Source: Halorubrum lacusprofundi ATCC 49239 (GTDB lineage: Archaea; Halobacteriota; Halobacteria; Halobacteriales; Haloferacaceae). From it: DNA of 64,000 nt. Made by a program: the position numbers and the translations under genes. Below, piece after piece: positions 1 to 64,000 of the stretch. The notes beneath the pieces are model-generated. The model was given only the letters and a program-made list of their open reading frames with translations, ran no database searches and had not been told where the DNA came from. Location of the stretch: positions 1,426,001 to 1,490,000 of the forward strand of contig NC_012029.1 in assembly GCF_000022205.1 (NCBI RefSeq). The letters are read 5' to 3'. Numbering within the stretch: position 1 is the first letter of the stretch; the number at the start of each line of letters is the position of its first letter.

Positions 1-19
1 CCGCGAGCGGGTTATGCAT
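1..19 (-). CDS. Second BMP-type ABC transporter permease (N-terminal fragment)
   Basis: Only the first six codons (MHNPLA) lie inside the window; the rest runs off the left edge. The ATG at 17-19 overlaps the end of the upstream permease gene in the 8-base overlap ATGCATAA, which is typical of translational coupling. BMP-type importers (the NupNOPQ/YufNOPQ arrangement) normally have two permeases encoded after the ATPase, so position and overlap point to the second permease. Identity is inferred from context; the visible sequence is too short to show homology. Confidence 0.55.
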
Positions 20-1358
20 CGGTCTCACCTCCCTCGACGGCGGCCGCGTCGTCGGCCGGCCCTGTGCCGCCCGATCCGCTCGTCTCCGGCCCGCTCGGGC
101 CTCGCGAGCCCAGACCGGCGTACCGGCCGATCATCCGGAAGAACTCCGGCATGGCCACAAACAAGATGATCAGGCCGCGCAACACGCCGACGAGTTCGGT
201 CGGCACGTCGGTGCGAAACCCGATCTCCAAGGCGCCACCTTTCAGGATTCCGAACAAGAACGCCGCCGGCAACACGCCGAGTGGGTTGTTGCCGGCGAGG
301 ATAGAGACGGTGATCCCGTCGAATCCGAGCGCAGGGACCGACGCCATCCACCGCCCCTGAGACATCAGCACCCACACCGCACCGCCGACGCCGCCGATCG
401 CACCCGAGAGCGTCATCGCCCGGACAGTCGTCGCCTTCGCGTTCACGCCGCCGTACTCGGCGGCGGCCGCCTGCACCCCGCTGGTACGCAGGTCGTAGCC
501 GAACGACGTGTGCTCGACGAGGTAGTAGAGCCCGGCGATGAAGCCGATCCCGACCACCAGCGCCAGCAGCGCGAAGTCGCTCGACTGCGGGAAGAGCCAC
601 GGAAGGAACTGTGCGTACTCGGGGACGTACTCGGTGGCGACGACCGAGGAGCCCTCGGCGCGGAATACCTCCAACACGAGCACGTACGCGACGTTCGCGG
701 CGATGAAGTTGAGCATGATTGTCGTGATCACCTCGTTGGCGTCGGTGTACGCCTTCAGCGCGCCCGGAATCGCGCCCCAGAAGCCGCCGCCGACGGCACC
801 CGCGAGGACTCCGGCGACGATCAGCGCGACGCCCGCGACCGGCCCCGCCGGGAGCAGCGGCGCCGCCGCGAGCACGGTCAGTGCGGTCGCAAGACCCCCG
901 ACGACCAGCTGGCCCTGTGTCCCGATGTTGAACAGCCCGGCGCGGAACGCGACCGCGACGGAGAGCCCGGTGAAGATCAGCAGCGTCGTTTCCGAGAGCG
1001 TCAGCCCGAGCGAGAGGTTGAACGGCGTCCAGGCTGGGTCGATGAGCCCCGGCTCACCGACCGCGAACGGGTACCCGAGCGCGCCGTTGAACAGGACGAG
1101 GTACACCTCGACCGGGTCGTAACAGAAGCCGATTCCGGTGAGGGGCATCGTCCACGCCGCGGTGCTGCACTGCGCGACGCGTCCGGAGACGAGCACGATG
1201 GCGAAACCGACAATGATCGAGAGCAGGATCGCGGCGACGCTTATCAGGAGTCGTTCGGCGACCGACCGGTCGACGAACGGCGCGATGACGCGGCGGGCGA
1301 TCGACGGGATATCGTCAGAACCGGACCCGTCGTCAGACCCGGTGTTGGTGCGACTCAC
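12..1358 (-). CDS. BMP-family (nucleoside/sugar) ABC transporter permease
   Basis: A 448-aa integral membrane protein forming the first permease of a BMP-type ABC importer, probably for nucleosides. A charged N-terminus is followed by a long hydrophobic segment at about residues 38-60, then multiple Gly/Ala/Val-rich helices in the pattern of the BPD_transp_2 family (YufP/RbsC-like), with a segment reading AFRAGLFNIGTQGQLVVGG that is characteristic of this family. The C-terminal tail is Gly/Asp-rich and disordered. The start is GTG, overlapping the ATPase stop as GTGA, so the genes are translationally coupled. Transport direction and family are well supported; the substrate is inferred. Confidence 0.88.
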   Translation of the reverse strand: MSRTNTGSDDGSGSDDIPSIARRVIAPFVDRSVAERLLISVAAILLSIIVGFAIVLVSGRVAQCSTAAWTMPLTGIGFCYDPVEVYLVLFNGALGYPFAVGEPGLIDPAWTPFNLSLGLTLSETTLLIFTGLSVAVAFRAGLFNIGTQGQLVVGGLATALTVLAAAPLLPAGPVAGVALIVAGVLAGAVGGGFWGAIPGALKAYTDANEVITTIMLNFIAANVAYVLVLEVFRAEGSSVVATEYVPEYAQFLPWLFPQSSDFALLALVVGIGFIAGLYYLVEHTSFGYDLRTSGVQAAAAEYGGVNAKATTVRAMTLSGAIGGVGGAVWVLMSQGRWMASVPALGFDGITVSILAGNNPLGVLPAAFLFGILKGGALEIGFRTDVPTELVGVLRGLIILFVAMPEFFRMIGRYAGLGSRGPSGPETSGSGGTGPADDAAAVEGGETDA

Positions 1359-3010
1359 GCGTCCACCTCCTCGTTCTCAATGTCGTCATCTGTCTTCTCG
1401 AGGGTATCATCTGTCCCGGTGTCCGTCTCCACGCCGCCGTTGCCAACGGGGTCCGGTCCGGCGTTGTGGACCGCAGCCCCCTCGACGGAGTCGTCGTCGA
1501 GCGTCTCGCCCGCCATCAGCAGGCCGATTTCCTCTTCGGTCACCGTGGCGGGGTCGACGACTCCAGTGAACTCTCCCTCGTGGATCACGGCGAGCCGGTC
1601 GGAGAGCCCCTGTACTTCGTCTAACTTCGAGGAGACCAGAAGCACCGCCTTCCCCTCGGTCCGCAGTTCGAGCAGGCGGTCGTGGAGGAACTCCGTGGAG
1701 CCGATGTCGACCCCCCGCGTCGGGTGCATCGCCACGACCAGTTCCGGATCGCGCTCGAACTCCCGGCCGACGATGAACTTCTGCTGGTTGCCGCCAGAGA
1801 GCGATTCCGCCTCGGCGTCGGCGTTCGGGGGCCGCACATCGTACTGCTCGATCACGGACTCGGCGTGATCACGAGAGGCGCGCCAGTCGAGCCGGCCGCC
1901 CTCGGCGAACGGCGGGTCGTGCTGGCTTCCGAGGATACCGTTCTCGGTCAGGTCGTACGACATCACCAGCCCTCGCTCCTGCCGGTCTTCGGGGATGAAG
2001 GCCATCCCGCGGTCGATGTGTTCCCGACGGCTCTCGTCGGCCATCGGTTCGCCGAGGTAGGTGATCGACCCGTCGGTCGGATTGTGCATCCCCGTGATTG
2101 TCTCGACGAGTTGGGACTGACCGTTTCCGTCGACACCGGCGATGCCGAACACCTCGCCTGCACGGAGCTCGAAGGAGATCCCCGACACCGTCTCAACGCC
2201 GCGGTCGTCGTCGGCGTGGACCTCGGTCACCTCAAGGACGCGGTCGCCCGGCTTCTGCGGCGTCGTCGCGGGCTCCATCAGCACCTCGCGGCCGACCATC
2301 ATCTCCGCAAGATCCTCACGGGTCACGTCTGCGGACGCGACCGTCCCGACGTTGACGCCGTCGCGGAGGACGGTGATCTCGTCGGCCGCCGACAGCGCCT
2401 CGCCGAGCTTGTGCGAGATGAAGATGATCGTCTTCCCCTGCTCGGTGAGCTCCTCGAAGACGCCGTACAGGTCCTCGACCTCTTGAGGCGTCAACACCGC
2501 GGTCGGCTCGTCGAGGATGAGCACGTCGGCGCCGCGGTACAGCGCCTTTAGGATCTCGACGCGTTGTTGGACGCCGACCGAGACGTCTTCGATCCGGGCG
2601 TCGGGGTCCACGTCGAAACCATAGCGCTCGCTCAGTTCGACGACCGCCTCGCGGGCGGCGGCCTCGTCGACGCGGAGCCCGCCCCACGTCTTCGGCTCGT
2701 TGCCCAAGACGACGTTCTCCCACACCGTCATCGGGTCGACGAGCATGAAGTGCTGGTGGATCATGCCGACGCCCGCGTCGATTGCGTCGCGCGGCGAGTC
2801 GAACGACTGCGGCTCGCCGTCGAGGAAGACGGTCCCCTCGGTCGGCTCGTAGAGCCCGTACAACACGTTCATCAGCGTGGTCTTGCCGGCCCCGTTCTCG
2901 CCGAGCAGGGCGTGGACACTCCCGCGCTCCACCGCGAGATCAACGTCGTCGTTCGCGACGACCCCGGGGAATCGCTTCGTGATACCGTCCATGTGGACCG
3001 CCGGGTTCAT
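1355..3010 (-). CDS. BMP-family ABC transporter ATP-binding protein (two fused ATPase domains)
   Basis: This 551-aa protein powers the importer from the cytoplasmic face. Domain 1 has Walker A GENGAGKT at residues 37-44, the variant signature VGVQQR and Walker B LILDEPT. Domain 2 has the degenerate P-loop GVDGNGQSQ, the signature LSGGNQQKF and an altered Walker B (MHPTRGVDIGS), as is usual in RbsA/YufO-type tandem ATPases where one site is weak. The C-terminus is an acidic tail of about 40 residues. It lies between the substrate-binding lipoprotein gene (155-nt gap) and the permease genes (overlapping), in one transcription unit. Confidence 0.92.
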   Translation of the reverse strand: MNPAVHMDGITKRFPGVVANDDVDLAVERGSVHALLGENGAGKTTLMNVLYGLYEPTEGTVFLDGEPQSFDSPRDAIDAGVGMIHQHFMLVDPMTVWENVVLGNEPKTWGGLRVDEAAAREAVVELSERYGFDVDPDARIEDVSVGVQQRVEILKALYRGADVLILDEPTAVLTPQEVEDLYGVFEELTEQGKTIIFISHKLGEALSAADEITVLRDGVNVGTVASADVTREDLAEMMVGREVLMEPATTPQKPGDRVLEVTEVHADDDRGVETVSGISFELRAGEVFGIAGVDGNGQSQLVETITGMHNPTDGSITYLGEPMADESRREHIDRGMAFIPEDRQERGLVMSYDLTENGILGSQHDPPFAEGGRLDWRASRDHAESVIEQYDVRPPNADAEAESLSGGNQQKFIVGREFERDPELVVAMHPTRGVDIGSTEFLHDRLLELRTEGKAVLLVSSKLDEVQGLSDRLAVIHEGEFTGVVDPATVTEEEIGLLMAGETLDDDSVEGAAVHNAGPDPVGNGGVETDTGTDDTLEKTDDDIENEEVDA

Positions 3011-3165
3011 TCACCCGTAACTCCGCGTCGGAGCCTAAAAGAGCGCGGATTCCGGACTGACGCCTCCGAAACTGTCGTTTGATCAACCAGAGCGTTGAAA
3101 AAGTCGTGTTCTTGGTGGTCGGTTCGAACACCCCGCGATCGGGATTCGTCGCCGCCGTATCGCGC

Positions 3166-4335
3166 TTAGTCGCTCGTGGTCTCCGGCACGTCGATGTTTC
3201 CGGCGATGATCTCGTCGCGCGCGTCGGAGACGGCGGACACGATATCGTCGGGCACTTCGCCGCCGATCTGGTCGCCGTAGACGCACTCGACACCGTTCGA
3301 CTCCAGCCCGAGCGCGAGCGTCTCACCACCCTGATGGTTGTCGTCGATGATGTTCGAGATCGACTCGTACACCGCGGTGTCGACGCGCTTCACCATCGAC
3401 GCCAGGATCACGTCCGCGAACGACTCGTTGGAGATCGACTGGTCCTGGTCGACACCGAACGCGAACCGGCCTTCCGCCTGTGCGGCCTGGAACACGCCGA
3501 CGCCCGTCGCGCCCGAAGCGTGATAGACGATATCCACCCCATTTTGGTACATCGACAGTGCGGCCTCCTGCCCGCCCGAAGGGTCGGCGTAGCTGCCGAC
3601 GTAGCTCGTGGTAACGTCGACATTGTCGGACGCGTAGTCGACGCCGGCCTCGAAGCCGGCTTGGAACCGGCGGATGACCGGGCTGTCGACGCCGCCGACG
3701 AACCCAACGGTCGTCGAGTCGGGATCGGTCGATCCCGCGCCCGCGGAGAACTCCGTCTCGGTCAGGCGTCCGGCGAGCACGCCCATCAGGAACGAGCCCT
3801 CTTGCTCACGGAACAAGTAGTTCGCGACGTTCGGCTCGTCGACCACGGTGTCGACGATCATGAAGTCCTGATCGGGGTACTGGGGTGCAGTCTCGGTGAG
3901 CGCGTCCCCCTGGTTGAACCCGATACAGGAGACCAGATCGTATTCTGGATCCGTCGAACTCGCGTACAGCTGCTGGAACTGCCCGAACTCGCCGGCACCG
4001 TCCGGCTCCGACTCGTCGTACTCAATACCGAACTCCTCTTCGGCCTGGAGAATTCCCTGCTGGGCCGCGTCGTTGAACGAGTTGTCGCCGAGGCCGCCGT
4101 CGGAATAGACGATGCCGACCGTCGCCGGCACGTCGTCTCCGTCGGACCCGTCCTCGCCGTCCGATCCGTCGCTCCCGTCCGAGCCGTCAGACCCGTCGTC
4201 TCCGTCGGAGCTGTCGTTACCGTCGGAGCCGTCGGACCCGTCGCCGCTCGGTCCGCCACTACAGCCGGCGAGGCCGACGAGGCCCGCCGCGCTTGCTGCC
4301 TTGAGGAACCGCCGCCGATCGAAGTCGGATGCCAT
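3166..4335 (-). CDS. BMP-family substrate-binding lipoprotein (Tat-exported)
   Basis: This is the extracytoplasmic binding protein of the importer, resembling Med/PnrA/TmpC basic membrane proteins that bind nucleosides. The start chosen at 4335 gives a Tat signal (DRRRFLK) and a lipobox (GLAGC) near residue 25, as expected for a haloarchaeal lipoprotein; an upstream in-frame ATG at 4398 would put 21 extra residues before the Tat motif and lies beyond the TATA box. After the lipidated Cys comes an Asp/Ser/Gly-rich linker of about 40 residues, then the binding domain with the motifs VGIVYSDGGLGDNSFND and VGFVGGVDSPVIRRFQAG. Nucleoside specificity is inferred from the family. Confidence 0.9.
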   Translation of the reverse strand: MASDFDRRRFLKAASAAGLVGLAGCSGGPSGDGSDGSDGNDSSDGDDGSDGSDGSDGSDGEDGSDGDDVPATVGIVYSDGGLGDNSFNDAAQQGILQAEEEFGIEYDESEPDGAGEFGQFQQLYASSTDPEYDLVSCIGFNQGDALTETAPQYPDQDFMIVDTVVDEPNVANYLFREQEGSFLMGVLAGRLTETEFSAGAGSTDPDSTTVGFVGGVDSPVIRRFQAGFEAGVDYASDNVDVTTSYVGSYADPSGGQEAALSMYQNGVDIVYHASGATGVGVFQAAQAEGRFAFGVDQDQSISNESFADVILASMVKRVDTAVYESISNIIDDNHQGGETLALGLESNGVECVYGDQIGGEVPDDIVSAVSDARDEIIAGNIDVPETTSD

Positions 4336-4362
4336 GTCACCTACAACGGGGCGGGTACGCGG

Positions 4363-4370
4363 CATAAATT
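4363..4370 (-). promoter_or_regulatory. TATA box of the BMP importer operon
   Basis: AATTTATG on the minus strand is centred about 32 nt upstream of the ATG at 4335. That spacing predicts a transcript that starts within a few bases of the start codon, as is common for haloarchaeal leaderless genes, and supports the shorter start. Confidence 0.5.
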
Positions 4371-4559
4371 CGTCGCTCTCTCCGTCTCGGTGTTGCACGT
4401 TTACGTGATACCGCGGAAAAACCGTCGCCTATTCGTCGCGATCGGTTGGGAACGTACACATGTTCATGCTGTATTAAGAACAATCAGGCGGAAATCGGGG
4501 AACGTACGGCTCGTCCTCGACAGCACCGGACGGCTACTCGCCGTCGCCGAACAGCGGCG

Positions 4560-6008
4560 CTACTCGGCGTCAGCGACCGCGGCCACCACGTCCTCGACGA
4601 CTGCCTCGACATCCGCGATCAGCTCATCGACCTCGTCGCTTTCGGCGTATATCCGCACGTACGGCTCCGTGCCGGACGGTCGCACGAGAGTCCACGACGC
4701 GTCCGGGAACTCCAATCGGACCCCGTGGTCGGTGTCGACGGTCGCGTCGGGGAAGGCATCCGGCAGAGTCGATCCCAATCGGTCCATCACCCCGGGCTTG
4801 GCCTCGTCCGGGCAGTCGATGCTGACCTTGCGGTACGGGCGCTCCGTGATCGGCTCGCGGAGCGCGTCGAGTCCCGACTCGGCGACGAGCCGGGCGATCA
4901 CGGCCGCCGATGCGACGCCGTCGATCCACTCACCGAAGCCGACGTGAATGTGCTTCCACGGCTCCGCGGCGAAGACGACGCGGGTGTCGTCGCCGGGGGC
5001 GCTCTCCGCCCGCACCGCCGCGATCCCCTCATGGAGCGCGCCGAGGCGGACGCGTTCGACCCGCCCGCCGGCCTCGCGGACGCGCTCGTCGATCCGGCCC
5101 GAGGCGTTCGGGGTCGTCACGACCACCGGGTCGGCGGCGTCGCTCTCGCGGGTGTACCGCTCGGCGAGCAGCGCGAGGACGGTGTCCTCGTGGACCACGT
5201 CGCCGTCGGCGTCGATGATCACGATACGGTCCGAGTCGCCGTCGTGGCCGATCCCGAAGGCGAACCCCTCGGCGTCGATCTCGGCGCCGGGGCGTCCGGG
5301 AGCGGCCACCCCCTCGTTGGCGTCGGCGATGAACGCCCGGAGGTCACGCAGGCTCTCGGGGGTCGGCTTGCTCCCGCGCCCGGGGAAGTGGCCGTCGATG
5401 TTCCCGTTGAGTGTAACGACCTCGGCGCCCAGCTCTCGCAGGACAGTCGGCGTCGCGGGCGCGGACATCCCGTTCCCGCAGTCGACCGCGATCCGGAGGC
5501 CGTCGAGATCGTCCCCGAACCCCTCCGCGTACGCGCGGACCGCGTCGAGGTAGCCGTCGAGGGTGTCGACGCGCTCCGTCTCGGTCCACTCGTCCCACGC
5601 CGCCGGGGGCTCCTCGCCCGCGACGCGTTCCTCGACGGCGCGCTCGGCCTCCCGGTCGAACTCGCTGCCGTCTCGGAACAGCTTGATCCCGTTGTCGGTC
5701 GGCGGGTTGTGCGAGGCCGTGAGCATCACGCCGTACCGTCCCTGCGAGGCGTGCGCGAGCGCCGGGGTCGGGAGCCGCCCGGCGCGGAGCACCCGGACGC
5801 CCCCGGACGCGAGGCCCGACTCCATCGCGGCCGCGATCGCCGGACCCGTCACGCGTCCGTCACGCGCGAGGACGACCTCGTCGGGTCTCGTCCCCTCTTC
5901 AGCCGCTCGTACTTCAGCCGCGACGGCGCGGCCGACGGCCAACGCGAGCTCCGGTGTCACTCGCGTTTCGGCGCTACCGCGGATCCCCGCGGTTCCGAAC
6001 AAGTCCAT
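4560..6008 (-). CDS. glmM: Phosphoglucosamine mutase / phosphohexomutase family protein
   Basis: A 482-aa alpha-D-phosphohexomutase. It carries the phosphoserine loop TASHNPPTDNGIK (catalytic Ser99), the Mg-binding loop DGDSDR at 256-261, a sugar-binding region and the C-terminal phosphate-binding motif RPSGTEPYVRIYAE. The N-terminal GTAGIRG is the usual opening of GlmM/ManB enzymes. It would interconvert hexose or hexosamine 1- and 6-phosphates for UDP-sugar or S-layer glycan precursors. Haloarchaea carry several paralogues, so the exact substrate (glucosamine, glucose or mannose phosphate) cannot be fixed from sequence alone; the symbol is tentative. It lies upstream of, and on the same strand as, the BMP operon, which appears to have its own promoter. 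Confidence 0.88.
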   Translation of the reverse strand: MDLFGTAGIRGSAETRVTPELALAVGRAVAAEVRAAEEGTRPDEVVLARDGRVTGPAIAAAMESGLASGGVRVLRAGRLPTPALAHASQGRYGVMLTASHNPPTDNGIKLFRDGSEFDREAERAVEERVAGEEPPAAWDEWTETERVDTLDGYLDAVRAYAEGFGDDLDGLRIAVDCGNGMSAPATPTVLRELGAEVVTLNGNIDGHFPGRGSKPTPESLRDLRAFIADANEGVAAPGRPGAEIDAEGFAFGIGHDGDSDRIVIIDADGDVVHEDTVLALLAERYTRESDAADPVVVTTPNASGRIDERVREAGGRVERVRLGALHEGIAAVRAESAPGDDTRVVFAAEPWKHIHVGFGEWIDGVASAAVIARLVAESGLDALREPITERPYRKVSIDCPDEAKPGVMDRLGSTLPDAFPDATVDTDHGVRLEFPDASWTLVRPSGTEPYVRIYAESDEVDELIADVEAVVEDVVAAVADAE

Positions 6009-6125
6009 ATTTCCGGTGTCGGCCGGCGTTCGTTAGAAGTCGTCGGTTGCGGGTCGCCGTCGGCATCGCTCTCCTACGACGGCCCCCCGCGGTTTTTAAC
6101 TCGGCGGCGGACGCAGCCACCACCG

Positions 6126-6404
6126 ATGACCGACCGAACGCGAGCACACGTGTACGTCTCGGGACGCGTGCAGGGCGTCTACTATCGCGCGACGACCCGC
6201 GACACCGCCCGGGGGAGGGGCATCGACGGCTGGGTCCGCAACCTCGACGACGGGCGCGTCGAGGCCGTCTTCGAGGGACCGGAGGACGCGGTCCGCGAGA
6301 TGGTCGCGTGGTGCGAGATGGGGAGTTCGGCGGCCGATGTCGACGGCGTTGACGCGACGTACGAGGAGCCGGAGGGACTGGACGGGTTCGAAGTGCGGTG
6401 GTAG
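6126..6404 (+). CDS. acyP: Acylphosphatase
   Basis: This 92-aa enzyme hydrolyses carboxyl-phosphate bonds such as acetyl phosphate. The whole protein is a single acylphosphatase domain with the signature GRVQGVYYRATTR, catalytic Arg21 and Asn39 (in VRNLDDGRVE), the standard family length and fold pattern. The ATG at 6126 gives the canonical N-terminus. The gene is monocistronic and diverges from the phosphohexomutase gene across about 117 bp. Confidence 0.95.
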   Translation: MTDRTRAHVYVSGRVQGVYYRATTRDTARGRGIDGWVRNLDDGRVEAVFEGPEDAVREMVAWCEMGSSAADVDGVDATYEEPEGLDGFEVRW

Positions 6405-6440
6405 GCTGTAGTTTATAAACGCCCGCCGCGCGACAGCGCG

Positions 6441-6902
6441 CTACGGCGCGACCGGATCGCCCGGCGAGTCCCGCACGCCGAGTTCCTCCAGCGCGCGCAA
6501 CACCACGATCGCTTCGACCACGTCGCGCTCCTCGGTGTAGGCGTCGTCGACCGCGTCGAGGGTCGTCTCCGCCTCGGCGACCAGACGGGACTCCAGTTCC
6601 GTCTGATCCGTCTCGGCCTTCGTCGCCGACAGCAGCGCCTCGTGGTCTTCGCGGAGGTCGAGCGAGACGTGTGCCGCGTTACACCGCGAGAGCGGGTGTG
6701 TGTCCATCTCGATCGCCAGATCGCTCACGAGAGCCCAGTCGTCGGCGCAAAACCGGAGCGTCACCGCCCCGACCACGTCTCGCCACGCGATCGGCCCGCC
6801 GTTTGCCATCAGCCGGAGCGCCCGCGGCGGTACCGCGATCCGGGTGTGGGTGTCGTCGCGGCCGCACAGGCAACAGGGGGTGTTCTTCAGTCCGGCGTAC
6901 AC
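6441..6902 (-). CDS. Uncharacterised haloarchaeal protein with N-terminal CxxC
   Basis: I do not recognise a named family. From the GTG at 6902 the protein has 153 residues: an N-terminal CCLCGRDD motif that may bind metal, a central segment with Arg, Trp and Asp residues (WRDVVGAVTLRFCADDW), then an acidic helical C-terminus (EAETTLDAVDDAYTEERD). The open frame extends to a GTG at 7016, but that codon lies at the edge of the R1 repeat and upstream of a TATA-like CTTATAC at about 6983-6989 on the minus strand, so the inner start is preferred. Coding is supported by strong third-position GC and the acidic composition. Confidence 0.6.
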   Translation of the reverse strand: MYAGLKNTPCCLCGRDDTHTRIAVPPRALRLMANGGPIAWRDVVGAVTLRFCADDWALVSDLAIEMDTHPLSRCNAAHVSLDLREDHEALLSATKAETDQTELESRLVAEAETTLDAVDDAYTEERDVVEAIVVLRALEELGVRDSPGDPVAP

Positions 6903-7015
6903 GCTGATCGATACGGGTCGGAGGGTGGTGTGCGTTTCGCCGTTGAGGCACCTACGAGTGAGGCTCGCAGACGGCGACGCAGTGTATAAGCAGGCGTGAA
7001 CGGCGACGTCAATCA

Positions 7016-7302
7016 CTTATAAATGAACAGTGCGGTGGCGCGCGCCGGTGAGCGCCCCTCGGGCGCGAACCGCGCGTGCGAGGGACGCCGCGAGCGCAGC
7101 GAGCGGCGAGGCTGGGGAGGTGTGAGGTGCGGTTGCATGCTGTGCGGGTGGGACTCAAAGGGGCAAGCCGGGAGGGCGATGGTGGCCGACGTAAGCACCG
7201 CAGGGAGCGAGCAACGCGAGCGACCGAAGCGCGCAGCAAGCCGCGCGAGTCGTCGCGGCTGGGGCTTTGGAGGTGTTCACCGCGTCGTCAACGACTTATA
7301 AA
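7016..7302 (+). repeat. R1 intergenic element, copy 1
   Basis: A 287-bp non-coding element bounded by CTTATAAA boxes at 7016-7023 and 7295-7302. It shares with three other loci the cores GGCTGGGGAGGTGTGAGG (7110-7127), GGACTCAAAGGGGCA (about 7152) and GGCTGGGGCTTTGGAGGTG (7257-7275), plus a left segment of the type GGTGGCGCGCGCCGGTGAGCG. Spurious open frames cross it, but the shared cores are read in different frames in different copies. The stretch 7017-7361 holds nothing else apart from one more CTTATAA box at about 7328. Confidence 0.85.
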
Positions 7303-7361
7303 CAGACGGCCACAGAGCCAAGCTTCACTTATAATCGATCGACCATCCCGTAGCTCAGTTC

Positions 7362-7751
7362 CTACCCGCTGCACTCGGCGAGCCACTCGTGGGCCCACTC
7401 GTCGATCTCCTCGAAGACGGGCGCGAGCGACTCGCCCTTCGGCGTGAGGCTGTAGTACGTCGCGACGGGCGAGTCTTCCTCCAGTCGGCGGTCGACGAAG
7501 TCGGTCTCTTGGAGGTCGTCGAGCACGCGCGAGAGCGTCCGGGCGTTCGCGTCGGTCTCGCGTTTCAGCTCGTTGAATCGGGACTCGCCGTTCAACAGCT
7601 CGTGGAGGACGACGAGCCGCCAGCGCGAGCCGATCTGTTCGAGCGAGTCGACCACCGGACACGGCGTCTCCGGGGTCGAAGACGTGTCCGTTTCGGGCTC
7701 TGATTCGGCCGTTTTCGCCGGTTCTGAGCCGGCGAGATCCTGCGATGACAT
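7362..7751 (-). CDS. HxlR-family winged-helix transcriptional regulator
   Basis: A 129-aa DNA-binding protein. After an acidic N-terminal tail of about 30 residues, the HxlR domain begins with the conserved Cys-containing CPVVDSLEQIGSRW, followed by LVVLHELLNGESRFNELKRE and the wing with YSLTPKG. HxlR proteins often sense aldehydes, quinones or oxidants through this Cys (family knowledge). It is transcribed away from the DoxX gene with a 69-bp shared intergenic region containing an inverted repeat, so it probably regulates itself and DoxX. Confidence 0.93.
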   Translation of the reverse strand: MSSQDLAGSEPAKTAESEPETDTSSTPETPCPVVDSLEQIGSRWRLVVLHELLNGESRFNELKRETDANARTLSRVLDDLQETDFVDRRLEEDSPVATYYSLTPKGESLAPVFEEIDEWAHEWLAECSG

Positions 7752-7754
7752 CGA

Positions 7755-7817
7755 GGTTACCTGCTTACCCTATTGTCCGGGAATCGATAAATAGGTTACG
7801 TCCGTATATGTGGTTAC
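7755..7817. promoter_or_regulatory. Shared divergent promoter and candidate HxlR operator
   Basis: The 69-bp gap between the HxlR and DoxX genes holds an imperfect inverted repeat, TTACCCTATT (7765-7774) and AATAGGTTAC (7790-7799), matching in 8 of 10 positions. The hexamer GGTTAC recurs at 7755, 7794 and 7812. The right arm overlaps the TATA-like CGATAAATAG, whose distance to the DoxX ATG (about 31 nt) fits a leaderless transcript; read on the other strand the same box can serve the HxlR gene. Binding by HxlR is an inference. Confidence 0.5.
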
Positions 7818-7820
7818 ACG

Positions 7821-8270
7821 ATGTCAGCTGAACTCACAACGATACCGCTCCAATTCGACTCCCCCTTCGCGGGCGAACTGTTCCTGCTCGGCCGACTGCT
7901 CTTCGGCGTCACGCTCGCATTCATGGGTCTGAACCACTTCATGGACGTCGACACCATGGCCGGCTACGCCGAGTTCAAGGGGCTCCCGGCGCCGCGCTTC
8001 TCGGTGATCGCCTCCGGGCTCGTTCTGGTTCTCGGCGGGCTCGGCGTCGCAGCCGGTGCGTTCCCGGTCCTCGCGGCCGGCGCCCTCGCCGCCTTCCTGC
8101 TCATCTCGGCCGTGACGATGCACGACTTCTGGTCGATCGACGACCCGGAGGAGAGGCAGAGCGAGATGACGAGCTTCCTCAAGAACGTCTACGGTGCCGG
8201 CGCCGCGCTCGCGCTGCTGGCCGTCGGCGGCACCGCGTGGCCGTACGCGCTCGGTCTCGGGCTGTTCTGA
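7821..8270 (+). CDS. DoxX family membrane protein
   Basis: This 149-aa protein has about four transmembrane helices and the DoxX pattern: ELFLLGRLLFGVTLAFMGLNHF in helix 1, then a segment with FKGLPAP and repeated hydrophobic helices. DoxX-like proteins act in membrane redox or thiol-stress contexts, but their reaction is poorly defined. The ATG at 7821 sits about 31 nt from a TATA box. The divergent HxlR gene suggests induction by electrophiles or oxidants. Family assignment is firm, function is not. Confidence 0.88.
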   Translation: MSAELTTIPLQFDSPFAGELFLLGRLLFGVTLAFMGLNHFMDVDTMAGYAEFKGLPAPRFSVIASGLVLVLGGLGVAAGAFPVLAAGALAAFLLISAVTMHDFWSIDDPEERQSEMTSFLKNVYGAGAALALLAVGGTAWPYALGLGLF

Positions 8271-8367
8271 GCCGGCCGCAATCGTTCTGAACGACGCGCG
8301 TGCGGTTTGACCGTTTTTGTAGCTGCCAGCACGACTAACTGACTCCGCGATCACCTGCCACACAATC

Positions 8368-8850
8368 ATGACCGACGCCCCGCCCACCACCGGACTGCAC
8401 CACGTGACGAACATCTGCACCGACATGGACGAGACCGTCGCGTTCTACGAGGACGCGCTCGGCTGGTACACGGTCAAGCGGACGCAGAACTACGACGATC
8501 CGGGGACGCCCCACTACTACTTCTCCTCGACGCCGACCGGCGAGCCGGGGACTACCGTCACCTACTTCGAGTACCCGGGCTCGCAGGGGGCGCCCGGCCC
8601 GGGGGCGAGCCATCACTTCGCGTTCGGCGTCGAAGACGAGGAGACGCTCCGCGAGTGGCGAGACCACCTCCGCGAGCAGGGGGTGCGCGTCTCCGAGGTG
8701 AAAGACCGCACCTACTTCAAGAGCATCTACTTCAGCGACCCCGACGGGCTCGTCTTCGAGCTGGCGACGGAGGGCCCGGGGTTCACCCGCGACGAGGAGG
8801 AGCCCGGCAGTGAGGAGATCGACCCGTTCGAGGAAGGGTACGAGAAGTAA
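8368..8850 (+). CDS. VOC-family (glyoxalase/ring-cleaving dioxygenase-like) protein
   Basis: A 160-aa protein with the vicinal-oxygen-chelate fold. Candidate metal ligands are His11/His12 (LHHVTNI), His82/His83 (ASHHFAFG) and Glu131 (GLVFELAT). The sequence resembles ring-cleaving dioxygenases of the MhqO/LinE type, which usually carry two such modules; here a single module is present, ending in an acidic tail (EEIDPFEEGYEK). It follows DoxX in the same direction after 97 bp. MhqO and DoxX homologues respond to quinones in bacteria, so a joint role in quinone or electrophile stress is plausible but inferred. Confidence 0.85.
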   Translation: MTDAPPTTGLHHVTNICTDMDETVAFYEDALGWYTVKRTQNYDDPGTPHYYFSSTPTGEPGTTVTYFEYPGSQGAPGPGASHHFAFGVEDEETLREWRDHLREQGVRVSEVKDRTYFKSIYFSDPDGLVFELATEGPGFTRDEEEPGSEEIDPFEEGYEK

Positions 8851-8876
8851 GCGGTTTGCAGAACGAACGAGAGTCG

Positions 8877-9452
8877 TCAGGCGTCGGTATCGGTATTGTC
8901 GTCGGCGTCGGTATCGGTATTGTCGTCGGCGTCGGTATCGGTGAAATCGTCGATGGCGATGGCGACCGATCGCTCTCCCGACCGCTCCTCGACCAGCGCC
9001 GCGAACCGGTCGAGCGCGCGCCGACAGACGGTAACGTACCAGGCTGCGACGATCGGTACCTCGACGACAACGCGGCTACGGTCGGACTCGCCGGCGTAGC
9101 TGTCGACGCGGTGGCCGGTCGCAGGGATCCCGGCGATCCGCCAGTCCCAGCGTCGCCCGTTGCACGCGGTCACGCGGAACGGGAGCCACGCGCCGCCGAC
9201 GCGGACCCGCCCCGTCGTTCCGGTCGTCACGTACCGATCGCCGCTTTCGACTGCGTCGATAGCCGGCCCCCAGTCGGGCCACGTGTGGGTGTCGCGGAGC
9301 GCCTCGGCGGCGACCGCCGGCGCGACCGCGACATCGCGACCCACGGCGAGCGTCGCTCCCTCGCGGACGACCGTCGACGCCGATTCGGCGCCACACCCTC
9401 CGATATCGAAACATGCGTCCGATTCGTCGCCGAAACGAGACCGATAAGTCAC
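8877..9452 (-). CDS. SRPBCC-family protein with repetitive acidic tail
   Basis: This 191-aa protein has the START/SRPBCC (polyketide cyclase-like ligand-binding) pattern: EALRDTHTWPDWGPAIDAVES, a GRVRVGGAWLPFRVT strand region and a C-terminal helix (CRRALDRFAALVEERSG). Haloarchaea have many such proteins of unknown ligand. The start is GTG; no in-frame ATG exists in the first half. The last about 21 residues are copies of DDNTDTDA encoded by a 24-bp tandem repeat. It converges with the VOC gene. Confidence 0.75.
   Translation of the reverse strand: MTYRSRFGDESDACFDIGGCGAESASTVVREGATLAVGRDVAVAPAVAAEALRDTHTWPDWGPAIDAVESGDRYVTTGTTGRVRVGGAWLPFRVTACNGRRWDWRIAGIPATGHRVDSYAGESDRSRVVVEVPIVAAWYVTVCRRALDRFAALVEERSGERSVAIAIDDFTDTDADDNTDTDADDNTDTDA
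8881..8942. repeat. 24-bp tandem repeat in the SRPBCC gene
   Basis: Two full units (8881-8904, 8905-8928) and one partial unit (8929-8942) of a 24-bp sequence beginning GCGTCGGTATCGGTATTG. As 24 is a multiple of three, each unit encodes eight acidic residues and a change in copy number keeps the frame. Confidence 0.9.
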
Positions 9453-9573
9453 GATCCGTTCAACGGTCCCGTTGCAGTTAAGCCAACATATATTAATTCC
9501 TTATATGGTATCAGGACTCATTATCTCTTTCCACGAAGGGTTAATACGGGGATCCTCGCTACCCTGCTCCAAG

Positions 9574-9696
9574 ATGGCAAACGATCGCGACACCATGAAA
9601 GACGTCTCACACAGGGCACCGAACGACACCTCGGCGAAAGGAGTCTGGGAACGAGGACGAGGACCCGTCGCAGAAGAGGAAGAAGAAGAGGAGTAG
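9574..9696 (+). CDS. Small DVxH-motif haloarchaeal protein
   Basis: A 40-residue open frame (MANDRDTMKDVSH...GVWERG...) ending in seven consecutive Glu residues. The arrangement (M)xDVxHxxP followed by a V(W/F)xRG segment matches, from memory, a family of very short haloarchaeal proteins of unknown function. The ATG at 9574 is preferred over longer in-frame starts because the family motif begins close to it. There is no other gene between 9453 and 9828. Coding status is likely but unproven. Confidence 0.55.
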   Translation: MANDRDTMKDVSHRAPNDTSAKGVWERGRGPVAEEEEEEE

Positions 9697-9828
9697 CGCG
9701 AATTCGATTTCTGAATACTGGCGAAGTCACTGACACCGTTTCATCGCCGAAGCGGGAGCGGAGCGTGTCCGCTTCGATCGCGGGCGTCCGGCCGACACCC
9801 TCTTTGATTTCGTTTTTGAATATGTCGT

Positions 9829-10344
9829 ATGGTCGGAGTCACACTCGGGTTAGCCGGGATCGTAACGGTGACGGTGTTACTGGCGCTCAGCGCGTTCTTC
9901 TCGAGTTCGGAGACCGCGATCTTCTCGCTGCCGGCGGAGTGGTTCGAGCGGCAGGCCGCCACGGACGATCCCCGAGCGCAGGTCCTGAAGGAGCTCTACG
10001 ACGACCCCCACCGGCTGCTGGTGACGCTGCTCGTCGGGAACAACGTCGTCAACATCGCGATATCGAGTATCGTGACCGTTCTGGTTGCCAGTTACCTCCC
10101 CTCCGGTGCCGCGGTCGCGGTGGCGACCGTGTGTACGAGCTTTCTCGTCCTCGTGTTCGGCGAGATCGTCCCCAAGGCGTTCGGCCTCGGAAACGCCGAG
10201 CGGTGGTCGCTGCGGATCGCATCCCCGATCCGACTGGTCGAGCGCGTCCTCTCGCCGCTCATCACGTTGTTCGACGGGATCACCCGTCGGATGAACGCGT
10301 ACATCAGCGGCGACGCGAATATCGAGAAGCCGTACACGGATTGA
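9829..10344 (+). CDS. DUF21/CNNM-domain membrane protein (lacks CBS domains)
   Basis: A 171-aa membrane protein comprising only the DUF21 (CNNM transmembrane) domain. Diagnostic segments are LSAFFSSSETAIFSLP in the first helix, LLVTLLVGNNVVNIAISSI and FGEIVPKAFGLGNAERWSL. Full-length CNNM/CorC-like proteins continue into paired CBS domains and a C-terminal domain; this one stops right after IEKPYTD, which I believe is a recurrent short form in haloarchaea rather than a truncation. A role in Mg or other cation transport is inferred from the family. Confidence 0.88.
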   Translation: MVGVTLGLAGIVTVTVLLALSAFFSSSETAIFSLPAEWFERQAATDDPRAQVLKELYDDPHRLLVTLLVGNNVVNIAISSIVTVLVASYLPSGAAVAVATVCTSFLVLVFGEIVPKAFGLGNAERWSLRIASPIRLVERVLSPLITLFDGITRRMNAYISGDANIEKPYTD

Positions 10345-10459
10345 CGCGGACGGAACCGTCGAGATCGTTCGACCGACCGCTCGACGGTCGAACTACCGAA
10401 ACCGGCGTGCGGCTCCCGGCGGTCCGAGGGGTTTTGTCCCCGTGCCGTGACCCCCGGAC

Positions 10460-11524
10460 ATGAGCGACGCAGTTCCCGACCCGAAGCCGTTCCGGTACGA
10501 CGCCGAGGTCGAGCCCGGTGAGAAGCGACGGATTCGGTACGAGATCGGCGAGACGTATCTCGGCGACCCGATCGAGATACCGGTGACGATCATCAACGGC
10601 GAGGCCGGCGGGCCGACCCTGTTCCTGAGCGCCGGGATCCACGGGGACGAGCTCAACGGGGTCAAAGTCGTTCAAGAAGTCGCCGACCGGTACTCGCCCG
10701 GAGACCTCCACGGAACGCTGGTCTGTCTCCACGTGTGTAACGTCCCCGCCTACGAGGCACAGCGGCGCGACACCCCCATCTACGACCAGGACATGAACCG
10801 GTCGTTCCCGGGGAAGGAGCGCTCGAACACCACCGAGCGAATGGCCAACCGCATCTATCGACGATTCGTCGCGCAGTGCGATCTCGGCCTCGACTTCCAC
10901 ACGTCGACCCAGAATCGGACGACGATCTACCACGCCCGGGCCGACCTCGACAACCCCGAAGTCCGGCGACTCGCGCGGGCGTACGCGACGAACGTGGTGC
11001 TGTACGGATCCGGCGACGAGGGGTCGCTCCGGTCGACGGCGACCGCGGACGGGATCCCGACCGTCACGGTCGAGATGGGGCGCGCACACCGGTTCCAGCC
11101 GGTGCTCATCGAGAAGGCGTTGGAGGGGGTCGAGAGCGTCCTCGCCGAGTACGAGCTCACGCCCGGCGAGGCGGTCCACTGGCCGGGGTGGTTCCAGTCG
11201 ACCGCCGCCGACAGCACAAAGCGGTGGCTCCGCGCCGACACCGGCGGACTCGTCGAGATGGAGTGGGGCCCCTACCCGCTCGTCTACGAGGGCGAGACGA
11301 TCTGCACCATCACGAACCACTTCAAAACGGAGGAGCACGCGATCGAGGCCCCCTTCGACGGGCTGATCGTCGGGTCGCTGGAGAACCCGGTCGCCGCCCC
11401 CGGGCACCCGCTCTGTCACGTGGTCAAACTCGACGCGGAGACGCGCCGGGAGATCGAACGCGAGATCGATAACGGGGAGTTCGACGGCTATCGCGCCCAC
11501 GGCGACGCCTGGGCCGACGACTAA
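10460..11524 (+). CDS. Succinylglutamate desuccinylase/aspartoacylase-family zinc hydrolase
   Basis: A 354-aa M14-like amidohydrolase. Zinc ligands are visible as His61 and Glu64 in GIHGDELNG and His147 in DLGLDFHTSTQNR; Glu205 in TVTVEMG is the likely general base. The DMNRSFPG segment is typical of the AstE/AspA family. A C-terminal beta-rich domain (ETICTITNHF...PFDGLIVGSLENP...) follows, as in many family members. The substrate, an N-acyl amino acid or similar, cannot be told from sequence. The ATG at 10460 gives a normal N-terminus. Confidence 0.88.
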   Translation: MSDAVPDPKPFRYDAEVEPGEKRRIRYEIGETYLGDPIEIPVTIINGEAGGPTLFLSAGIHGDELNGVKVVQEVADRYSPGDLHGTLVCLHVCNVPAYEAQRRDTPIYDQDMNRSFPGKERSNTTERMANRIYRRFVAQCDLGLDFHTSTQNRTTIYHARADLDNPEVRRLARAYATNVVLYGSGDEGSLRSTATADGIPTVTVEMGRAHRFQPVLIEKALEGVESVLAEYELTPGEAVHWPGWFQSTAADSTKRWLRADTGGLVEMEWGPYPLVYEGETICTITNHFKTEEHAIEAPFDGLIVGSLENPVAAPGHPLCHVVKLDAETRREIEREIDNGEFDGYRAHGDAWADD

Positions 11525-11612
11525 CGAGTCCGAAATACATCCCACCCGCCGCGTTCTCGCGGGTGATAGCCGCGGGCGTGGCTTTAACCCGCCCGACGGT
11601 GGAGCCGAGCGC

Positions 11613-12611
11613 ATGATCGAAGTGGAGGGGCTGCGGAAGACGTACGGCGACTTCGCGGCCGTCGTCGACAGCACCTTCTCCGTCGCGGAAGGCGAGGTGT
11701 TCGGCATCGTCGGCCCGAACGGCGCCGGGAAGACGACGACGCTGAAGGTGCTCGCCGGGCTCGTCGACCCCAGCGACGGCGAGGTCGAGGTCGCCGGCTT
11801 CGCCTCGGACGACCCGGAGATGCGCCGGCAGTTGGGGTTTCTCCCCGAGGAGTCGCCCCTCTACGAGGAGATGACGCCGCTGTCGTATCTGCGCTTCTTC
11901 GCCGACCTGTACGACGTGCCGCGAAAGGCCGCGAACGAGCGGATCGAGGCCGCGCTCGACCGACTCGAACTGGACCACCGTGAGCGCCGCCTCGGCGACA
12001 TGTCGAAGGGGATGAAACGCAAGGTCGCCATCGCCCGGTCGCTGGTCAACGACCCCGACGTGCTCGTGTACGACGAGCCGGCCTCGGGGCTCGATCCGGT
12101 GACGACGAACTCCGTGCTTGAGTTCACCCGCGAGCTGCGTTCGACCGGAAAGACCGTCGTGTTCTCCGCGCACAACCTCTATCACGTCGAATCCGTCTGC
12201 GATCGCGTCGCGGTGATGGACGAGGGCCGGATCGTCGCCCGCGGCAGCGTCGACGGGATCCGCGAGCGACACGGCGAGACGACCTACCGCGTGTTCACCG
12301 ACGTGTCTCCGGCCCGAACCGACGCGCTGGCAGATATCTTCGACGACATCGACGCCGCGATCGAGGAAGTCGGCGACCGGTTCCGCACGACTGTCCCGAC
12401 GATGGACGCGGTCGCGGCGGTTCGCGAAGCCGCCGCCGCGGCGGGCGGCGAGGTCGTCGACATCCGCACGCGAGAGCCGAGCTTGGAGGACGTGTTCCTC
12501 GACATCGTCGGGCGGCCGATGCCGGGGCGGTACACCGGGGGCGGTGGGGACGCAGCGTCGACTGCGGAGACAGAGACGGATCGGTTGACGGAATCGGAGG
12601 AGGCCGAGTGA
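11613..12611 (+). CDS. ABC-2 type transporter ATP-binding protein
   Basis: A 332-aa single-domain ATPase of the NatA/DrrA type. Walker A is GPNGAGKT at 34-41; the signature region is DMSKGMKRKVAIARSL and Walker B is VLVYDEPASGLDP. A regulatory C-terminal domain of about 100 residues ends in an acidic tail. It is the first gene of a three-gene operon and overlaps the next gene by 4 bp (GTGA). The partners encode membrane subunits, so this is an exporter or membrane-complex ATPase of unknown cargo, NatAB-like. Confidence 0.92.
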   Translation: MIEVEGLRKTYGDFAAVVDSTFSVAEGEVFGIVGPNGAGKTTTLKVLAGLVDPSDGEVEVAGFASDDPEMRRQLGFLPEESPLYEEMTPLSYLRFFADLYDVPRKAANERIEAALDRLELDHRERRLGDMSKGMKRKVAIARSLVNDPDVLVYDEPASGLDPVTTNSVLEFTRELRSTGKTVVFSAHNLYHVESVCDRVAVMDEGRIVARGSVDGIRERHGETTYRVFTDVSPARTDALADIFDDIDAAIEEVGDRFRTTVPTMDAVAAVREAAAAAGGEVVDIRTREPSLEDVFLDIVGRPMPGRYTGGGGDAASTAETETDRLTESEEAE

Positions 12612-14560
12612 CCGACCGAAGCGACCGAGTTCGGCACCGTATTCGGGGCGCACAGCGTCGCCTTCGCCGGATCCTCCGCGTCGCTCGCTGGGAGACGGTT
12701 CGGGCGAGCGGCGGCGTCGACCGGCGGACCCTGCTCGCGGCGCTCGCGCTCCTACTCGTCGCCGGCGGCGTCCTCGGCGGCGGGCTCGCGGCCGGCGTCG
12801 TCGGGCTCGACGTCGACCGCGACGTGTACCGGGTCGCCGTCGACGGCGACTCCCCGTACGCGGATGCGGTCGAGGCCGAGCCGTCACTCACAGCGGTCCC
12901 TCTCGGGAGCGCCGCGCTCGGCGACACGGCCGACCTTGTCGTGTTTGACGGCAGGCAGAGTGGGTCGATCGAGACCGTTGCCGTTCGCGCCAGCGACACG
13001 CGGAAGGGCGAGGCCGCGGCCGCCGAGTTCCGGGAGGCAGTCAAGGCGCACAACGAGCGACTGATGGCGGCCGAGGAGAATCGGACCGCCGCGTTCCCGA
13101 TCACCGTCACGCTCCAGTACATCGGCCGGACCAGCGGGCTCGACGACGGCTCGACGCTCGGCGGGGACGGCTCCGAGAGTGACGGCGGCTCCGGACGCGC
13201 CAGTGGCGACGATTCGGGCGACGCGAGCGGAGGTACCGACGGCGGGCTCACCGGCGGCGACACCGCGAGCGAGGGCAGCGGGGGCGACGATGGAGATAAC
13301 GGCGGATTCGCCGTCCCCTCGGTTGGCGGCGCGGCGTTCGGCGCCGACACGGTCGGGTCGCCGGGGTCGATCTCGCCGCCCTTCCCGTTCGTCTCGCTCC
13401 TCCTCGCGTTCGTCTTTCTCGTGCCGATGAACTTCCTCATCCAGGCGTACGGCTCGTCGGTCCTCGACGAGCGGACGAACCGGCGCGGGGAGCCCCTGCT
13501 CGTCACGCCGCTCTCGCCGGTCGACATCGTCGCGGGGAAGACGCTCCCGTACGTCGCGGTCGCGGCGCTCGTCACGACGCTCATCGCAGTCGCCGTCGGC
13601 GGCGGGGCGCTCTCGGTGATCGCCGTGCTTCCGGTGGCGTTGACCTTCCTCGCGGCCACGTTCGTCGGCGCGATGTTCGCGCGGTCGTTCAAGGAGCTCA
13701 CCTTCGTCACGGTCGGCGTGAGCGTCCTCCTCACGACGTACGCGTTCGTGCCAGCGATCTTCACGAACGTCACGCCCGTGGCGCTGGTGTCGCCGCTCAC
13801 GCTGGTCGTCTTCGATCTGCAGGGCGAGGCGGTGGGAATCGGCGAAATCCTCTTCTCGACCGGCCCGATGGCGGTGGGGGCGGCGCTCCTGTTCGGGCTC
13901 GGGCTCGGGGTCTACCGCGAGGAGGACATGTTAACCCAGAAGCCGGTCGGGCGGAAGTTCCTCGATGCGCTGGCGGTGCGACTCTCGGGTATTGGGAAGC
14001 CGAACTCGGGCGGCAGGTCGCCGCGAGAACGACTCCGTGCGCTCGCGCCGATCGCGTTCCTCACGGCCTGCACGATCCCCTTCGTGTTCGTCGCGGAGCT
14101 GCTGGCCGTCGCGCTACTCTTCGCACTGCCGGTGACCGTGTCGATCCCCGTGCTCTTGGTGACAATCGCGTTCATCGAGGAACTTGCCAAGAGCATCCAC
14201 CTCTACGCCGGGTTCGAGCGCGGCGCCTTCGCCCGGACCGATCGGGTCGCCGTCGCGGTCGGGACCGCCTCCGCGGTCGGCTTCTTCCTCGCGGAGAAGG
14301 CCACCGCGGTCGTGCAGGCGGTCGGGCTCACGGAGCTGTACGTCGGCCGCGCCGCGTTCGGGAGCGTGGCGGGGATGGAGGGGCTCCCGCCGATCGCCAT
14401 TGTGGGGTTGTTCTTCGCGCCCCTCCTGCTTCACGGGTTCGCGACGACCGTCGCCGCAGTGGGCGCGAGCCGGAGCCGGACGTACTACGTCCTGACGCTG
14501 GCGCTGGCGACGCTGCTTCACGCGGCGTACAACTTCGGGGTGGTGCGCCTCTATGCGTAA
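12608..14560 (+). CDS. ABC-2 permease fused to a PrsW-like intramembrane protease domain
   Basis: A 650-aa membrane protein. Residues about 20-440 look like an ABC-2 permease: one N-terminal helix, a large extracytoplasmic domain containing a Gly/Ser/Asp-rich linker, then six or so helices with VLDERTNRRGEPLLVTPLS, a motif shared with NatB-type permeases. Residues about 480-650 form a second membrane domain with FIEELAKS, GFFLAEKAT, a His in LLHGFATTV and a final HAAYNFG, matching the EExxK/GxxxE/His layout of PrsW (M82-like) glutamic intramembrane proteases. The start is GTG overlapping the ATPase stop, and it overlaps the next permease by 8 bp. Whether the protease domain is active is not known. 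Confidence 0.8.
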   Translation: MTDRSDRVRHRIRGAQRRLRRILRVARWETVRASGGVDRRTLLAALALLLVAGGVLGGGLAAGVVGLDVDRDVYRVAVDGDSPYADAVEAEPSLTAVPLGSAALGDTADLVVFDGRQSGSIETVAVRASDTRKGEAAAAEFREAVKAHNERLMAAEENRTAAFPITVTLQYIGRTSGLDDGSTLGGDGSESDGGSGRASGDDSGDASGGTDGGLTGGDTASEGSGGDDGDNGGFAVPSVGGAAFGADTVGSPGSISPPFPFVSLLLAFVFLVPMNFLIQAYGSSVLDERTNRRGEPLLVTPLSPVDIVAGKTLPYVAVAALVTTLIAVAVGGGALSVIAVLPVALTFLAATFVGAMFARSFKELTFVTVGVSVLLTTYAFVPAIFTNVTPVALVSPLTLVVFDLQGEAVGIGEILFSTGPMAVGAALLFGLGLGVYREEDMLTQKPVGRKFLDALAVRLSGIGKPNSGGRSPRERLRALAPIAFLTACTIPFVFVAELLAVALLFALPVTVSIPVLLVTIAFIEELAKSIHLYAGFERGAFARTDRVAVAVGTASAVGFFLAEKATAVVQAVGLTELYVGRAAFGSVAGMEGLPPIAIVGLFFAPLLLHGFATTVAAVGASRSRTYYVLTLALATLLHAAYNFGVVRLYA

Positions 14561-15608
14561 CCGGGACAGCCGGCTGACGATCGCCGGGCGAGAGCTGTCG
14601 GGGTTGCGCGCGGAGAAGACGATCCTGCTCGCGATCGCGATCCAGCTGTTCATCGCCGCGTTCTCGTCGTTCCTCGTGGTCGGGCTCGTCTCGATGTACG
14701 ACCCCGGATCGCTCGGCGGTGCAGAGGTCGAGGTGGCGGGCGCCGGCGACGCCGTGACCGACCTCGAACGCGCCGCGAGCGAGGTCGGCGGGGCCTCGGT
14801 CACGCGCTACGAGGACGCCGGGGCGGCGCGGCTCGCCTTCGACCGTAACGCCGCCGACGCGGTGGTGGTCGCGAACCGGAACGACAACGGCGGGATCTCG
14901 GTGACGGTCACCGCCCCGGACGCCACGGTTGAGACCACCGTGATCGTCGTCCAGCTCCGCGATCTGCTCCAGACCTACGAGCGACAGGAGCGTGCGGACC
15001 GGGTCGCGTTCCTGAGCGAGTCGCCGCTCCCGCTGCCCGAGCGCACCGGGACCAGTCCGTACTTCACGTTCACTTACACCGTGTTGATCCCGGTACTCGT
15101 CTTCCTCCCGGTCTTCATCTCGGGGTCGCTCGTGGTCGACTCGATCACCGAGGAGATCGACGAGGGCACCTTCGAGTTGCTCCGCGTCGCCCCCGTCACG
15201 CTCGGCGAGATCGTCGACGGGAAGGCGCTGGCGGCGGTCGCGATCGCCCCCGGACAGGCGCTCCTGTGGCTCCTCCTCCTCCGCGTGAACGGGACGCCGG
15301 TCGCGAACGTCCCCTCGATCCTCGTCCTCATGACCGCCCTCACCACGCTGGTCGTCGCGCTCGCGATCGCTATCTCCGCACTCGCACCCGATCGACGCGC
15401 GGCGCAGTTCCTCTACTCGATCGGCGTGCTGGTCCTTTTCGGTGGCGCCACGGCGATGGCCGGCGGGCCCGCGAACGCGGTCGCTCGGCTCGCGATCGAC
15501 AGCGCCGACGTGACGACGACCGCGCTGGTGGTCGCCTACGTCGGTATCGCCGGGGTCGCGTATGTCGGGGTTCGGACCCTCGTCGCGGAGAACGGGTTCG
15601 AGAACTGA
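14553..15608 (+). CDS. ABC-2 type transporter permease
   Basis: A 351-aa permease that completes the operon. It has an N-terminal helix, an extracytoplasmic domain of about 150 residues and then about five helices. The segment SLVVDSITEEIDEGTFELLRVAP is the counterpart of the motif in the preceding protein and typical of NatB/ABC-2 permeases. The start at 14553 lies inside the previous gene (8-bp overlap), so expression is coupled. The two permeases probably form a heterodimer served by the single ATPase. Confidence 0.88.
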   Translation: MRNRDSRLTIAGRELSGLRAEKTILLAIAIQLFIAAFSSFLVVGLVSMYDPGSLGGAEVEVAGAGDAVTDLERAASEVGGASVTRYEDAGAARLAFDRNAADAVVVANRNDNGGISVTVTAPDATVETTVIVVQLRDLLQTYERQERADRVAFLSESPLPLPERTGTSPYFTFTYTVLIPVLVFLPVFISGSLVVDSITEEIDEGTFELLRVAPVTLGEIVDGKALAAVAIAPGQALLWLLLLRVNGTPVANVPSILVLMTALTTLVVALAIAISALAPDRRAAQFLYSIGVLVLFGGATAMAGGPANAVARLAIDSADVTTTALVVAYVGIAGVAYVGVRTLVAENGFEN

Positions 15609-15618
15609 GCGACGATCG

Positions 15619-15868
15619 CTTATAAATGGTGTGCGGTGGCGTGCGCCGGTGAGCGCCCGGAGGGCGCGAACCGCCCGCGCGAGGGACGCCGCGAGCGACG
15701 CGGGCGACCGAAGGGGAGCCCCGAGCGAGCGGCGAGGCTGGGGAGGTGTGAGGCTGCGGTTGCGAGGCGGTCGGGGTGGAACTCAAAGGAGCACAGCGAG
15801 TCGCGCGAGTCGCCGCGGCTGGGGCTTTGGAGGTGTGTATCGCCGATCCGACGTCAACAATTTATAAA
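15619..15868 (+). repeat. R1 intergenic element, copy 2
   Basis: A 250-bp copy of R1, the shortest of the four. Left box CTTATAAA (15619-15626), core 1 at 15736-15753, core 2 at 15817-15835, right box TTTATAAA (15861-15868). The left flank GACGATCGCTTATAAATG is shared with copy 3. It fills the gap between the ABC operon and the ferredoxin gene; 15609-15933 holds no gene I can support. Confidence 0.85.
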
Positions 15869-15933
15869 CGCTCGGCCAACTCGCCACGCATCGCGTTCCG
15901 CTTAAAAAGGCTCAACCGATCACACGCCACGTC

Positions 15934-16275
15934 TCAGTCGTCGTCTGCCGCCGCCCCGTCAACGTCACTCGCGTCGGTCGCCGCGTCGTCCTCGATGCTC
16001 GGCGGGTACTTGCCGCGATCGAGCTTCAGATCGGACTGCGGGCGCGCCATGCAGGTGAGTGCGTACTCCTCGGCCTCCTCGTCGGTGAGCCCGCGGGCCG
16101 CCGGCTGGGTCACCTCGCCTTCGACGATCTCCGCGGAGCAGGCGAGACACATCCCGACGCGGCAGGAGTACTCCTGAGCGATCCCCTCCTCGATGCAGGG
16201 CTGGAGGATCGTCTCTGTGTCGGCCACCTCGATCGTCTCACCGGTGCCGACGAACTCGACGGTGTACTCGGTCAT
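15934..16275 (-). CDS. 2Fe-2S plant-type ferredoxin
   Basis: A 113-aa electron carrier. The cluster ligands are in SCRVGMCLAC (C-x4-C-x2-C) with the fourth Cys in ALTCMARPQ. The start at 16275 (MTEYTVEFVG) matches the family; an in-frame extension to 16425 reads through the promoter region and is not credible. The C-terminus is a short acidic tail. A T-rich box (CCCTTTTTGAC, minus strand, about 16300-16309) lies 27-30 nt upstream as a likely TATA element. Partners are not encoded nearby. Confidence 0.93.
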   Translation of the reverse strand: MTEYTVEFVGTGETIEVADTETILQPCIEEGIAQEYSCRVGMCLACSAEIVEGEVTQPAARGLTDEEAEEYALTCMARPQSDLKLDRGKYPPSIEDDAATDASDVDGAAADDD

Positions 16276-16408
16276 AGCGCGGAGTACCGGCCGACCCGTC
16301 AAAAAGGGTTCCCCTCGATCGCGTCGCCGTCGCGGGGACGGAAGGGGGTGAGGGAGACGTAGAAAGAGGCGGAGCGAACTGCGTGGACGGCCGGCGTCGG
16401 CGCTGACA

Positions 16409-16416
16409 TTTATAAA
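16409..16416 (+). promoter_or_regulatory. TATA box of the vapBC module
   Basis: TTTATAAA lies about 29 nt upstream of the antitoxin ATG at 16442, giving a leaderless transcript. It is one of the clearest promoters in the window. Confidence 0.6.
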
Positions 16417-16441
16417 TAAATACACGTAACTGTGTACTGTG

Positions 16442-16684
16442 ATGTCGACGAAAACGATCTCGCTCGACGAGGAGGCCTATGAGCGGCTCAAATCGCACAA
16501 GCGGGAGGGTGAGTCGTTTTCCGACGTGGTCAAGCGGATCGCCGGCGAGCGGTCGTGGACGGAAGTCGCGGGGATCCTTTCAGAGGACGAAGCCGACGAA
16601 CTCGAATCCCTCGTCGAGGAGGGGCGGTCCCGTTCCCGCGATCGGCGCGAACGCCTCGATGCGGACGTGCGGAGCGACGAATGA
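16442..16684 (+). CDS. vapB: VapB-type antitoxin
   Basis: An 80-aa antitoxin. The N-terminus MSTKTISLDEEAYERLKSHK is the standard ribbon-helix-helix-like opening of archaeal VapB antitoxins, followed by GESFSDVVKRI and an acidic, flexible C-terminus that would wrap the toxin. Its stop overlaps the toxin start (ATGA), the usual toxin-antitoxin coupling. A GTG directly before the ATG is an alternative start. VapB and the VapBC complex normally repress their own promoter. Confidence 0.88.
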   Translation: MSTKTISLDEEAYERLKSHKREGESFSDVVKRIAGERSWTEVAGILSEDEADELESLVEEGRSRSRDRRERLDADVRSDE

Positions 16685-17073
16685 TCGAGGACACGACGTT
16701 CATCATCGACGTTCTACACGACGATCGGGACGCGATTCAATATCTCGACCTCATTGAACGAGAGAATCGACCGGAAAAGGTCTCTTCAATAACGGTGCTC
16801 GAACTGTACGAAGCGGTCCCGCAGTTGAACGCTCCAGAGGAGCGTCGACAGGCGATCCTCGACGTACTCGACACGTGCCACGCGGTCGTCGCCGACGAGA
16901 CCGTGATGCGAAAGGCCGGAAAGATTTCTGGCTCGCTTCGCGCCCGTGATGAGGAGATCGACAGGGAAGACTGCATCATCGGAGCGACCGCGTTGTTGAA
17001 CGACGAGCCTGTCGTGACTCGTAATCACGACCACTTCGAGCGCATCGACGGTCTCGACGTCGAGACGTACTGA
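16681..17073 (+). CDS. vapC: VapC-type PIN-domain ribonuclease toxin
   Basis: A 130-aa PIN-domain toxin that cleaves RNA, in the family usually tRNA or rRNA. Acidic residues of the active site can be placed: an Asp in TTFIIDVLHDD, Glu in VLELYEAV, Asp in REDCIIGATALL and the final DHF motif after VVTRNHD. Length and domain are intact, so the module looks functional. It overlaps the antitoxin gene by 4 bp. It lies directly upstream of an essential isoprenoid gene. Confidence 0.92.
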   Translation: MIEDTTFIIDVLHDDRDAIQYLDLIERENRPEKVSSITVLELYEAVPQLNAPEERRQAILDVLDTCHAVVADETVMRKAGKISGSLRARDEEIDREDCIIGATALLNDEPVVTRNHDHFERIDGLDVETY

Positions 17074-17145
17074 GCGTTCGACGGCAACATCGGTTTTCTC
17101 CCGCCCATCGCAACGACTAATCCCCCGCCGGACGCTTCCCGAGGT

Positions 17146-18144
17146 ATGACCGAGAAGGCCACCGCGCGAGCCCACCCGATTCAGGGCCTCGTCAAGTACC
17201 ACGGGATGCGCGACCCCGAACTCCGACTGCCGTACCACGACAGCATCAGCCTCTGTACCGCCCCGACCGCGACGACGACCACCGTCGAGTGGCAGCCCGA
17301 CGCGAGCGAGGACGTATACGTCATCGGCGACGAGGAGGTCGACGGACGCGCCGCGGAACGCATCGATATGGTCGTCGAGCACGTCCGCGAACTGGCCGGC
17401 GTCGACGCCGCGGTCCGGCTGGAAAGCGAGAACTCCTTCCCGTCGAACATCGGCTTCGGCTCGTCGTCGTCCGGGTTCGCGGCCGCCGCGCTCGCGCTCA
17501 CCGAGGCCGCTGGCCTCGACCTCACTTTACCGGATATCTCCACCGTCGCCCGTCGCGGCTCCTCCTCCGCGGCCCGTTCGGTGACCGGCGCGTACTCCCG
17601 GCTCGACGCCGGGCTCAACGACGAGGACTGCCGCTCGCACCGACTCGACGTGGGCGTGGGCGACGACGGCTTCGACCCGGAAGAGGACCTCCGGATCGTC
17701 GCCGCTCACGTCCCGGCTTATAAGGAGACGGAAGAGGCGCACCGCGAGGCCGCCGCGAGCCACATGATGCAGGCGCGGACCGCCCACGTGCAAGACCAGC
17801 TCGTCGAGATGACCGACGCCCTCCGAGAGGGCGACTTCGACCGGATCTGCGGGACGGCCGAGCACGATTCCCTCTCCCTGACGGCCACCACGATGACCGG
17901 CCCCGCGGGGTGGGTGTACTGGCAGCCGGAGACGATCGCCGTGTTCAACGCGGTCCGCGAACTCCGCGAGGAGGGCGTTCCCGTCTACTTCTCGACCGAT
18001 ACGGGCGCCTCAGTGTACGTCAACACGCTGGCCGGCCACGCCGAGGAAGTCGAAGAGCGGATCGCCGAGATCGGTATCGACACCGACATCTGGGAGGTCG
18101 GCGGTCCGGCGCACCTGCTCGACGAGAACGAGGCGCTGTTTTAA
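17146..18144 (+). CDS. mvaD: Phosphomevalonate decarboxylase (haloarchaeal MvaD)
   Basis: A 332-aa GHMP-superfamily enzyme of the mevalonate pathway for isoprenoid lipids. The opening ARAHPIQGLVKYHGMRD and the glycine/serine-rich ATP loop NIGFGSSSSGFAAAAL are typical of the diphosphomevalonate decarboxylase family; RSVTGAYSRLDAG carries the conserved Ser/Arg region. The haloarchaeal orthologue was reported to act on phosphomevalonate rather than the diphosphate, giving isopentenyl phosphate (the alternative pathway with isopentenyl phosphate kinase); that specificity is taken from the Haloferax enzyme. It appears monocistronic. Confidence 0.92.
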   Translation: MTEKATARAHPIQGLVKYHGMRDPELRLPYHDSISLCTAPTATTTTVEWQPDASEDVYVIGDEEVDGRAAERIDMVVEHVRELAGVDAAVRLESENSFPSNIGFGSSSSGFAAAALALTEAAGLDLTLPDISTVARRGSSSAARSVTGAYSRLDAGLNDEDCRSHRLDVGVGDDGFDPEEDLRIVAAHVPAYKETEEAHREAAASHMMQARTAHVQDQLVEMTDALREGDFDRICGTAEHDSLSLTATTMTGPAGWVYWQPETIAVFNAVRELREEGVPVYFSTDTGASVYVNTLAGHAEEVEERIAEIGIDTDIWEVGGPAHLLDENEALF

Positions 18145-18267
18145 ACGGGATCGGCGTCACGGAAATCGGATCTGCGCCACGAGACGCCGTCCTGCAGCGA
18201 GCGCACCACTCTGGTACCCTGTCGACCCCAAACGGCTAATACATTCGATACAAACAGTACACCCGAG

Positions 18268-18630
18268 ATGCCCATCAGCGCCGATCGGTTCGACTCGATG
18301 CGCGATCCGGACGACGGCCCCACACCGGGAACGAACGCCCACGAGGTTCTCTCGTTCCTCGAAGACCACGCGGACGAGGCGTTCACACAGAGCGAGATCG
18401 CGGACGCGACGGGGATCGCGAAGGGGTCCGTCGGACCGACCCTCGCTCGGCTCCACGAGGGCGGGCGGGTCGACCACAAAGGGATATACTGGCGGATCAG
18501 CGACCACGTTCGGAGCCTCGATGCCACCGGAGCCCACGCAGGGGTGACCGCCGCGAGCCGCGAGGACGAGCAGCCGACGTACGACGACTGGCAGGAACAC
18601 GCGGTCGACCCGCGCACCGATCGTGAGTGA
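18268..18630 (+). CDS. Winged-helix (MarR-like) protein, probable antitoxin of the following PemK-like gene
   Basis: A 120-aa protein with a helix-turn-helix: AHEVLSFLEDHADEAFTQSEIADATGIAKGSV..., then a wing and a hydrophilic C-terminus. The end of the gene overlaps the GTG start of the next reading frame by 8 bp, and this pair (winged-helix protein followed by a PemK-like protein) recurs in haloarchaea as I remember it, suggesting a toxin-antitoxin module with autoregulation. The ATG at 18268 is preceded by an A/T-rich stretch (CATTCGATACAAACAG) that may hold the promoter. Confidence 0.75.
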   Translation: MPISADRFDSMRDPDDGPTPGTNAHEVLSFLEDHADEAFTQSEIADATGIAKGSVGPTLARLHEGGRVDHKGIYWRISDHVRSLDATGAHAGVTAASREDEQPTYDDWQEHAVDPRTDRE

Positions 18631-18963
18631 CCCGTATCGGAAGGGCGACGTGTTCTGGGCGCCGGATCCGTTCAAACGCGGGACGAACCCCGACTCTGGT
18701 TGATCCTCGCCGCGCAGAATCTCCCGTATCCCGGCGAGGAGTACGTCTGTGCCGCGCTCACGACGAGCGATCTCCCCGCGAACTACGAGGTCGGTGACGA
18801 GTGGGAGACGGGACAGAATCCGGACAAAACCTCGTACTGTTCGCCGTGGGTGGTCGGGACGATCAAACACCGAGCGGTGGCGAATCCGCAGGGTCGGATC
18901 TCACGGGAGTTCACCGACCGAATGGTCGAGCAGTGCCGAACGTTCTTGATCGACGGCGAGTGA
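18623..18963 (+). pseudogene. PemK/MazF-like toxin gene with a 1-nt frameshift
   Basis: From the GTG at 18623 the frame encodes a PemK-like N-terminus (SDPYRKGDVFWAPDPF then KRGTNP), then hits TGA at 18701-18703. The +1 frame continues at once with RLWLILAAQ...PGEEYVCAALTTSDLP...SYCSPWVVGTIKH to a stop at 18963. Adding one C to the run of four at 18688-18691 restores a continuous protein of about 113 aa, the expected size. Either the toxin has been inactivated or the base was lost in sequencing. An isolated frame of 87 aa from 18700 is only the C-terminal part of this gene. Confidence 0.8.
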
Positions 18964-19000
18964 TCGGCGCCCGCGTCGACCACGTCAACCACGGCGATTC

Positions 19001-20545
19001 CTACTCGTCCGGATCCTCGCCACGCGCCCGCTTATACATCGCTAACGCCTCTTCGCGCCGCTCCGAGTGATCGACGATCGGCGCGGGGTAGTTGGGCGCC
19101 GCGTTCGCGCGCTGCGTGGGCGACAGCTCGTGCCACTCGTGGATGAGGTCGGCGTCGAGCCCCCGAAGCTCGGGAACGTATCTCTTGATGTACTCGGCGT
19201 CGGGATCGTACCGCTCTCCCTGCGTCATCGGGTTGAAGATGCGGAAGTAGGGCTGTGCGTCGGTCCCCGTCGAGGCCGCCCACTGCCACCCGCCGCTGTC
19301 GTTGGCGGTGTCGTGGTCGGCCAGTGTCTCGCGGAAGTAGTCGTAGCCGTGGCGCCAGTCGGCGAGCAGGTCCTTCGTGAGGAAGGAGGCGACGATCATC
19401 CGCACGCGGTTGTGCATGAACGCCTCCTCACGGAGCTGGCGCATCCCGGCGTCGACGATTGGGTACCCCGTCTCGCCACGCTTCCACGCCGCGATCTCGT
19501 CGGGGTCGTCGCGCCACGCGATTCCCTCCTCGTACTCCTTGTAGTTCTCGGTGACGACCTCGGGGTTGTGGTACAGCACCTGCGTGTAGAACTCCCGCCA
19601 CGCGAGCTGTTTCTGATACTCCTCGACGGCGGCGACGGGCCCCTCGTCGTCGCCGTCCTCATGGTCACCGCCCTCGTCTCGCTCCCCGGTCTTTTCCTCC
19701 GCCATCGCCATCGCGTCTTTCGTCGCCTCGTACGCCTCTCGCACCCCTATCTCGCCGTACTTCAGGAACGCGGACATGCGCGAGGTCGCCTCTCGCGCCG
19801 GGTAGTCGCGCTCGGCGTCGTACGAGAACACCGCCTCCGAGAGGAAGTCGTCGAGCCGATCGCGGGCCGCCTCGGTGCCGGCGGGACCGACATCCGCTTC
19901 GGGCTCTGCGAACCCCAAATCGGCGGGCGCAGGCAGGTCGCCGACGGCGACGCGGTCGATCGCGGCACCACCGTCGGTCTCGGCGCCGCCATCGGTCCCC
20001 ACTGCTGCCGTCAGATCGCCGGCGTCAACGAGATCGCCCGCATCGGGCGTCGGCGCCGGCGGATCGGCCACGCGGTCGGTCCATTTCTTCCAGTAGTACG
20101 AATACACCGAGTACGGGTCGCCGGCGTTGGTCCGGATCGACTCCGGGGTGTGTAACACCGCGTCGTGGAGTACCTCGCGGTCGATTCCGGCGTCGTTGAG
20201 CGCCGTCCGCACGCCCGCGTCGCGCTCGCGAGCGAGCCCCGAGTAGTCCCGGTTCCAGACGACGCGCTCGGCGTCGAGCGCGGCGGCCAGTTCGGGGAGG
20301 ACGGTCTCGGGGGCGCCGCGGGCGACGAGGAGGTCGCTGCCGCGGTCGCGATAGTCGTCCCGCAGCGCCGCGAGTCCGTCGAGCAGGCGACGGACCCGCA
20401 CATCGCTCGCGTGGTCGAGCACGTCCGGGTCGAAGACGAATACGGGCGCGGCCGGTCCCCGGCCGTCGTCGCGCGTCCCCGTCGCCGCCGCGAGCCCGAC
20501 GTTGTCGGCGACTCTGAGGTCCCGTCGGTGCCAGAACAGCTCCAT
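19001..20545 (-). CDS. phr: Deoxyribodipyrimidine photolyase / cryptochrome family
   Basis: A 514-aa light-driven DNA repair enzyme. The N-terminal antenna domain opens with LFWHRRDLRVADNVGL; the FAD-binding domain holds WREFYTQVL, TGYPIVDAGMRQL, HNRVRMIVASFLTKDLL and DTANDSGGWQWAASTG, which contains the Asn and Trp residues typical of CPD photolyases. Two acidic insertions (about residues 175-190 and 285-305) are haloarchaeal additions. The ATG at 20545 gives the canonical start. It lies downstream of a DNA-repair-type helicase gene on the same strand, 40 bp apart, and may be co-transcribed. Confidence 0.94.
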   Translation of the reverse strand: MELFWHRRDLRVADNVGLAAATGTRDDGRGPAAPVFVFDPDVLDHASDVRVRRLLDGLAALRDDYRDRGSDLLVARGAPETVLPELAAALDAERVVWNRDYSGLARERDAGVRTALNDAGIDREVLHDAVLHTPESIRTNAGDPYSVYSYYWKKWTDRVADPPAPTPDAGDLVDAGDLTAAVGTDGGAETDGGAAIDRVAVGDLPAPADLGFAEPEADVGPAGTEAARDRLDDFLSEAVFSYDAERDYPAREATSRMSAFLKYGEIGVREAYEATKDAMAMAEEKTGERDEGGDHEDGDDEGPVAAVEEYQKQLAWREFYTQVLYHNPEVVTENYKEYEEGIAWRDDPDEIAAWKRGETGYPIVDAGMRQLREEAFMHNRVRMIVASFLTKDLLADWRHGYDYFRETLADHDTANDSGGWQWAASTGTDAQPYFRIFNPMTQGERYDPDAEYIKRYVPELRGLDADLIHEWHELSPTQRANAAPNYPAPIVDHSERREEALAMYKRARGEDPDE

Positions 20546-20585
20546 GGGTTCGGCACGGGTGCGAGGACCGTGAAAGCACCGGGTG

Positions 20586-23102
20586 TCACTCGTCCGTCGT
20601 CAGCGCCTCCAACAGCCGCACGGCCGGCGCCTTCGCCAGCGGCTCGTTGGCGTTGCCGCAGTGAGGTGACTGGACGCAGGCCGGACAGCCGCCCTCGCAG
20701 TCGCAGGTGTCGATGAGCCGGGCCGTGCGGGCCATCAGCTCCTCGATCCGCTCGTGGCCGCGGCGCGTGAGCCCGACGCCGCCGGGGTGGCCGTCGTACA
20801 CGAACACCGCGGGGGCGTCGGTGTGCGGGTGGTACGGCGTCGAGATGCCCCCGATATCGGCGCGGTCACACAGCAGGTGGAAGGGGAACAGCGAGATGAT
20901 ACCGTGTTCGGCCGCGTGGATCCCGCCGTTGAAGGCGTGCTCACCGCCCGACAGACCTTCGCCGCCGTCGGTCACCGCCTCCGTGTCGTCGGCGTCGGCC
21001 GCCTCGTTCGTGCCGTCAGCGTCGGCGTCACGGGCCCCGAGCGCGCGCATCTCGGACTCGATGTCCCCCGGAACCGGGAAGTACAGCGCCTTCGTCCGCA
21101 GCGTCGTCTCCGGGAGATCCAGCACTGACTCCCCGAGCGACTCGCCGGTCGCCGTGTCTTTCCGGACGAACCCCGTGATCTGCTCCGTGACGGTCACGTC
21201 CGCGAATCGGACCGGCACGTCCGGGCGGGCCGACAGCTCGCGTTCGCCGAGATCCGCGTTCACGACGATGTCCTTCTCGGTGAGCGGCTGGGTGTAGTAA
21301 TCGGCCCACGACGACTGCAGTTCGGCCACATCGCGGTCGAGGTCGAGATTCGTGACCTCGTAAGTTCGGCCCTGCTGGTGGTAGATCGCTCCCGGGTGCG
21401 CGTCGCGGAGCGCGTCCCCGAACCCGAGCGAGGCGACCGTCTCGTTGCGCGAGGAGTCGATCAGGTCGATCTCGCGGTCCCCGGCGGTCCGGAGGCTCAC
21501 GGCCTGCTGCGGGCTCGACGACCCGGCGTGTGTCCACCGGATCCCGTCGGCGACCTCCCGCCTATCCAAAATTCCCTCGTCGGTCAGGTCCGCGACGACG
21601 CCCGGGAACGTCTCGCCGAAGAACCGCTCGTCGGCGGGCGAGAGCCAGCTCTCGTCGGCCGCACAAGCGACATGTCCTGGAAGCAGCTGCCCGTTCTCGG
21701 GGTCGCAGATCGCGTCCTCCGGCGGCGCCTCGAAGAAATCGCTCGGGTTGCGCATCAGGTACTGATCAAGCTGGTCTTCGCCGCCGACCATCACCACGAG
21801 CGCCGGGTCGTCGCCGCGGCCCGCCCGCCCCGCGCGCTGATACGCCGACATCCGCGTGCCGGGGTAGCCGTCCAAAATCACGGCGTCGAGCCCGCCCACG
21901 TCGACGCCGAGTTCGAGGGCGCTCGTCGACCAGACACCCCGGAGGTCGCCGGAATGGAGGTCCGCCTCGATCTCGCGGCGCCGATCGTCGTTCAAGGCCG
22001 CCTGATACGCGCCGACCTTCCCCGCGAGCCCGCGCTCGCCCCGCTCTCGGAGGTCGCTCGCGCTGTCGGTCGCGTACTGCTCCGCGGTCTGTCTGGCCCG
22101 CGTGAACGCCAGCGTCTGCGCGCCCGCCGTCACGAGGTCGACGAAGAGCCGTTTGCTCTCCGTGTGGCTCGACTTCCGACGGCCGCTCCCGCGCTCCTGC
22201 CAGTCGTCGTCGTACTCCGGCGGGTTCCACAGCACCCAGTCGCGCGGCCCGCGACCCGAGGTGTCCTCGTCGACGAGCGTGATCCCGGTGGGATCGCGGC
22301 CGGTCACGGTTGCGACGTGCTCGACGGGATTGTTAATCGTCGCCGAGCAGCAGACGAACTGCGGGCTCGACCCGAACCGCTCGCAGGTCCGCGCGAGCCG
22401 GCGCAGGGTCATGGCGACCTGCGAGCCGAACACCCCGCGGTAGCTGTGCACCTCGTCGATCACGACGTACTCCAGCGACGAGAAGAACCAGTCCCACAGG
22501 CGCCCGGCGTACGGCAGCAGCGCGTAGTGAAGCATGTCCGGGTTCGACAGCAACACGGTCGGCTCCCGGTCGCGCACGTCCCGCTTCTCGCCCCGCGAGA
22601 GCCGACCGGTGTACGATTCGACCGAGACGCCGCTTCCGAAGCCGAGCCCGTGAGCTAGCTCCGACAGCGACTCCTCTTGGTCCGCGATCAGCGCGTTCTG
22701 GGGGCCGACGTAGAGGGTCCGTCCCCCGTGGTCCATCGCGGCCTCGAAGGCGGGCACGGTGTACGCGAGCGACTTCCCGCTCGCGGTCTCGGTGGCGAGT
22801 ACGGCGTCGTCGCCGTCGCGGACCGCCTCGATCGCCTCGACCTGGTGCCGGTAGAGGCGGTCGATCCCGTCTTTCGCGAGCGCGTCGGCCATCCGGGGGG
22901 CAAGATCGACGTCGCGGTACGCCGGCTCGCGGGCGGGCAGACGGCGGTGCTCCGCGATCTGTCCCTCGTAGAACGGTCGGTTCCGCAGCCACTCGATGGC
23001 GTCCTCCACGGCTACGGTATCGTGGGGTCCGCCGGGCGTAATCGTTGCGGTCGGGGCGGTACGTGTTCGGGAGGAGCCTCCGTGCGCCCGTAATTCGATC
23101 AT
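20586..23102 (-). CDS. DEAD/DEAH-box helicase with C-terminal DUF1998 (MrfA/YprA-like)
   Basis: An 838-aa superfamily 2 helicase. Motif I is ETASGKSLAY (about residue 107), motif II is VIDEVHSYRG (DEVH), with helicase motifs STSALELGVDVGGLD and QRAGRAGRGDDPALVV in the second RecA domain. The C-terminal DUF1998 region ends in CDCEGGCPACVQSPHCGN, the four-Cys cluster seen in MrfA, a repair helicase of Bacillus. The first about 30 residues are low-complexity, and a GTG near residue 30 (VAVEDAIEWL) could be the true start. Adjacency to photolyase fits DNA repair. Confidence 0.9.
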   Translation of the reverse strand: MIELRAHGGSSRTRTAPTATITPGGPHDTVAVEDAIEWLRNRPFYEGQIAEHRRLPAREPAYRDVDLAPRMADALAKDGIDRLYRHQVEAIEAVRDGDDAVLATETASGKSLAYTVPAFEAAMDHGGRTLYVGPQNALIADQEESLSELAHGLGFGSGVSVESYTGRLSRGEKRDVRDREPTVLLSNPDMLHYALLPYAGRLWDWFFSSLEYVVIDEVHSYRGVFGSQVAMTLRRLARTCERFGSSPQFVCCSATINNPVEHVATVTGRDPTGITLVDEDTSGRGPRDWVLWNPPEYDDDWQERGSGRRKSSHTESKRLFVDLVTAGAQTLAFTRARQTAEQYATDSASDLRERGERGLAGKVGAYQAALNDDRRREIEADLHSGDLRGVWSTSALELGVDVGGLDAVILDGYPGTRMSAYQRAGRAGRGDDPALVVMVGGEDQLDQYLMRNPSDFFEAPPEDAICDPENGQLLPGHVACAADESWLSPADERFFGETFPGVVADLTDEGILDRREVADGIRWTHAGSSSPQQAVSLRTAGDREIDLIDSSRNETVASLGFGDALRDAHPGAIYHQQGRTYEVTNLDLDRDVAELQSSWADYYTQPLTEKDIVVNADLGERELSARPDVPVRFADVTVTEQITGFVRKDTATGESLGESVLDLPETTLRTKALYFPVPGDIESEMRALGARDADADGTNEAADADDTEAVTDGGEGLSGGEHAFNGGIHAAEHGIISLFPFHLLCDRADIGGISTPYHPHTDAPAVFVYDGHPGGVGLTRRGHERIEELMARTARLIDTCDCEGGCPACVQSPHCGNANEPLAKAPAVRLLEALTTDE

Positions 23103-23122
23103 TCGGCTCTGTCGAGATCCTC

Positions 23123-23237
23123 TCTTCAGACGTATTCTTGTCTGAAACAGCTGGTCACTGGACGATACGTATTGACCGATAGCGGGAGTGAGTGTTGCAG
23201 TTCGCCGGTGTCGACACGATATTTAAATGATTGTGAG
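23123..23237 (+). repeat. Element B, copy 1
   Basis: A non-coding stretch that aligns along about 110 bp with 30510-30620. Shared blocks include TCTTCAGA, GAAACAGCTGG, TGTTGCAGTT, TCGACA and a terminal ATTTAAA. The left end folds into a 7-bp hairpin, TTCAGAC (23125-23131) with GTCTGAA (23140-23146). It starts 21 nt upstream of the helicase ATG (opposite strand) and runs directly into R1 copy 3. Confidence 0.75.
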
Positions 23238-23252
23238 CGACGACGACGATCG

Positions 23253-23577
23253 CTTATAAATGACGGTGCGGTCGGCGCGTCCCGGTGAGCGGCCTTGCGG
23301 GCCGCGAACCGACGGTGCGAGGGAGTCGCGAGCGAAGCGAGCGACGAGGCTGGGGAGGCGTGAGGCTGTGCGGTCGGGCGGGACTCAAAGGGGCAGCCGC
23401 GAGGGCGGCGCAGGCGTTCACGAGAGCGGAGCTCTCGTGAGCCAATCAGAACGCTTCGCGTTCTGATGACGATGGAAGCACCGCAGCGAGCAGCGCGAGC
23501 GAGGAGCGCACCGAGCAGCGCGAGTCGTCGCTGCTGGGGCTTTGGAGGTGTTCACCGTTCTGTCTGAGACTTATAAA
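23253..23577 (+). repeat. R1 intergenic element, copy 3
   Basis: A 325-bp copy of R1. Left box CTTATAAA (23253-23260), core 1 at 23348-23365 (one substitution, GGAGGCGTGAGG), GGACTCAAAGGGGCAGCC near 23382, core 2 at 23533-23550, right box 23570-23577. A further CTTATAAA is at 23604-23611. An insertion of about 50 bp between the cores contains a near-perfect inverted repeat (GAGAGCGGAGCTCTCGTGAG and CAGAACGCTTCGCGTTCTGA hairpins). Together with element B it occupies all of 23103-23671; no gene is supported here. Confidence 0.85.
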
Positions 23578-23671
23578 CACCCGACAGCAACACCACTCGA
23601 TCACTTATAAACAACCGATCAACCAAACTGACACACCTACTCTCGCTATCGGTCACCAGGGTCGGCTACCG

Positions 23672-24340
23672 CTAGTCGTCGGCGCCGGCGACTCGCACCC
23701 CGTCGAATTCGATCGGAAGCGGCTCCCGCGGGAGCGACTCGGCCGTCCCCTCGCGGGCGAGCGGCGGCCAGCGCACCTCGGTCGCGATCGGGTCGTCGAG
23801 GTCGAGGGTCATCCGGAGGTCCCCCCTGCGGTCGGCGAGTTCGAAGCCGACCGTCCGGTAGACGCTCCGTGCGACCCGGTTCCCGCTCTCGACGTGGAGT
23901 TCGAGCCCCTCGCGGTCTCCGGCGTCGGCGTCGGCGATAACGTGTCGGCAGAGCTCCGTTCCCACGCCGCGCCCCTGCATCTCGGGGTGGACGAAGACCG
24001 CGAGTTCGGGGCGAGCCGCGTCGGTCGGCGTGTACATGGCGTGACCGAAGGGCTCGCCGTTCCGCTCGGCGACGACGTTGCTCCCGTCGGCGAGCATCGT
24101 CTCGAGCCAGTCGGCCCTGCGGCTCCGGGTCACCGGCGGGAGCCCCTGCGCGCGGTCCGCCGTCCCGAAGCCCTCGTACATCTCCGCGAGGGCCGCGGCG
24201 TCCTCGCTGACTCCGGGCCGGATCGTCCACCGAGCCCCCTGCTTGTCCACGAAGCGCGGACAGCGCGGCGGACAGTGGACCGTGCCCTCGCACTCGCTGC
24301 CGTCCCATCCGTCGCAGGCGTCGGTGGCGTCGTGGCTCAT
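23672..24340 (-). CDS. GNAT-family N-acetyltransferase with N-terminal Cys-rich segment
   Basis: A 222-aa acetyltransferase. The acetyl-CoA loop is in HPEMQGRGVGTELCRH, preceded by strand PELAVFV and followed by GLELHVESGNRVARSVYRTVGF, the usual GNAT order. The N-terminus SECEGTVHCPPRCPRFVD holds three closely spaced Cys residues plus His and may bind zinc. An extra C-terminal domain of about 50 residues (EVRWPPLAREG...) follows the fold. The substrate is unknown. The frame extends further in another register but the ATG at 24340 gives the Cys-rich start. Confidence 0.85.
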   Translation of the reverse strand: MSHDATDACDGWDGSECEGTVHCPPRCPRFVDKQGARWTIRPGVSEDAAALAEMYEGFGTADRAQGLPPVTRSRRADWLETMLADGSNVVAERNGEPFGHAMYTPTDAARPELAVFVHPEMQGRGVGTELCRHVIADADAGDREGLELHVESGNRVARSVYRTVGFELADRRGDLRMTLDLDDPIATEVRWPPLAREGTAESLPREPLPIEFDGVRVAGADD

Positions 24341-24452
24341 GTGCGGTCATCCGTCGCCCGCAGTGATATATCGTGATAGGTGCTCCCACGGCGTGGGAAC
24401 GGCGGAGGGGAGCGACCGCGGGAGACACGGGTGGCGACCGCCAGAGGACCGG

Positions 24453-25508
24453 CTACTCGTCGCCGGACGGCGGCTCGGCGGCCTTCGGAAGCGAGATCGA
24501 GACGACGTTCCCGCGCGGCGTGTTCTCCTCGAAAACGAGCTCGCCGCCGAGGGATTCGACGCACCACAGTATCACCCACAGGCCGACCCCCGTACCGTGA
24601 TACGTGCTGCTGGTTTCCACGTCTTGCTTGAGCACTTCGACCTCCGTGTCCGGGATCGGCGGCCCGTCGTCAGCGACGCGGACCACGCCGTGACCGTCCC
24701 TGTCGCCGCTCTCGACCGACACCGTCACCGACGGCGTCTCTCGGTCGTTGTGCTCGACCGCGTTCCGAACGGCGTGTTCGATCGCGTAGCGGATCCCCTT
24801 ATCGGCGATGACCCAGACGGACTCCGGCGCGATCACCGAGAAACTCGCGTTCGGATGTGTCTCTCGTGCGTCGGCGACGAGCGAGCGAGCGACCGCCCGG
24901 AGATCGGTCTGCGAGCGCTCCGTTGCGTCGGGTTCGGCGATCTCTTCGATCTGTTTCACCGAATCGCTCAGCCCGCCCACCTCGGTCGTGATGTCGAGGA
25001 CCGTCTCGATCTCCTGTTCGATCGTCTCGTCTTCTACCGCCTGCCTAACCCTGTCGGCGTACCCCATGATCACGTTCGTCTTGTTCCGCAGGTTGTGCCG
25101 AATGATCCGACTGAGCAGGCGCAGGCGGCGCTCGCGAGCGCGATACTCGGTCACGTCTTGCACCTCGGAGATGACGCACCTATCCCCGTCGATGCAGGTC
25201 GAACTGAGGTGGATGCGGACCCACCGGAGCTCCCCGTTCGACCGTTCGATCTGCCAATGGAAGGTCTGCGGCTCGCCGTCCGCGGCGCGCTGGATCAGCC
25301 GGTTCGCCTCGTCTTGTGAGAACTTCGTCGACGGCGCCGTGTAGTCCCCGACGCCCATCGTTCGAAGCACGTCCGCCGAGTACCCGTACAGCTCCTCCAA
25401 GCGAGCGTTGGCGTCGAGAATCTCGTTCGTGGTCGGGTCGTGGAGATTGATGCCGACATCGAGGTCGTCAAATATCACCGGGAGTCGGGTGCCAGCAGGC
25501 TCTCGCAT
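24453..25508 (-). CDS. PAS-domain sensor histidine kinase
   Basis: A 351-aa soluble kinase. One PAS/PAC module spans about residues 10-125 (LDANARLEELYGYSADVL; FHWQIERSNGELRWVRIHL). The phosphoacceptor His138 is in SRIIRHNLRNKTNVIMGYADR, the haloarchaeal HisKA variant. The ATPase domain shows IEHAVRNAVEHND (N box), VADDGPPIP (G1) and GTGVGLWVI (G2). No transmembrane segment is present, so it senses an internal signal. No response regulator gene lies next to it, which is usual for haloarchaeal orphan kinases. Confidence 0.92.
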   Translation of the reverse strand: MREPAGTRLPVIFDDLDVGINLHDPTTNEILDANARLEELYGYSADVLRTMGVGDYTAPSTKFSQDEANRLIQRAADGEPQTFHWQIERSNGELRWVRIHLSSTCIDGDRCVISEVQDVTEYRARERRLRLLSRIIRHNLRNKTNVIMGYADRVRQAVEDETIEQEIETVLDITTEVGGLSDSVKQIEEIAEPDATERSQTDLRAVARSLVADARETHPNASFSVIAPESVWVIADKGIRYAIEHAVRNAVEHNDRETPSVTVSVESGDRDGHGVVRVADDGPPIPDTEVEVLKQDVETSSTYHGTGVGLWVILWCVESLGGELVFEENTPRGNVVSISLPKAAEPPSGDE

Positions 25509-25701
25509 GTCCGCACAGTCGAGATCTCTGGTAAATACAGTTCCGGTTCAAAACGCGTTGAATGTAGTTAAGAATGACTATTATTTAAACACATATAATA
25601 CAATATCTATTCACTATTACTTGTCTGTCTCGATGTCATGCGACTTCCGTCACCGATAACGAATCGAAGAGGAAGCCCGCGGGTTCAACCGCGGGGAGAG
25701 A

Positions 25702-26490
25702 TCACTCCCGAATGAGGACGATCCCGTCGCGGAACACCGAGTGGTTCGGCACCACGTGCTCCTCGCCGTCGGCCTCGATACGGGTGACGAACAGGTCGAC
25801 CTCCTGGACGATCCCGCGCTCGCCGGCGACTCGCACCTCGTCGCCGATCCCGTACGGCTGTCGGAGGAGGAGGAACACGCCGGCGGCCGCGCTCGCGACG
25901 AGGTCCTTCGTTGCCAGCGCGGCGAACAGCACGACTGCGAGCGCGTACGCACCCAACAACACGACCAGCGCGAGCGTCTGCACGCCGACCTGCCCGAGCG
26001 CGATCAGGGCGGCGACGTACACGACGCTGTACTTGACGAGCGGCGGCAACACGCCGAGTTCGGGCAGCTTGATCCCGCGGAGGCGCTCGGCAACGAGCAG
26101 CTCCGCTTTGTCGCCGACGACGACTCCGACGATGAGGACGACGATGGCGACGAACAGCCGCGGGAGAAACGCGGCGACGCCCGACCAGAACTGTTCGAGG
26201 TAGTTGACGTCGGCAACCGTCAAGGCGACGATGACAGCGACGGCGAGGATAAAGTAACTCGACAGTTTCGCTAAGATCCGCACCGTCGACGTGTCGAACT
26301 CGTGGGCGGTTCGCTCGAAGGCGGTCCCCTCGATCACCTCCGGCACGCCCGCGCGGGTCAGCAGGCGGCGATTGATCGCGCCCACGACGTACGCCGCGAA
26401 CAGCCCGAACAGCAGCACGAACAGGGCGAGCCAGATCCGGTCGGGGACAGACGCAACGAACTCGGAGAGGGGTGTCGGTACCGCGGACAT
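25702..26490 (-). CDS. MscS-family mechanosensitive ion channel
   Basis: A 262-aa small-conductance channel. Helices at about 18-38, 75-95, 105-125 and 140-190 lead into the pore-lining segment ALAVVLFAALATKDLVASAAAGV, followed by the beta domain LRQPYGIGDEVRVAGERGIVQEVDLF and VVPNHSVFRDG. It ends shortly after the beta domain, without the larger C-terminal cage of E. coli MscS. It is 5 bp downstream of dacZ on the same strand, so the two are very likely co-transcribed, tying channel expression to c-di-AMP and osmotic control. Confidence 0.9.
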   Translation of the reverse strand: MSAVPTPLSEFVASVPDRIWLALFVLLFGLFAAYVVGAINRRLLTRAGVPEVIEGTAFERTAHEFDTSTVRILAKLSSYFILAVAVIVALTVADVNYLEQFWSGVAAFLPRLFVAIVVLIVGVVVGDKAELLVAERLRGIKLPELGVLPPLVKYSVVYVAALIALGQVGVQTLALVVLLGAYALAVVLFAALATKDLVASAAAGVFLLLRQPYGIGDEVRVAGERGIVQEVDLFVTRIEADGEEHVVPNHSVFRDGIVLIRE

Positions 26491-26495
26491 CGGGA

Positions 26496-27305
26496 TCAGT
26501 ACTCCTCCGGATCGATCTCCAGGACGAGTTCTCCCGCCTTAAACGCCCGCACGAGCCCGTCCGACTCGGAGAGGACGATCGCGGTCGCGTTCGTGTCCCG
26601 GGTGATCGCGCCGCCCGCCATGTGGCGCGCGCCGAGCCCCTTCGGAATATCGACGCCCTCCGCACCCGGTTCGAGGTAGCGGTACGCGGAGACGATCTTC
26701 CCGGAGTCGGAGACGACGAACGCGCCGTCGAGCCGCGAGAACTCCTTGAGCATGACGTTGACAATAGGGTCGCCGACGTGGACGTGCGACTTCTCGAAGG
26801 GGTTGTACGACAGCGGGCGGGACTTGTTCATCACCTTTCCCGCGTCGCCGACGACGAACAGCGCGCCCACCGGCTTCCCCTTCTGTCCCTTCTGGCCGAG
26901 TTCGATGGCGACCTCGAACACGTCGCGGATCACGCTCGGCTCCGCCCGGGAGTTGACGAACAGGTCGTAGATCCCGGTGTGGACTGTCTCATCGACGGTG
27001 ACGCGGATCACCGCGTCCGATCCGCCGTCGAAGACGGACGCGATACAGACCACTTCGTCGCCCTCAGAGACGAGCTCGGCGTCCATCGCCCCCTCGATGC
27101 CGAACCGGATCCGGTCTTTGACGTTGTCGAACGGGAGGGGAAGTTCGACGAACACCTCGGCGTCGACATCGTTGTCGGGGGCGACGACGACGATCTCCGT
27201 GTCGCCGTCCTCGAACCGATTAAAAAACGAGCTGGTCGGCGAGAACAGCAGCACCGCGTCCGCGCCCTCGACGAGATCGGATAGGTGGTCGGTGAGCGAG
27301 GCCAT
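26496..27305 (-). CDS. dacZ: Diadenylate cyclase DacZ
   Basis: A 269-aa enzyme making cyclic di-AMP from two ATP. The DAC domain is C-terminal: DGA at 193-195 in SRLDGAFVVSDSG and GARHMAGGAIT at 225-235 (the RHR-type motif with Arg-His retained). The N-terminal about 160 residues are the archaeal DacZ accessory domain, with a pyruvate-kinase-like look (PSVIRDVFEVAIELG). Length and arrangement match Haloferax DacZ, which is essential and dose-sensitive with an effect on osmotic balance (published for Haloferax). Translationally close to the MscS gene. Confidence 0.93.
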   Translation of the reverse strand: MASLTDHLSDLVEGADAVLLFSPTSSFFNRFEDGDTEIVVVAPDNDVDAEVFVELPLPFDNVKDRIRFGIEGAMDAELVSEGDEVVCIASVFDGGSDAVIRVTVDETVHTGIYDLFVNSRAEPSVIRDVFEVAIELGQKGQKGKPVGALFVVGDAGKVMNKSRPLSYNPFEKSHVHVGDPIVNVMLKEFSRLDGAFVVSDSGKIVSAYRYLEPGAEGVDIPKGLGARHMAGGAITRDTNATAIVLSESDGLVRAFKAGELVLEIDPEEY

Positions 27306-27405
27306 TATTTATAGGAACTCTCGGACGACGTATAGTCGTTGTGTCGGCGTCATGCGAGCGTCTGACATCGGAGCGACACGTCTCGAACCACTCGACCGGA
27401 GGGGT

Positions 27406-27495
27406 TCACCGACGCCGCCCCGAATCGTCGATACCGTCCCGAATGACGACTCACCGACGCCGTCCCGAATCGTCGATGCCGACCCGACCAGAGAG
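27406..27495. repeat. 45-bp tandem duplication at the 3' end of an MscS gene
   Basis: Two 45-bp units (27406-27450 and 27451-27495) share TCACCGACGCCG, CCGAATCGTCGAT and neighbouring bases. The right unit encodes the last 14 residues and stop of the MscS protein; the left unit, in the same frame beyond the stop, would encode nearly the same end (GIDDSGRRR and a stop). So the gene end has been duplicated in tandem. Confidence 0.75.
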
Positions 27496-28386
27496 TTCGA
27501 TCTCCGACGTGGGACCGATCGTGATTCCCTCGTTCTCGAATCGGCGCTTGATCCGACGAGCGTACTCCGACTGGACGACGAGGATGTCTTGCCGACCGGG
27601 ATCTTCGATCCAGTAATGGACGCGAACGGTGACCTCGCCCCCGAGTTCGTCGACATAGACCATCGGGGCCGGGTCTGCGAGAATTGCGTCGGTTGAGGCT
27701 GCGACATCCTTGAAGTGTCCTATCGCTTCGTCGATCTCGTCTTCGTAGGCGACCCCGAACTGCTGGACTACCCGATGGTTCCCCCGGCCGAACGGACGGG
27801 ATATCTCGTTGTTCGTCAGGATCGTGTTCGGGATCGTTACGAGTTCTCCGTTCTGCGTTTCGACGCGCGTGGTTCGAAGGGCGATCGACTGCACGACTCC
27901 CTCGCCGTTTGGCCACTCGATGTAGTCGCCGACGTTGAAGTCCGGGTCGAGTACTAAGGCGATACCGCTAACCAGCGAACCGATCACCTCCTGGGCTGCG
28001 ACGCCGATCGCCAGCGCGATAGCGCTGATGAGGAGTGCGGAGTTGCCGAGTACGGGGCCGTACCCAGCGACGCTTGCACCGACGAGGATGGCGATAACGA
28101 TGGCAACGATCTGGAAATACCTGAGCAAGGCGTTTCGAAGTGTGGGGTTGTTGTGGTTCCGCTGACGGAGTACCCGTTCGAGAACGGGCTGGATGAAGAT
28201 CCGGTTGAGTAAGACGACAGCGAGGAGACCGGCGAGGAACCAGCCGAGACGGACGACCACCGGCCAGTACTCGAAGAGCTCCGTGGGACCGACCTCCGGT
28301 TCCGGCGTCGTCGCTCGGACAACCGCTGGGGCCGCTGGGAAGACGGACCATCCCCACAGGCGACACGGAGGGGTGTGAGGGAACAT
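27451..28386 (-). CDS. MscS-family mechanosensitive ion channel (second paralogue)
   Basis: A 311-aa channel with an N-terminal hydrophobic segment, helices at about 45-65 and 90-110, a pore helix region ALLISAIALAIGVAAQEVIGSLVSG, and the beta domain (FNVGDYIEWPNGEGVVQSIALRTT; VTIPNTILTNNEISRP) followed by the alpha/beta C-terminal domain (VHYWIEDPGRQDILVVQSEYARRI in part). It is not closely related to the MscS at 25702-26490. It starts 2 bp after the stop of the membrane protein gene 28389-29366, so the two form an operon. The 3' end carries a tandem duplication. Confidence 0.9.
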   Translation of the reverse strand: MFPHTPPCRLWGWSVFPAAPAVVRATTPEPEVGPTELFEYWPVVVRLGWFLAGLLAVVLLNRIFIQPVLERVLRQRNHNNPTLRNALLRYFQIVAIVIAILVGASVAGYGPVLGNSALLISAIALAIGVAAQEVIGSLVSGIALVLDPDFNVGDYIEWPNGEGVVQSIALRTTRVETQNGELVTIPNTILTNNEISRPFGRGNHRVVQQFGVAYEDEIDEAIGHFKDVAASTDAILADPAPMVYVDELGGEVTVRVHYWIEDPGRQDILVVQSEYARRIKRRFENEGITIGPTSEIELSGRVGIDDSGRRR

Positions 28387-28388
28387 AA

Positions 28389-29366
28389 TTACGGAGGAAT
28401 AAAGGGACCGACCGAGACGGTTTTCCGGGCGACCGTCGCTGCCCTGAGGATATACGACACGAAAAGCGTCAGTGGGACGGTGACAACGCCGATGCCCAGA
28501 CTGACAACGATGGGAACCGTTGAGGGCGGAATCGAAACGGTATTTTCCCGGTAGATGAGTGTCACTGCGATCGTCGTGACGAACGCGATCAGTCCGGTGT
28601 AGACGATCATCCGCGAGAGTTCCGCAAAGTCCTGTTGGAGGGCGATCGTCTTGTAGAACTGACGGACGATGGCGATAGATTCGAGGAGCTCGTCGATCGC
28701 CTGCAACTCCGCCTGAACAGCCTCCGAGAACGACTCGGCGTATCCGTTCTGTAGATGTTGGATCGCATTCAGATTCACGGCGTATTCAGGTCCCAGGAGG
28801 ATGGTGAGCACGGAATCGACCTGGATGTTATCGTCGAGATGCGAGTCGATGTTTTCGCCGTACTCGCCGATGTCGCGAAGCGCGTTCGTCACCTCACTTG
28901 GCGGGTCCCAATCGCCGGACTCGTTCATCGCACGGAGGGTTGCGACCCGTTCACTCAGCGTCTGAGCGATGAGTGAGAGAAACGCAGACGGGTCGTTTGG
29001 ACTCGACGGCTGTCCCGCGAGGGTTGCGACATCCTCATGGAGTTCCCGCGCGCCATCGAGACGATCTGTCAGCGATTTAACCGTCCCAAACACACGTGAG
29101 ATGACAAGTTGATTTATCGAAAGAGAGATCGTAATTAGCGTTATGACACCGGCGGTAAGACCACTCGAAAAGAGCGAGTCGACAGCGCTGTCTGGCCCCA
29201 CAGCGAGCATATCGCCCCAGATTAGCGCTCCAATGATTCCGACGATACTCACGGTGATGCCGCTCGCGACAACACGTCGATCACCCTCCATAAGCACCCA
29301 CTCGACCACACGTTCCCAGGTGGTTTTCTCGTATACGGAACTCTCAGTTCGAATTTCAGGGGTCAT
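28389..29366 (-). CDS. Uncharacterised four-helix membrane protein, operon partner of MscS
   Basis: A 325-aa protein I cannot assign to a named family. Two helices near the N-terminus (about 35-55 and 70-90, the latter TAGVITLITISLSINQLVIS) and two near the C-terminus (about 252-275 and 285-308) enclose a long soluble region predicted to be helical (ELHEDVATLAG...). This topology resembles channel accessory or bestrophin-like proteins, but no diagnostic motif is seen. It is immediately upstream of an MscS gene with a 2-bp gap, so a shared role in membrane-tension or ion homeostasis is plausible. GC content is lower than in neighbouring genes. Confidence 0.65.
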   Translation of the reverse strand: MTPEIRTESSVYEKTTWERVVEWVLMEGDRRVVASGITVSIVGIIGALIWGDMLAVGPDSAVDSLFSSGLTAGVITLITISLSINQLVISRVFGTVKSLTDRLDGARELHEDVATLAGQPSSPNDPSAFLSLIAQTLSERVATLRAMNESGDWDPPSEVTNALRDIGEYGENIDSHLDDNIQVDSVLTILLGPEYAVNLNAIQHLQNGYAESFSEAVQAELQAIDELLESIAIVRQFYKTIALQQDFAELSRMIVYTGLIAFVTTIAVTLIYRENTVSIPPSTVPIVVSLGIGVVTVPLTLFVSYILRAATVARKTVSVGPFIPP

Positions 29367-29982
29367 AAGTCAGGTTACACAAGCGCGTTGAATCGGCGGT
29401 CGGCAGCCGCAAAAAGTAGTCACAGACAACCGTGTATGGTCCCTCTCGGTCAATACTATCGCCGTCGGGGTCGACGGTGCCGGTGTCGGTACGGTCATCT
29501 CGATGATCTGTCTGGCCGCCTGGCTGCTCAACGGGGACCAGCGCTGCTGTTGTTGGGTGCCCCGGCGTCGACTGGTCTCGTTCGCCGATCCGTTCCGGGT
29601 TGAGTGGAACTGTCTCCCGCTCTAGGGGTTCGATCGGAACGTCGCTCGCCGCTCACCTGGATCGACTGCGGACCGCCCGGAGCAGTTTCCGGAGGAGGTT
29701 GAGGGTGGTAATGACGCTGGACGCGTAGTACGCGAGTTTGAGTAGGCGCTTGATCATGACTCAGCGGAGAGAGGTGTTGGACGAGTATAATCAGGCGGCA
29801 TGCGAGCGCAAGCCCGTGAAATCGTCTCTCCGTGTACCGGCCACAGCGGTGGGCGTCGATACAGTGCTGAATCCCTTGCCCGCGCGACGAGAGTCACGAG
29901 CTGTACGACTGAGCGAACCGCGTGGTCAGGCGGCACACTGGGGATGAGGCAAATTTCGTTTTCGAAGCGGGCGGCCAGCTGC
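29367..29982. other. Gene-poor, probably decayed segment
   Basis: This 616-bp stretch has no convincing gene. A plus-strand frame of about 29391-29623 encodes one hydrophobic segment (TVISMICLAAWLLNG followed by RCCCW) but has no ATG or GTG in a sensible position, so it may be a gene remnant. A minus-strand frame is listed separately. Coding-type third-position GC is weak throughout. Confidence 0.5.
29653..29757 (-). CDS. Possible 34-aa basic hydrophobic peptide
   Basis: An ATG frame encoding 34 residues beginning MIKRLLKLAYYASSVITTLN and ending in a run rich in Arg and Leu. It could be a single amphipathic or membrane helix. Very short haloarchaeal proteins of this type exist, but the high basic charge is unusual for a halophile and no promoter stands out. 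It is listed only because it has a clean start and stop in an otherwise empty region. Confidence 0.25.
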   Translation of the reverse strand: MIKRLLKLAYYASSVITTLNLLRKLLRAVRSRSR

Positions 29983-30303
29983 CTACACCGACTCCTCCTC
30001 GCTGTCCTCCTCGGCTTCCGTTCTGCCGCCGCGGTCCGAGTAGTTCTTCCGGCCGATCGCGTCGTCACTGACCATCCCGATGATGCTCTGGTGTACGTCG
30101 TGGGCGGACTCGTAGGTGGCATCTCCCTGGGATTCTAACACCGTTTGGAGCGTCGCTGTGTCGTCTCCGAGCCCCAGCTCGTGGTCGCCGTACCGCTCCA
30201 GTAAGGTCTCCAGATCCATCGGGTACTCCTCGTCTTCAAGCTCGTCTGCGAGCGGACCGAACTCGACACCCTGCTCGCGGCTATCATCGTTCTGATCGGT
30301 CAT
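29983..30303 (-). CDS. DUF5789 family protein
   Basis: A 106-aa small acidic protein. The conserved pattern FGPLADELEDEEYPMDLETL, then Asp/Glu-rich linker, ESAHDVHQSIIGMVSDDAIGR and RKNYSDRGG at the end match the haloarchaeal DUF5789 family (a four-helix, MiaB-anti-anti-sigma-unrelated small protein of unknown function). The acidic C-terminal tail ends EEDSEEESV. A paralogue lies at 47776-48033. No operon partner. Confidence 0.8.
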   Translation of the reverse strand: MTDQNDDSREQGVEFGPLADELEDEEYPMDLETLLERYGDHELGLGDDTATLQTVLESQGDATYESAHDVHQSIIGMVSDDAIGRKNYSDRGGRTEAEEDSEEESV

Positions 30304-30397
30304 TGGTCTTGTAAAGTCGCGCCAAAGCCATTTACCCTCTGTGCCGGCGCTTGCCGGGTGGGAGCCACGTCCACGTAGGCGGCCTCAGCCAGAACGG

Positions 30398-30480
30398 CGG
30401 GCGCTCAGGCGCGATTCATAGAAAGATGATGCGGAAACCCACCGGGAGGGTGGGTGGACGCCGACGCTCAGGAGACACAA
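30398..30480. other. Hairpin-bearing intergenic segment, possible IS200/IS605-type end remnant
   Basis: Within the gene-free stretch 30304-30778 there is a 7-bp stem, ACCCACC (30437-30443) with GGTGGGT (30449-30455) and a 5-nt loop, flanked by GCGCTCAGG-like sequence on both sides (about 30398 and 30463). Haloarchaeal IS200/IS605 right ends carry similar CCCAC/GTGGG hairpins, but no transposase or TnpB sequence is present. Remnant status is a guess. Confidence 0.3.
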
Positions 30481-30509
30481 TCACGTACGATCGCAGCTTG
30501 ATGTTCTAT

Positions 30510-30620
30510 TCTTCAGATATATTCTCGTTCGAAACAGCTGGCCGCTGGAGAGTGTTTCTTGATCGACGACGGGAGGGATGTTGCAGTTTGTCGACAGCGA
30601 TACGGCATTTAAAGGTGTGA
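30510..30620 (+). repeat. Element B, copy 2
   Basis: Aligns with 23123-23237 over its whole length with scattered substitutions. The hairpin arms are imperfect here (TTCAGA and TTCGAA). The downstream flank continues to CACTTATAA at 30636-30644, so both copies of B are followed after 15-25 bp by a CTTATAA box. It lies 159 nt upstream of the Mn catalase start. Confidence 0.7.
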
Positions 30621-30778
30621 TCCATAACGCCGGTCACTTATAACTGAATTCTACCCAAAAGCGAGAATTGATCTCGAACAGACGTGGAAAATCGTCGGTT
30701 CTGCGGCGGAGGTGTCAAAATCACCCGGCATCCGCAGGCAGGACGCTTTTTTTGAATTCTGACGATCCGTTCAATACC

Positions 30779-31591
30779 GTGTTCTACCACGACGACCAAC
30801 TCCAGTTCGAGGTCGAAGTTGAGAATCCCGATCCTCACTTCGCAAAGATGCTTCAGCAGGCCATTGGCGGTGCTGAAGGGGAGATACGTGTCGCCCTACA
30901 GTACATGTTTCAGGCCTTCGCAGTCCCGGCCGAGAAACAGGAAATCAGACAGTTCCTGATGGAGACCGCAACGGAAGAGCTCGGTCACATCGAGATGCTC
31001 GCGACCGCCGTCGCAAAGAATCTCGAAGGAGCGTCCGAGGACGCTCGCGAGTCCGCCCGTGAAGACCCCATCATCGACGAGATGATGCGCACTGGCCAAC
31101 CTCGACAGGCGCTCTCGGCAGGGTTGCATGCGATGCCTGTCGACAGTAACGGCGTCCCGTTCACCGGCAACTACGTGGTCGCCTCGGGGAATCTGGCTGC
31201 CGACCTGTACGCGAACGTCATGGCCGAATCCACGGGACGCGTGCTCGCCACCCGGCTGTACGAGTTCACAGACGATCCCGGTATGAAAGAGATGCTAGAG
31301 TATCTCATCGCTCGAGACACGATGCATCAAAACCAGTGGCACGCCGCGCTAGAGGACCTCGGCGAACATCGTCCCGTCCCGGCGAGTTTCGATCAGGAAC
31401 AAGAGAATCAGGAGTACAACTACTCGTTCATGTCGACGACCCGTGAGGAACGAGACGACCCGAAACAGCCGTGGACGCAGGGCGAAGCACCTGACGGGAA
31501 GGGCGAATTCAGTTACACGCCTCGTCAGCCCGGTGGTGGTGCTCCCGATCTCAAAGCGGTGATTGACGAGATGTACAACGAGGTTCAGTGA
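30779..31591 (+). CDS. Manganese catalase
   Basis: A 270-aa di-manganese enzyme that dismutates hydrogen peroxide in the cytoplasm. Metal-ligand regions are EGEIRVALQYMFQA, ETATEELGHIEML (Glu and ExxH) and the second helix pair TMHQNQWHAALEDLG. The GTG at 30779 (VFYHDDQLQFEVEVENPDP) gives the standard family N-terminus; the frame is open further upstream to 30668 but that extension is non-conserved and basic. It is slightly less GC-rich than the core genes, consistent with an accessory gene. Monocistronic. Confidence 0.93.
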   Translation: MFYHDDQLQFEVEVENPDPHFAKMLQQAIGGAEGEIRVALQYMFQAFAVPAEKQEIRQFLMETATEELGHIEMLATAVAKNLEGASEDARESAREDPIIDEMMRTGQPRQALSAGLHAMPVDSNGVPFTGNYVVASGNLAADLYANVMAESTGRVLATRLYEFTDDPGMKEMLEYLIARDTMHQNQWHAALEDLGEHRPVPASFDQEQENQEYNYSFMSTTREERDDPKQPWTQGEAPDGKGEFSYTPRQPGGGAPDLKAVIDEMYNEVQ

Positions 31592-31667
31592 CCAACTCGC
31601 TCACGGGGACTGACTTCCGATATACCGGTGGGTCAGGCTCCGTCTCCCCCGCACACGCAGGCAACGG

Positions 31668-31676
31668 CATTAATAG
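31668..31676 (+). promoter_or_regulatory. TATA box of the proteasome-like gene
   Basis: CATTAATAG is centred about 29 nt upstream of the ATG at 31701, suggesting a leaderless transcript. Confidence 0.45.
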
Positions 31677-31700
31677 ACCAGCAGCAGTCCACAATCAACG

Positions 31701-32285
31701 ATGAGTACCGTCGTAGCTGTCGAGACGCCGACAGGGATCGCTATCGCCGGAGACACCCAAGTCGTCGACGGCGAGTCGGTGTCGTCAGATCAGTTCCAAC
31801 GCGTGTTCGACGTCAGGGGCGTCGGCGTTGGGGTCGTCGGCGAGTCGGGAGCGGTCCAGCAGTTCAGGCAGTGGTTCGACGTTGCGCTTCAAGATCGCGG
31901 GTTTGAAGGAGATGATACAATCGATATCGACGCCGTGGCTCGCATCGCAGCCCGGGAGACGGAGAGAGCGGGCGTCGACGCCGTGGTCGGCGCGCACGAC
32001 GACGACGGGGCAGCGAGCCTTCGACAGATCGCCTCCGACGGGCGCGTACTCGACAGCGGCGTGGCCGCTCTCGGTACCGGGAGCGCCGTCGCCCTCGGGC
32101 TGCTGGAGGCACTCGACATGGACGAGGCGGCAAACGATCCCGCCACAGCGGTGCGGAACGTACTGGAGACAGTGATGGAACGGGACGTTGACACCGGTGG
32201 CGAGATCGATGTCTGGACCCTCGGGAGCGCCGACCAGGCCGAGCAGGGCGTGCGCCGCTTCGGGGAAGAGGAGGCGGAACGGTGA
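31701..32285 (+). CDS. Divergent proteasome-fold (Ntn-hydrolase-like) protein
   Basis: A 194-aa protein with the look of a 20S proteasome beta-type subunit: strand TVVAVETPTGIAIAGDTQV aligns to the beta N-terminus including the Asp of AGDT, followed by GVGVGVVGESGAVQQF and ALGTGSAVALGLLEAL (the usual GSG helix start). There is no propeptide: Thr is residue 3. At the place of the catalytic Lys33 there is Arg (FQRVFDV). It is therefore probably not a standard proteasome subunit; haloarchaeal core subunits are encoded elsewhere. Function unknown. Confidence 0.7.
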   Translation: MSTVVAVETPTGIAIAGDTQVVDGESVSSDQFQRVFDVRGVGVGVVGESGAVQQFRQWFDVALQDRGFEGDDTIDIDAVARIAARETERAGVDAVVGAHDDDGAASLRQIASDGRVLDSGVAALGTGSAVALGLLEALDMDEAANDPATAVRNVLETVMERDVDTGGEIDVWTLGSADQAEQGVRRFGEEEAER

Positions 32286-32394
32286 CCGACAGCCGTTCCG
32301 CGAGTCGGGGCGGTCTCGCTCCGATACCCGTCGACGTCCCGGCGGCGTCACGCGCCACACGGCACGGGTCAGTCGCCCGGGGGTCATCGCTCGG

Positions 32395-32934
32395 ATGGTA
32401 GACGTGACCGGCCACCTGGGTATGGCACTGCTCTGGCTCGCGCCGGCGTGGTTCCTTCTCGACTATCGGAAAACGGCGTGGACGTTCGTCGTATCAGGCG
32501 TTCTCTTCGGGATGTTGCCGGATATCGACCTCGTCCTCGAGGGGATTTTCCCGACTGTCAAGCACCACGGGGTGTTTCACACCATACTCGCGGTGACGCT
32601 CATCGCCGCGGTCATCGGCCCCGTCGTCGGGAAAGTCGTCGAGGCGATCGCCGGTGGCACGGACTGGCTGTCCCCCGAAGCGGCGGCCCGCAGCGTCCGG
32701 TTCGGCTTCCTGGCGGTCTGGATCCCCGGACTCGCCCACGTCTTCGCGGATATGCTCTCGGCGCCGGACCTCGCCGATTCCATCGAACCGCTCTGGCCGA
32801 TCTACCAGGGCTCAATCGGTGTCGATCTCGTCTGGTACAACAACCCTGTAGTCAATTTGGGGCTCCTCGTCGCCGGCGTCGTCGTCAACGTTGGGTTGTA
32901 CCTGTACACCGGCGATCGGTCACCCACAGAGTGA
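32395..32934 (+). CDS. YdjM/DUF457-like membrane-bound metal-dependent hydrolase
   Basis: A 179-aa membrane protein. Histidines and acids of the DUF457 family are visible: DVTGHLGMALL, LFGMLPDIDLVLEG, HHGVFHTILAV and AHVFADMLSAPD. Four to five hydrophobic segments. The enzymatic activity of the family has not been shown; it is often called LexA-binding, inner-membrane-associated hydrolase. The ATG at 32395 lies 109 nt after the preceding gene. A paralogue is at 56907-57413. Confidence 0.8.
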   Translation: MVDVTGHLGMALLWLAPAWFLLDYRKTAWTFVVSGVLFGMLPDIDLVLEGIFPTVKHHGVFHTILAVTLIAAVIGPVVGKVVEAIAGGTDWLSPEAAARSVRFGFLAVWIPGLAHVFADMLSAPDLADSIEPLWPIYQGSIGVDLVWYNNPVVNLGLLVAGVVVNVGLYLYTGDRSPTE

Positions 32935-33086
32935 ACGGGACCGACGCCGCGGTCGAATGCGACCACTCGCACGGGCGCGGCGACGGCCGCGTTCGGCCGG
33001 GCTGAACTGTTCACGGGGTGAATCCACGAAGAAGAACTTGCGGACGCAAGCCCGAATCTATTATCCGCTGATTCCGTAGCTGTACC

Positions 33087-33365
33087 GTGATAAAATCGAG
33101 ACTCGGCCGACGGACGTTACAGAAGCTGGGAATCGTATCGACCCTGCTAGATGCCGTTTCGGCGTTCGCCCGCCGGGATGTCCGGACGGGGCTCCTCTTG
33201 CTCGGTGCGGCCATCGTATCGATATGGGTGCCGGGGTTGGGTGTGGTCGCCTCCGTCCTCACCCGACTCTACCGGAAATTCCGGCGAGGCCGCCGTCTGG
33301 CCCTCGGAGGGACCGAACTGATCGAACAGGGCGTGTTCCGCTCCGAGATGGAGGCGAAACGGTGA
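33087..33365 (+). CDS. Small uncharacterised membrane-anchored protein
   Basis: A 92-aa protein with a GTG start. It has a basic N-terminus (MIKSRLGRRTLQKLG), an amphipathic segment, one hydrophobic helix (TGLLLLGAAIVSIWVPGLG) and a mixed C-terminus (GTELIEQGVFRSEMEAKR). I recognise no family. It sits 46 bp upstream of the rubredoxin-like gene in the same direction and may share a transcript. Confidence 0.5.
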   Translation: MIKSRLGRRTLQKLGIVSTLLDAVSAFARRDVRTGLLLLGAAIVSIWVPGLGVVASVLTRLYRKFRRGRRLALGGTELIEQGVFRSEMEAKR

Positions 33366-33411
33366 CCCACCGTGTCTCCCGGACCGGGCGGCTACCAAGG
33401 AGGGATCGAAC

Positions 33412-33726
33412 ATGAGTAAGGATGTGGGGGCAGACCCGGATGACGAGCCCATCACTCCCGGCGAGACGGTGTACGACGAGGACGGACAGGTCCTCGGACA
33501 GGTCAGCGGGTACACCACCGACGGGTTCGAGGTCAAGATCGGAGAGGGCGGCTCAGCCAGCGGGGACGACGCAGAGACCATCCCGGGACAGGAGTTCGGC
33601 GAGGGGTACCTGATGTGGCGCTGTTCGGAGTGCGGCGAGATGGGCGACCTCGGGAGCGGGATGCCGGACACGTGTCCGGAGTGTGGTGCGCCAGAGGAGT
33701 CGATCTACGCGGTCGAAGAGGACTGA
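33412..33726 (+). CDS. DUF7130-family rubredoxin-like zinc-ribbon protein
   Basis: A 104-aa protein. The N-terminal half is a PRC-barrel-like segment (GETVYDEDGQVLGQVSGYTT); the C-terminal half carries two CxxC knuckles, MWRCSECGEMGDLG and DTCPECGAP, arranged as in rubredoxin, for one Fe or Zn. It ends in IYAVEED. This layout matches the haloarchaeal DUF7130 family. Rubredoxin-like proteins often sit near peroxide-detoxifying genes, and a manganese catalase gene is nearby. Confidence 0.82.
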   Translation: MSKDVGADPDDEPITPGETVYDEDGQVLGQVSGYTTDGFEVKIGEGGSASGDDAETIPGQEFGEGYLMWRCSECGEMGDLGSGMPDTCPECGAPEESIYAVEED

Positions 33727-33954
33727 CCGCAGTACAACTCCCTGGCAACGGCCCCGACGAAGAGGTGTGCAAATACCCGGACAGGGTCGCGCAACGACCG
33801 GCGCGCTGCTGGTCCCCCTGTCTGGCTGATATCGGATGGAAATATCCAGCTAATCCACGGGAAGTCTCGGGGACAACTCCCGAGGCGGTGCACTGGAACT
33901 CGTAACGCCGAGTTATTGTACCAATACCGAGATGTAACTGTGAACTATTATCTC

Positions 33955-33964
33955 GTTTTAATAT
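33955..33964 (+). promoter_or_regulatory. TATA box of the Bat-like regulator gene
   Basis: GTTTTAATAT lies about 30 nt upstream of the ATG at 33990. The rest of 33727-33989 is AT-richer than average and shows no gene. Confidence 0.45.
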
Positions 33965-33989
33965 GTAGTCCGACAAGTGATCGACCACC

Positions 33990-34658
33990 ATGGTCACGCT
34001 ACTGTCCGCTGCTCTTCCCCATGAGAAGTTCGTTCTCGCGGAGACCCTATCGTCGGTTCCGAACGCGAGCTTCGAGGTCGAAGGGGTGGTTGAGACGTGC
34101 GAGACCAGCGTGATGCCCCTTATCTGGGCGAGCGCCGCCGATCACGAGCATCTCGATACGGCTCTCTTGGATGATCCCACGACAGAGGAGGTCGAGTTGC
34201 TCTCGGATCACGCCGATCGGTGGTTGTATCGGATGAAATGGGTCAACAACGTCCAGAGCCTGCTTGAGACGCTCGTGACGAATCAGGCAACGATCCTGAC
34301 GGCGATAACGAGCGACGGACGCTGGATCGTTCGGCTCATGTTCCCGACTCACGACGGCGTGAGCGAAACGATGGCCCACTGTAAGGAGCACGACATCGAC
34401 CTGGAGATGATCTCGATCTGCGAGATGAACGATCAACCAGCGGGCCGGTATGGACTCACCGGTGCGCAGTTTGAGGCGTTGGCGACTGCCTGGGAGCAGG
34501 GGTTCTACACGGTTCCCCGCGAGGTCGAACTCGTCGACATCGCTGCGGATCTGGGCATCTCTCATCAGGCGCTCTCCGAACGGTTACGACGGGGTATCGA
34601 CGCCCTCATTCAGGACACGCTGATGGTCGACGATGAACCAGCCGAACTCATCAGGTGA
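33990..34658 (+). CDS. Bat-like (HTH_10) transcriptional regulator
   Basis: A 222-aa regulator related to bacterio-opsin activator. The N-terminal about 150 residues form the Bat-associated domain (ALPHEKFVLAETLSSVPNASF; DRWLYRMKWVNNVQSLLETL). The C-terminal HTH_10 domain shows YGLTGAQFEALATAWEQGFYTVPREV, then DIAADLGISHQALSERLRRG. No PAS or GAF sensor is attached, so the N-terminal domain probably senses the ligand. Targets are unknown; the gene is monocistronic. Confidence 0.9.
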   Translation: MVTLLSAALPHEKFVLAETLSSVPNASFEVEGVVETCETSVMPLIWASAADHEHLDTALLDDPTTEEVELLSDHADRWLYRMKWVNNVQSLLETLVTNQATILTAITSDGRWIVRLMFPTHDGVSETMAHCKEHDIDLEMISICEMNDQPAGRYGLTGAQFEALATAWEQGFYTVPREVELVDIAADLGISHQALSERLRRGIDALIQDTLMVDDEPAELIR

Positions 34659-34739
34659 CCTTCCCCCACGAGCAATATCGGGAGCTGTGAAGCGACTTCC
34701 CGCGCGACTTTTACCTGCGAGACGACTATCCGGGCGCAT

Positions 34740-35846
34740 ATGGCGACCCGCGAGGCTCTCTGGAACTACCGCGACGAGTTCGGCGACGCCTTCGGGCGCA
34801 CCTACTTCCGACGGTTCGGCCCGGGCGTAGCCTCCAGTATCGGGCTCGGCACCTACCTCGGCGATCCGATTCCCGCCGTCGACGACGCCTCCCGCGAGGC
34901 GATCGATCTTGCGCTCCGTTCCGGCGTGAACCACGTCGACACCGCGGTCAACTACCGGTGCGGGCGCGCCGAACGCGTCGTCGGCGAGGCGGTTCGGAAC
35001 TCCCCGATCGACCGCGACGCGGTCGTGGTAGCGACCAAGGGCGGATTCCTCCCGTTCGACGGCGAGCGCCCCGATGACCCCGCCGCGTACGTACGCGAGC
35101 GATTCATCGAGCCGGAAATCGTCGCACCCGACGACCTCGCGAACGGGGCGCACGCGATCGCGCCCGACTACCTGGAGTGGTCGCTCGACCGCTCGCTGAA
35201 CCGACTCGGTCTCGATACGGTCGACTGTTACTACGTCCACAACCCGGAGACGCAGCTGGTGACGCGCTCTCGGGAGGCGGTGTACGACCAGTTAGAGACG
35301 GCCTTCGAAGCCTTGGAGCGTCGGCGCACCGCGGGCGACATCGGGGCCTACGGCGTCGCGACGTGGCACGCGTTCCGGGTCGCCGAGGACGACGAGCGAT
35401 ACCTCTCGCTCGCGGAGGTCCTCGCGCGGGCCGAGGCTGCCGGCGAGGCGGTCGGCCCCGACGACGACCACGGGTTCGGGGCGATACAGCTCCCCTTCAA
35501 CGTCGCGATGGCGGACGCGTTCACGCGGCGGAATCAGCGCTCGCCCGGAGATGACTCGGAACCGGTCTCCACGTTAGAACTCGCTCACGAGGCCGGGCTC
35601 TCCGTGGTGACGAGCGCGAGCATCGGGCAGGGCGACCTCGCCGTCGAGGGGGCGATCCCGGCCGACATCGACGCAACCCTCGCGGGCGAGACCCCGGCGC
35701 AGCGCGCGCTCAACTTCGCACGGAGCGCGCCGGGGGTCACCTCTTCGCTCGTCGGCACGAGCGACCTCGATCACGTTCGCGAGAACGTCGCCGCCGGGAC
35801 GTTCGACCCTCTCGGCGCGTCGGCGTTCGACGCGGTGTTCGAGTAG
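34740..35846 (+). CDS. Aldo/keto reductase family protein
   Basis: A 368-aa NADP(H)-dependent oxidoreductase. Features are the TIM-barrel opening SSIGLGTYLGDP, an active-site segment NHVDTAVNYRCGRAERVVGEA (Asp and Tyr), VVVATKGGF with the catalytic Lys, VDCYYVHNPE with the His/Asn position and a C-terminal cofactor region SSLVGTSDLDHVREN. It is longer than typical family members (about 320 aa) by an N-terminal extension and an acidic insertion around GPDDDHGFG. Substrate unknown. Confidence 0.92.
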   Translation: MATREALWNYRDEFGDAFGRTYFRRFGPGVASSIGLGTYLGDPIPAVDDASREAIDLALRSGVNHVDTAVNYRCGRAERVVGEAVRNSPIDRDAVVVATKGGFLPFDGERPDDPAAYVRERFIEPEIVAPDDLANGAHAIAPDYLEWSLDRSLNRLGLDTVDCYYVHNPETQLVTRSREAVYDQLETAFEALERRRTAGDIGAYGVATWHAFRVAEDDERYLSLAEVLARAEAAGEAVGPDDDHGFGAIQLPFNVAMADAFTRRNQRSPGDDSEPVSTLELAHEAGLSVVTSASIGQGDLAVEGAIPADIDATLAGETPAQRALNFARSAPGVTSSLVGTSDLDHVRENVAAGTFDPLGASAFDAVFE

Positions 35847-35948
35847 TGCGAGAGGGGAAGTGAGGGAGAGAACGGAAACACGGGAGAGAAACGCGGGGAC
35901 ACGATGACGTTGATTCCGGTGACGGTGCGGTCGAGTTCGGAGAACGGA

Positions 35949-36119
35949 TCAGCGCAGCTCTTTAAAAGTGGCCCCGCACTCGGGGCAGACGCGGACGGAG
36001 AACACTTCGTCCGGATCGTTCTTCTTTTTCAGGACCTTCTCGCAGTCGGCGCAGTTCAGCCGCTCGTAGGTGTCCTTGAACAGGTCGCCGTCGCGAAGCC
36101 CCTTCCGCGTCGATTTCAT
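35949..36119 (-). CDS. HVO_0758-like mini zinc finger protein
   Basis: A 56-aa protein: MKSTRKGLRDGDLFKDTYER, then LNCADCEKVLKKK and VRVCPECGATFKELR. The two CxxC pairs form one zinc-binding site. Sequence, length and the ending CPxCGxxxKELR fit the small haloarchaeal zinc-finger family typified, as I recall, by HVO_0758. Its role is unknown; such proteins may bind nucleic acid. The TATA box is 29 nt upstream. Confidence 0.82.
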   Translation of the reverse strand: MKSTRKGLRDGDLFKDTYERLNCADCEKVLKKKNDPDEVFSVRVCPECGATFKELR

Positions 36120-36143
36120 GCCTCAAAGTTGATCGCGTGACGG

Positions 36144-36151
36144 TATAAAAA
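36144..36151 (-). promoter_or_regulatory. TATA box of the mini zinc finger gene
   Basis: Minus-strand TTTTTATA is centred about 29 nt before the ATG at 36117-36119, indicating leaderless transcription. Confidence 0.55.
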
Positions 36152-36164
36152 CCCCGTACGACGC

Positions 36165-36234
36165 GAGTCGGACGACGCGGGCCGGAGACTGCGAGTCGGA
36201 CGACGCGGGCCGGAGACTGCGAGTCAGACGACGC
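36165..36234. repeat. 28-bp tandem repeat
   Basis: Two exact units (36165-36192 and 36193-36220) beginning GAGTCGGACGACGCGGGCCG, and a half unit with one substitution (36221-36234). The array lies in the gap between the zinc finger gene promoter and the MFS gene. Confidence 0.9.
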
Positions 36235-36307
36235 CGACGAGTGACTCCGCACCGATCGGGCGGATCGCTTTCGCAACTCTTGTCTCCCGCCGCCGACAAC
36301 CCCGCCC

Positions 36308-37492
36308 GTGTCACGGAGCCGGCTGTTTGGATCACTGTGTGCGATCGTCTTTCTCGTCAACTTCGCGCGGGTGGTGTTCGCGCCGCTCATCGGCGAGTTC
36401 ATCAGCGAGTTCGCGATCGGCGAGGGGACGGCGGGACTGATCGTCACGCTCGCGTGGCTCGGCTCGGCCGCGCCGCGGCTCCCGGCGGGCTGGGCGCTCA
36501 CGCGCTTCTCCCGGCAGTACGTGGTTCTCGTCTCCGGAGCGATGCTGACAGTCGGTGCGCTCGGCGTCGCGCTGGCGCCGGGCGTCCCGACGCTGATGGC
36601 CGCCGCGTTCGCGATCGGCTTGGCGTCCGGCGTCTACTTCGTCGCCGCCAACCCGTTCATCGCGGAGCTGTTCCCGACTCGGGTCGGGCGCGTGATGGGT
36701 GTCCACGGAATGGCGAGCCAGCTCGCCGCAGTCGCCGCCGCGCCGGTCGTCACGGTCGCGCTCTGGTACGACTGGCGGCTCGCCTTCTACGGGCTCGCGC
36801 TCGCCTCGGCCGCCTCCACCGTCGTCTTCGTCGCCTTGGCCCGCCGGACGGACCTCCCGGACGCAGGCGCGGGCGACACCGATTTCCTCGCCGGCGCGCT
36901 CTCGGAGTGGAAGCTGATTCTGGCGGGCGTCGTGTTGATGGGACTCACGAGCTTCGTTTGGCAAGGACTCTTCAACTTCTACGAGCTGTACATGGTCGAT
37001 AAGGGGCTCCCGCCCGCGGCGGCGCGGAACCTGCTGACGGTGATCTTCGCCGCGGGCGTCCCGGCGTTTCTCATCTCCGGCGACCTCGCCGACCGGCTCC
37101 CGCACGTCCCATACCTACTCGGGATCGTGTCTGTGTTCCTCGTCGGCGTCGTCCTCGTGGTCGTTTCCTCGGGGCTGGCCGCTGTCGTCGCCGCGAGCGT
37201 CGTCGTCGGCTTCGCCATCCACATGCTGTTTCCCGCCGGCGACACCTACCTGCTCGCGTCGCTGCCGGACGGGTCCCGAGCGTCGGCGTACGCCGTCTTC
37301 TCCGCCGGGATGATGACGACGCAGGCGGCCGGCTCGTGGGTCGTCGGCGAGGCGATAGAGGCCGGCGCCGGCTACGACGCGGTTTTTCTCTCCCTCGCCG
37401 GGGGACTCGCCCTCGTCGTCGTCGCCTACGCGGTGCTTGAGTACGCCGGGCGCGTTCCGGGCGGCGCCGCGGGCACGGAGCACGCGGCCTGA
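36308..37492 (+). CDS. Major facilitator superfamily transporter
   Basis: A 394-aa transporter with 12 predicted helices. After the first helix, ...GLIVTLAWLGSAAPRLPAGW and LTRFSRQYVVLVSG match the MFS motif A region; a second half begins near residue 205 with ILAGVVLMGLTSFVWQG. The start is GTG at 36308. Most similar in feel to nitrate/oxalate-formate-type or drug-type MFS of haloarchaea, but the substrate cannot be named. It is followed by the glycosyltransferase gene after 59 bp in the same direction. Confidence 0.9.
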   Translation: MSRSRLFGSLCAIVFLVNFARVVFAPLIGEFISEFAIGEGTAGLIVTLAWLGSAAPRLPAGWALTRFSRQYVVLVSGAMLTVGALGVALAPGVPTLMAAAFAIGLASGVYFVAANPFIAELFPTRVGRVMGVHGMASQLAAVAAAPVVTVALWYDWRLAFYGLALASAASTVVFVALARRTDLPDAGAGDTDFLAGALSEWKLILAGVVLMGLTSFVWQGLFNFYELYMVDKGLPPAAARNLLTVIFAAGVPAFLISGDLADRLPHVPYLLGIVSVFLVGVVLVVVSSGLAAVVAASVVVGFAIHMLFPAGDTYLLASLPDGSRASAYAVFSAGMMTTQAAGSWVVGEAIEAGAGYDAVFLSLAGGLALVVVAYAVLEYAGRVPGGAAGTEHAA

Positions 37493-37551
37493 CCGGCACG
37501 GGAGCACGGGTATCGCACCTATTTAGGGCGTCCCGTCCGTGGAACGAACAA

Positions 37552-38745
37552 ATGGAGTACGTACAAGAGCGCGTGACCACGCTGCACGCGTTGACCGACC
37601 ACCGGCCGGACGCCCCGACCGGCCGGGCGGCGGTCGTCGTGCCGATGACGGAACGCGAGTACGGGACGCTCGCGGCCGATCGGGTCCTGACGGCGCTGGA
37701 GTCGGTCGATCCCGCCCGCGTCGTCGTCCCCCTCCGTGCCCCCGCCGAGCGCGTCGGCCCCTTCGCCGACTGGCTCGACGGCTTCGACGTGGACGTGGAG
37801 CCCCTCTGGTGTGGCGGCCCGCGGCTCACGGAGCTGCTCGCGACTCGCGGACTCGACGGGGACCGCGGAAAGGGTCGAGACGTGTGGCTCGGGCTCGGCC
37901 GCGCCTTAGAGGAGGAGTTCGTCGTCGTCCACGACGCCGACACGAAGACGTACTCGCCCGCCTTTGTCACCCGGCTGCTGTTCCCGCTCGCGCGCGGCCA
38001 CGACTTCTCGAAGGGGTACTACGCCCGCGTCGAAGACGGATCGCTGTACGGGCGGCTGTTCCGGCTGTTCTTCCGGCCGCTGGTCCGCGCGCTCGCCGAC
38101 GCGACCGAGCGCCGCGAGCCCGGCATCTTGGAGTACCTCGACGCGTTCCGCTACGCGCTTGCCGGGGAGTTCGCGGCGACGACCGACCTCGTCTCCAGAC
38201 TTCGCATCCAGCGCGGCTGGGGGCTGGAGGTCGGGACGCTCGGCGAGGCGTTCGCGCACGCCGGCTTCGCGGGGAGCGCGCAGGTCGATCTGGGGCGGTA
38301 CGAGCACGACCACCGCTCCGTCGACGGGCCGACCGGGCTCGCCGACATGAGCCGGGCGGTCGGCGAGGCGACCCTGCGCGCGGTCGAGGGCGCCGGCGTC
38401 GAGATCGAGTACGACACGCTCGCCGACCGCTACCGCGAGGCGGCCGACGGGCTGATCCGCGGCTACGAGACGGACGCCGCGTTCAACGGCCTCGACTACG
38501 ACCGCGGGGCCGAACGCGAGCAGGTGGCGACGTACGCCGACGCCCTCGGCAAGCCAGAGCCGGACACCCGCTTGCCGGCGTGGCGAGACGCGCCCGTCAC
38601 GCCCGCCGAAGTCGGCGACGCGGCGCGAGCCGACCTCGCGGTGGCGCGGGATAAGGGGTCGAGGCGAACAGACCGGAACCCGGGGAAGGCCAACCGCCAG
38701 CGGCCCGCGGACCCGAGCGCCGACGCCGCGCCGGGGGAGGATTGA
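37552..38745 (+). CDS. Glycosyltransferase, glucosyl-3-phosphoglycerate synthase-like
   Basis: A 397-aa GT-A-fold enzyme. AAVVVPMTERE opens the nucleotide-sugar-binding strand, GLGRALEEEFVVVHDADTKT contains the metal-binding DxD-like HDAD, and FSKGYYARV and GWGLEVGTLGEAF match the GT81-like (glucosyl- or mannosyl-phosphoglycerate synthase) family. In that family the product is a compatible-solute precursor; here this is an inference. The C-terminal about 50 residues are a charged disordered tail (RRTDRNPGKANRQRP). Overlaps the next gene by 4 bp. Confidence 0.82.
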   Translation: MEYVQERVTTLHALTDHRPDAPTGRAAVVVPMTEREYGTLAADRVLTALESVDPARVVVPLRAPAERVGPFADWLDGFDVDVEPLWCGGPRLTELLATRGLDGDRGKGRDVWLGLGRALEEEFVVVHDADTKTYSPAFVTRLLFPLARGHDFSKGYYARVEDGSLYGRLFRLFFRPLVRALADATERREPGILEYLDAFRYALAGEFAATTDLVSRLRIQRGWGLEVGTLGEAFAHAGFAGSAQVDLGRYEHDHRSVDGPTGLADMSRAVGEATLRAVEGAGVEIEYDTLADRYREAADGLIRGYETDAAFNGLDYDRGAEREQVATYADALGKPEPDTRLPAWRDAPVTPAEVGDAARADLAVARDKGSRRTDRNPGKANRQRPADPSADAAPGED

Positions 38746-39308
38746 TGACGGGCACACCCAGCGTCGCCGCCCGCGACGACCTCGCCGGCGTCGTCGACCT
38801 GTTCGAGTGGCTCACCCGCGCCGAGCTGTCGCGGGCGCTCTCGGAGCTCGCTTTTAAACAGCGCGCCGAGGTCGACGACGAGGCCATCGCCGCCGCTATC
38901 GACGTCGCGGTCGCGGAGTACGCGCTCGTTCCCGCGCCGCCCGCGGCGCTCTCGGAGGCGGGAGTGGGCGGTGACCGAGCGACGGACCCCGCCGACCCCG
39001 CCGGCGGGACCGACGGGACCGACGCCGACGCGGTCGCGCTCGCGGTCGGCCCGGCGGCGTTCCCCTCGCTGCCGGCGGACGCCGAAGACCTCCCGCACAT
39101 CCTCGACGTGCCGGAGCGCGACGTGGACCGGGAGACGCTCTCGGAGGCGGTGCTGGAGCGGCTGTCCGCGGACGCGGTCGCCGCGATCGAGGCGGGCGAC
39201 GCGGAGCGGCTGGAGATCCTCGCCGACGTGACCTACGACATCGAGGCGTGGGCGTCCGTCGACGCCGGGGCGATACGCGAGCGGATCGTGGCCGAACTGG
39301 ACGGGTAG
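38742..39308 (+). CDS. DUF7109-like uncharacterised haloarchaeal protein
   Basis: A 188-aa acidic protein with an N-terminal helical segment (DDLAGVVDLFEWLTRAELSRAL, then LAFKQRAEVDDEAI) and a second conserved segment near 115-188 (LPHILDVPERDVDRETLSEAV; DVTYDIEAWASVDAGAIRERI), linked by a Gly/Asp/Thr-rich stretch. It resembles, from memory, the haloarchaeal DUF7109 family. Function unknown. Coupled to the glycosyltransferase gene by an ATGA overlap, which suggests a joint role. Confidence 0.65.
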   Translation: MMTGTPSVAARDDLAGVVDLFEWLTRAELSRALSELAFKQRAEVDDEAIAAAIDVAVAEYALVPAPPAALSEAGVGGDRATDPADPAGGTDGTDADAVALAVGPAAFPSLPADAEDLPHILDVPERDVDRETLSEAVLERLSADAVAAIEAGDAERLEILADVTYDIEAWASVDAGAIRERIVAELDG

Positions 39309-39441
39309 GCGGTTCTGCGGGCGACTCGCACACCGCCGAGTATCCCCAGCGACCGACCGAACCGGAGCCGTCTCGCTGATGATCGCCGGACCCCCCCAGA
39401 GCATATCTTTAATGGCGCGGAGAGTGTCATTGACGGTGATT

Positions 39442-40443
39442 ATGAAGAAGCTGATCAACGATCCGGACGACGTCGTCGACGAGATGCTCGACGGGATGAC
39501 CGCGGCGTACCCGGACCGGCTCCGACGGCTCCCCGACACGCAGGTCGTCGTTCGGAACGACGCACCGGTAGCGGGGAAGGTCGCGCTCGTGACGGGCGGC
39601 GGGAGCGGGCACGAGCCGACCCACGCGGGCTACATCGGCGACGGCATGCTCGACGGGGCGGCCGCGGGCGACGTGTTCTCCTCGCCGACCGCCGACGAGT
39701 TCGAGGAACTGATCGAAGCCTGCGACGCGGGCGACGGCATCCTCGCGATCATCAAGAACTACGAGGGCGACGTGATGAACTTCGAGACCGCTATCGAACT
39801 CGCCGAGATGGAGGGTGTCGAGGTCGAGAGCGTCGTGGTCGACGACGACGTGGCCGTCGAGGACTCGCTGTACACCTCCGGCCGGCGCGGCGTCTGCGGG
39901 ACGATCCTCGTCCACAAGGCCGCCGGCGCGAAGGCCGCACAGGGCGCCGATCTCTCGGAGGTCAAGCGCGTCGCGGAGAAGGTAGTCGACAACGTCGGGA
40001 CCATGGGCACCGCGCTCACCTCGTGTGTCACCCCCGAGAAAGGCGAGCCTACCTTCGATCTGGGCGACGACGAGATCGAACTGGGGATCGGGATCCACGG
40101 CGAGCCCGGCACCGAGCGCACGGAGATGATGAGCGCCGACGAGATCACCGACGCGCTGACCGAGGCCATCCTCGACGACCTCGATCTCGGCGCCGGACAG
40201 GAGGTGCTCACGGTCGTCAACGGGATGGGCGGGACCCCGCAGATGGAGCTGTTCGTCGTCAATCGTCGGCTCCAGGAGCTGCTGGGTGAGCGCGAGGTGG
40301 AGACCTGGGATTCGTGGGTCGGCGACTACATGACCTCGCTCGATATGGCGGGCGCGTCGATCACCGTCTGCGCCGTCGACGACGAGCTGAAGGAGCTGCT
40401 CGGCGCGCCGGCCGACACCCCCGCGCTCTCCCGGATCCAATGA
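39442..40443 (+). CDS. dhaK: Dihydroxyacetone kinase subunit DhaK
   Basis: A 333-aa substrate-binding subunit. His219 in LGIGIHGEPG corresponds to the His that binds dihydroxyacetone covalently in E. coli DhaK (His218). TGGGSGHEPTHAGYIGDGML at residues 51-70 is the family signature. The start ATG at 39442 gives the canonical MKKLINDPDD opening; an upstream in-frame ATG is not credible. First gene of the dhaKLM operon; an AT-rich element (ATATCTTTAAT, about 39401-39411) may be its promoter. Confidence 0.96.
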   Translation: MKKLINDPDDVVDEMLDGMTAAYPDRLRRLPDTQVVVRNDAPVAGKVALVTGGGSGHEPTHAGYIGDGMLDGAAAGDVFSSPTADEFEELIEACDAGDGILAIIKNYEGDVMNFETAIELAEMEGVEVESVVVDDDVAVEDSLYTSGRRGVCGTILVHKAAGAKAAQGADLSEVKRVAEKVVDNVGTMGTALTSCVTPEKGEPTFDLGDDEIELGIGIHGEPGTERTEMMSADEITDALTEAILDDLDLGAGQEVLTVVNGMGGTPQMELFVVNRRLQELLGEREVETWDSWVGDYMTSLDMAGASITVCAVDDELKELLGAPADTPALSRIQ

Positions 40444-41198
40444 GCGGGAACGAATCGGACGGAGACGGGGGCGTGTCGGACGACCACGGGGTCGCCGTCG
40501 TCGCGGCAGTCGAGGCGATCGCGGAACGCATCGAGGCGGAGCGCGACTACCTGACGGAGCTGGACTCCGCCATCGGCGACGCGGACCACGGCGGCAACAT
40601 GGCGCGAGGGTGGGCCGCGGCGACCGAGGCCGCGCGCGACCTCGACGATCCGGACCCCGAGACGGTCTGTAAGACGGTCGGCAAGACGCTCATGGCCGAG
40701 GTCGGCGGGGCGTCGGGCCCCCTGTTCGGCGGGTCGCTCGTGTTCGCGAGCGCCGAGCTCGACGACGGGCTCACCGCCGAGAGCGCGGTCGCGTTCGCCG
40801 AGACCTACTTAACCAAGGTCGAGGAACGCGGCGACGCTCGGGTGGGCGATCAGACGATAGTCGACGCGCTCACGCCGACGGTCCACACGTTCAAGAAATC
40901 GATCGAGACGGACGACCTCCCGCCGCTCGAAGCGCTGGCGAAGGCGGTCGACGCGGCCGAGCGCGGCGTCGCGTTCACGGTCCCGATCCGGGCCCGGAAG
41001 GGCCGCGCCTCCTACCTCGGCTGGCGGTCGGTCGGCCACCAGGACCCCGGCGCGACGAGCGTGCTGTACATCCTCGAGGAGCTGCTCGCGACGGCCGCCG
41101 ACGCCCTCGACGCTGAGATCCCCGACGTCGACGCGACCTCGCCGACGATTCCGGACGAGGCGACCGAGGACGACAGCGCGACGACGGAGGACGACTGA
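40440..41198 (+). CDS. dhaL: Dihydroxyacetone kinase subunit DhaL (ADP-binding)
   Basis: A 252-aa nucleotide-binding subunit that transfers phosphate to dihydroxyacetone on DhaK. Mg/ADP ligands Asp42, Asp47 and Asp49 are in LDSAIGDADHGGNMARG, and GGASGPLFGGSL is the phosphate loop. RKGRASYLGWRSVGHQDPGA is the conserved C-terminal segment. The N-terminal acidic extension and the long acidic C-terminal tail (about 30 residues) are halophilic additions. ATG overlaps the dhaK stop by 4 bp. Confidence 0.95.
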   Translation: MSGNESDGDGGVSDDHGVAVVAAVEAIAERIEAERDYLTELDSAIGDADHGGNMARGWAAATEAARDLDDPDPETVCKTVGKTLMAEVGGASGPLFGGSLVFASAELDDGLTAESAVAFAETYLTKVEERGDARVGDQTIVDALTPTVHTFKKSIETDDLPPLEALAKAVDAAERGVAFTVPIRARKGRASYLGWRSVGHQDPGATSVLYILEELLATAADALDAEIPDVDATSPTIPDEATEDDSATTEDD

Positions 41199-41578
41199 TG
41201 GTCGGGCTCGTCGTCGTCTCCCACAGCGAGCGGGCGGCCGAGGGGATCGTCGAAGTCGCCGCCGAGATGGCCGGCACCACCCGCATCGAGCCCGTCGGCG
41301 GCGACGGACGGGGCGGGATCGGCACCGTCCCGGACGCGATCGAAGACGCGATCGACGCCGCCGACGACGGCGAGGGGGTCGTCGTCCTCGTCGATCTGGG
41401 TAGCGCCGTGATGAACGCCGACGTGGCCGTCGAGATGAGCGACGCGGAGGCCGTCATCGCCGACGCACCCGTGCTGGAAGGCGCGGTCAACGCGGCCGTC
41501 GCCGCCACCGACCCGTCCGCCACGCTCGACTCGGTCCGCGAGCAGGCCGAGGCGGCCCGTGGGATGAAGAAGCTCTGA
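41198..41578 (+). CDS. dhaM: Phosphocarrier subunit DhaM (EIIA-Man domain only)
   Basis: A 126-aa protein equal to the first domain of E. coli DhaM. The phosphorylated His is His9 in LVVVSHSERAAEG. It re-phosphorylates ADP bound to DhaL, taking phosphate from HPr. The HPr and EI domains fused to DhaM in E. coli are absent, and separate ptsH and ptsI genes lie just downstream on the opposite strand. One-base overlap with dhaL (TGATG). The set makes the kinase PEP-driven. Confidence 0.94.
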   Translation: MVGLVVVSHSERAAEGIVEVAAEMAGTTRIEPVGGDGRGGIGTVPDAIEDAIDAADDGEGVVVLVDLGSAVMNADVAVEMSDAEAVIADAPVLEGAVNAAVAATDPSATLDSVREQAEAARGMKKL

Positions 41579-41598
41579 GGCGGGAGAGCGGCGTTCGT

Positions 41599-43299
41599 TC
41601 ACTCCCCGTCGAGGCCGAGCGCGTCTCGAACCTCGGCCCGCGTCTCGCAGGCGAGCGCCTCGTCGGCGAGAGCGCGCGCCGCGTCCGAGTCGATCTCTCG
41701 AATTCGCTGTTTCACCGCCGGTACGGTCACTGCGCTCATGCTGAGTTCGTCGAGGCCGAGCCCGACGAGCAGCTCCGTGAGCGCCGGGTCACCGGCCATC
41801 TCGCCGCACATTCCGACCCACGCGTCGGTCCCGGCCGCAGCCGACGCGGTGCGATCGATCGCACGCACCACCGCAGGATGAAGGGGGTCGTGGTACGCGG
41901 CGACGCCGTCGTTCTCGCGGTCGGCCGCCATCACGTACTGCGTGAGGTCGTTCGTCCCGATACTCAGGAAGTCGAGCCGCTCGGCGAGTCGGTCCGCGAG
42001 GAAGACCGCGGCCGGCGTCTCGACCATCGCGCCCAACTCGGGGACCGCGTGGTCGATCCCCTCGGCAGCGAGGTCGGCTGCGACCGACTCGACCGCCGAG
42101 ACCGCGGCCTCGACCTCCTCGATCCGGGAGACGAGCGGGAACATCACCGCGATCCCCTCGCCGTGCTCGTGGGCCGCCGCGCGCAACAGCGCCCGGAGCT
42201 GCGTCTCGAACAGGTCGCGGTGCTCGTCAAGCGAGAGCCGGATCCCCCGCCGCCCGAGGAACGGGTTCGACTCGTCCGGCAGATCGAGGTACGGCACCTG
42301 CTTGTCGCCGCCGACATCGAGGGTCCGGACGACGACTCGCCCGTCGGGGAACGCCGACAGCGCGGCCGTCACGGCCTCGTACTGCTCCGCTTCGGTCGGA
42401 GGGGTCTCGCGGTCGTAAAAGAGGAACTCCGTCCGGAACAGCCCGATCCCGTCGGCGCCGCGCTCGGCGGCCGGAGCGATCTCCGCCTCGCTTCCGACGT
42501 TCGCCGCCACTTCAATCGGTCGGCCGTCGGCGGTCGAGACGCGCTCGGGCACCGCCGCCGCCGCATCCGCGTCGGCTCCTTCGCGGGCCGCCGCGTCGGG
42601 GTCGACGACGACTCGTCCGTCCGTTCCGTCGACGAGCAGTTCGGTGCCGTCCTCGATCTCGCGAAGCGACTCGCCGACTCCGACGACCGCCGGGATCGAC
42701 AGCGACCGCGCGATGATCGCGGCGTGAGCAGTTCGGCCGCCCGCGACAGTCGCGATCCCGGCGACCCCGTCTGGATCCAGTTCCGCGGTGTCGCTCGGGG
42801 TGAGCCGCTCGGCGAGCACCACGGTCCCCGCTGGGAGGTCGCCGAGGTCGGTGGCAGCGTCGGTATTTAAAAGGATACGGAGCAGGCGGTCCCGCACGTC
42901 TCGCAGGTCGTCGGCGCGCTCGGCCATCTTCCCATCGAGCGCCTCGAACTGCTCGATCGCGGCCGCGAACCGGTCGCTTACGGCGTGTTCGGCCGGCGTC
43001 CCGCTCTCGATGGCCGCCTCGATGTCCTCGACGAGCTCCGGATCGTCGAGGAACTGCTCGTGGGCCTCGAACACCGCCGCCTCCTCCTCGCCGACGCGCT
43101 CGGCTGCTCGGTCGCGGGCACTCCGGATCGCCTCGCGGGCCGCGTCGCGAGCGTTCTCGAATCGTGCCAGCTCGGCGTCGACGTCGACGGCGGACGGATC
43201 GGGCCGGTCGGGGAGCGTCAGGCTGGCTTCGGGACGGTGCCAGTGTGCTGTGCCGACGCCCGACAAGGGCGTGCTTCCGACGCCGGTGAGCGTCCTCAC
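41599..43299 (-). CDS. ptsI: Phosphoenolpyruvate-protein phosphotransferase (PTS enzyme I)
   Basis: A 566-aa enzyme I that autophosphorylates from PEP and passes phosphate to HPr. Active-site His192 is in GGRTAHAAIIARSLSIPAVVG. The C-terminal PEP-binding barrel shows GADGIGLFRTEFLFYDRE, FLGRRGIRLSLDE, FLSIGTNDLTQYVMA and the catalytic Cys in VGMCGEMAGD. The start is GTG overlapping the ptsH stop (GTGA), so the two are coupled. Convergent with dhaKLM, with 20 bp between the stop codons. Confidence 0.96.
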   Translation of the reverse strand: MRTLTGVGSTPLSGVGTAHWHRPEASLTLPDRPDPSAVDVDAELARFENARDAAREAIRSARDRAAERVGEEEAAVFEAHEQFLDDPELVEDIEAAIESGTPAEHAVSDRFAAAIEQFEALDGKMAERADDLRDVRDRLLRILLNTDAATDLGDLPAGTVVLAERLTPSDTAELDPDGVAGIATVAGGRTAHAAIIARSLSIPAVVGVGESLREIEDGTELLVDGTDGRVVVDPDAAAREGADADAAAAVPERVSTADGRPIEVAANVGSEAEIAPAAERGADGIGLFRTEFLFYDRETPPTEAEQYEAVTAALSAFPDGRVVVRTLDVGGDKQVPYLDLPDESNPFLGRRGIRLSLDEHRDLFETQLRALLRAAAHEHGEGIAVMFPLVSRIEEVEAAVSAVESVAADLAAEGIDHAVPELGAMVETPAAVFLADRLAERLDFLSIGTNDLTQYVMAADRENDGVAAYHDPLHPAVVRAIDRTASAAAGTDAWVGMCGEMAGDPALTELLVGLGLDELSMSAVTVPAVKQRIREIDSDAARALADEALACETRAEVRDALGLDGE

Positions 43300-43625
43300 G
43301 TCGGGTCACCGCCGTCGTCGGCGCTCTCGGTGTCGTCGCTCTCACTTTCTTTCCCCTCTTCGACCTCGCTCGTCAGTAGGTCACAGACCGCGTCGAGCGC
43401 GTCGGCCGCCTCCGCGCCCTCGGCGACGACGCGGACCGACTCGCCGTGGCCCACGTTCAGCCCGCTCACCGAGAGCATGCTGTCGGCGCGGACGAGCCCG
43501 TCGTCGCCGTCGTTCGCGCGACCGATCGACACGTCCGCATCGAACCGATTCGCCGTCTGCACTAGCTTCGAGGCCGGCCGCGCGTGGAGGCCCGCCTCCG
43601 GCACCACCGTTACGGTACGTTCCAT
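43296..43625 (-). CDS. ptsH: PTS phosphocarrier protein HPr
   Basis: A 109-aa HPr. The active-site His14 is in EAGLHARPASKLVQ; Ser49 in the DSMLSVSGL segment corresponds to the regulatory Ser46 position. The usual HPr is about 88 residues; here an acidic tail of about 20 residues (VEEGKESESDDTESADD) follows, a likely halophilic addition. The start at 43625 is canonical; the open frame upstream is not. Feeds DhaM, and possibly a fructose PTS encoded elsewhere. Confidence 0.94.
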   Translation of the reverse strand: MERTVTVVPEAGLHARPASKLVQTANRFDADVSIGRANDGDDGLVRADSMLSVSGLNVGHGESVRVVAEGAEAADALDAVCDLLTSEVEEGKESESDDTESADDGGDPT

Positions 43626-43680
43626 GAGGTCAGATAAGCACGGCGTGGCCTTATAAGTGAGTTCGGTGGAGCAGTCAGCC

Positions 43681-44460
43681 TTACTCGATGACGTCCACAA
43701 TCTCCCCCTCGATCATCCGCGCGAGGACGACCCGCGGCACGTCCGCGCGCTCGTGAACGACCCGAGCGATCTCTCGCGCCGCCGCCTCGTCGTCGGCGTC
43801 GTCGACCGCATTGACGAGCGGGATTGCGGTCGCGCCGCCCGGAATCCCTTTTAAACCACCCTCCTCGTGCGCGAGGACGCGACCGACCAGTTCGGGCGTG
43901 ATCTCGTCGCCGACCGCCGCATCCGTAATCGCCGCGACGCGCTCGGGGCGGTGGACGGTCTCCGCCGTCAGCGGCTCTCCGACCGCGCCGGCGCTCGCCA
44001 CCGGAACCACGCGGTCCGCGCTCGCCGGGATCTGCGGCTCGCGCTCGTTGGGAGCCTTGAGCAGGCGCGTCCGTGCGCCGTCGGCCTTCACGAGGACCGG
44101 CCCGTCGTGCGCGGCCCCGATCTCGTTGACAACAGCTGGGTCGTACCCCCGATACCGGTCGTCGCGCTCGCGCTCCGGGACCAGTCCGAGCGGGAACGAC
44201 TCGGCGCCTCCCCTCGACTCGGCGTCTCCCGTTGGTTCGTCTCCCTCGCCCGCCGTGATCTCGTCGAGCGCGGCGACGGGAGCCTCGGTGACGCGCACCG
44301 CGGCGACCTCGCGGTCGAAGATCGGGATCCGAACCGTCGCAGTGAGTACCGCCCGGTCAAGACGGTCGGCGAGCGCGTAGAGAGTGGTCTTCTTCCCGCC
44401 GGCGCCGACGAGACAGGTCGTTCCCGCGGCCGCGTCGAGCGCGTCGACGACATCGTTCAT
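43681..44460 (-). CDS. yqeC: YqeC-family protein (selenium/molybdenum-cofactor associated)
   Basis: A 259-aa protein with an N-terminal P-loop-like segment (GTTCLVGAGGKKTTLYALADRL), strand VLTATVRIP, and PVLVKADGARTRLLKAPNEREPQIP, the conserved core of YqeC. The family is known from genome context with selenium-dependent molybdenum hydroxylases, but its reaction is not settled. ATG codons at 44460 and 44472 are both possible; the inner one better fits a TATA-like element near 44490. It is divergent from an aldehyde:ferredoxin oxidoreductase homologue, another molybdopterin/tungsten enzyme. Confidence 0.82.
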   Translation of the reverse strand: MNDVVDALDAAAGTTCLVGAGGKKTTLYALADRLDRAVLTATVRIPIFDREVAAVRVTEAPVAALDEITAGEGDEPTGDAESRGGAESFPLGLVPERERDDRYRGYDPAVVNEIGAAHDGPVLVKADGARTRLLKAPNEREPQIPASADRVVPVASAGAVGEPLTAETVHRPERVAAITDAAVGDEITPELVGRVLAHEEGGLKGIPGGATAIPLVNAVDDADDEAAAREIARVVHERADVPRVVLARMIEGEIVDVIE

Positions 44461-44584
44461 GTCCGAACGCATGGTCGGCCGGGGGCGAAAGCCCGTCGGT
44501 CGGAGCGGGGTCAGAGCGAGGTCAGGGAGGATCCACTGGCCCCGGCGTGTGGTTTAATCCCGTTCGCCCGCGAGGTCGCTTACG

Positions 44585-46471
44585 ATGACCGTCCCCGACC
44601 GGATGCTCCGCGTCGACCTCTCCGCGGAGCGCGTGCGCAGCGAGCCGGTCCCCGAGGAGTGGCTCGCGCGCTACGTCGGCGGGAAGGGGCTCGGGGCGCG
44701 GTACCTCTACGAGATGGAACCGGGCGTCGACCCGGCGTCGCCGGTGAACCGACTCGCGTTCCTCGTCGGCCCCCTGACCGGCTACCTCCCCGGCGAGCCG
44801 CGCTACGCGGCGGTGACCAAGTCCCCGCTCACGGGCACGTTCCTCGACTCCTACGGCGGCGGGGCGTTCGCGGCCCGGCTCGCCGGCTCGCTCGACGACC
44901 ACCTCGGAGTCGTGATCGAGGGCGCAGCCGACGAGCCGGTAACCCTCTCAATAGTCAGCGGGGAGGCGACGATCGAGCCAGCGAGCGACCTCCGCGGGCT
45001 CGACGCGGCCGAGACCGACGCGCGGTTCTCGGAGGCCGCCGTCGCCTGCGTCGGTCCGGCCGGCGAGGCGGGGGTCCGGTACGCGACGATCGCCTCCGAC
45101 GGCGGCGACCACCACGCGGGCCGGGGCGGCGCGGGCGCGGTGATGGGCGCGAAGAACTTGAAAGCAGTCGTCGCCCGCGATCCGCCACCGAAGATCCCAC
45201 CAGCGCTCCGGGAGCTCCGCGAGCGCGCCGATGAGGCGTTCGCCGACAGCGACGCCGGCCGGTGGCTCGCCGCGGGCGACACCTTAGAGACCGTCGCGTT
45301 CGGCGACGAGACCGGGGTTCTCCCGACTCGCGGCTGGCAGGTCCGCCGCTTCGACGGTGCCGAGGGGCTCGGCGTCGACCGAGCGAGCGAGCGCGCGACC
45401 GGGCGCGAGCGCCCCGACGACCCGGTTCCGGGCGGGTTCCGGGTGTCGACGGGTGATAAAGAGCGTTCGGACGACGCCCCCGATGCCCCCGACGCCACCG
45501 ATGCCCCCGACGCCACCGTCCCCCGCGGCGGGACCCCCATCGCGCTCGGCGCGGGGCTCGGGATCGACGATTTCGACGCGGTGGCGACCCTCGGCGGCGT
45601 CTGCGACCGGCTCGGGATCGACGTGATCTCCGCCGGCAACACGGTCGCGTGGGCGGTCCGCGCGAGCGACGCGGGGCTGATCGATCCCGCCGATCACGGC
45701 GTCGACCGCGGGCTCTCCTTCGGCGACGAGGCGGCCGCGAGGGCGCTGATCGAGGAGATCGCGGCTCGGTCGACCCCTCTCGGCGACGCGCTCGCGGACG
45801 GGGTGGCCGCCGCGGCGGAGCGGTTCGGCGGGACCGACCTCGTGCCGACCGTGAAGGGGATGGAACTGGCCTCCTACGACCCCCGCGGCGCGGCGACGAT
45901 GGCGCTGGCGTTCGCGACGGGCGACCGCGGCGGCTGCCACCGGCGCGCCCGGCCGGTCGAGACCGAAGCGGTGGTCGATCCGGGATGGACGCCTGATGAG
46001 CGGGCCGCCGTCGTCGCGAACGAGCAGGATCGGCGGGCCGCGCTGTGGTGTCTCGTCGGCGACGACTTCCTCGCTGAGAGCTTCGGGCCGGCGGCGGCCG
46101 CCGAGTGGCTCGCCGCCCTCGGCGACGAGCGCGATCCAGAAGACCTCCGACTCCTCGGCGAGCGGGTGTGGACGCTCACGCGCCTGTTCAACCTCCGAGA
46201 GGGGTTCGGCCGCGGCGACGACGGGCTCCCGGAAGCGCTGACGCGGGGGACCGACAGGGCGGGCGAAACGGATGAAGAGCCCGACGACGGTCTCGATCCC
46301 GACGCCTTCGAAGACCTTCTCGATCGGTACTACGCGCACCGCGGCTGGGACCGCGAGGGGCGACCAACGGCCCGGTTGCTCGACCGACTGGGGCTCGCGG
46401 ACCTTCCCGACGCGGCGACGCCGGTCGGGTCGGCGGCGGAGGTACCGGACTCCGGCGGCGGCGTCGACTGA
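44585..46471 (+). CDS. Aldehyde:ferredoxin oxidoreductase family protein lacking the CxxCxxxC motif
   Basis: A 628-aa tungsto/molybdopterin oxidoreductase homologue. N-terminal domain motifs: YVGGKGLGARYLYE, LVGPLTGYLPGEPRYAAVTKSP, DSYGGGAFAARL and GRGGAGAVMGAKNLKAV, which bind the bis-pterin cofactor. Where family members carry CxxCxxxC for the 4Fe-4S cluster (before the GxGIDDFDAVATLGG segment), this protein instead has a Cys-free acidic insertion with DAPDAT repeats. The distal Cys seems kept (AALWCLVGDD). Either the cluster is lost or ligated differently. Residues 230 onward to the end otherwise follow the family. Physiological aldehyde unknown. Confidence 0.82.
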   Translation: MTVPDRMLRVDLSAERVRSEPVPEEWLARYVGGKGLGARYLYEMEPGVDPASPVNRLAFLVGPLTGYLPGEPRYAAVTKSPLTGTFLDSYGGGAFAARLAGSLDDHLGVVIEGAADEPVTLSIVSGEATIEPASDLRGLDAAETDARFSEAAVACVGPAGEAGVRYATIASDGGDHHAGRGGAGAVMGAKNLKAVVARDPPPKIPPALRELRERADEAFADSDAGRWLAAGDTLETVAFGDETGVLPTRGWQVRRFDGAEGLGVDRASERATGRERPDDPVPGGFRVSTGDKERSDDAPDAPDATDAPDATVPRGGTPIALGAGLGIDDFDAVATLGGVCDRLGIDVISAGNTVAWAVRASDAGLIDPADHGVDRGLSFGDEAAARALIEEIAARSTPLGDALADGVAAAAERFGGTDLVPTVKGMELASYDPRGAATMALAFATGDRGGCHRRARPVETEAVVDPGWTPDERAAVVANEQDRRAALWCLVGDDFLAESFGPAAAAEWLAALGDERDPEDLRLLGERVWTLTRLFNLREGFGRGDDGLPEALTRGTDRAGETDEEPDDGLDPDAFEDLLDRYYAHRGWDREGRPTARLLDRLGLADLPDAATPVGSAAEVPDSGGGVD

Positions 46472-46472
46472 C

Positions 46473-47675
46473 TTACGGCGCGGCCTGCTTCGTCGAGATC
46501 AGTTCGATCACATCGCGGTGGGAGAGCTCGTGATCGGTGCCGACCTGCCGGCCGCTCCGACAGTCGGTGCCGTGGAGGAGCCCCTCGCCGATATCCGAGT
46601 GGATGTGGAACGCGAAGTCCTCGGTCGTCGACCCACCGGGGAGGATAAAGCAGTCGCGGAAGACCCCCTTCTCGTCTTTGCTCCCGTTCGCGGAGCCGGG
46701 GAAGACGGCGATACAGTCGAGTACGTCGAAGACGGCGGCTTCGAGCGCGCCCTGCACGCCGGTCCCGTCGTACTCGGCGACGAATTCGCCGATCTGATCG
46801 AGGCCCGCCTCCTGCTCGCCGGAGACATCACCGACGATATCGAAGTCGCTCTCGCCGGGGGTGTAGTCGACGACGCCCGCCTCGTTCGCATTTTTAAGGG
46901 CTTTTTCCGCGTGAGCGCTCGCGGGGACGAACGAGAGGTGGTCGTAGTCCGGATCCGTCGTAATCGTCTCCCAGTTCGCCTGCGCTTCGGGCGTGTCCAT
47001 CTTGTTGGCGGCGACGACCATCGGCTTCGTGCGCTTGCGGATCTCGCGGGCGAGTTCGGCTTTGTCCGCGTCGTCCCACGTCTCAGGGTCGAGTTCGAGC
47101 CCCTCCGCGAGGATCACCTGTTTCATCCGGTCTTTGTCGATGCCGAACGCGGACATCTGCTCGGCGAGCTCCTTCTCGATCGCGGCGTCCGCGCCGTGGT
47201 AGCGCGTCTCGAACTTTTCGAGACCCTTCTCCAACACGTCGAGGTACCACTCGTCGAGTTCCTCCTCTAAGAAATCGATGTCCTCTCGCGGGTCGTGGCC
47301 CTCGGTAGTCTCGCCCTCGATATCGGTTTTGCCCGAGAAGTCGACGACGTGGATCAACACGTCGGTCTCGTTGAGGTCGGTGAGGAACTGATTGCCGAGT
47401 CCGCGCCCCTCGTGGGCGCCCGGGACGAGGCCGGCGACGTCGACCATCTTCACCGGGACGAAGCGGGTGCCATCGCGGCAGACGCCCACGTTCGGCGTAC
47501 AGCTCTCGTCGAACTCGGGAGCGGCGCAGTCGACGCGGACGTACGCCTCGCCGACGGTCGGGTCGATCGTGGTGAACGGATACGCGCCCTCGGGCACGTC
47601 GTTCATGGTCGCGGCGTTGAAAAATGTCGACTTCCCCACGGAGGGCTTGCCGACGAGGCCGATCCGATAGCTCAT
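46473..47675 (-). CDS. ychF: YchF/OLA1-family translation-associated GTPase
   Basis: A 400-aa Obg-superfamily P-loop protein. G1 is GKPSVGKS at residues 9-16, G2 region GAYPFTTIDPTVG, G3 DVAGLVPGAHEGRGLGNQFL, and G4 NKMD. Bacterial and eukaryotic YchF/OLA1 usually have NxxE and prefer ATP; here NKxD suggests GTP. A coiled-coil insertion and a C-terminal TGS domain (FAFHIHSDIGEGL) follow. The start at 47675 gives MSYRIGLVG. It associates with ribosomes in other organisms. Convergent with the AOR homologue with only a base or so between. Confidence 0.94.
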   Translation of the reverse strand: MSYRIGLVGKPSVGKSTFFNAATMNDVPEGAYPFTTIDPTVGEAYVRVDCAAPEFDESCTPNVGVCRDGTRFVPVKMVDVAGLVPGAHEGRGLGNQFLTDLNETDVLIHVVDFSGKTDIEGETTEGHDPREDIDFLEEELDEWYLDVLEKGLEKFETRYHGADAAIEKELAEQMSAFGIDKDRMKQVILAEGLELDPETWDDADKAELAREIRKRTKPMVVAANKMDTPEAQANWETITTDPDYDHLSFVPASAHAEKALKNANEAGVVDYTPGESDFDIVGDVSGEQEAGLDQIGEFVAEYDGTGVQGALEAAVFDVLDCIAVFPGSANGSKDEKGVFRDCFILPGGSTTEDFAFHIHSDIGEGLLHGTDCRSGRQVGTDHELSHRDVIELISTKQAAP

Positions 47676-47775
47676 TACCCTCAGTGCGCGACCCGCGGTA
47701 AAAAGCGATGCGAGACGCGCCGTGCCGTGGGGAGAGGTGACGTGCGGGCGTATCAATCGGACTCGGGCGATCCGA

Positions 47776-48033
47776 TCAGGCGTCGCCGTCGGACTGGCCG
47801 GGCTCCCCGAGCGCTTCGATCGGCAGCACGTTCTGGAGCGCGGTGAAGGCGTCCTCGGCGCTCTCGAACCGCTCCTGATCGATGTCGGCCACGAGCTCGC
47901 CGAGGTCGGCGTCGCCGTCGGCGAACAGCACGGTCGTGCCGGCACACGAGTCGACGAGGTCCTCGTGGGCGACCGGGTAGGAGTGTTCGCGGAACTCGTC
48001 TTCGACGCGCGAGAGGTGCACTTCGGATGTCAT
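47776..48033 (-). CDS. DUF5789 family protein (paralogue)
   Basis: An 85-aa small acidic protein. VHLSRVEDEFREHSYPVAHEDL, FADGDADLGELVADI and FESAEDAFTALQNVLP correspond to the DUF5789 pattern also seen at 29983-30303, although the C-terminal RxxYSDRG is absent and the chain is shorter. The start at 48033 is chosen because upstream residues are non-conserved. Function unknown. Divergent from the universal stress protein gene. Confidence 0.78.
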   Translation of the reverse strand: MTSEVHLSRVEDEFREHSYPVAHEDLVDSCAGTTVLFADGDADLGELVADIDQERFESAEDAFTALQNVLPIEALGEPGQSDGDA

Positions 48034-48162
48034 GAATAGAAATATCGGTGCGCGGAGGCTTAAACGCACGCCTCGCTCGGACTTCGGCGGATCCGACCAC
48101 GAAAGAACCGGTAAAGCGCGCAAAGAGTTATGTGCCGGTGGGGATATGACACATGTAAACGT

Positions 48163-48705
48163 ATGTCTCTATACGATCGGATCCTCGTCCCGACCGACGG
48201 CTCCGCCGAGGGGAGGCGGGCGGTCGCACACGCCCTGGACCTCGCATCGGTCCACGACGCGGACGTGCACGCGCTGTACGTGGTCGACACGGCGAGCTAC
48301 GCGGGGATGCCGATGGAGACCTCGTGGGAGGGGGTCGGCGACCTTCTGCGGGACGATGCGAACAAGGCGGTCGCGGAGGTCGAATCTCTCGCGGCCGAGA
48401 CCGATCTCCACGTCGAGACGGGGGTTGCGGAGGGCTCCCCGAGCAAGGAGATCATCCGGTACGCCGAGGACAACGGCTGCGACCTGATCGTCATGGGGAC
48501 GCACGGTCGGGGCGGGATCGACCGGCTCCTCCTCGGGAGCGTCGCCGAGAAGGTGGTCCGCGGGTCGAGCGTTCCCGTGTTGACGGTGCGGCTGGACGGT
48601 GAGGGCGCGGGAGGCGCGACCGTCGAGAAGGCGTCCGAAAGCGAGACCCCGGCCGAAAGCGAGACCCCAGCCGACGGAGAGACGGAAGCGGCGGGACAAA
48701 GATAG
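48163..48705 (+). CDS. Universal stress protein (UspA family)
   Basis: A 180-aa single-domain Usp. RILVPTDGSAEGRRAVAHAL opens the fold and the ATP-binding motif GTHGRGGIDRLLLGSVAEKV follows the usual G2xG9xG(S/T) pattern, so it probably binds ATP. The C-terminal about 35 residues are a disordered acidic tail with two ESETPA repeats. The ATG at 48163 is the canonical start. Monocistronic. Confidence 0.94.
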   Translation: MSLYDRILVPTDGSAEGRRAVAHALDLASVHDADVHALYVVDTASYAGMPMETSWEGVGDLLRDDANKAVAEVESLAAETDLHVETGVAEGSPSKEIIRYAEDNGCDLIVMGTHGRGGIDRLLLGSVAEKVVRGSSVPVLTVRLDGEGAGGATVEKASESETPAESETPADGETEAAGQR

Positions 48706-48754
48706 CCGGAAGCCGCCGTTTTTGCGGGCTGTTGGGGCTCGAGACGCCCGACGA

Positions 48755-49744
48755 TCAGCCGCCGGCGTCGCGCAGGTGTTCGCAGTCACCGGCGTGGACC
48801 CGACGAGTTCCGTCGTTCGTCTCGATCACGAGCGCGCCCGGTGGCTCTACGTCGACTGCGGTTCCCGTCACCGGACCGTTCGAGGTGTCGACGCGAACCC
48901 GACGACCGATGGTGCTCGCGCGCTCGCGCCACGCCGGCAGGATCCGGTCCATCCGGTCAGGGGTCCCCGCGAGCGCCGCGAAGCGTTCGAGGAGGGTCGC
49001 GGCGAACCGGCGCCTGTCGATGGGCTCGCCGAGTACCTCCTGCAGGGAGGTCGCGTCCGCCGGGAGCAAATCGGAGTCGACGTTGGCGTTGACCCCGATC
49101 CCCGGGATGAGCCACGAGACCCGGTCGGCCTCGCCCTCCATCTCTGTGAGGATCCCCGCGACCTTGCGGCCGCCGCGTCCCTCGCTGTCAGCGTCGGTGT
49201 CGGTATCGGTTTCGTCCCCGAGACCGCCTACAAGCACGTCGTTCGGCCACTTGATGTGGGCGTTGACGCCCGCTTCCCGGCAGGCGTCGACGATCGCGAC
49301 CGCGGCGGCGAGGGTGAAAAGCGGCGCGCGAGCCGGCGGCGCGTCGGGCCGGATCACGAGCGAGAGCCAGACGCCGCCGCTGGGCGCGACCCACTCGCGG
49401 TCGAGCCGTCCCCGGCTACCGGTCTGCTCGTCGGCGACGACCGCGACCCCGTCGGCTCCGTCCCCCGCCAGTTCGCGGGCGCGGTCGTTGGTCGACGAGA
49501 GTCGGTCGTAATACTCGACCGCGTAGGGCGCGTCGAGTCCGAACTCAATGCCGGCGGCGGAGTAGCCGGGGCGCTCGGGGGCGACGTACCCCTCCGGGGT
49601 CGATTCGACAGCGAACCCCTCCTCGCGGAGCGACTCGACCGCCTTCCAGACCGCCGCCCGCGACACGCCGAGGTCGTCGGCGAGCGCGGGACCAGAGACC
49701 GGGCCGTCGCCGAGGGCGTCGAGCAGCGCGCGACGCGTGTCCAT
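48755..49744 (-). CDS. birA: Bifunctional biotin--[acetyl-CoA-carboxylase] ligase / repressor BirA
   Basis: A 329-aa enzyme that joins biotin to the carboxylase carrier domain. The N-terminal winged helix (DDLGVSRAAVWKAVESLREEG) indicates a DNA-binding repressor form. The catalytic domain has the biotinyl-AMP loop GSRGRLDREWVAP, then GGVWLSLVIRP and HIKWPNDVLVGG. The C-terminal SH3-like domain is present (RRVRVDTSNGPVTGTAVDV). The ATG at 49744 is preferred over a GTG further upstream. An acidic insert (DTDTDADSEGRGG) is haloarchaeal. Confidence 0.94.
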   Translation of the reverse strand: MDTRRALLDALGDGPVSGPALADDLGVSRAAVWKAVESLREEGFAVESTPEGYVAPERPGYSAAGIEFGLDAPYAVEYYDRLSSTNDRARELAGDGADGVAVVADEQTGSRGRLDREWVAPSGGVWLSLVIRPDAPPARAPLFTLAAAVAIVDACREAGVNAHIKWPNDVLVGGLGDETDTDTDADSEGRGGRKVAGILTEMEGEADRVSWLIPGIGVNANVDSDLLPADATSLQEVLGEPIDRRRFAATLLERFAALAGTPDRMDRILPAWRERASTIGRRVRVDTSNGPVTGTAVDVEPPGALVIETNDGTRRVHAGDCEHLRDAGG

Positions 49745-49940
49745 GTCGACGAGGTCGACGCGGACGCGCAAAGCCGTTCCGGGTCGGCAATGGACATTGT
49801 CGCGATCCGGACCGGAGACACCGGGTTTCCGGTGAAACGGCGAGCGTTACCGAGTCGCACGGGATCCCGGCGGATCCAGCGAAAGAGCTGTGAGCCGCCT
49901 CCGGCGCAAGACACAAGGTCTCACGGGCGAACGCTCGGGT

Positions 49941-50498
49941 ATGCAACCCTCCAAGGAACGGGAGGCGTCCGACGGCGACCCGATGGACGACCTCGACGGC
50001 CTCCTCGACGACGACCTCGCGGGCGGCGAGGAGGAACCCGACGCCGAGACGGGCGGCGCCGCAACCGTCGAATCGAGCGCGGGGAGTGCCGGGAACGCCG
50101 GCAGAATCGGCGTCTCCGGCCGGTGGTTCTCGGCGAAGGCCTTCGCGCTCGCGCTCGTCACGGTCGGTGTCGGGATGTTCGTCGGCGGCCTGATTCCCCT
50201 CATCGGTGGGACGATCGGGACCGCGGGCGGCGTGTTCCTCGCCGCGTTCCTGCTCGGTCTCGTCGTCTCGACCCGCCGGTACGTTGAGACGGGGATCGCC
50301 GGGGCCGCGGCGGGCGCGACGAGTGCGGTGACGAGCGTTCTCGGCGTCGGCTTCCTCCCAATCGGGATCGACTACCTCTCGCAGTGGGGGCTGCCGCTCG
50401 TCGCGGTCGGCGGCGGCGTGGGTCTCGTGTTAGCACTGCTCGGCCACTACTTCGGGCGGGACCTCCGGGCGGGGCTGACGGAGGATATCGACGGATGA
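49941..50498 (+). CDS. Uncharacterised membrane protein with acidic N-terminus
   Basis: A 185-aa protein. The N-terminal about 60 residues are acidic and disordered (DDLDGLLDDDLAGGEEEPDAE), followed by four predicted helices: FALALVTVGVGMFVGGLIPL, GGVFLAAFLLGLVV, AGAAAGATSAVTSVLGVGFL and PLVAVGGGVGLVLALLGHYF. A DUF456-like or glycine-zipper topology is possible, but no specific family is recognised. ATG at 49941 is used; another ATG at 49983 would shorten the disordered end only. Confidence 0.7.
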   Translation: MQPSKEREASDGDPMDDLDGLLDDDLAGGEEEPDAETGGAATVESSAGSAGNAGRIGVSGRWFSAKAFALALVTVGVGMFVGGLIPLIGGTIGTAGGVFLAAFLLGLVVSTRRYVETGIAGAAAGATSAVTSVLGVGFLPIGIDYLSQWGLPLVAVGGGVGLVLALLGHYFGRDLRAGLTEDIDG

Positions 50499-50520
50499 GG
50501 CGAATCGAAAGAGGCGCCGG

Positions 50521-51462
50521 TCAGCGCGCCCACGCCGGTTCGTCGACGCCGACGTAGGCGGCTATCTCGTGGCGTTCGAGGACGAGGAAGCCGGCGAGGA
50601 TCGCGACGAAGCCGATGATTGCCTCCGCCTCGATTAGGCTGCCGAGCAGGGCCCAGCTCCCAACCGCGGCGACGACCGGCTCCGCGTAGCCGACGAGGTG
50701 CAGCTGGGACGGGCCGACCTCGTCGAGCAGCGCGAAGTAGATCAGGAACGCGACGACACCCGACAGCAGCGTGAGGTACGAGAGCGACGCGATCGACGTC
50801 GCGTTCCAGACGATCGCCGCGGGCGACTCACCGAGCAGGGCGGCCCCGACGAGCAGCATCCCGGCGCCGGAGACCATCGCCCACCCCTGTAACGCGGCGA
50901 TCGGGAGGTCGGTGCGGAGCGGGCGGAGCAGCACCGCGCCGAGCGAGAAGGCGGCCGCGCCGGCGAACGCGAGCGCGACTCCGAGCAGGGCGGAGCTGCC
51001 GAGCCCCGCCTCCATCGGGTCGGCGATCACGATCACGCCGAGGATCCCGAGCGCGAACCCGCCGATCTCGAAGGGGCCGAGCCGCTCGTTCGGGAGGAGG
51101 AGCGCCGCGAACGTGGCGGTCAACACCGGCGAGAGGCTCACGACCACGGCGGCGACCGCGCCGGTGATGTGGAGCTCGCCGACGTACAGCAGGCCGTGGT
51201 ACGCGGCGATCACGAAGGCGCCGGCGACGGCGACGCCGAGCCACTCGTCGCGGCCTCGGGGGACCGTTCTGCCGGACATGACCGCGGCGAAGCCCAACAC
51301 GATCGCACCGGCGATGGCGTAGCGCACGCCGGCGAACAAGAGCGGCGGGAAGTAGTGCAGGCCGGCCTCGATAGCGACGAAAGAGGTGCCCCATAGGGTC
51401 GCGAGAAGGACGAACGCGGCGACGATCGATTCGGGAGTTGAGAGGAGGGTCCGCAGATTCAT
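50521..51462 (-). CDS. EamA/DMT-family transporter
   Basis: A 313-aa drug/metabolite transporter with ten predicted helices in two EamA repeats: FVAIEAGLHYFPPLLFAGVRYAIAG in repeat 1 and LGAVLLRPLRTDLPIAALQGWAM, SLSYLTLLSGVVAFLIYFALL, YAEPVVAAVGSWALLGSLI in repeat 2. Such proteins export amino acids or related metabolites. The divergent gene encodes an Lrp/AsnC regulator, 182 bp away, which fits control by an amino acid signal (inference). A TATA-like AGTTTAAC lies about 35 nt upstream on the minus strand. Confidence 0.92.
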   Translation of the reverse strand: MNLRTLLSTPESIVAAFVLLATLWGTSFVAIEAGLHYFPPLLFAGVRYAIAGAIVLGFAAVMSGRTVPRGRDEWLGVAVAGAFVIAAYHGLLYVGELHITGAVAAVVVSLSPVLTATFAALLLPNERLGPFEIGGFALGILGVIVIADPMEAGLGSSALLGVALAFAGAAAFSLGAVLLRPLRTDLPIAALQGWAMVSGAGMLLVGAALLGESPAAIVWNATSIASLSYLTLLSGVVAFLIYFALLDEVGPSQLHLVGYAEPVVAAVGSWALLGSLIEAEAIIGFVAILAGFLVLERHEIAAYVGVDEPAWAR

Positions 51463-51611
51463 TGACTACCGATTCGAAATTGGCGGAGATAGTTAAACTA
51501 ATCTCTCGGACAGGCGGAGATCTAGAATGAACAATCACACATACGAATTGCTTGCGACTCGGTCCCGAAATAAGGGCAGATGTTGAATTTCGATTCAAGT
51601 ATATCGGTCGT

Positions 51612-51619
51612 AATATATA
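51612..51619 (+). promoter_or_regulatory. TATA box of the Lrp-family gene
   Basis: AATATATA lies 29 nt upstream of the ATG at 51645. A GGGGAG stretch just before the ATG could also act as a ribosome binding site. Confidence 0.5.
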
Positions 51620-51644
51620 ACAGACCATCACGCGAACGGGGAGT

Positions 51645-52127
51645 ATGGACGAGCGCGACGTGCGGCTGTTGAAGGCGATCTCGGATCTCGGCACCGGGAG
51701 CCCCGAGCGGCTTCACGAGGAGACCGGGATTCCGGTGTCGACGATCCACTACCGGCTGAACAACCTCCGGGAGGACGGCGTGATCGAGAACGATCTGTAC
51801 GACCTCGACCACGAGGCGCTCGGGCTCGGCGTCACCGTGATCGTCGAGGTACTCGCGGACTACGAGGGGCCTTACGAGGAGTTCGCGGAGGAGTTGCTCG
51901 CGGTCGAGGGCGTGACGGAGGCGTTCTTCACGATGGGTGAGACCGACTTCGTCGTCCTCGCGCGGCTCTCCTCGTCGGACACCGTCGAGCGCCTCATCAG
52001 CGACTTCGAGGCGATCCCGGAGGTCGAGCGCACGAACTCGACGTTCACGATCGCCACCCTTCGCGACGAGTCGCGCGCGCCGGCGACGTACGACCTCGAC
52101 ACGCTGATCGAGGAGCTGACGGACTGA
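51645..52127 (+). CDS. Lrp/AsnC-family transcriptional regulator
   Basis: A 160-aa regulator. The N-terminal winged helix is DERDVRLLKAISDLGTGSPERL, with STIHYRLNNLREDGVI as the recognition part; the C-terminal RAM/AsnC domain is VTVIVEVLADYEGPYEEF to RTNSTFTIATLRDESRAP. It is divergent from the EamA transporter, suggesting that it controls amino acid export as well as itself. Complete and typical in length. Confidence 0.93.
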   Translation: MDERDVRLLKAISDLGTGSPERLHEETGIPVSTIHYRLNNLREDGVIENDLYDLDHEALGLGVTVIVEVLADYEGPYEEFAEELLAVEGVTEAFFTMGETDFVVLARLSSSDTVERLISDFEAIPEVERTNSTFTIATLRDESRAPATYDLDTLIEELTD

Positions 52128-52193
52128 GGAACGGCGGGCTCGGCGGAGGCGGCGACGGCATTTTTAAGGAGAATTAGGCGGCTGCGACGATCA

Positions 52194-52595
52194 CTTATAA
52201 ATGGATGTGCGGTGGCGCGCGCCTCCGAGCGGCCGCCATCGGCGGCCACGAGGAGCGCGTGCGAGGTCGCCGGCGCTACGCGCCGGCTGCCAGAGAATCT
52301 TCGATTCTCGCTGGACGCGGTGAGCGCTCGGAGAGCGCGAACCGCGAGGCTGGGGAGGTGTGAGGTGCGGTGCTGTGCGGGGCGGGATTCGAAGGGGCAG
52401 CCGTGAGGGCGGCGCAGGCGACGTAAGCACCGCAATGAGGGAGCGATAGCGACCGAGTGAGGAGCGCAGCGAGCGTGCGCCGCCCTCACGGCTGGGGCTT
52501 TGGGAGTGTTCTCCGCAGACTCGTCAATCACGCACTGCCGAGCGGTTGGGGCTTTGGAAGTGCTCACCATACCGCCAGCAGCAACGATTTATAAA
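52194..52595 (+). repeat. R1 intergenic element, copy 4 (expanded)
   Basis: The longest R1 copy at 402 bp. Left box CTTATAAA (52194-52201) with flank GACGATCACTTATAAATG; core 1 at 52348-52365; GGATTCGAAGGGGCAGCC near 52385. The second core is present twice, as GCTGGGGCTTTGGGAGTGTT (52491-52510) and GGTTGGGGCTTTGGAAGTG (52544-52562), so the right-hand module is duplicated. The right box is TTTATAAA (52588-52595). A 50-bp insert near 52265 holds the palindrome CCGGCGCTACGCGCCGG. No gene is supported in 52128-52612. Confidence 0.83.
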
Positions 52596-52612
52596 CGACC
52601 GCACCACGACGC

Positions 52613-54496
52613 CTACGACCGCTTGCCGATCTCCTCGCGCAGCACGTCGGAGACGATCTCGCCGTCGGCCTTCCCGCGGAGCGCGCCCATCGCCTCGCCC
52701 ATCAGTCCGGAAAAGGCGCCCATCCCCTCGGCTTCGATTTGGTCGGCGTTGCGCTCGACGACCTCCACCACGGCCTCCCGGACCTCCGCCTCGCTCACGC
52801 CCGACAGCCCGGCCTCCTCGACCGCCTCGGCCGCCGACAGCGACGGGTCCTCCGCGAGCGTCGTCAGCACTTTCGGGACGCCCTCCTTCGCGAGGTCGCC
52901 GTCCTCCACGAGGTCGAACAGGTCGAGGAAGTGCTCATAGCTCAGATTCTCGACGGGCGCGCCGTCGCGCCGGATCTCCGTCGTCGTCGACTCCAGTGTC
53001 GAGGCCGCGAAGGTGGGGTCGACGCCGCGGTCGACCGCGGTCTCGAACAGGGGGAACCGCTGGCCGAACGCGACCTGCTCGGCGAGGCCGGCGTCGAGCC
53101 CGAACGCCTCAGTGTACCGCTCGGCCTTCTCGTCGAGCAGCTCCGGCCGGTCCACGTCGGAGGGGTCCGGCTCGACCGGCGGCACGTCCGTCTCGGGGTA
53201 CATCCGCGCCGCGCCGGGCAGCGGCCGGAGGTACCGAGTCGTCCCATCGTCGTTCGCACCGCGGGTCTCCTCGGGGATACCCTCGATGGCGGTCTCGGCG
53301 CGCTCGGCGGCGGCTTCGATCGTCAGGTCGGCGGTCTCGGGGTCGGCCGCGACGATGGCGACCGCGTCGTCCTCGTCCGCCCCGACCGCATCGCGCAGCG
53401 CGGCGACCTCCTCTTCGGTCACGCCGTACGCCGGCAGCTCGTCGGTGTGGAAGATGCCGCCCGCGCCGTGGCGCTTCGCGTGGTCGGACAATTCCGTGCC
53501 GAGCCGACGGTCCGGCTGGATCTCGCGCCCGACGAGTCCGTCGAAGCCGAACAGGGGAACCGCGGTGACCTTCCCGCCCGAGTCGAGCGCGCCGCGAATA
53601 ACCCCGGACTCGGTGTCGGCGAAGGTGTCGGTCACGTCGCGCACGTCGCCGACGCTCGCGTCGCGCTCGACCAGTTCGTCGCGGATTTCGAGCAGTTCGG
53701 CCTGCCGACCGACCTCGCCGCGGACGATGTCCTCGATCCCCTGGAGGTCCTGTACGCCCTTCACTTCGACGCGGGCGCCGTCGGCGATGGAGACGTTCAC
53801 GTCCTGCCGGATCGTGCCGAGTCCGCGCTTGACCGCGCCCGTCGACCGGAGCAGCATGCCGATGCGCTCGGCCGCCTCGCGCGCACCCTCGGGGCTCCGG
53901 ATGTCCGGCCCCGTTCCGATCTCGACGAGGGGAACGCCGAGCCGGTCGAGCGAGTAGACGACGCCCTCTTCCGTCTCTTCGACGCGCTTTGCCGACTCCT
54001 CTTCGAGCATGAGGTCCGCGATCGACACGCGTCCCTCGCTCGTCTCGATCTCGCCCGCTTGGCCCAGCAGGATCGAGCGCTGGAACCCGGAGGTGTTCGA
54101 GCCGTCGATGACGAGCTTTCGCATGACGTGCGCCTGATCGACGACGGAGATGTCGAGCAGGTCGGCGACCTGGAGGGCCACCGAGAGGGCCTCGCCATCG
54201 ATGCGGCGGGGTGGCTCGTCGTCCTCCTCGACGAGGCAGGTGGTGTCGTACGCGAGGTAGGTGAACTCGCGGTCGACACGGCTCTCCTCCATCGCGGCGT
54301 CGTCGAGTTCGCCGAGTTCGCTCTTCGTCGGGTGAAGCCGGCGGGTGATCTCGCGGTCGGAATCCTCGGGGTCGCGCTCGGTCGTCGGGGAGTCACAGAA
54401 CAGCTTCGTCGCCGTGTCGAGCTGCTGGTGGATCTCCAGCCCGGCGACGAGCCCCAGCTCCTCGTGGTCGTACTCGGGGGTCGCGTCCGTACTCAT
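52613..54496 (-). CDS. gatE: Glutamyl-tRNA(Gln) amidotransferase subunit E
   Basis: A 627-aa archaeal tRNA-dependent amidotransferase subunit that, with GatD, converts Glu-tRNA(Gln) to Gln-tRNA(Gln). LGLVAGLEIHQQLDTATKLF is the GatB/E opening; the kinase core has RKLVIDGSNTSGFQRSILL and VEIGTGPDI; an AspRS-like insertion (ETDVPPVEPD) and a C-terminal YqeY-like helical domain (AEGMGAFSGLMGEAMGALRG) complete the GatE architecture. The ATG at 54496 is canonical. Needed because haloarchaea lack glutaminyl-tRNA synthetase. Confidence 0.97.
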   Translation of the reverse strand: MSTDATPEYDHEELGLVAGLEIHQQLDTATKLFCDSPTTERDPEDSDREITRRLHPTKSELGELDDAAMEESRVDREFTYLAYDTTCLVEEDDEPPRRIDGEALSVALQVADLLDISVVDQAHVMRKLVIDGSNTSGFQRSILLGQAGEIETSEGRVSIADLMLEEESAKRVEETEEGVVYSLDRLGVPLVEIGTGPDIRSPEGAREAAERIGMLLRSTGAVKRGLGTIRQDVNVSIADGARVEVKGVQDLQGIEDIVRGEVGRQAELLEIRDELVERDASVGDVRDVTDTFADTESGVIRGALDSGGKVTAVPLFGFDGLVGREIQPDRRLGTELSDHAKRHGAGGIFHTDELPAYGVTEEEVAALRDAVGADEDDAVAIVAADPETADLTIEAAAERAETAIEGIPEETRGANDDGTTRYLRPLPGAARMYPETDVPPVEPDPSDVDRPELLDEKAERYTEAFGLDAGLAEQVAFGQRFPLFETAVDRGVDPTFAASTLESTTTEIRRDGAPVENLSYEHFLDLFDLVEDGDLAKEGVPKVLTTLAEDPSLSAAEAVEEAGLSGVSEAEVREAVVEVVERNADQIEAEGMGAFSGLMGEAMGALRGKADGEIVSDVLREEIGKRS

Positions 54497-54703
54497 TACG
54501 CTCTACTGCGGCAGGCCGGGACTAAAAGGGTGGCAGTTCGTCGGGGACAGGTAACGAGCGACGAGATGGGGCGGAACGGGTTGAGAGGTGTCGCTGAAGT
54601 CCCGACTACGCATGTAAGGATTTGTGGAACAGATACATTCGGAGGAGAGTATCGATGAGAGGAGGGGACAAGCTCTTATCTCAGTGTCACTTATGGGGAG
54701 GGT

Positions 54704-55102
54704 ATGGGAGAGCCAGAGGAAGGTCCTGATCAACAAAATCGCGCGGCAATGGGGAGTTCCCCACCACGATTAGCGGAAGATCAGTTCTATCGGGCGCTCG
54801 CCTCATCCCACCGTCGACATTTGCTTTATTATTTACTTGAAAATGAGGAATGCACTGTAGAGGAGCTCGCGTCCGTCCTCAGTGGTTGGGAAGCCACCAC
54901 AGCGGGAACGATGTACACATCAGCAAACCGTTCGGCGATCTTTCTCCAACTACTGCACAACCACTTGCCGAGACTCGCCGATGCGGGACTGATCGATTAC
55001 GATTCGAACAGTGGCACTGTCCAGCTAGAATCGCTCCATCCACAGGTCACAAGCATCATTCGGCGGAGCGTCGAGGCTGAACAACCTGAACAATCGGAAT
55101 GA
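54704..55102 (+). CDS. DUF7344-family winged-helix regulator
   Basis: A 132-aa DNA-binding protein. After a hydrophilic start, LAEDQFYRALASSHRRHLLYYLLE begins the helix-turn-helix, followed by TVEELASVLSGW and LHNHLPRLADAGLIDYDSNSG, as in the haloarchaeal DUF7344 family. It overlaps the DICT gene by 4 bp (ATGA), so they are co-translated; the pair resembles a regulator plus signal-sensing partner. Codon use is AT-richer than flanking genes, suggesting transfer. Confidence 0.85.
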   Translation: MGEPEEGPDQQNRAAMGSSPPRLAEDQFYRALASSHRRHLLYYLLENEECTVEELASVLSGWEATTAGTMYTSANRSAIFLQLLHNHLPRLADAGLIDYDSNSGTVQLESLHPQVTSIIRRSVEAEQPEQSE

Positions 55103-55803
55103 CGCTCGGCTCGCTAATCGGCGAGATTCAGGGGAGGCAGCATCAAGTCACCGTCTACAGGAGCGGCGACCGACTCGAAATCGAAACGTGGCTTGCCGGC
55201 CATGGCGTCAACGCCGAGTCGCGCTCGCTTCCGTCACCTGGTCCAAACCCGTTTATCGAAATCAAAACCGACGGCGAGGTTATCGGTATCATCGGAGTCG
55301 AGGCGATTGAGGCGCTGCTTGAACCGCCGATCCATCGACCCGGCGACCAAAACGGGATATCCGAGGGGTACCGAGTGCTCTTCGATATTCTTGAGAGGAT
55401 GGTGTTTTCCGCGATGAGTCGTCGCGAGCTCCTCGCAGTTAGTCGCGAAATTGAAGATCGTGCCTTTCGCGTCGGAGAAGGAACCCTGTGGGTTGGTTTT
55501 CAGACCCTCTCGGCATTCAAGTCCCAGGTGGATGTGTATCGGACACTCAGTGACGAAACAAACCTCAATATCCATATTTATGGTGTCGAAGACTGGACCC
55601 CGCCAGAGATTTCTGAGATTAGCTACCACACCGAAGAGGCCACGAGGTTCGAGCCCTACTGGGTCCTAGCGTACGACGGCGGGCCCGACGAGAATCAGGC
55701 CTGCGGCTTAGTTGCTAAAGAGTATTCGGACGAATACACTGGCTTCTGGACAAACGATCCGACGACCGTCGAGGATATCGCAACGACGTTCAATACCGTT
55801 TGA
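55099..55803 (+). CDS. DICT sensory domain protein
   Basis: A 234-aa soluble protein with the DICT (DIguanylate Cyclases and Two-component) sensory domain: SLIGEIQGRQHQVTVYRSGD to the end, with segments FDILERMVFSAMSRRELLAVS, RAFRVGEGTLWVGFQTLSAF and IHIYGVEDW. In haloarchaea this domain often pairs with small HTH proteins. Ligand unknown. It overlaps the preceding HTH gene. Lower GC and the nearby tRNA gene hint at acquisition as a small islet. Confidence 0.85.
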   Translation: MTLGSLIGEIQGRQHQVTVYRSGDRLEIETWLAGHGVNAESRSLPSPGPNPFIEIKTDGEVIGIIGVEAIEALLEPPIHRPGDQNGISEGYRVLFDILERMVFSAMSRRELLAVSREIEDRAFRVGEGTLWVGFQTLSAFKSQVDVYRTLSDETNLNIHIYGVEDWTPPEISEISYHTEEATRFEPYWVLAYDGGPDENQACGLVAKEYSDEYTGFWTNDPTTVEDIATTFNTV

Positions 55804-56037
55804 GCCACGTTCGAAGATGATCACAGGGAGGACGACTAGTAGTTATCAACAAACATGCATGTTATCCGATGATCTGTCTGAAGAATACGGATTCGACAGT
55901 ACCAGACGGAACGAACCGGGACAAGAGACGAACAGACGTGACGGACCCGCCGCTCAGTACGTAGCGGTCGAAAGGAATTATGCGTGGGTGCTGTCGTAGA
56001 GACAACACCGTGCATCGTGGGGGTGTACCCCGTGCGA

Positions 56038-56122
56038 TGCGTGGGACCGGATTTGAACCGGCGGACCTCTACAGGACAGCGCCCTCAACGCTGCGCCGTT
56101 GGCCTGGCTTGGCTACCCACGC
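56038..56122 (-). tRNA. tRNA-Leu(GAG)
   Basis: An 85-nt class II tRNA on the minus strand. The acceptor stem pairs GCGTGGG (5' end at 56122) with CCCACGC (56045-56039) and the discriminator is A at 56038; CCA is not encoded. The anticodon stem CAGCG/CGCTG holds the loop TTGAGGG with anticodon GAG. A long variable arm and the T loop GGTTCAAATC are present. No intron. Positions were folded by eye. Confidence 0.95.
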
Positions 56123-56285
56123 TCGCGGTGTTCTGTCGCATCTCCACGTACCCTTCCCCTAATTAAAAGCCCTTCCATTCGGCGGGACCGTGTCGGAGGT
56201 TGCCACCGGTCGGGAGAGCACACGCACGACGACCCGGCCCGCCGGAACCGGCACGGGTTTGGGAGTGGCGTCCGTCCGATCGGAT

Positions 56286-56846
56286 ATGTCCGAGTGGGCC
56301 CGCGAGAACGTCCCGTTGCTGACCGCCCTCCTGTCCGTCGTCGCGCTCGCGCTCGTCTTCGGCGCCGTCGGCGGCGTGATCCCGAGCAGCGTACTTCCAC
56401 GCGCGAGCGACACCGTCCTCGCCGCGCTCCCGCACCTCAACGCCGCGATCTCCGCGACCGCGATCGGCACCATCCTGGTTGGCTGGCGAGCGATCTCCCG
56501 AGGGAACGTCGATCGTCACAAAGCGTTCATGCTCTCGTCGTTCGGGCTGTTCGCCGCGTTCCTCGTCAGCTATCTCTACCGGCTGATCCTCGTGGGGACC
56601 GTCGAGTTCCCCGGCCCGGAGGCCGTGTACAGCTACGTCTACCTCCCGTTTCTGGCCATCCACATTCTGCTCGCGATCGTTTGTCTCCCCTTCGTCTTCT
56701 ACGCGCTGCTGCTCGCCGCCACCCGCCCGTACGAGGATCTGTACCACACCCGACACGCGCAGATCGGCTCCGTCGCTGCGGTCCTCTGGCTGATCTCTTT
56801 CACGATGGGGATCGGCGTCTACCTCATGCTGTACCACGCGTTCTGA
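56286..56846 (+). CDS. DUF420 domain-containing membrane protein
   Basis: A 186-aa protein with four to five transmembrane helices: NVPLLTALLSVVALALVFGA, LPHLNAAISATAIGTILVGW, FGLFAAFLVSYLYR and YVYLPFLAIHILLAIVCLPF. The DUF420 hallmarks are conserved His residues at RHKAFM, AIHILLA and YHTRHAQIG. DUF420 proteins are linked to cytochrome oxidase assembly (CtaG-like context). The inner ATG at 56286 starts 10 residues before helix 1, as usual; a GTG at 56190 with a TATA-like TTAAAAG about 26 nt before it is an alternative giving 218 aa. Confidence 0.82.
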   Translation: MSEWARENVPLLTALLSVVALALVFGAVGGVIPSSVLPRASDTVLAALPHLNAAISATAIGTILVGWRAISRGNVDRHKAFMLSSFGLFAAFLVSYLYRLILVGTVEFPGPEAVYSYVYLPFLAIHILLAIVCLPFVFYALLLAATRPYEDLYHTRHAQIGSVAAVLWLISFTMGIGVYLMLYHAF

Positions 56847-56906
56847 GACCCCTGTTCCCGAGTCTGGCGACGAATGTTGAAGCCACTGTCACCCGTATAG
56901 TCTGAC

Positions 56907-57413
56907 GTGCTGTTCCCGACCCACCTCCTCGTCGCCGTCGGAATGAGGTGGCTGGCGAGCCACTCGCGGGTCCGTCGACGCCTCCGGGCCGCCCCGACGC
57001 TCTCGGCGGGATGGCTGGTCGCCGGGGCCGCGCTCCCGGACATCGTCGACAAGCCGCTCGGTGCGTTCGGGGTCGTCGACACCTACCACTCGGCCGGCCA
57101 CTCCGTGCTGCTCGTCCCCCTCGCGGTCGCCGTCGCCGTGAGGCATCGACACGGGCTCGCGATCGCGGTCGGCTGGGGATCGCACCTCGCGCTCGACGCG
57201 TTCCACGTCGTCGTAAACGGGCGAGCGAGCGACGCGCTGTTCCTCGTGTGGCCGGTCCGCACGCGGTCTGACCCGCTTGCGATTCCACCGGGCGAGTTCG
57301 TGCGATTCTACGTCGGAAGCCCGTCGTTTTACATCGAACTTGGGCTGTGGCTAGCGGCTGTCCTGATCGTGTTGCGGTCGCAGTCCGGCGCCGGTCGAGA
57401 AGACGGTCGGTGA
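56907..57413 (+). CDS. YdjM/DUF457-like membrane protein (paralogue)
   Basis: A 168-aa protein with a GTG start. Family residues: PTHLLVAVGMRWLA (His), VAGAALPDIVDKPLG (Pro-Asp), YHSAGHSVLLV (His x2) and WGSHLALDAFHVVVNG. It is a membrane-bound, putatively metal-dependent hydrolase of unproven activity, like the gene at 32395-32934. It follows the DUF420 gene after 60 bp on the same strand. Confidence 0.85.
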   Translation: MLFPTHLLVAVGMRWLASHSRVRRRLRAAPTLSAGWLVAGAALPDIVDKPLGAFGVVDTYHSAGHSVLLVPLAVAVAVRHRHGLAIAVGWGSHLALDAFHVVVNGRASDALFLVWPVRTRSDPLAIPPGEFVRFYVGSPSFYIELGLWLAAVLIVLRSQSGAGREDGR

Positions 57414-57418
57414 CCCCT

Positions 57419-58114
57419 CTACTCTTCGCTGGCCATCTTGTGGGCCGCGTAGAACAGCGGTACGAGCAGCGCCCCGGCGAAGCCGAGCGCGAGCGCGAGC
57501 GCCCCGATGTCGTTGGCGGAGAGGTCGGGGGCGCTGGGTCCGCCGTCGGATGCGTTCCCGCCGTCGGTCGTATTTCCGCCGTCGGTGGCGTTGCCGTCGC
57601 CGCCGTCATCGCCATCTCCCCCGTCGCCGCCGGGCGTCACGAGGTCGTCGTCGACCGATCCGATCGCGACAACGCCCTTCATGCCGACCGCCTCGTGGGG
57701 GACACAGAGGTAGTTGAACGTGTCGCCGTCGGACGCGTCGTCGAAGGTGTACTCGAAGGTGGCTCCCTCCTCGCTGACCGGGTCCCCGCTGTTGAATGTC
57801 TCGTCGTCGGCGACGACATTGTGGGCGCCGCCCTCACCGGTCCACTCCCAAACGACCGTCGTCCCGGGGTCGATCAGGATCGCGGCCGGCCCGAACTTGA
57901 GGCCGTCGACCGCGCCGACTGCGACCGTGACCTCGTCCTGTCCCGTGTAATCGTGGGTGCCGTCGTAGTTGTCGACGTCGTCCAGCCAGCCGTCGTACTG
58001 GGCCGCTACCCCGCCGGAGCCGGCGGCGAGGCCGGTCGCGGCGGCGGCGCCCGCTGCGCCGACCCTGAACAATCCGCGGCGACTCATCGTCGTCTCGTCG
58101 GCGTTGGATGTCAT
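57419..58114 (-). CDS. Halocyanin domain protein (blue copper, Tat-exported, membrane anchored)
   Basis: A 231-aa type 1 copper protein. A Tat signal (MSRRGLFRVGAAG) is followed by the halocyanin repeat YDGWLDDVDNYDGTHDY and the copper-binding fold: His in GGAHNVVADD, and Cys, His and Met in YLCVPHEAVGMKG. A long Asp/Gly/Asn linker leads to a C-terminal transmembrane helix (IGALALALGFAGALLVPLFY), so it faces outside and is anchored. The ATG at 58114 is 27 nt from a TATA box and leaderless; the ATG at 58129 is too close to it. Confidence 0.94.
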   Translation of the reverse strand: MTSNADETTMSRRGLFRVGAAGAAAATGLAAGSGGVAAQYDGWLDDVDNYDGTHDYTGQDEVTVAVGAVDGLKFGPAAILIDPGTTVVWEWTGEGGAHNVVADDETFNSGDPVSEEGATFEYTFDDASDGDTFNYLCVPHEAVGMKGVVAIGSVDDDLVTPGGDGGDGDDGGDGNATDGGNTTDGGNASDGGPSAPDLSANDIGALALALGFAGALLVPLFYAAHKMASEE

Positions 58115-58136
58115 ATCCCTATCTCCCATCGTGTGC

Positions 58137-58145
58137 GTATTTAAG
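58137..58145 (-). promoter_or_regulatory. TATA box of the halocyanin gene
   Basis: CTTAAATAC on the minus strand is centred 27 nt upstream of the ATG at 58112-58114. It decides between the two possible starts of the gene. Confidence 0.55.
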
Positions 58146-58200
58146 CTCCCGATACACGACGCCGAGAAACGGTCGGTTCGGGGTCTCGGAGGTCAACCGC

Positions 58201-59700
58201 TCAATCGTCGGCCGGGCTCACGCCGGACGCGACTCCTTCGATATCGCGGTCCGTCTCCTCGCCCTCCACGTCGAACGGGTACTCGCCGGTGACACACCCG
58301 AGACAGAGGTCCGCGCGGCTCTCACCGAGCGCGTCGGCGACGGCGTCGACCGAGAGATACGATAGCGAGTCCGCGCCGACCTTCTCGCGGATCTCTTCCG
58401 TCGACGCGTCGGCGGCGATCAGCTCCTCGCGGGTCGCCATGTCGATGCCGAAGTAGCAGGGCGCGATGATCGCCGGCGCGCCGATCCGGAGGTGGACCTC
58501 CTCGGCGCCCGCCTCGCGGACCAGCTCGACGAGCTGGGTCGAGGTGGTCCCTCGAACGATCGAGTCGTCGATAATCGTGACCGATTTGCCTTCCACCGTC
58601 GATCGGATCGGATTGAGCTTCAGCCGGACCGCGCGCTCGCGCTCGTCCTGCGTCGGCATGATGAACGTCCGGCCGACGTAGCGGTTCTTCATCAGGCCCT
58701 CGGCGAACGCGATGCCGTCGTCGCCGTCCTCCCGCGGCTCCCCGTCCGCGGTCGTCTCGCCGGCGGCGTCGGCGTAGCCGGAGGCGAACGCTCGTCCGGA
58801 GTCCGGAACCGGCATCACCACGTCGGACTCGACGCCGGACTCCTCCCAGAGCTTCCGGCCGAGCGCACGGCGCACCTCGTACACGAGGTTCTCGTCGATC
58901 ACGGAGTCGGGGCGCGCGAAGTAGACGTGTTCGAAAAAGCAGTGGGCGGTCGACTCGCGCTCGACCAGCTGATACGTGTCGTAACCGGTCCCGTCGGGCT
59001 CCAAAACGACAAGTTCGCCGGGGCGCACGTCGCGGATCAGCTCCCCGTCGAGGGTGTCGATGGCGGCTGACTCGCTGGCGAGCACGTAGCCGCCGTCGAT
59101 CTTCCCGAGACACAGCGGGCGGTTTCCGAGAGGGTCGCGCACGCCGAGGACCGTGTCGTCGTGGGCGATCGCCAACGAGTAGGAGCCGTGAATCCGGTTC
59201 ATCGTGTGTTTGACCGCCCGCACGAGGTCCTCTTCGAGGAGGTTGCGCGCGAGGTCGTGGGCGATCACCTCGGTGTCGCCGTCGGACGTGAACGCGTGGC
59301 CGGCCGCCGCGAGCTCCTCGCGCACCTCGTCGGCGTTCACGAGGTTCCCGTTGTGCGAGAGCCCGAGCGACCCGGACTTAAACGAGACCGAGAACGGCTG
59401 CGCGCAGCTCTTGTCGAGGCTGCCGGCGGTCGGATACCGGACGTGGCCGATTCCGGTGCCGCCCGACAGCGACTCCAGATCGCCCTCGTCGAACGCGTCG
59501 CCGACGAGCCCGCGCTCGACGTGGCTGTGCTGTTGGAACCCGTCGTGCGTGACGATCCCCGCGGACTCCTGTCCGCGGTGTTGGAGCGCGTACAGCGCGT
59601 AGTACAGCGGGCGCGCGGCCTCGCGGTCAGCGAGCGAGACGCCGACGACGCCGCACTTCTCTCGCGGCTCGTCAGCGGTGTGGTCCCCACCGGCTTGCAT
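58201..59700 (-). CDS. purF: Amidophosphoribosyltransferase
   Basis: A 499-aa enzyme, first committed step of purine synthesis. Residues 1-15 form a propeptide; Cys16 (REKCGVVGV) becomes the N-terminal nucleophile of the glutaminase domain, which also shows ALQHRGQESAGIV and GTGIGHVRYPTAG. The phosphoribosyltransferase domain has the PRPP loop VTIIDDSIVRGTT. Four Cys positions (AHCFFE, APCYFG, LCLGC) match the 4Fe-4S type of Bacillus PurF. The ATG at 59700 is preferred; a GTG two codons upstream is an alternative. Confidence 0.96.
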   Translation of the reverse strand: MQAGGDHTADEPREKCGVVGVSLADREAARPLYYALYALQHRGQESAGIVTHDGFQQHSHVERGLVGDAFDEGDLESLSGGTGIGHVRYPTAGSLDKSCAQPFSVSFKSGSLGLSHNGNLVNADEVREELAAAGHAFTSDGDTEVIAHDLARNLLEEDLVRAVKHTMNRIHGSYSLAIAHDDTVLGVRDPLGNRPLCLGKIDGGYVLASESAAIDTLDGELIRDVRPGELVVLEPDGTGYDTYQLVERESTAHCFFEHVYFARPDSVIDENLVYEVRRALGRKLWEESGVESDVVMPVPDSGRAFASGYADAAGETTADGEPREDGDDGIAFAEGLMKNRYVGRTFIMPTQDERERAVRLKLNPIRSTVEGKSVTIIDDSIVRGTTSTQLVELVREAGAEEVHLRIGAPAIIAPCYFGIDMATREELIAADASTEEIREKVGADSLSYLSVDAVADALGESRADLCLGCVTGEYPFDVEGEETDRDIEGVASGVSPADD

Positions 59701-59849
59701 ATACACGGCGGTGGGACGGGAGTCGGTAAAAACCCTCGTGTTCGTGGCACAATGGCTCGTTTAAAACCTAAATATGTGCAGTATCGTGGATCGGTGTCGG
59801 AGAGTTCGCCGACGCGACGGCGACGTCACGTCCTCGGCGACGGTCCCTC

Positions 59850-60233
59850 TCACTCCTCGCCGACGTACTCGTCTAACCGCTCGAAGTACTCCTCCCGCGG
59901 CACCTGATAGGCGGCCCGGTAGTCCACGTCGCCGGCGACGAACCGCTCCGCGACGTCGACGGCGGCGGCCGCGCCAGCTTCGGGGCTCTCGTACGTCTCC
60001 GCGATCGCCTCGATCTCGGGCTCTAAGAAGAGGACGACGTGCCACTCCTCGGTCGCGTACTGGCCCGATCCGGGGCGGGCGTTGCGCGCGCCGTTCGTCA
60101 GGTAGATCGTCGGGAGACACTCGGACGGGAGGTCGTCGCCGCCGAAGACGTCCGGGCGATACACGAGGATGGCCCGGCCGCTCGGCTCCTCGTTCCACAC
60201 CCGCCAGCCGTCCGGCAGCGCCTCGAAGCTCAT
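59850..60233 (-). CDS. DUF5820 family protein
   Basis: A 127-aa haloarchaeal protein. The start MSFEALPDGWRVWNEE, then RAILVYRPDVFGGDDLP, PTIYLTNG and EEWHVVLFLEPEIEAI, ending QVPREEYFERLDEYVGEE, match the DUF5820 family. It is soluble, acidic and mixed alpha/beta. Function unknown. Located between purF and the RqcH gene, all on the minus strand but with separate spacing of 71 bp or more. Confidence 0.82.
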   Translation of the reverse strand: MSFEALPDGWRVWNEEPSGRAILVYRPDVFGGDDLPSECLPTIYLTNGARNARPGSGQYATEEWHVVLFLEPEIEAIAETYESPEAGAAAAVDVAERFVAGDVDYRAAYQVPREEYFERLDEYVGEE

Positions 60234-60304
60234 GGACGGACTCCGTCGTCGAGACTTGAAAGGATCGCGCTCTCTGCGGGGGAGACTCGGTTTCAGCCGA
60301 CCTC

Positions 60305-62506
60305 TCAGTCCACGATGTCGGAGCCGCCCGCCGGAATGAACTCCTGCAGCTGGTCGGCGCTCGCCACCTTCCGAACGAACGATTGGTCGGCGAAGCGCCC
60401 CTTTAGCTCGCGGTACACCATCATCGCGGCGTCGTTTTGGGCGTACATCCCCGGCTCCAGCGTGACGCTCGTCGCCACGCGATCGACGATCGCCGAGGGC
60501 GGCCCGCCGATGGCCTGCGTAACGGGCTCGCACTGGACGCCGACGGCGATCCGACAGGGCACGTCCTCGAAGTAGGTGCGGTCACCGCGGATCACGAAGC
60601 TCCCCTTCTCGATGTACTCGCCGCTCTCGGGAGTCTTCGACACCTGATCGGGCTCGACCATGTACGCGTCGCCCGCGCCGCGCCCGTCCTTCCAGTCCGA
60701 CGAGTAGGAGACGGCGAACTGCGCGACTTCGCGTAAGGTCTCCTCCGAGAAGTCGACCGGATCGGCCGACTCCGAGGGCCCCGCGGCCTTCAGGAGCGTC
60801 ACCGGGCCCCCGTGCGCCTGCGTGTGGAAGAACCGGTCGTGTTTGCCCATGTACTTCTTGACAAGCTCCTCGTTCTGGTCGGCGTTGCGTCCGCCGATGA
60901 CGAGGTAGCCCGTCGAAGTGTAGAACCACCGGAAGCGGTCGTACCAGTCGTCGGGGCTCCGGATCGGGATCGAGGAGCGGGAGAGCCAGTCGGTCTGGTA
61001 CTCCTCGCCGTCCTCCTCTTCTTCCCCGTCGTCGGCTCCGTCCCCGGCGGTCTCGTCGGCAGCCGCCTCCTTCGCCTCCCACTCGGCTTTCCGCTCTTTG
61101 ACGGCCTCCAACTCCGCGCGAGTCGACTTAATCGCCTCCATCGCGCCCTCTTTCTTCCCTTCGATGCGCTTGGCTTCCTGATAGAGGCGGTCGGCGTTGA
61201 CCTCCACGCCCGCACTCGCGTCGAGCTCGATCCGAGTCGTCTCTCCGTCGTCGTCCTCACCGTCACCGCCGCGGAGTTCGACCGTCACCGTGCCCTCGCC
61301 GCCGTCGACATCGACCACCGTCTCCGCCGCCGGGATTCCCTGCTCCGCGCCGGCGTCGAGGGTTTCGGCGATCTCGTCCCACGGCACCTCCGCCTCGCGG
61401 GCTTCCTGTACCGTCGAGAGCACCTCGTCGACGAGGTCGTACTCGGCGTACAGCAGCTCCGCGCGCTCGCGCTCCGCTTCGGCCTGCTCTTCGAACCCCT
61501 CGATCGCCCCCTGCTGCTGTTCGACGATCCGCTCTTGTTTACCGATTTCCTCCTCGAAGTCGGGCCGAGACGGGCTAGCGTCGGCCGGGGCTTCGCCCTC
61601 CTCGCTCCCGTCGCGATCGAGCCGGTAGAAGTACTCGTCGACGGCGGCGTTGAAGGAGTCGAAGCCGACGCTCGGCAGCCCCTCGTGCTCCGAGAGGGGG
61701 AAAGGCGTGACGTCGACGACGCGGGGGTCGCGGTCCTCCGCCTCGTCGTCGGACAGTTCCTCTTCGTACACCCGTGGGTCGACATCGCCCGAGCGGAGCC
61801 GCTCGCCGATGCGTTCGAGGGCCTCGTGGAGCGCACGGAGCTGGTCGTCGGTCACGTCGTCGATCGGCGTCTCCTTCTCGACGCCTGCGCGGGTACACAC
61901 CTCCTCGGCGTAGAGCCCGCCGAGGTTGAGCTGAGTCGCCAGCGTCCGCACCACGTCGCTGTCGGACTCGCGCATGTGTCGTTTGAACCCGCCGAGGCTC
62001 ACGTCGAGGGGGTTGAGCCGCGAAGCGGGGTACTCGTATTGCGCGCCGGGCGCGACCGTCCGGGACTTGAGCCGGACGGTCTGGAGCGACCCGACGACCT
62101 CTCCGGTCTCGTCGAGCGCGGCGACGTTCCCCTGTCCGAACAGCTCGGCGACGAGCGTCGTGTTCTCGTCCTCGCGCTCGAACTCGAACGTGAGGATCCG
62201 GTCGAATTCGTACTGCTCGACGCCCGCGAAGTCGGCGCCGGACATCCGATTTCGCAGCATCTTCGCGAAGTTCGGCGGCCGACCGGGGGCGTCGGCGACG
62301 TTCTCGGGATCCGCGACGTGGGCGCGTTTGATGTCTCCCACCTCGATCATGAGTTCGACCCGCCCGCGGTCGAAGTCGCGGAGCTTCAGCCGGAGCAGGT
62401 CGTCGTCGTAGAGGTACGCCTTGTCGACCTTCGCGCCCTCGTACCGATTGAGCTCGGTAACGAGGGCCGCGAGGTCGATGCTCGACAGCTCCCGCTTCTG
62501 GTCCAT
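60305..62506 (-). CDS. rqcH: Ribosome rescue protein RqcH (NEMF/NFACT family)
   Basis: A 733-aa archaeal NFACT protein that acts on stalled large ribosomal subunits. Domains: NFACT-N (LVTELNRYEGAKVDKAYLYD; GRPPNFAKMLRNRM), helix-hairpin-helix (about 190-270), two coiled coils (QERIVEQQQGAIEGFEEQAE; AKRIEGKKEGAMEAIKSTRA) and the C-terminal NFACT-R/DUF814 domain (WYDRFRWFYTSTGYLVIGGR; KHDRFFHTQAHGGP). Acidic loops are inserted. The ATG at 62506 is preferred over a TTG two codons before. The family binds tRNA-Ala for tailing in bacteria. Confidence 0.93.
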   Translation of the reverse strand: MDQKRELSSIDLAALVTELNRYEGAKVDKAYLYDDDLLRLKLRDFDRGRVELMIEVGDIKRAHVADPENVADAPGRPPNFAKMLRNRMSGADFAGVEQYEFDRILTFEFEREDENTTLVAELFGQGNVAALDETGEVVGSLQTVRLKSRTVAPGAQYEYPASRLNPLDVSLGGFKRHMRESDSDVVRTLATQLNLGGLYAEEVCTRAGVEKETPIDDVTDDQLRALHEALERIGERLRSGDVDPRVYEEELSDDEAEDRDPRVVDVTPFPLSEHEGLPSVGFDSFNAAVDEYFYRLDRDGSEEGEAPADASPSRPDFEEEIGKQERIVEQQQGAIEGFEEQAEAERERAELLYAEYDLVDEVLSTVQEAREAEVPWDEIAETLDAGAEQGIPAAETVVDVDGGEGTVTVELRGGDGEDDDGETTRIELDASAGVEVNADRLYQEAKRIEGKKEGAMEAIKSTRAELEAVKERKAEWEAKEAAADETAGDGADDGEEEEDGEEYQTDWLSRSSIPIRSPDDWYDRFRWFYTSTGYLVIGGRNADQNEELVKKYMGKHDRFFHTQAHGGPVTLLKAAGPSESADPVDFSEETLREVAQFAVSYSSDWKDGRGAGDAYMVEPDQVSKTPESGEYIEKGSFVIRGDRTYFEDVPCRIAVGVQCEPVTQAIGGPPSAIVDRVATSVTLEPGMYAQNDAAMMVYRELKGRFADQSFVRKVASADQLQEFIPAGGSDIVD

Positions 62507-62588
62507 ACTCAAAGGAGACAGCCGGCCCGGAAAAAGGCGTGTCGTTGTGTGGACGGGCCGCCGAGAGAGCGACCGCGTCCGGAGTCGG

Positions 62589-64000
62589 CTACAGCCGCTT
62601 CGAGACGTACGGCCCGTCCTGGTGGTAGCCGAGCTTGTTTCGGTAGTACTCCCGGGCCCCGATCCCGGAGATGATCGCCAGCTTGCGGTAGCCGGCGTCG
62701 CGGGCCAGTTCCTCGGCGCGTTCGAGGAGCTTCGTCCCGTACCCCTGATGCTGCCAGTCGCCGGCGCCGCCGATGGCGACCTCGCTGCCGTACACGTGGA
62801 GTTCGCGGATCAGCGCGGCGTCCTCAAGCTCGCGGCGGATCGGGTCGTCCTCGGTGCCGGGCGCGCCGGGCTGGTCGGGCGCGAAGGAGGGGAACCGCAG
62901 GCGACAGAACCCGACGAGCAGGTCGCGGACGGGGTCTTCGAAGGAGATGAAGTGTTCCGTCCCGCCGCCGGCCTCGTAGGTGAGCACGTCGAGTTCCACG
63001 TCGTCGGGGTCCGGGTCGGCGTCGTTGTGGCCCACCTCGCGGGCACGGATATCGCGCTGGACGATCCCTTTCTCCTCGGCCCGCTGGTCGGCGAGCTGTC
63101 GGAGGTTCGACTTCCAGACGCCGCCCTCGATGAAGTCGGCCGGAATGTCGCGCTGGACGCGCTGGAGCCGGGTGTACTTCGGGATCTGGTCCATCGCGTC
63201 GGCGACCACATCGGCCGCCTCCTCGTTCGAGAGCGGCTCGAACGAGTCCTGGCGCCACCGGTCGTACACGCGGGTCCCCTCGACGACGAGGGTTGGATAG
63301 ATCTTCAGGTAGTCTGGCCGCCAGTCGGGGTTCTCGAAGATCTGGCGGAAGTCCTCGACGCACATCTCTCGGGTCATCCCCGGCTGGCCCGGCATCATGT
63401 GGAACCCGACCTTGAACGCGGCGTCGCGTAGGTGGCGGTTGGCGTTGCGGGAAGCCTCATTGCCGTGCCCGCGGTGCATCTCGCGGTTGATCCGCTCGTA
63501 GGTGGTCTGGACGCCGACCTCCACCTTGGTCCCCCCCAGATCGAGCATGCGGTCGATCTGTTCCGGATCGCACCAGTCCGGCTTCGTCTCGAACGTCGTG
63601 CCGATGTTGCGGATCTCGTTGGTCTCGTTTTCGGCGATCACGTCTTCGAGGTACTCGAACTCGGTCTCTTCGGGGGCGGGCGCGAACGACTCGCCCTCGG
63701 CGGGCTCGGGCTCTTTGTCGAGGTCGTAGTCGTTCATCGCCTGTAAGGCGCGCTTCACGAACCACTCCTGGTAGTCGTGTGAGCGCGCGGTCATCGTCCC
63801 GCCCATCAGGATGAGCTCCACCTTGTCGACCGGGTGACCGATCTTGCGGAGCTGTTCGAGCCGGAGCGTGACCTGTCCGTACGGGTCGTAGTCGTTCTGC
63901 TCGCCCCGGGCCGCGGCGGGCTCGTGGCCCGTGTACGACTGCGCCGAGGAGAACTCCGAGGCCGGCCCGCCGGGACAGTACAGGCACTTCCCGTGCGGGC
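62589..64000 (-). CDS. elp3: Elp3 tRNA(U34) carboxymethyltransferase (N-terminus beyond the window)
   Basis: The visible 470 residues cover most of an archaeal Elp3, which adds a carboxymethyl group at C5 of wobble uridine. The right edge cuts the gene inside the radical SAM cluster motif; PHGKCLYCPGGP, with the last two Cys ligands, is seen at about 63960-64000. SAM-domain segments VELILMGGTMTARS, VGVQTTYERINREMHRGHG and HMMPGQPGMTREM follow. The C-terminal GNAT domain has QHQGYGTKLLERAEELARDAG and IGAREYYRNKLGYHQDGPY. The frame is open to the window edge, so a start near 63821 would be wrong. Confidence 0.96.
   Translation of the reverse strand, partial: PHGKCLYCPGGPASEFSSAQSYTGHEPAAARGEQNDYDPYGQVTLRLEQLRKIGHPVDKVELILMGGTMTARSHDYQEWFVKRALQAMNDYDLDKEPEPAEGESFAPAPEETEFEYLEDVIAENETNEIRNIGTTFETKPDWCDPEQIDRMLDLGGTKVEVGVQTTYERINREMHRGHGNEASRNANRHLRDAAFKVGFHMMPGQPGMTREMCVEDFRQIFENPDWRPDYLKIYPTLVVEGTRVYDRWRQDSFEPLSNEEAADVVADAMDQIPKYTRLQRVQRDIPADFIEGGVWKSNLRQLADQRAEEKGIVQRDIRAREVGHNDADPDPDDVELDVLTYEAGGGTEHFISFEDPVRDLLVGFCRLRFPSFAPDQPGAPGTEDDPIRRELEDAALIRELHVYGSEVAIGGAGDWQHQGYGTKLLERAEELARDAGYRKLAIISGIGAREYYRNKLGYHQDGPYVSKRL

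Follow-up and report, generated by a model that had tools for sequence, protein, structure and literature searches.

An ABC-2 permease fused to a PrsW-type intramembrane protease domain in haloarchaea

Results

The window analysed here is a 64,000-nucleotide stretch of the Halorubrum lacusprofundi ATCC 49239 genome. At 12608-14557 it carries a single reading frame with a GTG start that encodes a protein of 650 aa, an ABC-2 permease followed by a PrsW-type domain. The gene sits between that of an ABC ATPase (upstream) and that of a second permease (downstream). The features of the locus are as follows.

11613..12611, plus strand: ABC ATPase with ABC_tran and a DrrA1-3 C-terminal domain, 332 aa (Pfam)
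12608..14560, plus strand: ABC-2 permease and PrsW-type intramembrane protease domain, fused; 650 aa, GTG start, stop codon included
12608..13945, plus strand: permease half, residues 1-446 (ABC2_membrane_3 match; AF2 model with type V ABC exporter fold)
14009..14557, plus strand: PrsW-type domain, residues 468-650 (hhalign; PF13367 matches of orthologues; structure model)
14177..14191, plus strand: motif 1, EELAK (E524, E525, K528), invariant in 150/150 orthologues
14282..14299, plus strand: motif 2, FFLAEK (F559, E563, K564), invariant in 150/150
14432..14434, plus strand: motif 3, H609, invariant in 150/150
14519..14533, plus strand: motif 4, HAAYN (H638, N642); H638 invariant, position 642 N or D
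14553..15608, plus strand: second ABC-2 permease, 351 aa (ABC2_membrane_3, E 1e-15, over the cut-off)

The GTG of the fusion at 12608 overlaps the stop codon of the ATPase gene (GTGA; the stop ends at 12611), and its TAA at 14558-14560 overlaps the second permease, whose ATG is at 14553, giving an 8-base overlap. Both gene junctions overlap, which is the geometry of a translationally coupled three-gene operon. An earlier note on this DNA had described a tight operon with an ATPase and a second permease, and a permease and a PrsW-like domain in one reading frame; the overlapping junctions confirm the first description and the single 650-aa frame the second, with coordinates that are exact. The ATPase matches ABC_tran (E 1.1e-29) and DrrA1-3_C (E 1.9e-9). 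A defence or phage origin was considered and rejected: the fusion has no match in PHROGs or PADLOC, and the PADLOC matches of the ATPase are those of a generic ATPase.

Three other features lie within a few kilobases of the operon. A minus-strand ORF at 8877-9452 has at its end a short tail of TDADDN peptide repeats, which arises from a tandem DNA repeat near 8880-8930. At 9829-10344 lies a short CNNM transmembrane-domain protein (171 aa, Pfam E 2.5e-41) that lacks the CBS domains usual for its family. Downstream of the ABC operon, at 16439-17073, an antitoxin-like ORF precedes a PIN-domain protein (Pfam PIN, E 1.5e-10), a pair that is likely a VapBC-type toxin-antitoxin.

In the AF2 model the permease half consists of an N-terminal helix, TM1, an extracytoplasmic domain and TM2-TM6; the extracytoplasmic domain contains a disordered, low-complexity linker rich in glycine and acidic residues. 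Residues 262-432 match ABC2_membrane_3 with E 7.8e-6, which is below the Pfam curated cut-off. Residues 16-443 of the model match ABCA4 (Z 14-15), ABCA7, NosY and ABCG2, and type V exporters overall, including the mycobacterial efflux pump 8k1n, score Z 13-15 against the full-length model. TM1, an extracytoplasmic domain, five further transmembrane helices and a linked ATPase upstream are all present, as in ABC-2/type V exporters. None of the library models matched by the window proteins is a NatB model; "NatB-like" was the earlier note's own word. With the extracytoplasmic domain placed outside, our reading of the model is that the positively charged linker 438-470 and the loops 538-544 and 621-624 would be cytoplasmic.

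The PrsW family corresponds to PF13367 and MEROPS M82, with a Pfam curated cut-off of 23.5 bits. The window protein itself has no Pfam PrsW match, and no library model recognises its C-terminal 180 residues as a protease. The PrsW assignment therefore rests on its relatives. The C-terminal domains of four orthologues from other genera exceed the PF13367 cut-off, scoring 34.6 (L040), 31.3 (L044), 29.3 (L045) and 25.7 (L039) bits, with a best E of 1.7e-8. When a profile of 105 orthologue domains was compared by hhalign with one of free-standing haloarchaeal PrsW proteins, the match had E 7.5e-11 and a probability of 97%, with EExxK, FxxxE, H and HxxxN in register with canonical PrsW. As a control, the domain profile was aligned to the protein's own permease half and gave nothing. 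The earlier note had proposed comparison with both PrsW and CPBP, and for CPBP the same 105-domain profile returned E 0.59 and a probability of 0.1. Membership of CPBP/Rce1 (PF02517) is rejected on this value and on the motifs, since the domain has EExxK in place of EExxxR, and E563 replaces the His of the CPBP FxxxH.

In the structure model the PrsW-type domain comprises one leading transmembrane region and four core transmembrane helices bearing EExxK, FxxxEK, H and HxxxN. Modelled in isolation (pLDDT 89), its best structural match is APH-1 of gamma-secretase (Z 9.3, VIA-align). APH-1 and PrsW belong to one superfamily, and the transmembrane domains of ABCA and LptF type share their topology with APH-1 (PMC6588880). 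ABC-type transmembrane domains appear in the same match list, at Z 6-7 against the isolated domain. Because type V ABC transmembrane domains share the APH-1 topology, the structural line is weak and the fold alone was not used for the family call. The match of SpdC (6u0o) to the full model (Z 6.1) was likewise treated as weak. Foldseek against the PDB gave no significant match for the full-length or the isolated-domain model, and a sequence search of PDB chains with the domain profile found nothing relevant.

Conservation was assessed in an alignment of 150 fused orthologues, 108 of them haloarchaeal and 42 from other families outside the order but in the same phylum. Within the C-terminal domain just eight columns never vary: E524, E525, K528, F559, E563, K564, H609 and H638. 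Position 642 is N in 142 sequences and D in 8; the corresponding motif is HxxxD in PrsW and HxxxN in PrsW relatives (PMC4602095). EExxK lies on helix 509-537 of the full-length model. F559/E563 and H609 align with two further features of free-standing PrsW, its FxxxE motif and the extra conserved His that the family carries in its fifth transmembrane helix. The motif residues are predicted to fall near the middle of the last four (core) helices. The remainder of the domain diverges at about the pace of the permease half (distance correlation r 0.94), and because the divergence of the two halves tracks in this way they have long been inherited together. The motif residues are invariant, and are the sole invariants of the domain, in all 150 orthologues, so the domain appears to be a PrsW of long standing in which selection maintains the catalytic set.

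The evidence that the C-terminal domain is of PrsW type can be summarised as (i) the Pfam matches of orthologues; (ii) the profile-profile comparison; (iii) the invariant motifs; (iv) the structure model, weak when taken alone. The PrsW-like identity proposed in the earlier note is thus borne out by the profile match and by the orthologues above the PF13367 cut-off. The motifs it had picked out (FIEELAKS, GFFLAEK, LLHGF, HAAYN) are present and are not chance, eight of their residues being invariant; retention of the Glu-Glu and His residues in orthologues, which it had named as a check, holds in 150/150.

The fusion gene occurs in 49 of 59 close relatives. Several near-complete haloarchaeal genomes are without it, so its job is dispensable. 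Among named genomes, 239 stretches encode a relative; the 80 that were kept are all haloarchaeal and include Halorubrum, Haloferax, Halobellus, Natrinema, Halorussus and Haloplanus. A single-protein search of a phylum sample gave matches in 57 of 120 genomes. Judged by kinship and gene content, the carriers outside the haloarchaea look like methanogens and Archaeoglobales.

The second permease lies directly downstream of the fusion in 45/45 loci of the phylum set. In orthologous haloarchaeal loci the order ATPase-fusion-permease is nearly constant; in most non-haloarchaeal loci the ATPase adjoins the fusion and is divergently transcribed. Six loci, all non-haloarchaeal (L223, L227, L229, L231, L201 and L209), have no adjacent ATPase within the fetched flanks, and in these the fusion and the second permease are still adjacent. 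Halorussus salinisoli has a second, solitary copy of the fusion (L104:5959-7920) that keeps all catalytic residues; neither an ABC ATPase nor a second permease lies within 6 kb of it. When all reading frames were compared across about 50 haloarchaeal and 42 other loci, no gene for a cargo, toxin, immunity protein or regulator was conserved beside the module, nor was any neighbour other than the second permease and the ATPase.

Discussion

Sequence comparison establishes the fusion itself, its PrsW family, the strict conservation of its catalytic set and its pairing with a second permease and, usually, an ATPase. We propose that these genes encode a heteromeric type V (ABC-2) exporter with a built-in PrsW-type protease, which would cut a membrane substrate and extract or export the product; we put the probability of this reading at roughly 0.55. 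In the complex a single ATPase would join with two distinct permeases, of which one has the PrsW-type domain at its C-terminus. The protease, if active as we infer, would cut inside the bilayer a substrate that is already seated in the membrane; candidates are signal-peptide remnants, short transmembrane peptides and tail fragments. The ATP-driven permease pair would then extract, flip or export the cleaved product. With no conserved cargo gene adjoining the module, its substrates, of which there may be many, probably have their genes elsewhere.

Protease activity, a substrate resident in the membrane and removal of the product are the conjectural parts of this proposal. In its favour are the PrsW identity with its invariant catalytic residues, the overlapping genes of the operon, the exporter-type fold of the permease half, the absence of any other conserved neighbour and the retention of the fusion with its adjacent second permease outside the order, within the same phylum. 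Weighed against it are the solitary copy in H. salinisoli, the six loci without an adjacent ATPase and the genomes that lack the gene.

Intramembrane proteases and ABC exporters are known to act in one peptide-processing and export pathway in Firmicutes, where Eep/RasP is paired with EcsAB/PptAB. The closest tested precedent is the production and export of linear peptides derived by cleavage of lipoprotein leaders, for which both Eep and EcsAB are needed (PMC7157817). The fusion might be a single complex doing the job of this pair. The Firmicutes components are encoded by separate genes and their protease is a site-2-type metalloprotease (RseP/Eep), not a PrsW, and we claim no sequence kinship between the proteases. 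PrsW has also been proposed to serve as both processing peptidase and transmembrane conduit in toxin extrusion (Zhang et al. 2012, PMC3482391). In that setting PrsW is joined to a toxin; in the present fusion its partner is an ABC permease, and the neighbourhood shows no conserved toxin or immunity gene.

A broader version of the proposal, which we consider doubtful, is a general archaeal machine that processes and extracts remnants of signal peptides or lipoprotein leaders. It would possibly form part of a missing lipoprotein-processing step, as archaea have no known homologue of SPase II (PMC4343526), and would release exported peptides that could signal.

Three rival explanations remain, in the order signalling, non-peptide hydrolysis and scaffold. 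In the first, which is appreciably less probable than the exporter proposal and yet the strongest of its rivals, the ABC part would sense or bind a ligand (a membrane-active peptide, say, or envelope damage), and the ATP cycle would switch on the PrsW domain to cleave a membrane-tethered regulator, with no bulk export. The analogy is with B. subtilis PrsW and its target RsiW. PrsW, where characterised, acts in signalling as a site-1 protease (PMC4602095; PMC9263693), and signalling domains are found fused to some PrsW domains (PMC3482391). Against this, neither haloarchaea nor the other orders show a conserved regulator gene next to the module. Moreover, archaea have, to our knowledge, no sigma or anti-sigma factors. 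The same two points leave the anti-sigma-like partner suggested in the earlier note unsupported; processing of the cargo, the other target that the note suggested, remains a reasonable inference.

In the second rival the domain would be a membrane-embedded hydrolase of a non-peptide bond, in an ester or lipid-linked cargo, and would mature what is exported, a role that DidK has for didemnin. DidK, a CAAX-family relative, cleaves an ester and couples this cleavage to product release, for which it is needed (PMC10811503). The permease half does resemble the lipid exporters ABCA4 and ABCA7 in fold, but that match is general to type V exporters, and the motifs are those of PrsW, which is known to cleave peptides. 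We regard this reading as unlikely.

The third rival, a catalytically dead scaffold that would hold substrate or partners for the exporter as APH-1 does in gamma-secretase, draws on the structural matches of the isolated domain, among which APH-1 ranks first. It fits poorly with the invariance in 150/150 orthologues of the motif residues, including E-E and both His, and APH-1 itself has Q-E, not E-E (PMC6588880); we consider it improbable. Chance resemblance, with the C-terminal helices an ordinary ABC-type transmembrane bundle that has no PrsW kinship, could appeal to the topology shared by ABCA-type, LptF-type and APH-1 domains and to the missing Pfam match of the window protein alone, but is refuted by the orthologue Pfam matches, the profile comparison (a PrsW match against nothing for the permease half) and the invariant catalytic residues, which leaves it scarcely any probability.

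Because NF041647 (NCBIfam, ABC permease/CPBP intramembrane protease) models an ABC/CPBP fusion, the joining of an ABC permease to an intramembrane protease is already known as a kind. By the name and match pattern of that model, a permease is likewise followed in one chain by a protease of the same superfamily, and CPBP proteins of the H. lacusprofundi genome match its last third. Membership of NF041647 was rejected for the window protein, whose score of 9 bits falls short of the 435-bit cut-off, and whose protease is PrsW-like (EExxK, FxxxE, extra His), not CPBP. What is new here is that the protease partner is PrsW. Canonical PrsW (PF13367) shares all four motifs and their order (EExxK, FxxxE, H, HxxxN/D) and stands alone, whereas a short core version is fused here to an ABC permease. 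A free-standing canonical PrsW is encoded in the same genome outside the window (G000:C2:44696-45277, E 3.8e-43), and the fusion is not its only PrsW. The type V exporters that share the fold of the permease half (ABCA4/ABCA7, NosDFY, 8k1n; Z 13-15) include, as far as we know, none with a protease domain.

We found no description of a PrsW/ABC-permease fusion in the open-licence literature. In a review of haloarchaeal membrane proteases one PrsW-like protein is named, from Haloferax volcanii, and the fusion goes unmentioned (PMC9263693). One database record from this family carries just the name "ABC transporter permease subunit". The fused domain is too diverged for Pfam in most of the members scanned, which are thus invisible to it as proteases. 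The fusion ties an intramembrane protease and an ABC exporter together in one polypeptide, and its catalytic set is never lost in the sampled members of the archaeal phylum. The suspected coupling, in which the protease would cut and the ABC exporter would clear, can thereby be put to a direct test in tractable hosts, Haloferax for one.

Follow-up and report, generated by a model that had tools for sequence, protein, structure and literature searches.

The stretch analysed here (the window) comprises 64,000 nucleotides of the genome of Halorubrum lacusprofundi ATCC 49239 (contig NC_012029.1, positions 1,426,001 to 1,490,000 of the forward strand). It carries an open, intact reading frame at 44585-46471 (+) for a protein of the AOR family, P0001, which lies divergent from a yqeC gene. 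The features discussed below are as follows, in window coordinates.

43681..44472, minus strand: yqeC, divergent neighbour of the AOR-like gene (YqeC family, TIGR03172 and PF19842; P-loop NTPase-like model)
44473..44584, no strand: intergenic stretch of 112 bp between the divergent yqeC and AOR-like genes (from the coordinates)
44585..46471, plus strand, stop codon included: P0001, a 628-aa member of the AOR family that lacks the [4Fe-4S] ligands (ORF call, domain search, alignment, model)
45281..45289, plus strand: Thr233 (equivalent of Thr243, T in 170/171) and Glu235 (E in 171/171) (alignment)
45407..45532, plus strand: stretch replacing Cys288/291/295 to Glu313 in P. furiosus numbering, consisting of PGGFR, an acidic loop and VPRGG (alignment)
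45472..45518, plus strand: imperfect 18-bp repeat, 2.6 copies, encoding the DAPDAT-like acidic loop (repeat search)
45935..45940, plus strand: Cys451-His452, equivalents of Cys447-His448, in the RGGCH motif kept in 171/171 rows (alignment)
46046..46063, plus strand: Trp488, at the position of Asp489, to Asp493, at that of Cys494, the fourth ligand of the cluster (alignment)

Public records name proteins of this type 'aldehyde ferredoxin oxidoreductase C-terminal domain-containing protein', and the domain search matched P0001 to AFOR_N and AFOR_C, both well over their cut-offs. A sequence search against the PDB returned only AOR/WOR-family proteins, headed by the bifurcating WOR 9mqx and P. furiosus AOR 1aor, and BamB aligned far more weakly. 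The AlphaFold model, built from a 56-sequence alignment, reached a pLDDT of 90.7 and a pTM of 0.92, and its best matches in the PDB were FOR/AOR (TM 0.86; VIA-align Z 48-50 across 577-582 residues), which supports a predicted three-domain AOR fold near full length. For the stretch that replaces the cluster motif this fold is supported without proof, because intact relatives were included in the alignment given to AlphaFold. The H. lacusprofundi genome (3 contigs, 3.69 Mb) holds three AOR-family genes; in both of the others the CxxCxxxC motif is intact. Comparison of the AOR-like gene with five close relatives gave dN/dS values of 0.19-0.26, indicating purifying selection. On the far side of yqeC, genes for PTS enzyme I and HPr adjoin it (window 41599-43700, minus strand), and a pair of adjacent genes for molybdopterin oxidoreductases is located some 8-12 kb ahead of the window (G000:C2:1414219-1417776).

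Cluster ligands, catalytic acid and retained pocket

For residue numbering, P0001 was mapped by alignment onto P. furiosus AOR (1aor), whose [4Fe-4S] ligands we take to be Cys288, Cys291, Cys295 and Cys494. At the positions of Cys288 and Cys291 the protein has gaps or non-Cys residues, Cys295 is replaced by Gly283 (45431), Cys494 by Asp493 and Asp489 by Trp488, and Glu311-Tyr312-Glu313 by Arg314-Gly315-Gly316 (45524-45532). The same changes run through its relatives. Among 171 full-length haloarchaeal clade rows, which include near-identical same-species entries from two collections and were counted after removal of the frameshifted L077, not one has any of the proximal ligands Cys288, Cys291 and Cys295, and all four Cys ligands that mark the AOR/WOR redox enzymes are lost (0/171); Asp at 494 and Trp at 489 occur in all 171. 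In the outgroup, all four Cys ligands and Glu313 are present in 41/41 rows. Position 313 is Ala, Gly or Ser in the clade, and Glu313 is gone together with its relay partner Tyr312 in 172/172 rows of one alignment and 171/171 of another. The first-pass annotation, which had reported that this AOR-family protein lacks CxxCxxxC and had suggested alignment with known AORs and paralogues, was thus borne out: all orthologues lack the motif (171/171 without the triplet, against 41/41 outgroup rows with it, a contrast that chance would not produce), and the two paralogues in the same genome are intact.

Two trivial explanations can be weighed at this point. A sequencing error, a frameshift or a decaying pseudogene could appeal to the one broken relative, L077, but it is rejected by the identical substitutions in 171/171 rows from many genera and by the dN/dS of 0.19-0.26, and the frame is open; we consider its probability negligible. 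The other is that P0001 is an ordinary AOR whose redox cluster is held by other ligands, such as Asp493 and residues elsewhere. Iron binding by the Asp that replaces Cys494 is conceivable in principle, and one Cys occurs in the replaced stretch in 3/172 clade rows; however, the other three ligands are lost, the stretch is Cys-free in 169/172 rows, and CxxC was found in one clade protein only, which leaves this explanation highly improbable. A scan of the whole protein found no CxxCxxxC anywhere in P0001, ruling out that the triplet has moved elsewhere in it. Our guess is that Arg314 and Asp493 occupy the vacated cluster site.

The segment in place of the Cys triplet had been described in the first-pass annotation as Cys-free and acidic with DAPDAT tandem repeats, and this description stands, but the idea that the repeats replace the cluster motif does not. 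The loop between PGGFR and VPRG measures 8 residues in 129 of the 168 clade rows in which the flanking pattern was found, reaching up to 52 in others, and in the model of P0001 the loop residues 299-307 have a pLDDT below 50. We take the DAPDAT repeats to be a local lengthening of an acidic surface loop that is variable in the clade; a function as substitute for the cluster site was rejected, since the length of the loop is not constant.

The distal Cys ligand was said to be kept, which proved mistaken: the retained Cys451 is the equivalent of Cys447 in the RGGCH motif, a non-ligand, and the true fourth ligand Cys494 corresponds to Asp493. Retention of the pterin motifs was correct in part, as D338 and D343 stay, but the second motif, D489 to C494, now reads W488 to D493. 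Together with the replacement of Asp489 by Trp, a change of Arg182 to His in the clade alters the pterin site. The surrounding pocket is kept to a large extent, with Thr243 in 170/171 clade rows, Tyr427, His448 and Asp343 in 171/171 each, Arg76 in 159/171, and Arg at position 450 in 171/171; three of the four members of the second-shell set (Thr243, Glu313, Tyr427, His448) therefore remain, Glu313 being lost in all rows. The clade has also acquired an invariant acid of its own, Glu235 (Pfu 245), two residues past Thr233, where Glu occurs in <=15% of outgroup rows; further clade invariants are Arg314 (169/171), Trp227 and Asp493. Compared with P. furiosus AOR (1aor), FOR (1b25) and H. volcanii WOR83 (9q1t), P0001 is alike in both Pfam domains, in the full-length fold and in the equivalents of Thr243, Tyr427, His448, Asp343 and Arg76, but differs in the absence of the [4Fe-4S] ligands, Glu313 and Tyr312, with Trp at 489 and Asp at 494. 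According to PMC12096430, the YdhV/BamB branch of the AOR/WOR family likewise shows unusual second-shell residues and a chemistry other than aldehyde oxidation, but unlike in P0001 its metal is bound by an additional Cys.

Most likely, then, P0001 descends from a tungsten aldehyde oxidoreductase: the AOR fold and some of the bis-pterin/metal pocket are still there, while redox catalysis has probably been lost. The clusterless clade is monophyletic with a single origin (SH-aLRT 100) in a tree built from a thinned set of 82 rows with the trait columns left out, and it joins the intact sister sequences from haloarchaea and L088, a protein of Bipolaricaulota, with a support of 100. One family alignment used in the analysis comprised 42/47 clade relatives plus the window protein and 13/32 intact relatives. 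The intact sister group (Natrialba magadii, Natronorubrum aibiense and Natribaculum longum plasmids) is 41-45% identical and has His182/His183 and Tyr93 in common with the clade, but it differs in retaining all four Cys ligands and Glu313 in 9/9 rows, with a further set of six sister sequences likewise all intact; it already has His182 and Tyr or Phe at 489. In the assembly of Halolamina pelagica CDK2 (L077) the clusterless gene is broken across two frames, and two copies on separate contigs occur in genomes G180, G191 and G356. No description of a clusterless AOR clade was found among the matches listed for the terms used in an open-access library, most of them judged by title and opening of the abstract.

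Association with formate dehydrogenase, yqeC and mobA genes

The genomic context was surveyed at 100 loci of other carriers, chosen from the places listed by the carrier search, in stretches of 20 kb (shorter where a contig ends), with 20 canonical AOR loci as control; few of the 100 are from Halorubrum, three genomes contribute two loci each, and related genomes are included in the counts. A formate dehydrogenase (FDH)-like/DMSOR-family gene is near the clusterless gene at 69/100 loci versus 0/20 in the control, YqeC at 39/100 versus 1/20, and MobA at 23/100 versus 1/20, the last enrichment being weak by itself (p 0.07), and at 25/100 loci YqeC, MobA and DMSOR genes are all missing from the neighbourhood. 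Because none of the 20 control loci has an FDH-like gene, a link to FDH as a general property of canonical AOR genes was rejected. The first-pass annotation had asked whether relatives share the genomic context, and they largely do.

The neighbouring FDHs fall into three recurrent types. The first is an FdhF on its own (L114, 759 bits, the cut-off being 666) and the second an FdhF paired with NuoF (L115, 798 bits). The third resembles FDH-N, begins with a signal-peptide-like segment and comes with a Fer4 subunit and a NarJ-type chaperone; its truncated representative scores under the curated Fdh-alpha cut-off. The FDH stop lies 8 or 56 bp ahead of the aligned start of the AOR-like match (L221, L219), a candidate FDH start follows the AOR-like stop by about 73-91 bp (L211, L201), and a divergent FDH-N-like frame lies 96-272 bp from the AOR-like gene (L123, L125, L138 and others). 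The clusterless gene is thus genetically linked to FDH genes, by context counts and by tight linkage, and since it stands before, after and divergent from them, this linkage arose or persisted in more than one gene order. On a Haladaptatus salinisoli plasmid, yqeC, a molybdenum cofactor guanylyltransferase, the AOR-like gene, a molybdopterin-dependent oxidoreductase and a NuoF-like gene are found together; annotated plasmids of Halomicrococcus, Halobellus and Haloterrigena carry fdhF genes near the AOR-like gene, and yqeC, guanylyltransferase and FDH-type neighbours are absent on those of Halostagnicola and Halorussus. Two proteins without a Pfam match (cluster representatives in L220 and L183) also recur near the gene, one of 263 aa that weakly resembles the N-terminal part of HdrA (46/101 loci) and one of 120 aa (33/101 loci).

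The placement of the gene bears on whether P0001 could be a pseudoenzyme that senses or stores W/Mo-pterin, controlling the genes for FDH or for the cofactor but handing on no cofactor itself. The kept fold and partial pocket with catalytic residues gone, and the divergent orientation to yqeC and some FDH genes, would fit such a protein; however, AFOR_N and AFOR_C are found in 56/56 members of the set A1 with no DNA-binding or signalling domain among them (0/56), and the operon-like placement with FDH occurs in both orders, and we regard a sensor or store as distinctly improbable. It is unlikely, though less so, that the protein is a W/Mo enzyme acting without a cluster, which would pass electrons directly from the metal to a flavin, a quinone or an FDH subunit, or catalyse a non-redox formate/C1 reaction in the manner of acetylene hydratase (W cofactor), with Glu235 near Thr243 replacing Glu313. 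Such an enzyme would account for the retained Thr243, Tyr427 and His448 and for the invariance of Glu235 in 171/171 rows, and C1 genes (formamidase, formate-tetrahydrofolate ligase) are near the clusterless gene on two plasmids. Nevertheless, Glu313 and Tyr312 are gone throughout, no consistently adjacent redox partner gene was seen among the context loci, and the gene is linked to several FDH types and to yqeC/mobA, not to the pathway of one substrate. Of the two outcomes that the first-pass annotation had put forward, a different electron acceptor or a role outside redox chemistry, the second is favoured by the loss of Glu313/Tyr312, by the lack of a consistent redox partner gene and by the association with Mo/W-cofactor genes.

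Co-occurrence lists for the clusterless gene, YqeC and Fdh-alpha were compiled by hand from search results in 391 Halobacteria genomes. Carriers were called by E-value; 14 unclear genomes were inspected, in 10 of which residues were read (6 of the sister type, 4 of the clade), and identity was the only basis for assigning G048, G251, G353 and G306. By these calls the clusterless gene is present in 218/391 genomes. YqeC, found in 275/391 overall, accompanies it in 217/218 carriers versus 58/173 non-carriers, the only carrier without it being G362, a genome that is 85% complete; within 27 mixed genera the figures are 141/141 versus 46/98 (CMH p 8e-20). The Fdh-alpha marker TIGR01591 is too broad when matches of any strength are counted, as it then finds 356/391 genomes (218/218 carriers versus 138/173 non-carriers); a threshold of E < 1e-200 retains 284 genomes (289 with the curated cut-off); at this strength Fdh-alpha occurs in 205/218 carriers versus 79/173 non-carriers. 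In some genomes without the clusterless gene (G036, G069, G124, G220), YqeC lies about 1-3 kb from an Fdh-alpha gene.

YqeC is a known marker of selenium-dependent Mo hydroxylases. One YqeC alignment in the analysis took in 22/24 sequences. The predicted model of the window's YqeC (pLDDT 87.9) has a P-loop-like motif and matches SIMIBI-type NTPases including MeaB and UreG, although the matches are weak and partial (TM about 0.4). MeaB and UreG, SIMIBI NTPases that act with a scaffold, help load cofactors or metals, and YqeC resembles them in the P-loop-like motif and the SIMIBI-type model. However, SRP GTPases match the model as well or better, and with matches this weak no specific function of YqeC follows. 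In PMC11448449, a yqeC deletion in C. difficile is described as having no clear growth phenotype.

Possible role in cofactor delivery and its meaning

FdhD is the FDH sulphurtransferase that binds Mo-bisPGD; according to PMC10609526, the E. coli protein binds Mo-bisPGD, sulphurates the cofactor and passes it to FDH, and halobacteria often have FDH genes without fdhD; the review asks which proteins handle Moco insertion and sulphuration. In our search FdhD (PF02634) was found in 0/391 Halobacteria genomes, the same search being positive in 8/14 control genomes (three archaeal), and no PF02634 domain was found in P0001, for which the domain search gave AFOR_N and AFOR_C only. FdhD and the clusterless AOR are unrelated proteins, alike in the proposed role alone, that is, in delivering a ready cofactor to FDH.

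The loss of catalytic residues with a partly retained pocket, the association with FDH, yqeC and mobA genes, and a class without FdhD together favour a carrier or maturation role, and we tentatively propose, with a confidence somewhat short of even, that P0001 is a non-redox AOR-fold carrier of Mo/W-bispterin or a maturation factor acting with YqeC and MobA; that it binds and carries the cofactor, in which sequence the steps run and that it substitutes for FdhD are inferred. An AOR-fold protein, with its pocket for a metal and two pterins, is a plausible cofactor holder. In this scheme, an ancestral AOR has lost its electron exit, as all four ligands of the [4Fe-4S] cluster are gone, and also Glu313, its catalytic acid, along with Tyr312; the clusterless protein would hold a W- or Mo-bispterin cofactor, or a bis-MPT precursor, and hand it over, with the P-loop NTPase YqeC gating loading or release and MobA adding nucleotides to the cofactor. 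The cofactor would go to apo forms of formate dehydrogenase, and perhaps also to further enzymes with a Mo/W-bispterin centre, in a class with FDHs and without FdhD. The main points against a carrier role are the genomes with a strong Fdh-alpha match but neither the clusterless gene nor FdhD, and the 25/100 loci with no Mo/W gene nearby. The altered pterin site (Asp489 to Trp, Arg182 to His), the FDH-N-like representative under the Fdh-alpha cut-off, the weak MobA enrichment and the C. difficile deletion also count against it. The gene does not accompany FDH in every genome that lacks FdhD: 79/173 non-carriers have a strong Fdh-alpha match and none has FdhD, so the clusterless gene is not needed for every FDH. 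The fuller version of the proposal, a single event in haloarchaea by which an AOR became a factor for inserting Mo/W-bispterin, no longer active in redox chemistry, that acts together with YqeC and replaces FdhD in FDH maturation, is more doubtful.

In PMC13328260, the residues that bind W-pterin and [4Fe-4S] are stated to vary very little across WORs, and a whole clade without the cluster ligands and Glu313 is an exception to that rule. Together with YqeC, the clade is also a concrete candidate for the fdhD gap named in PMC10609526. If the insertion-factor reading is true, the clade would represent an AOR-fold cofactor chaperone and provide an answer to how formate dehydrogenases mature in Halobacteria.
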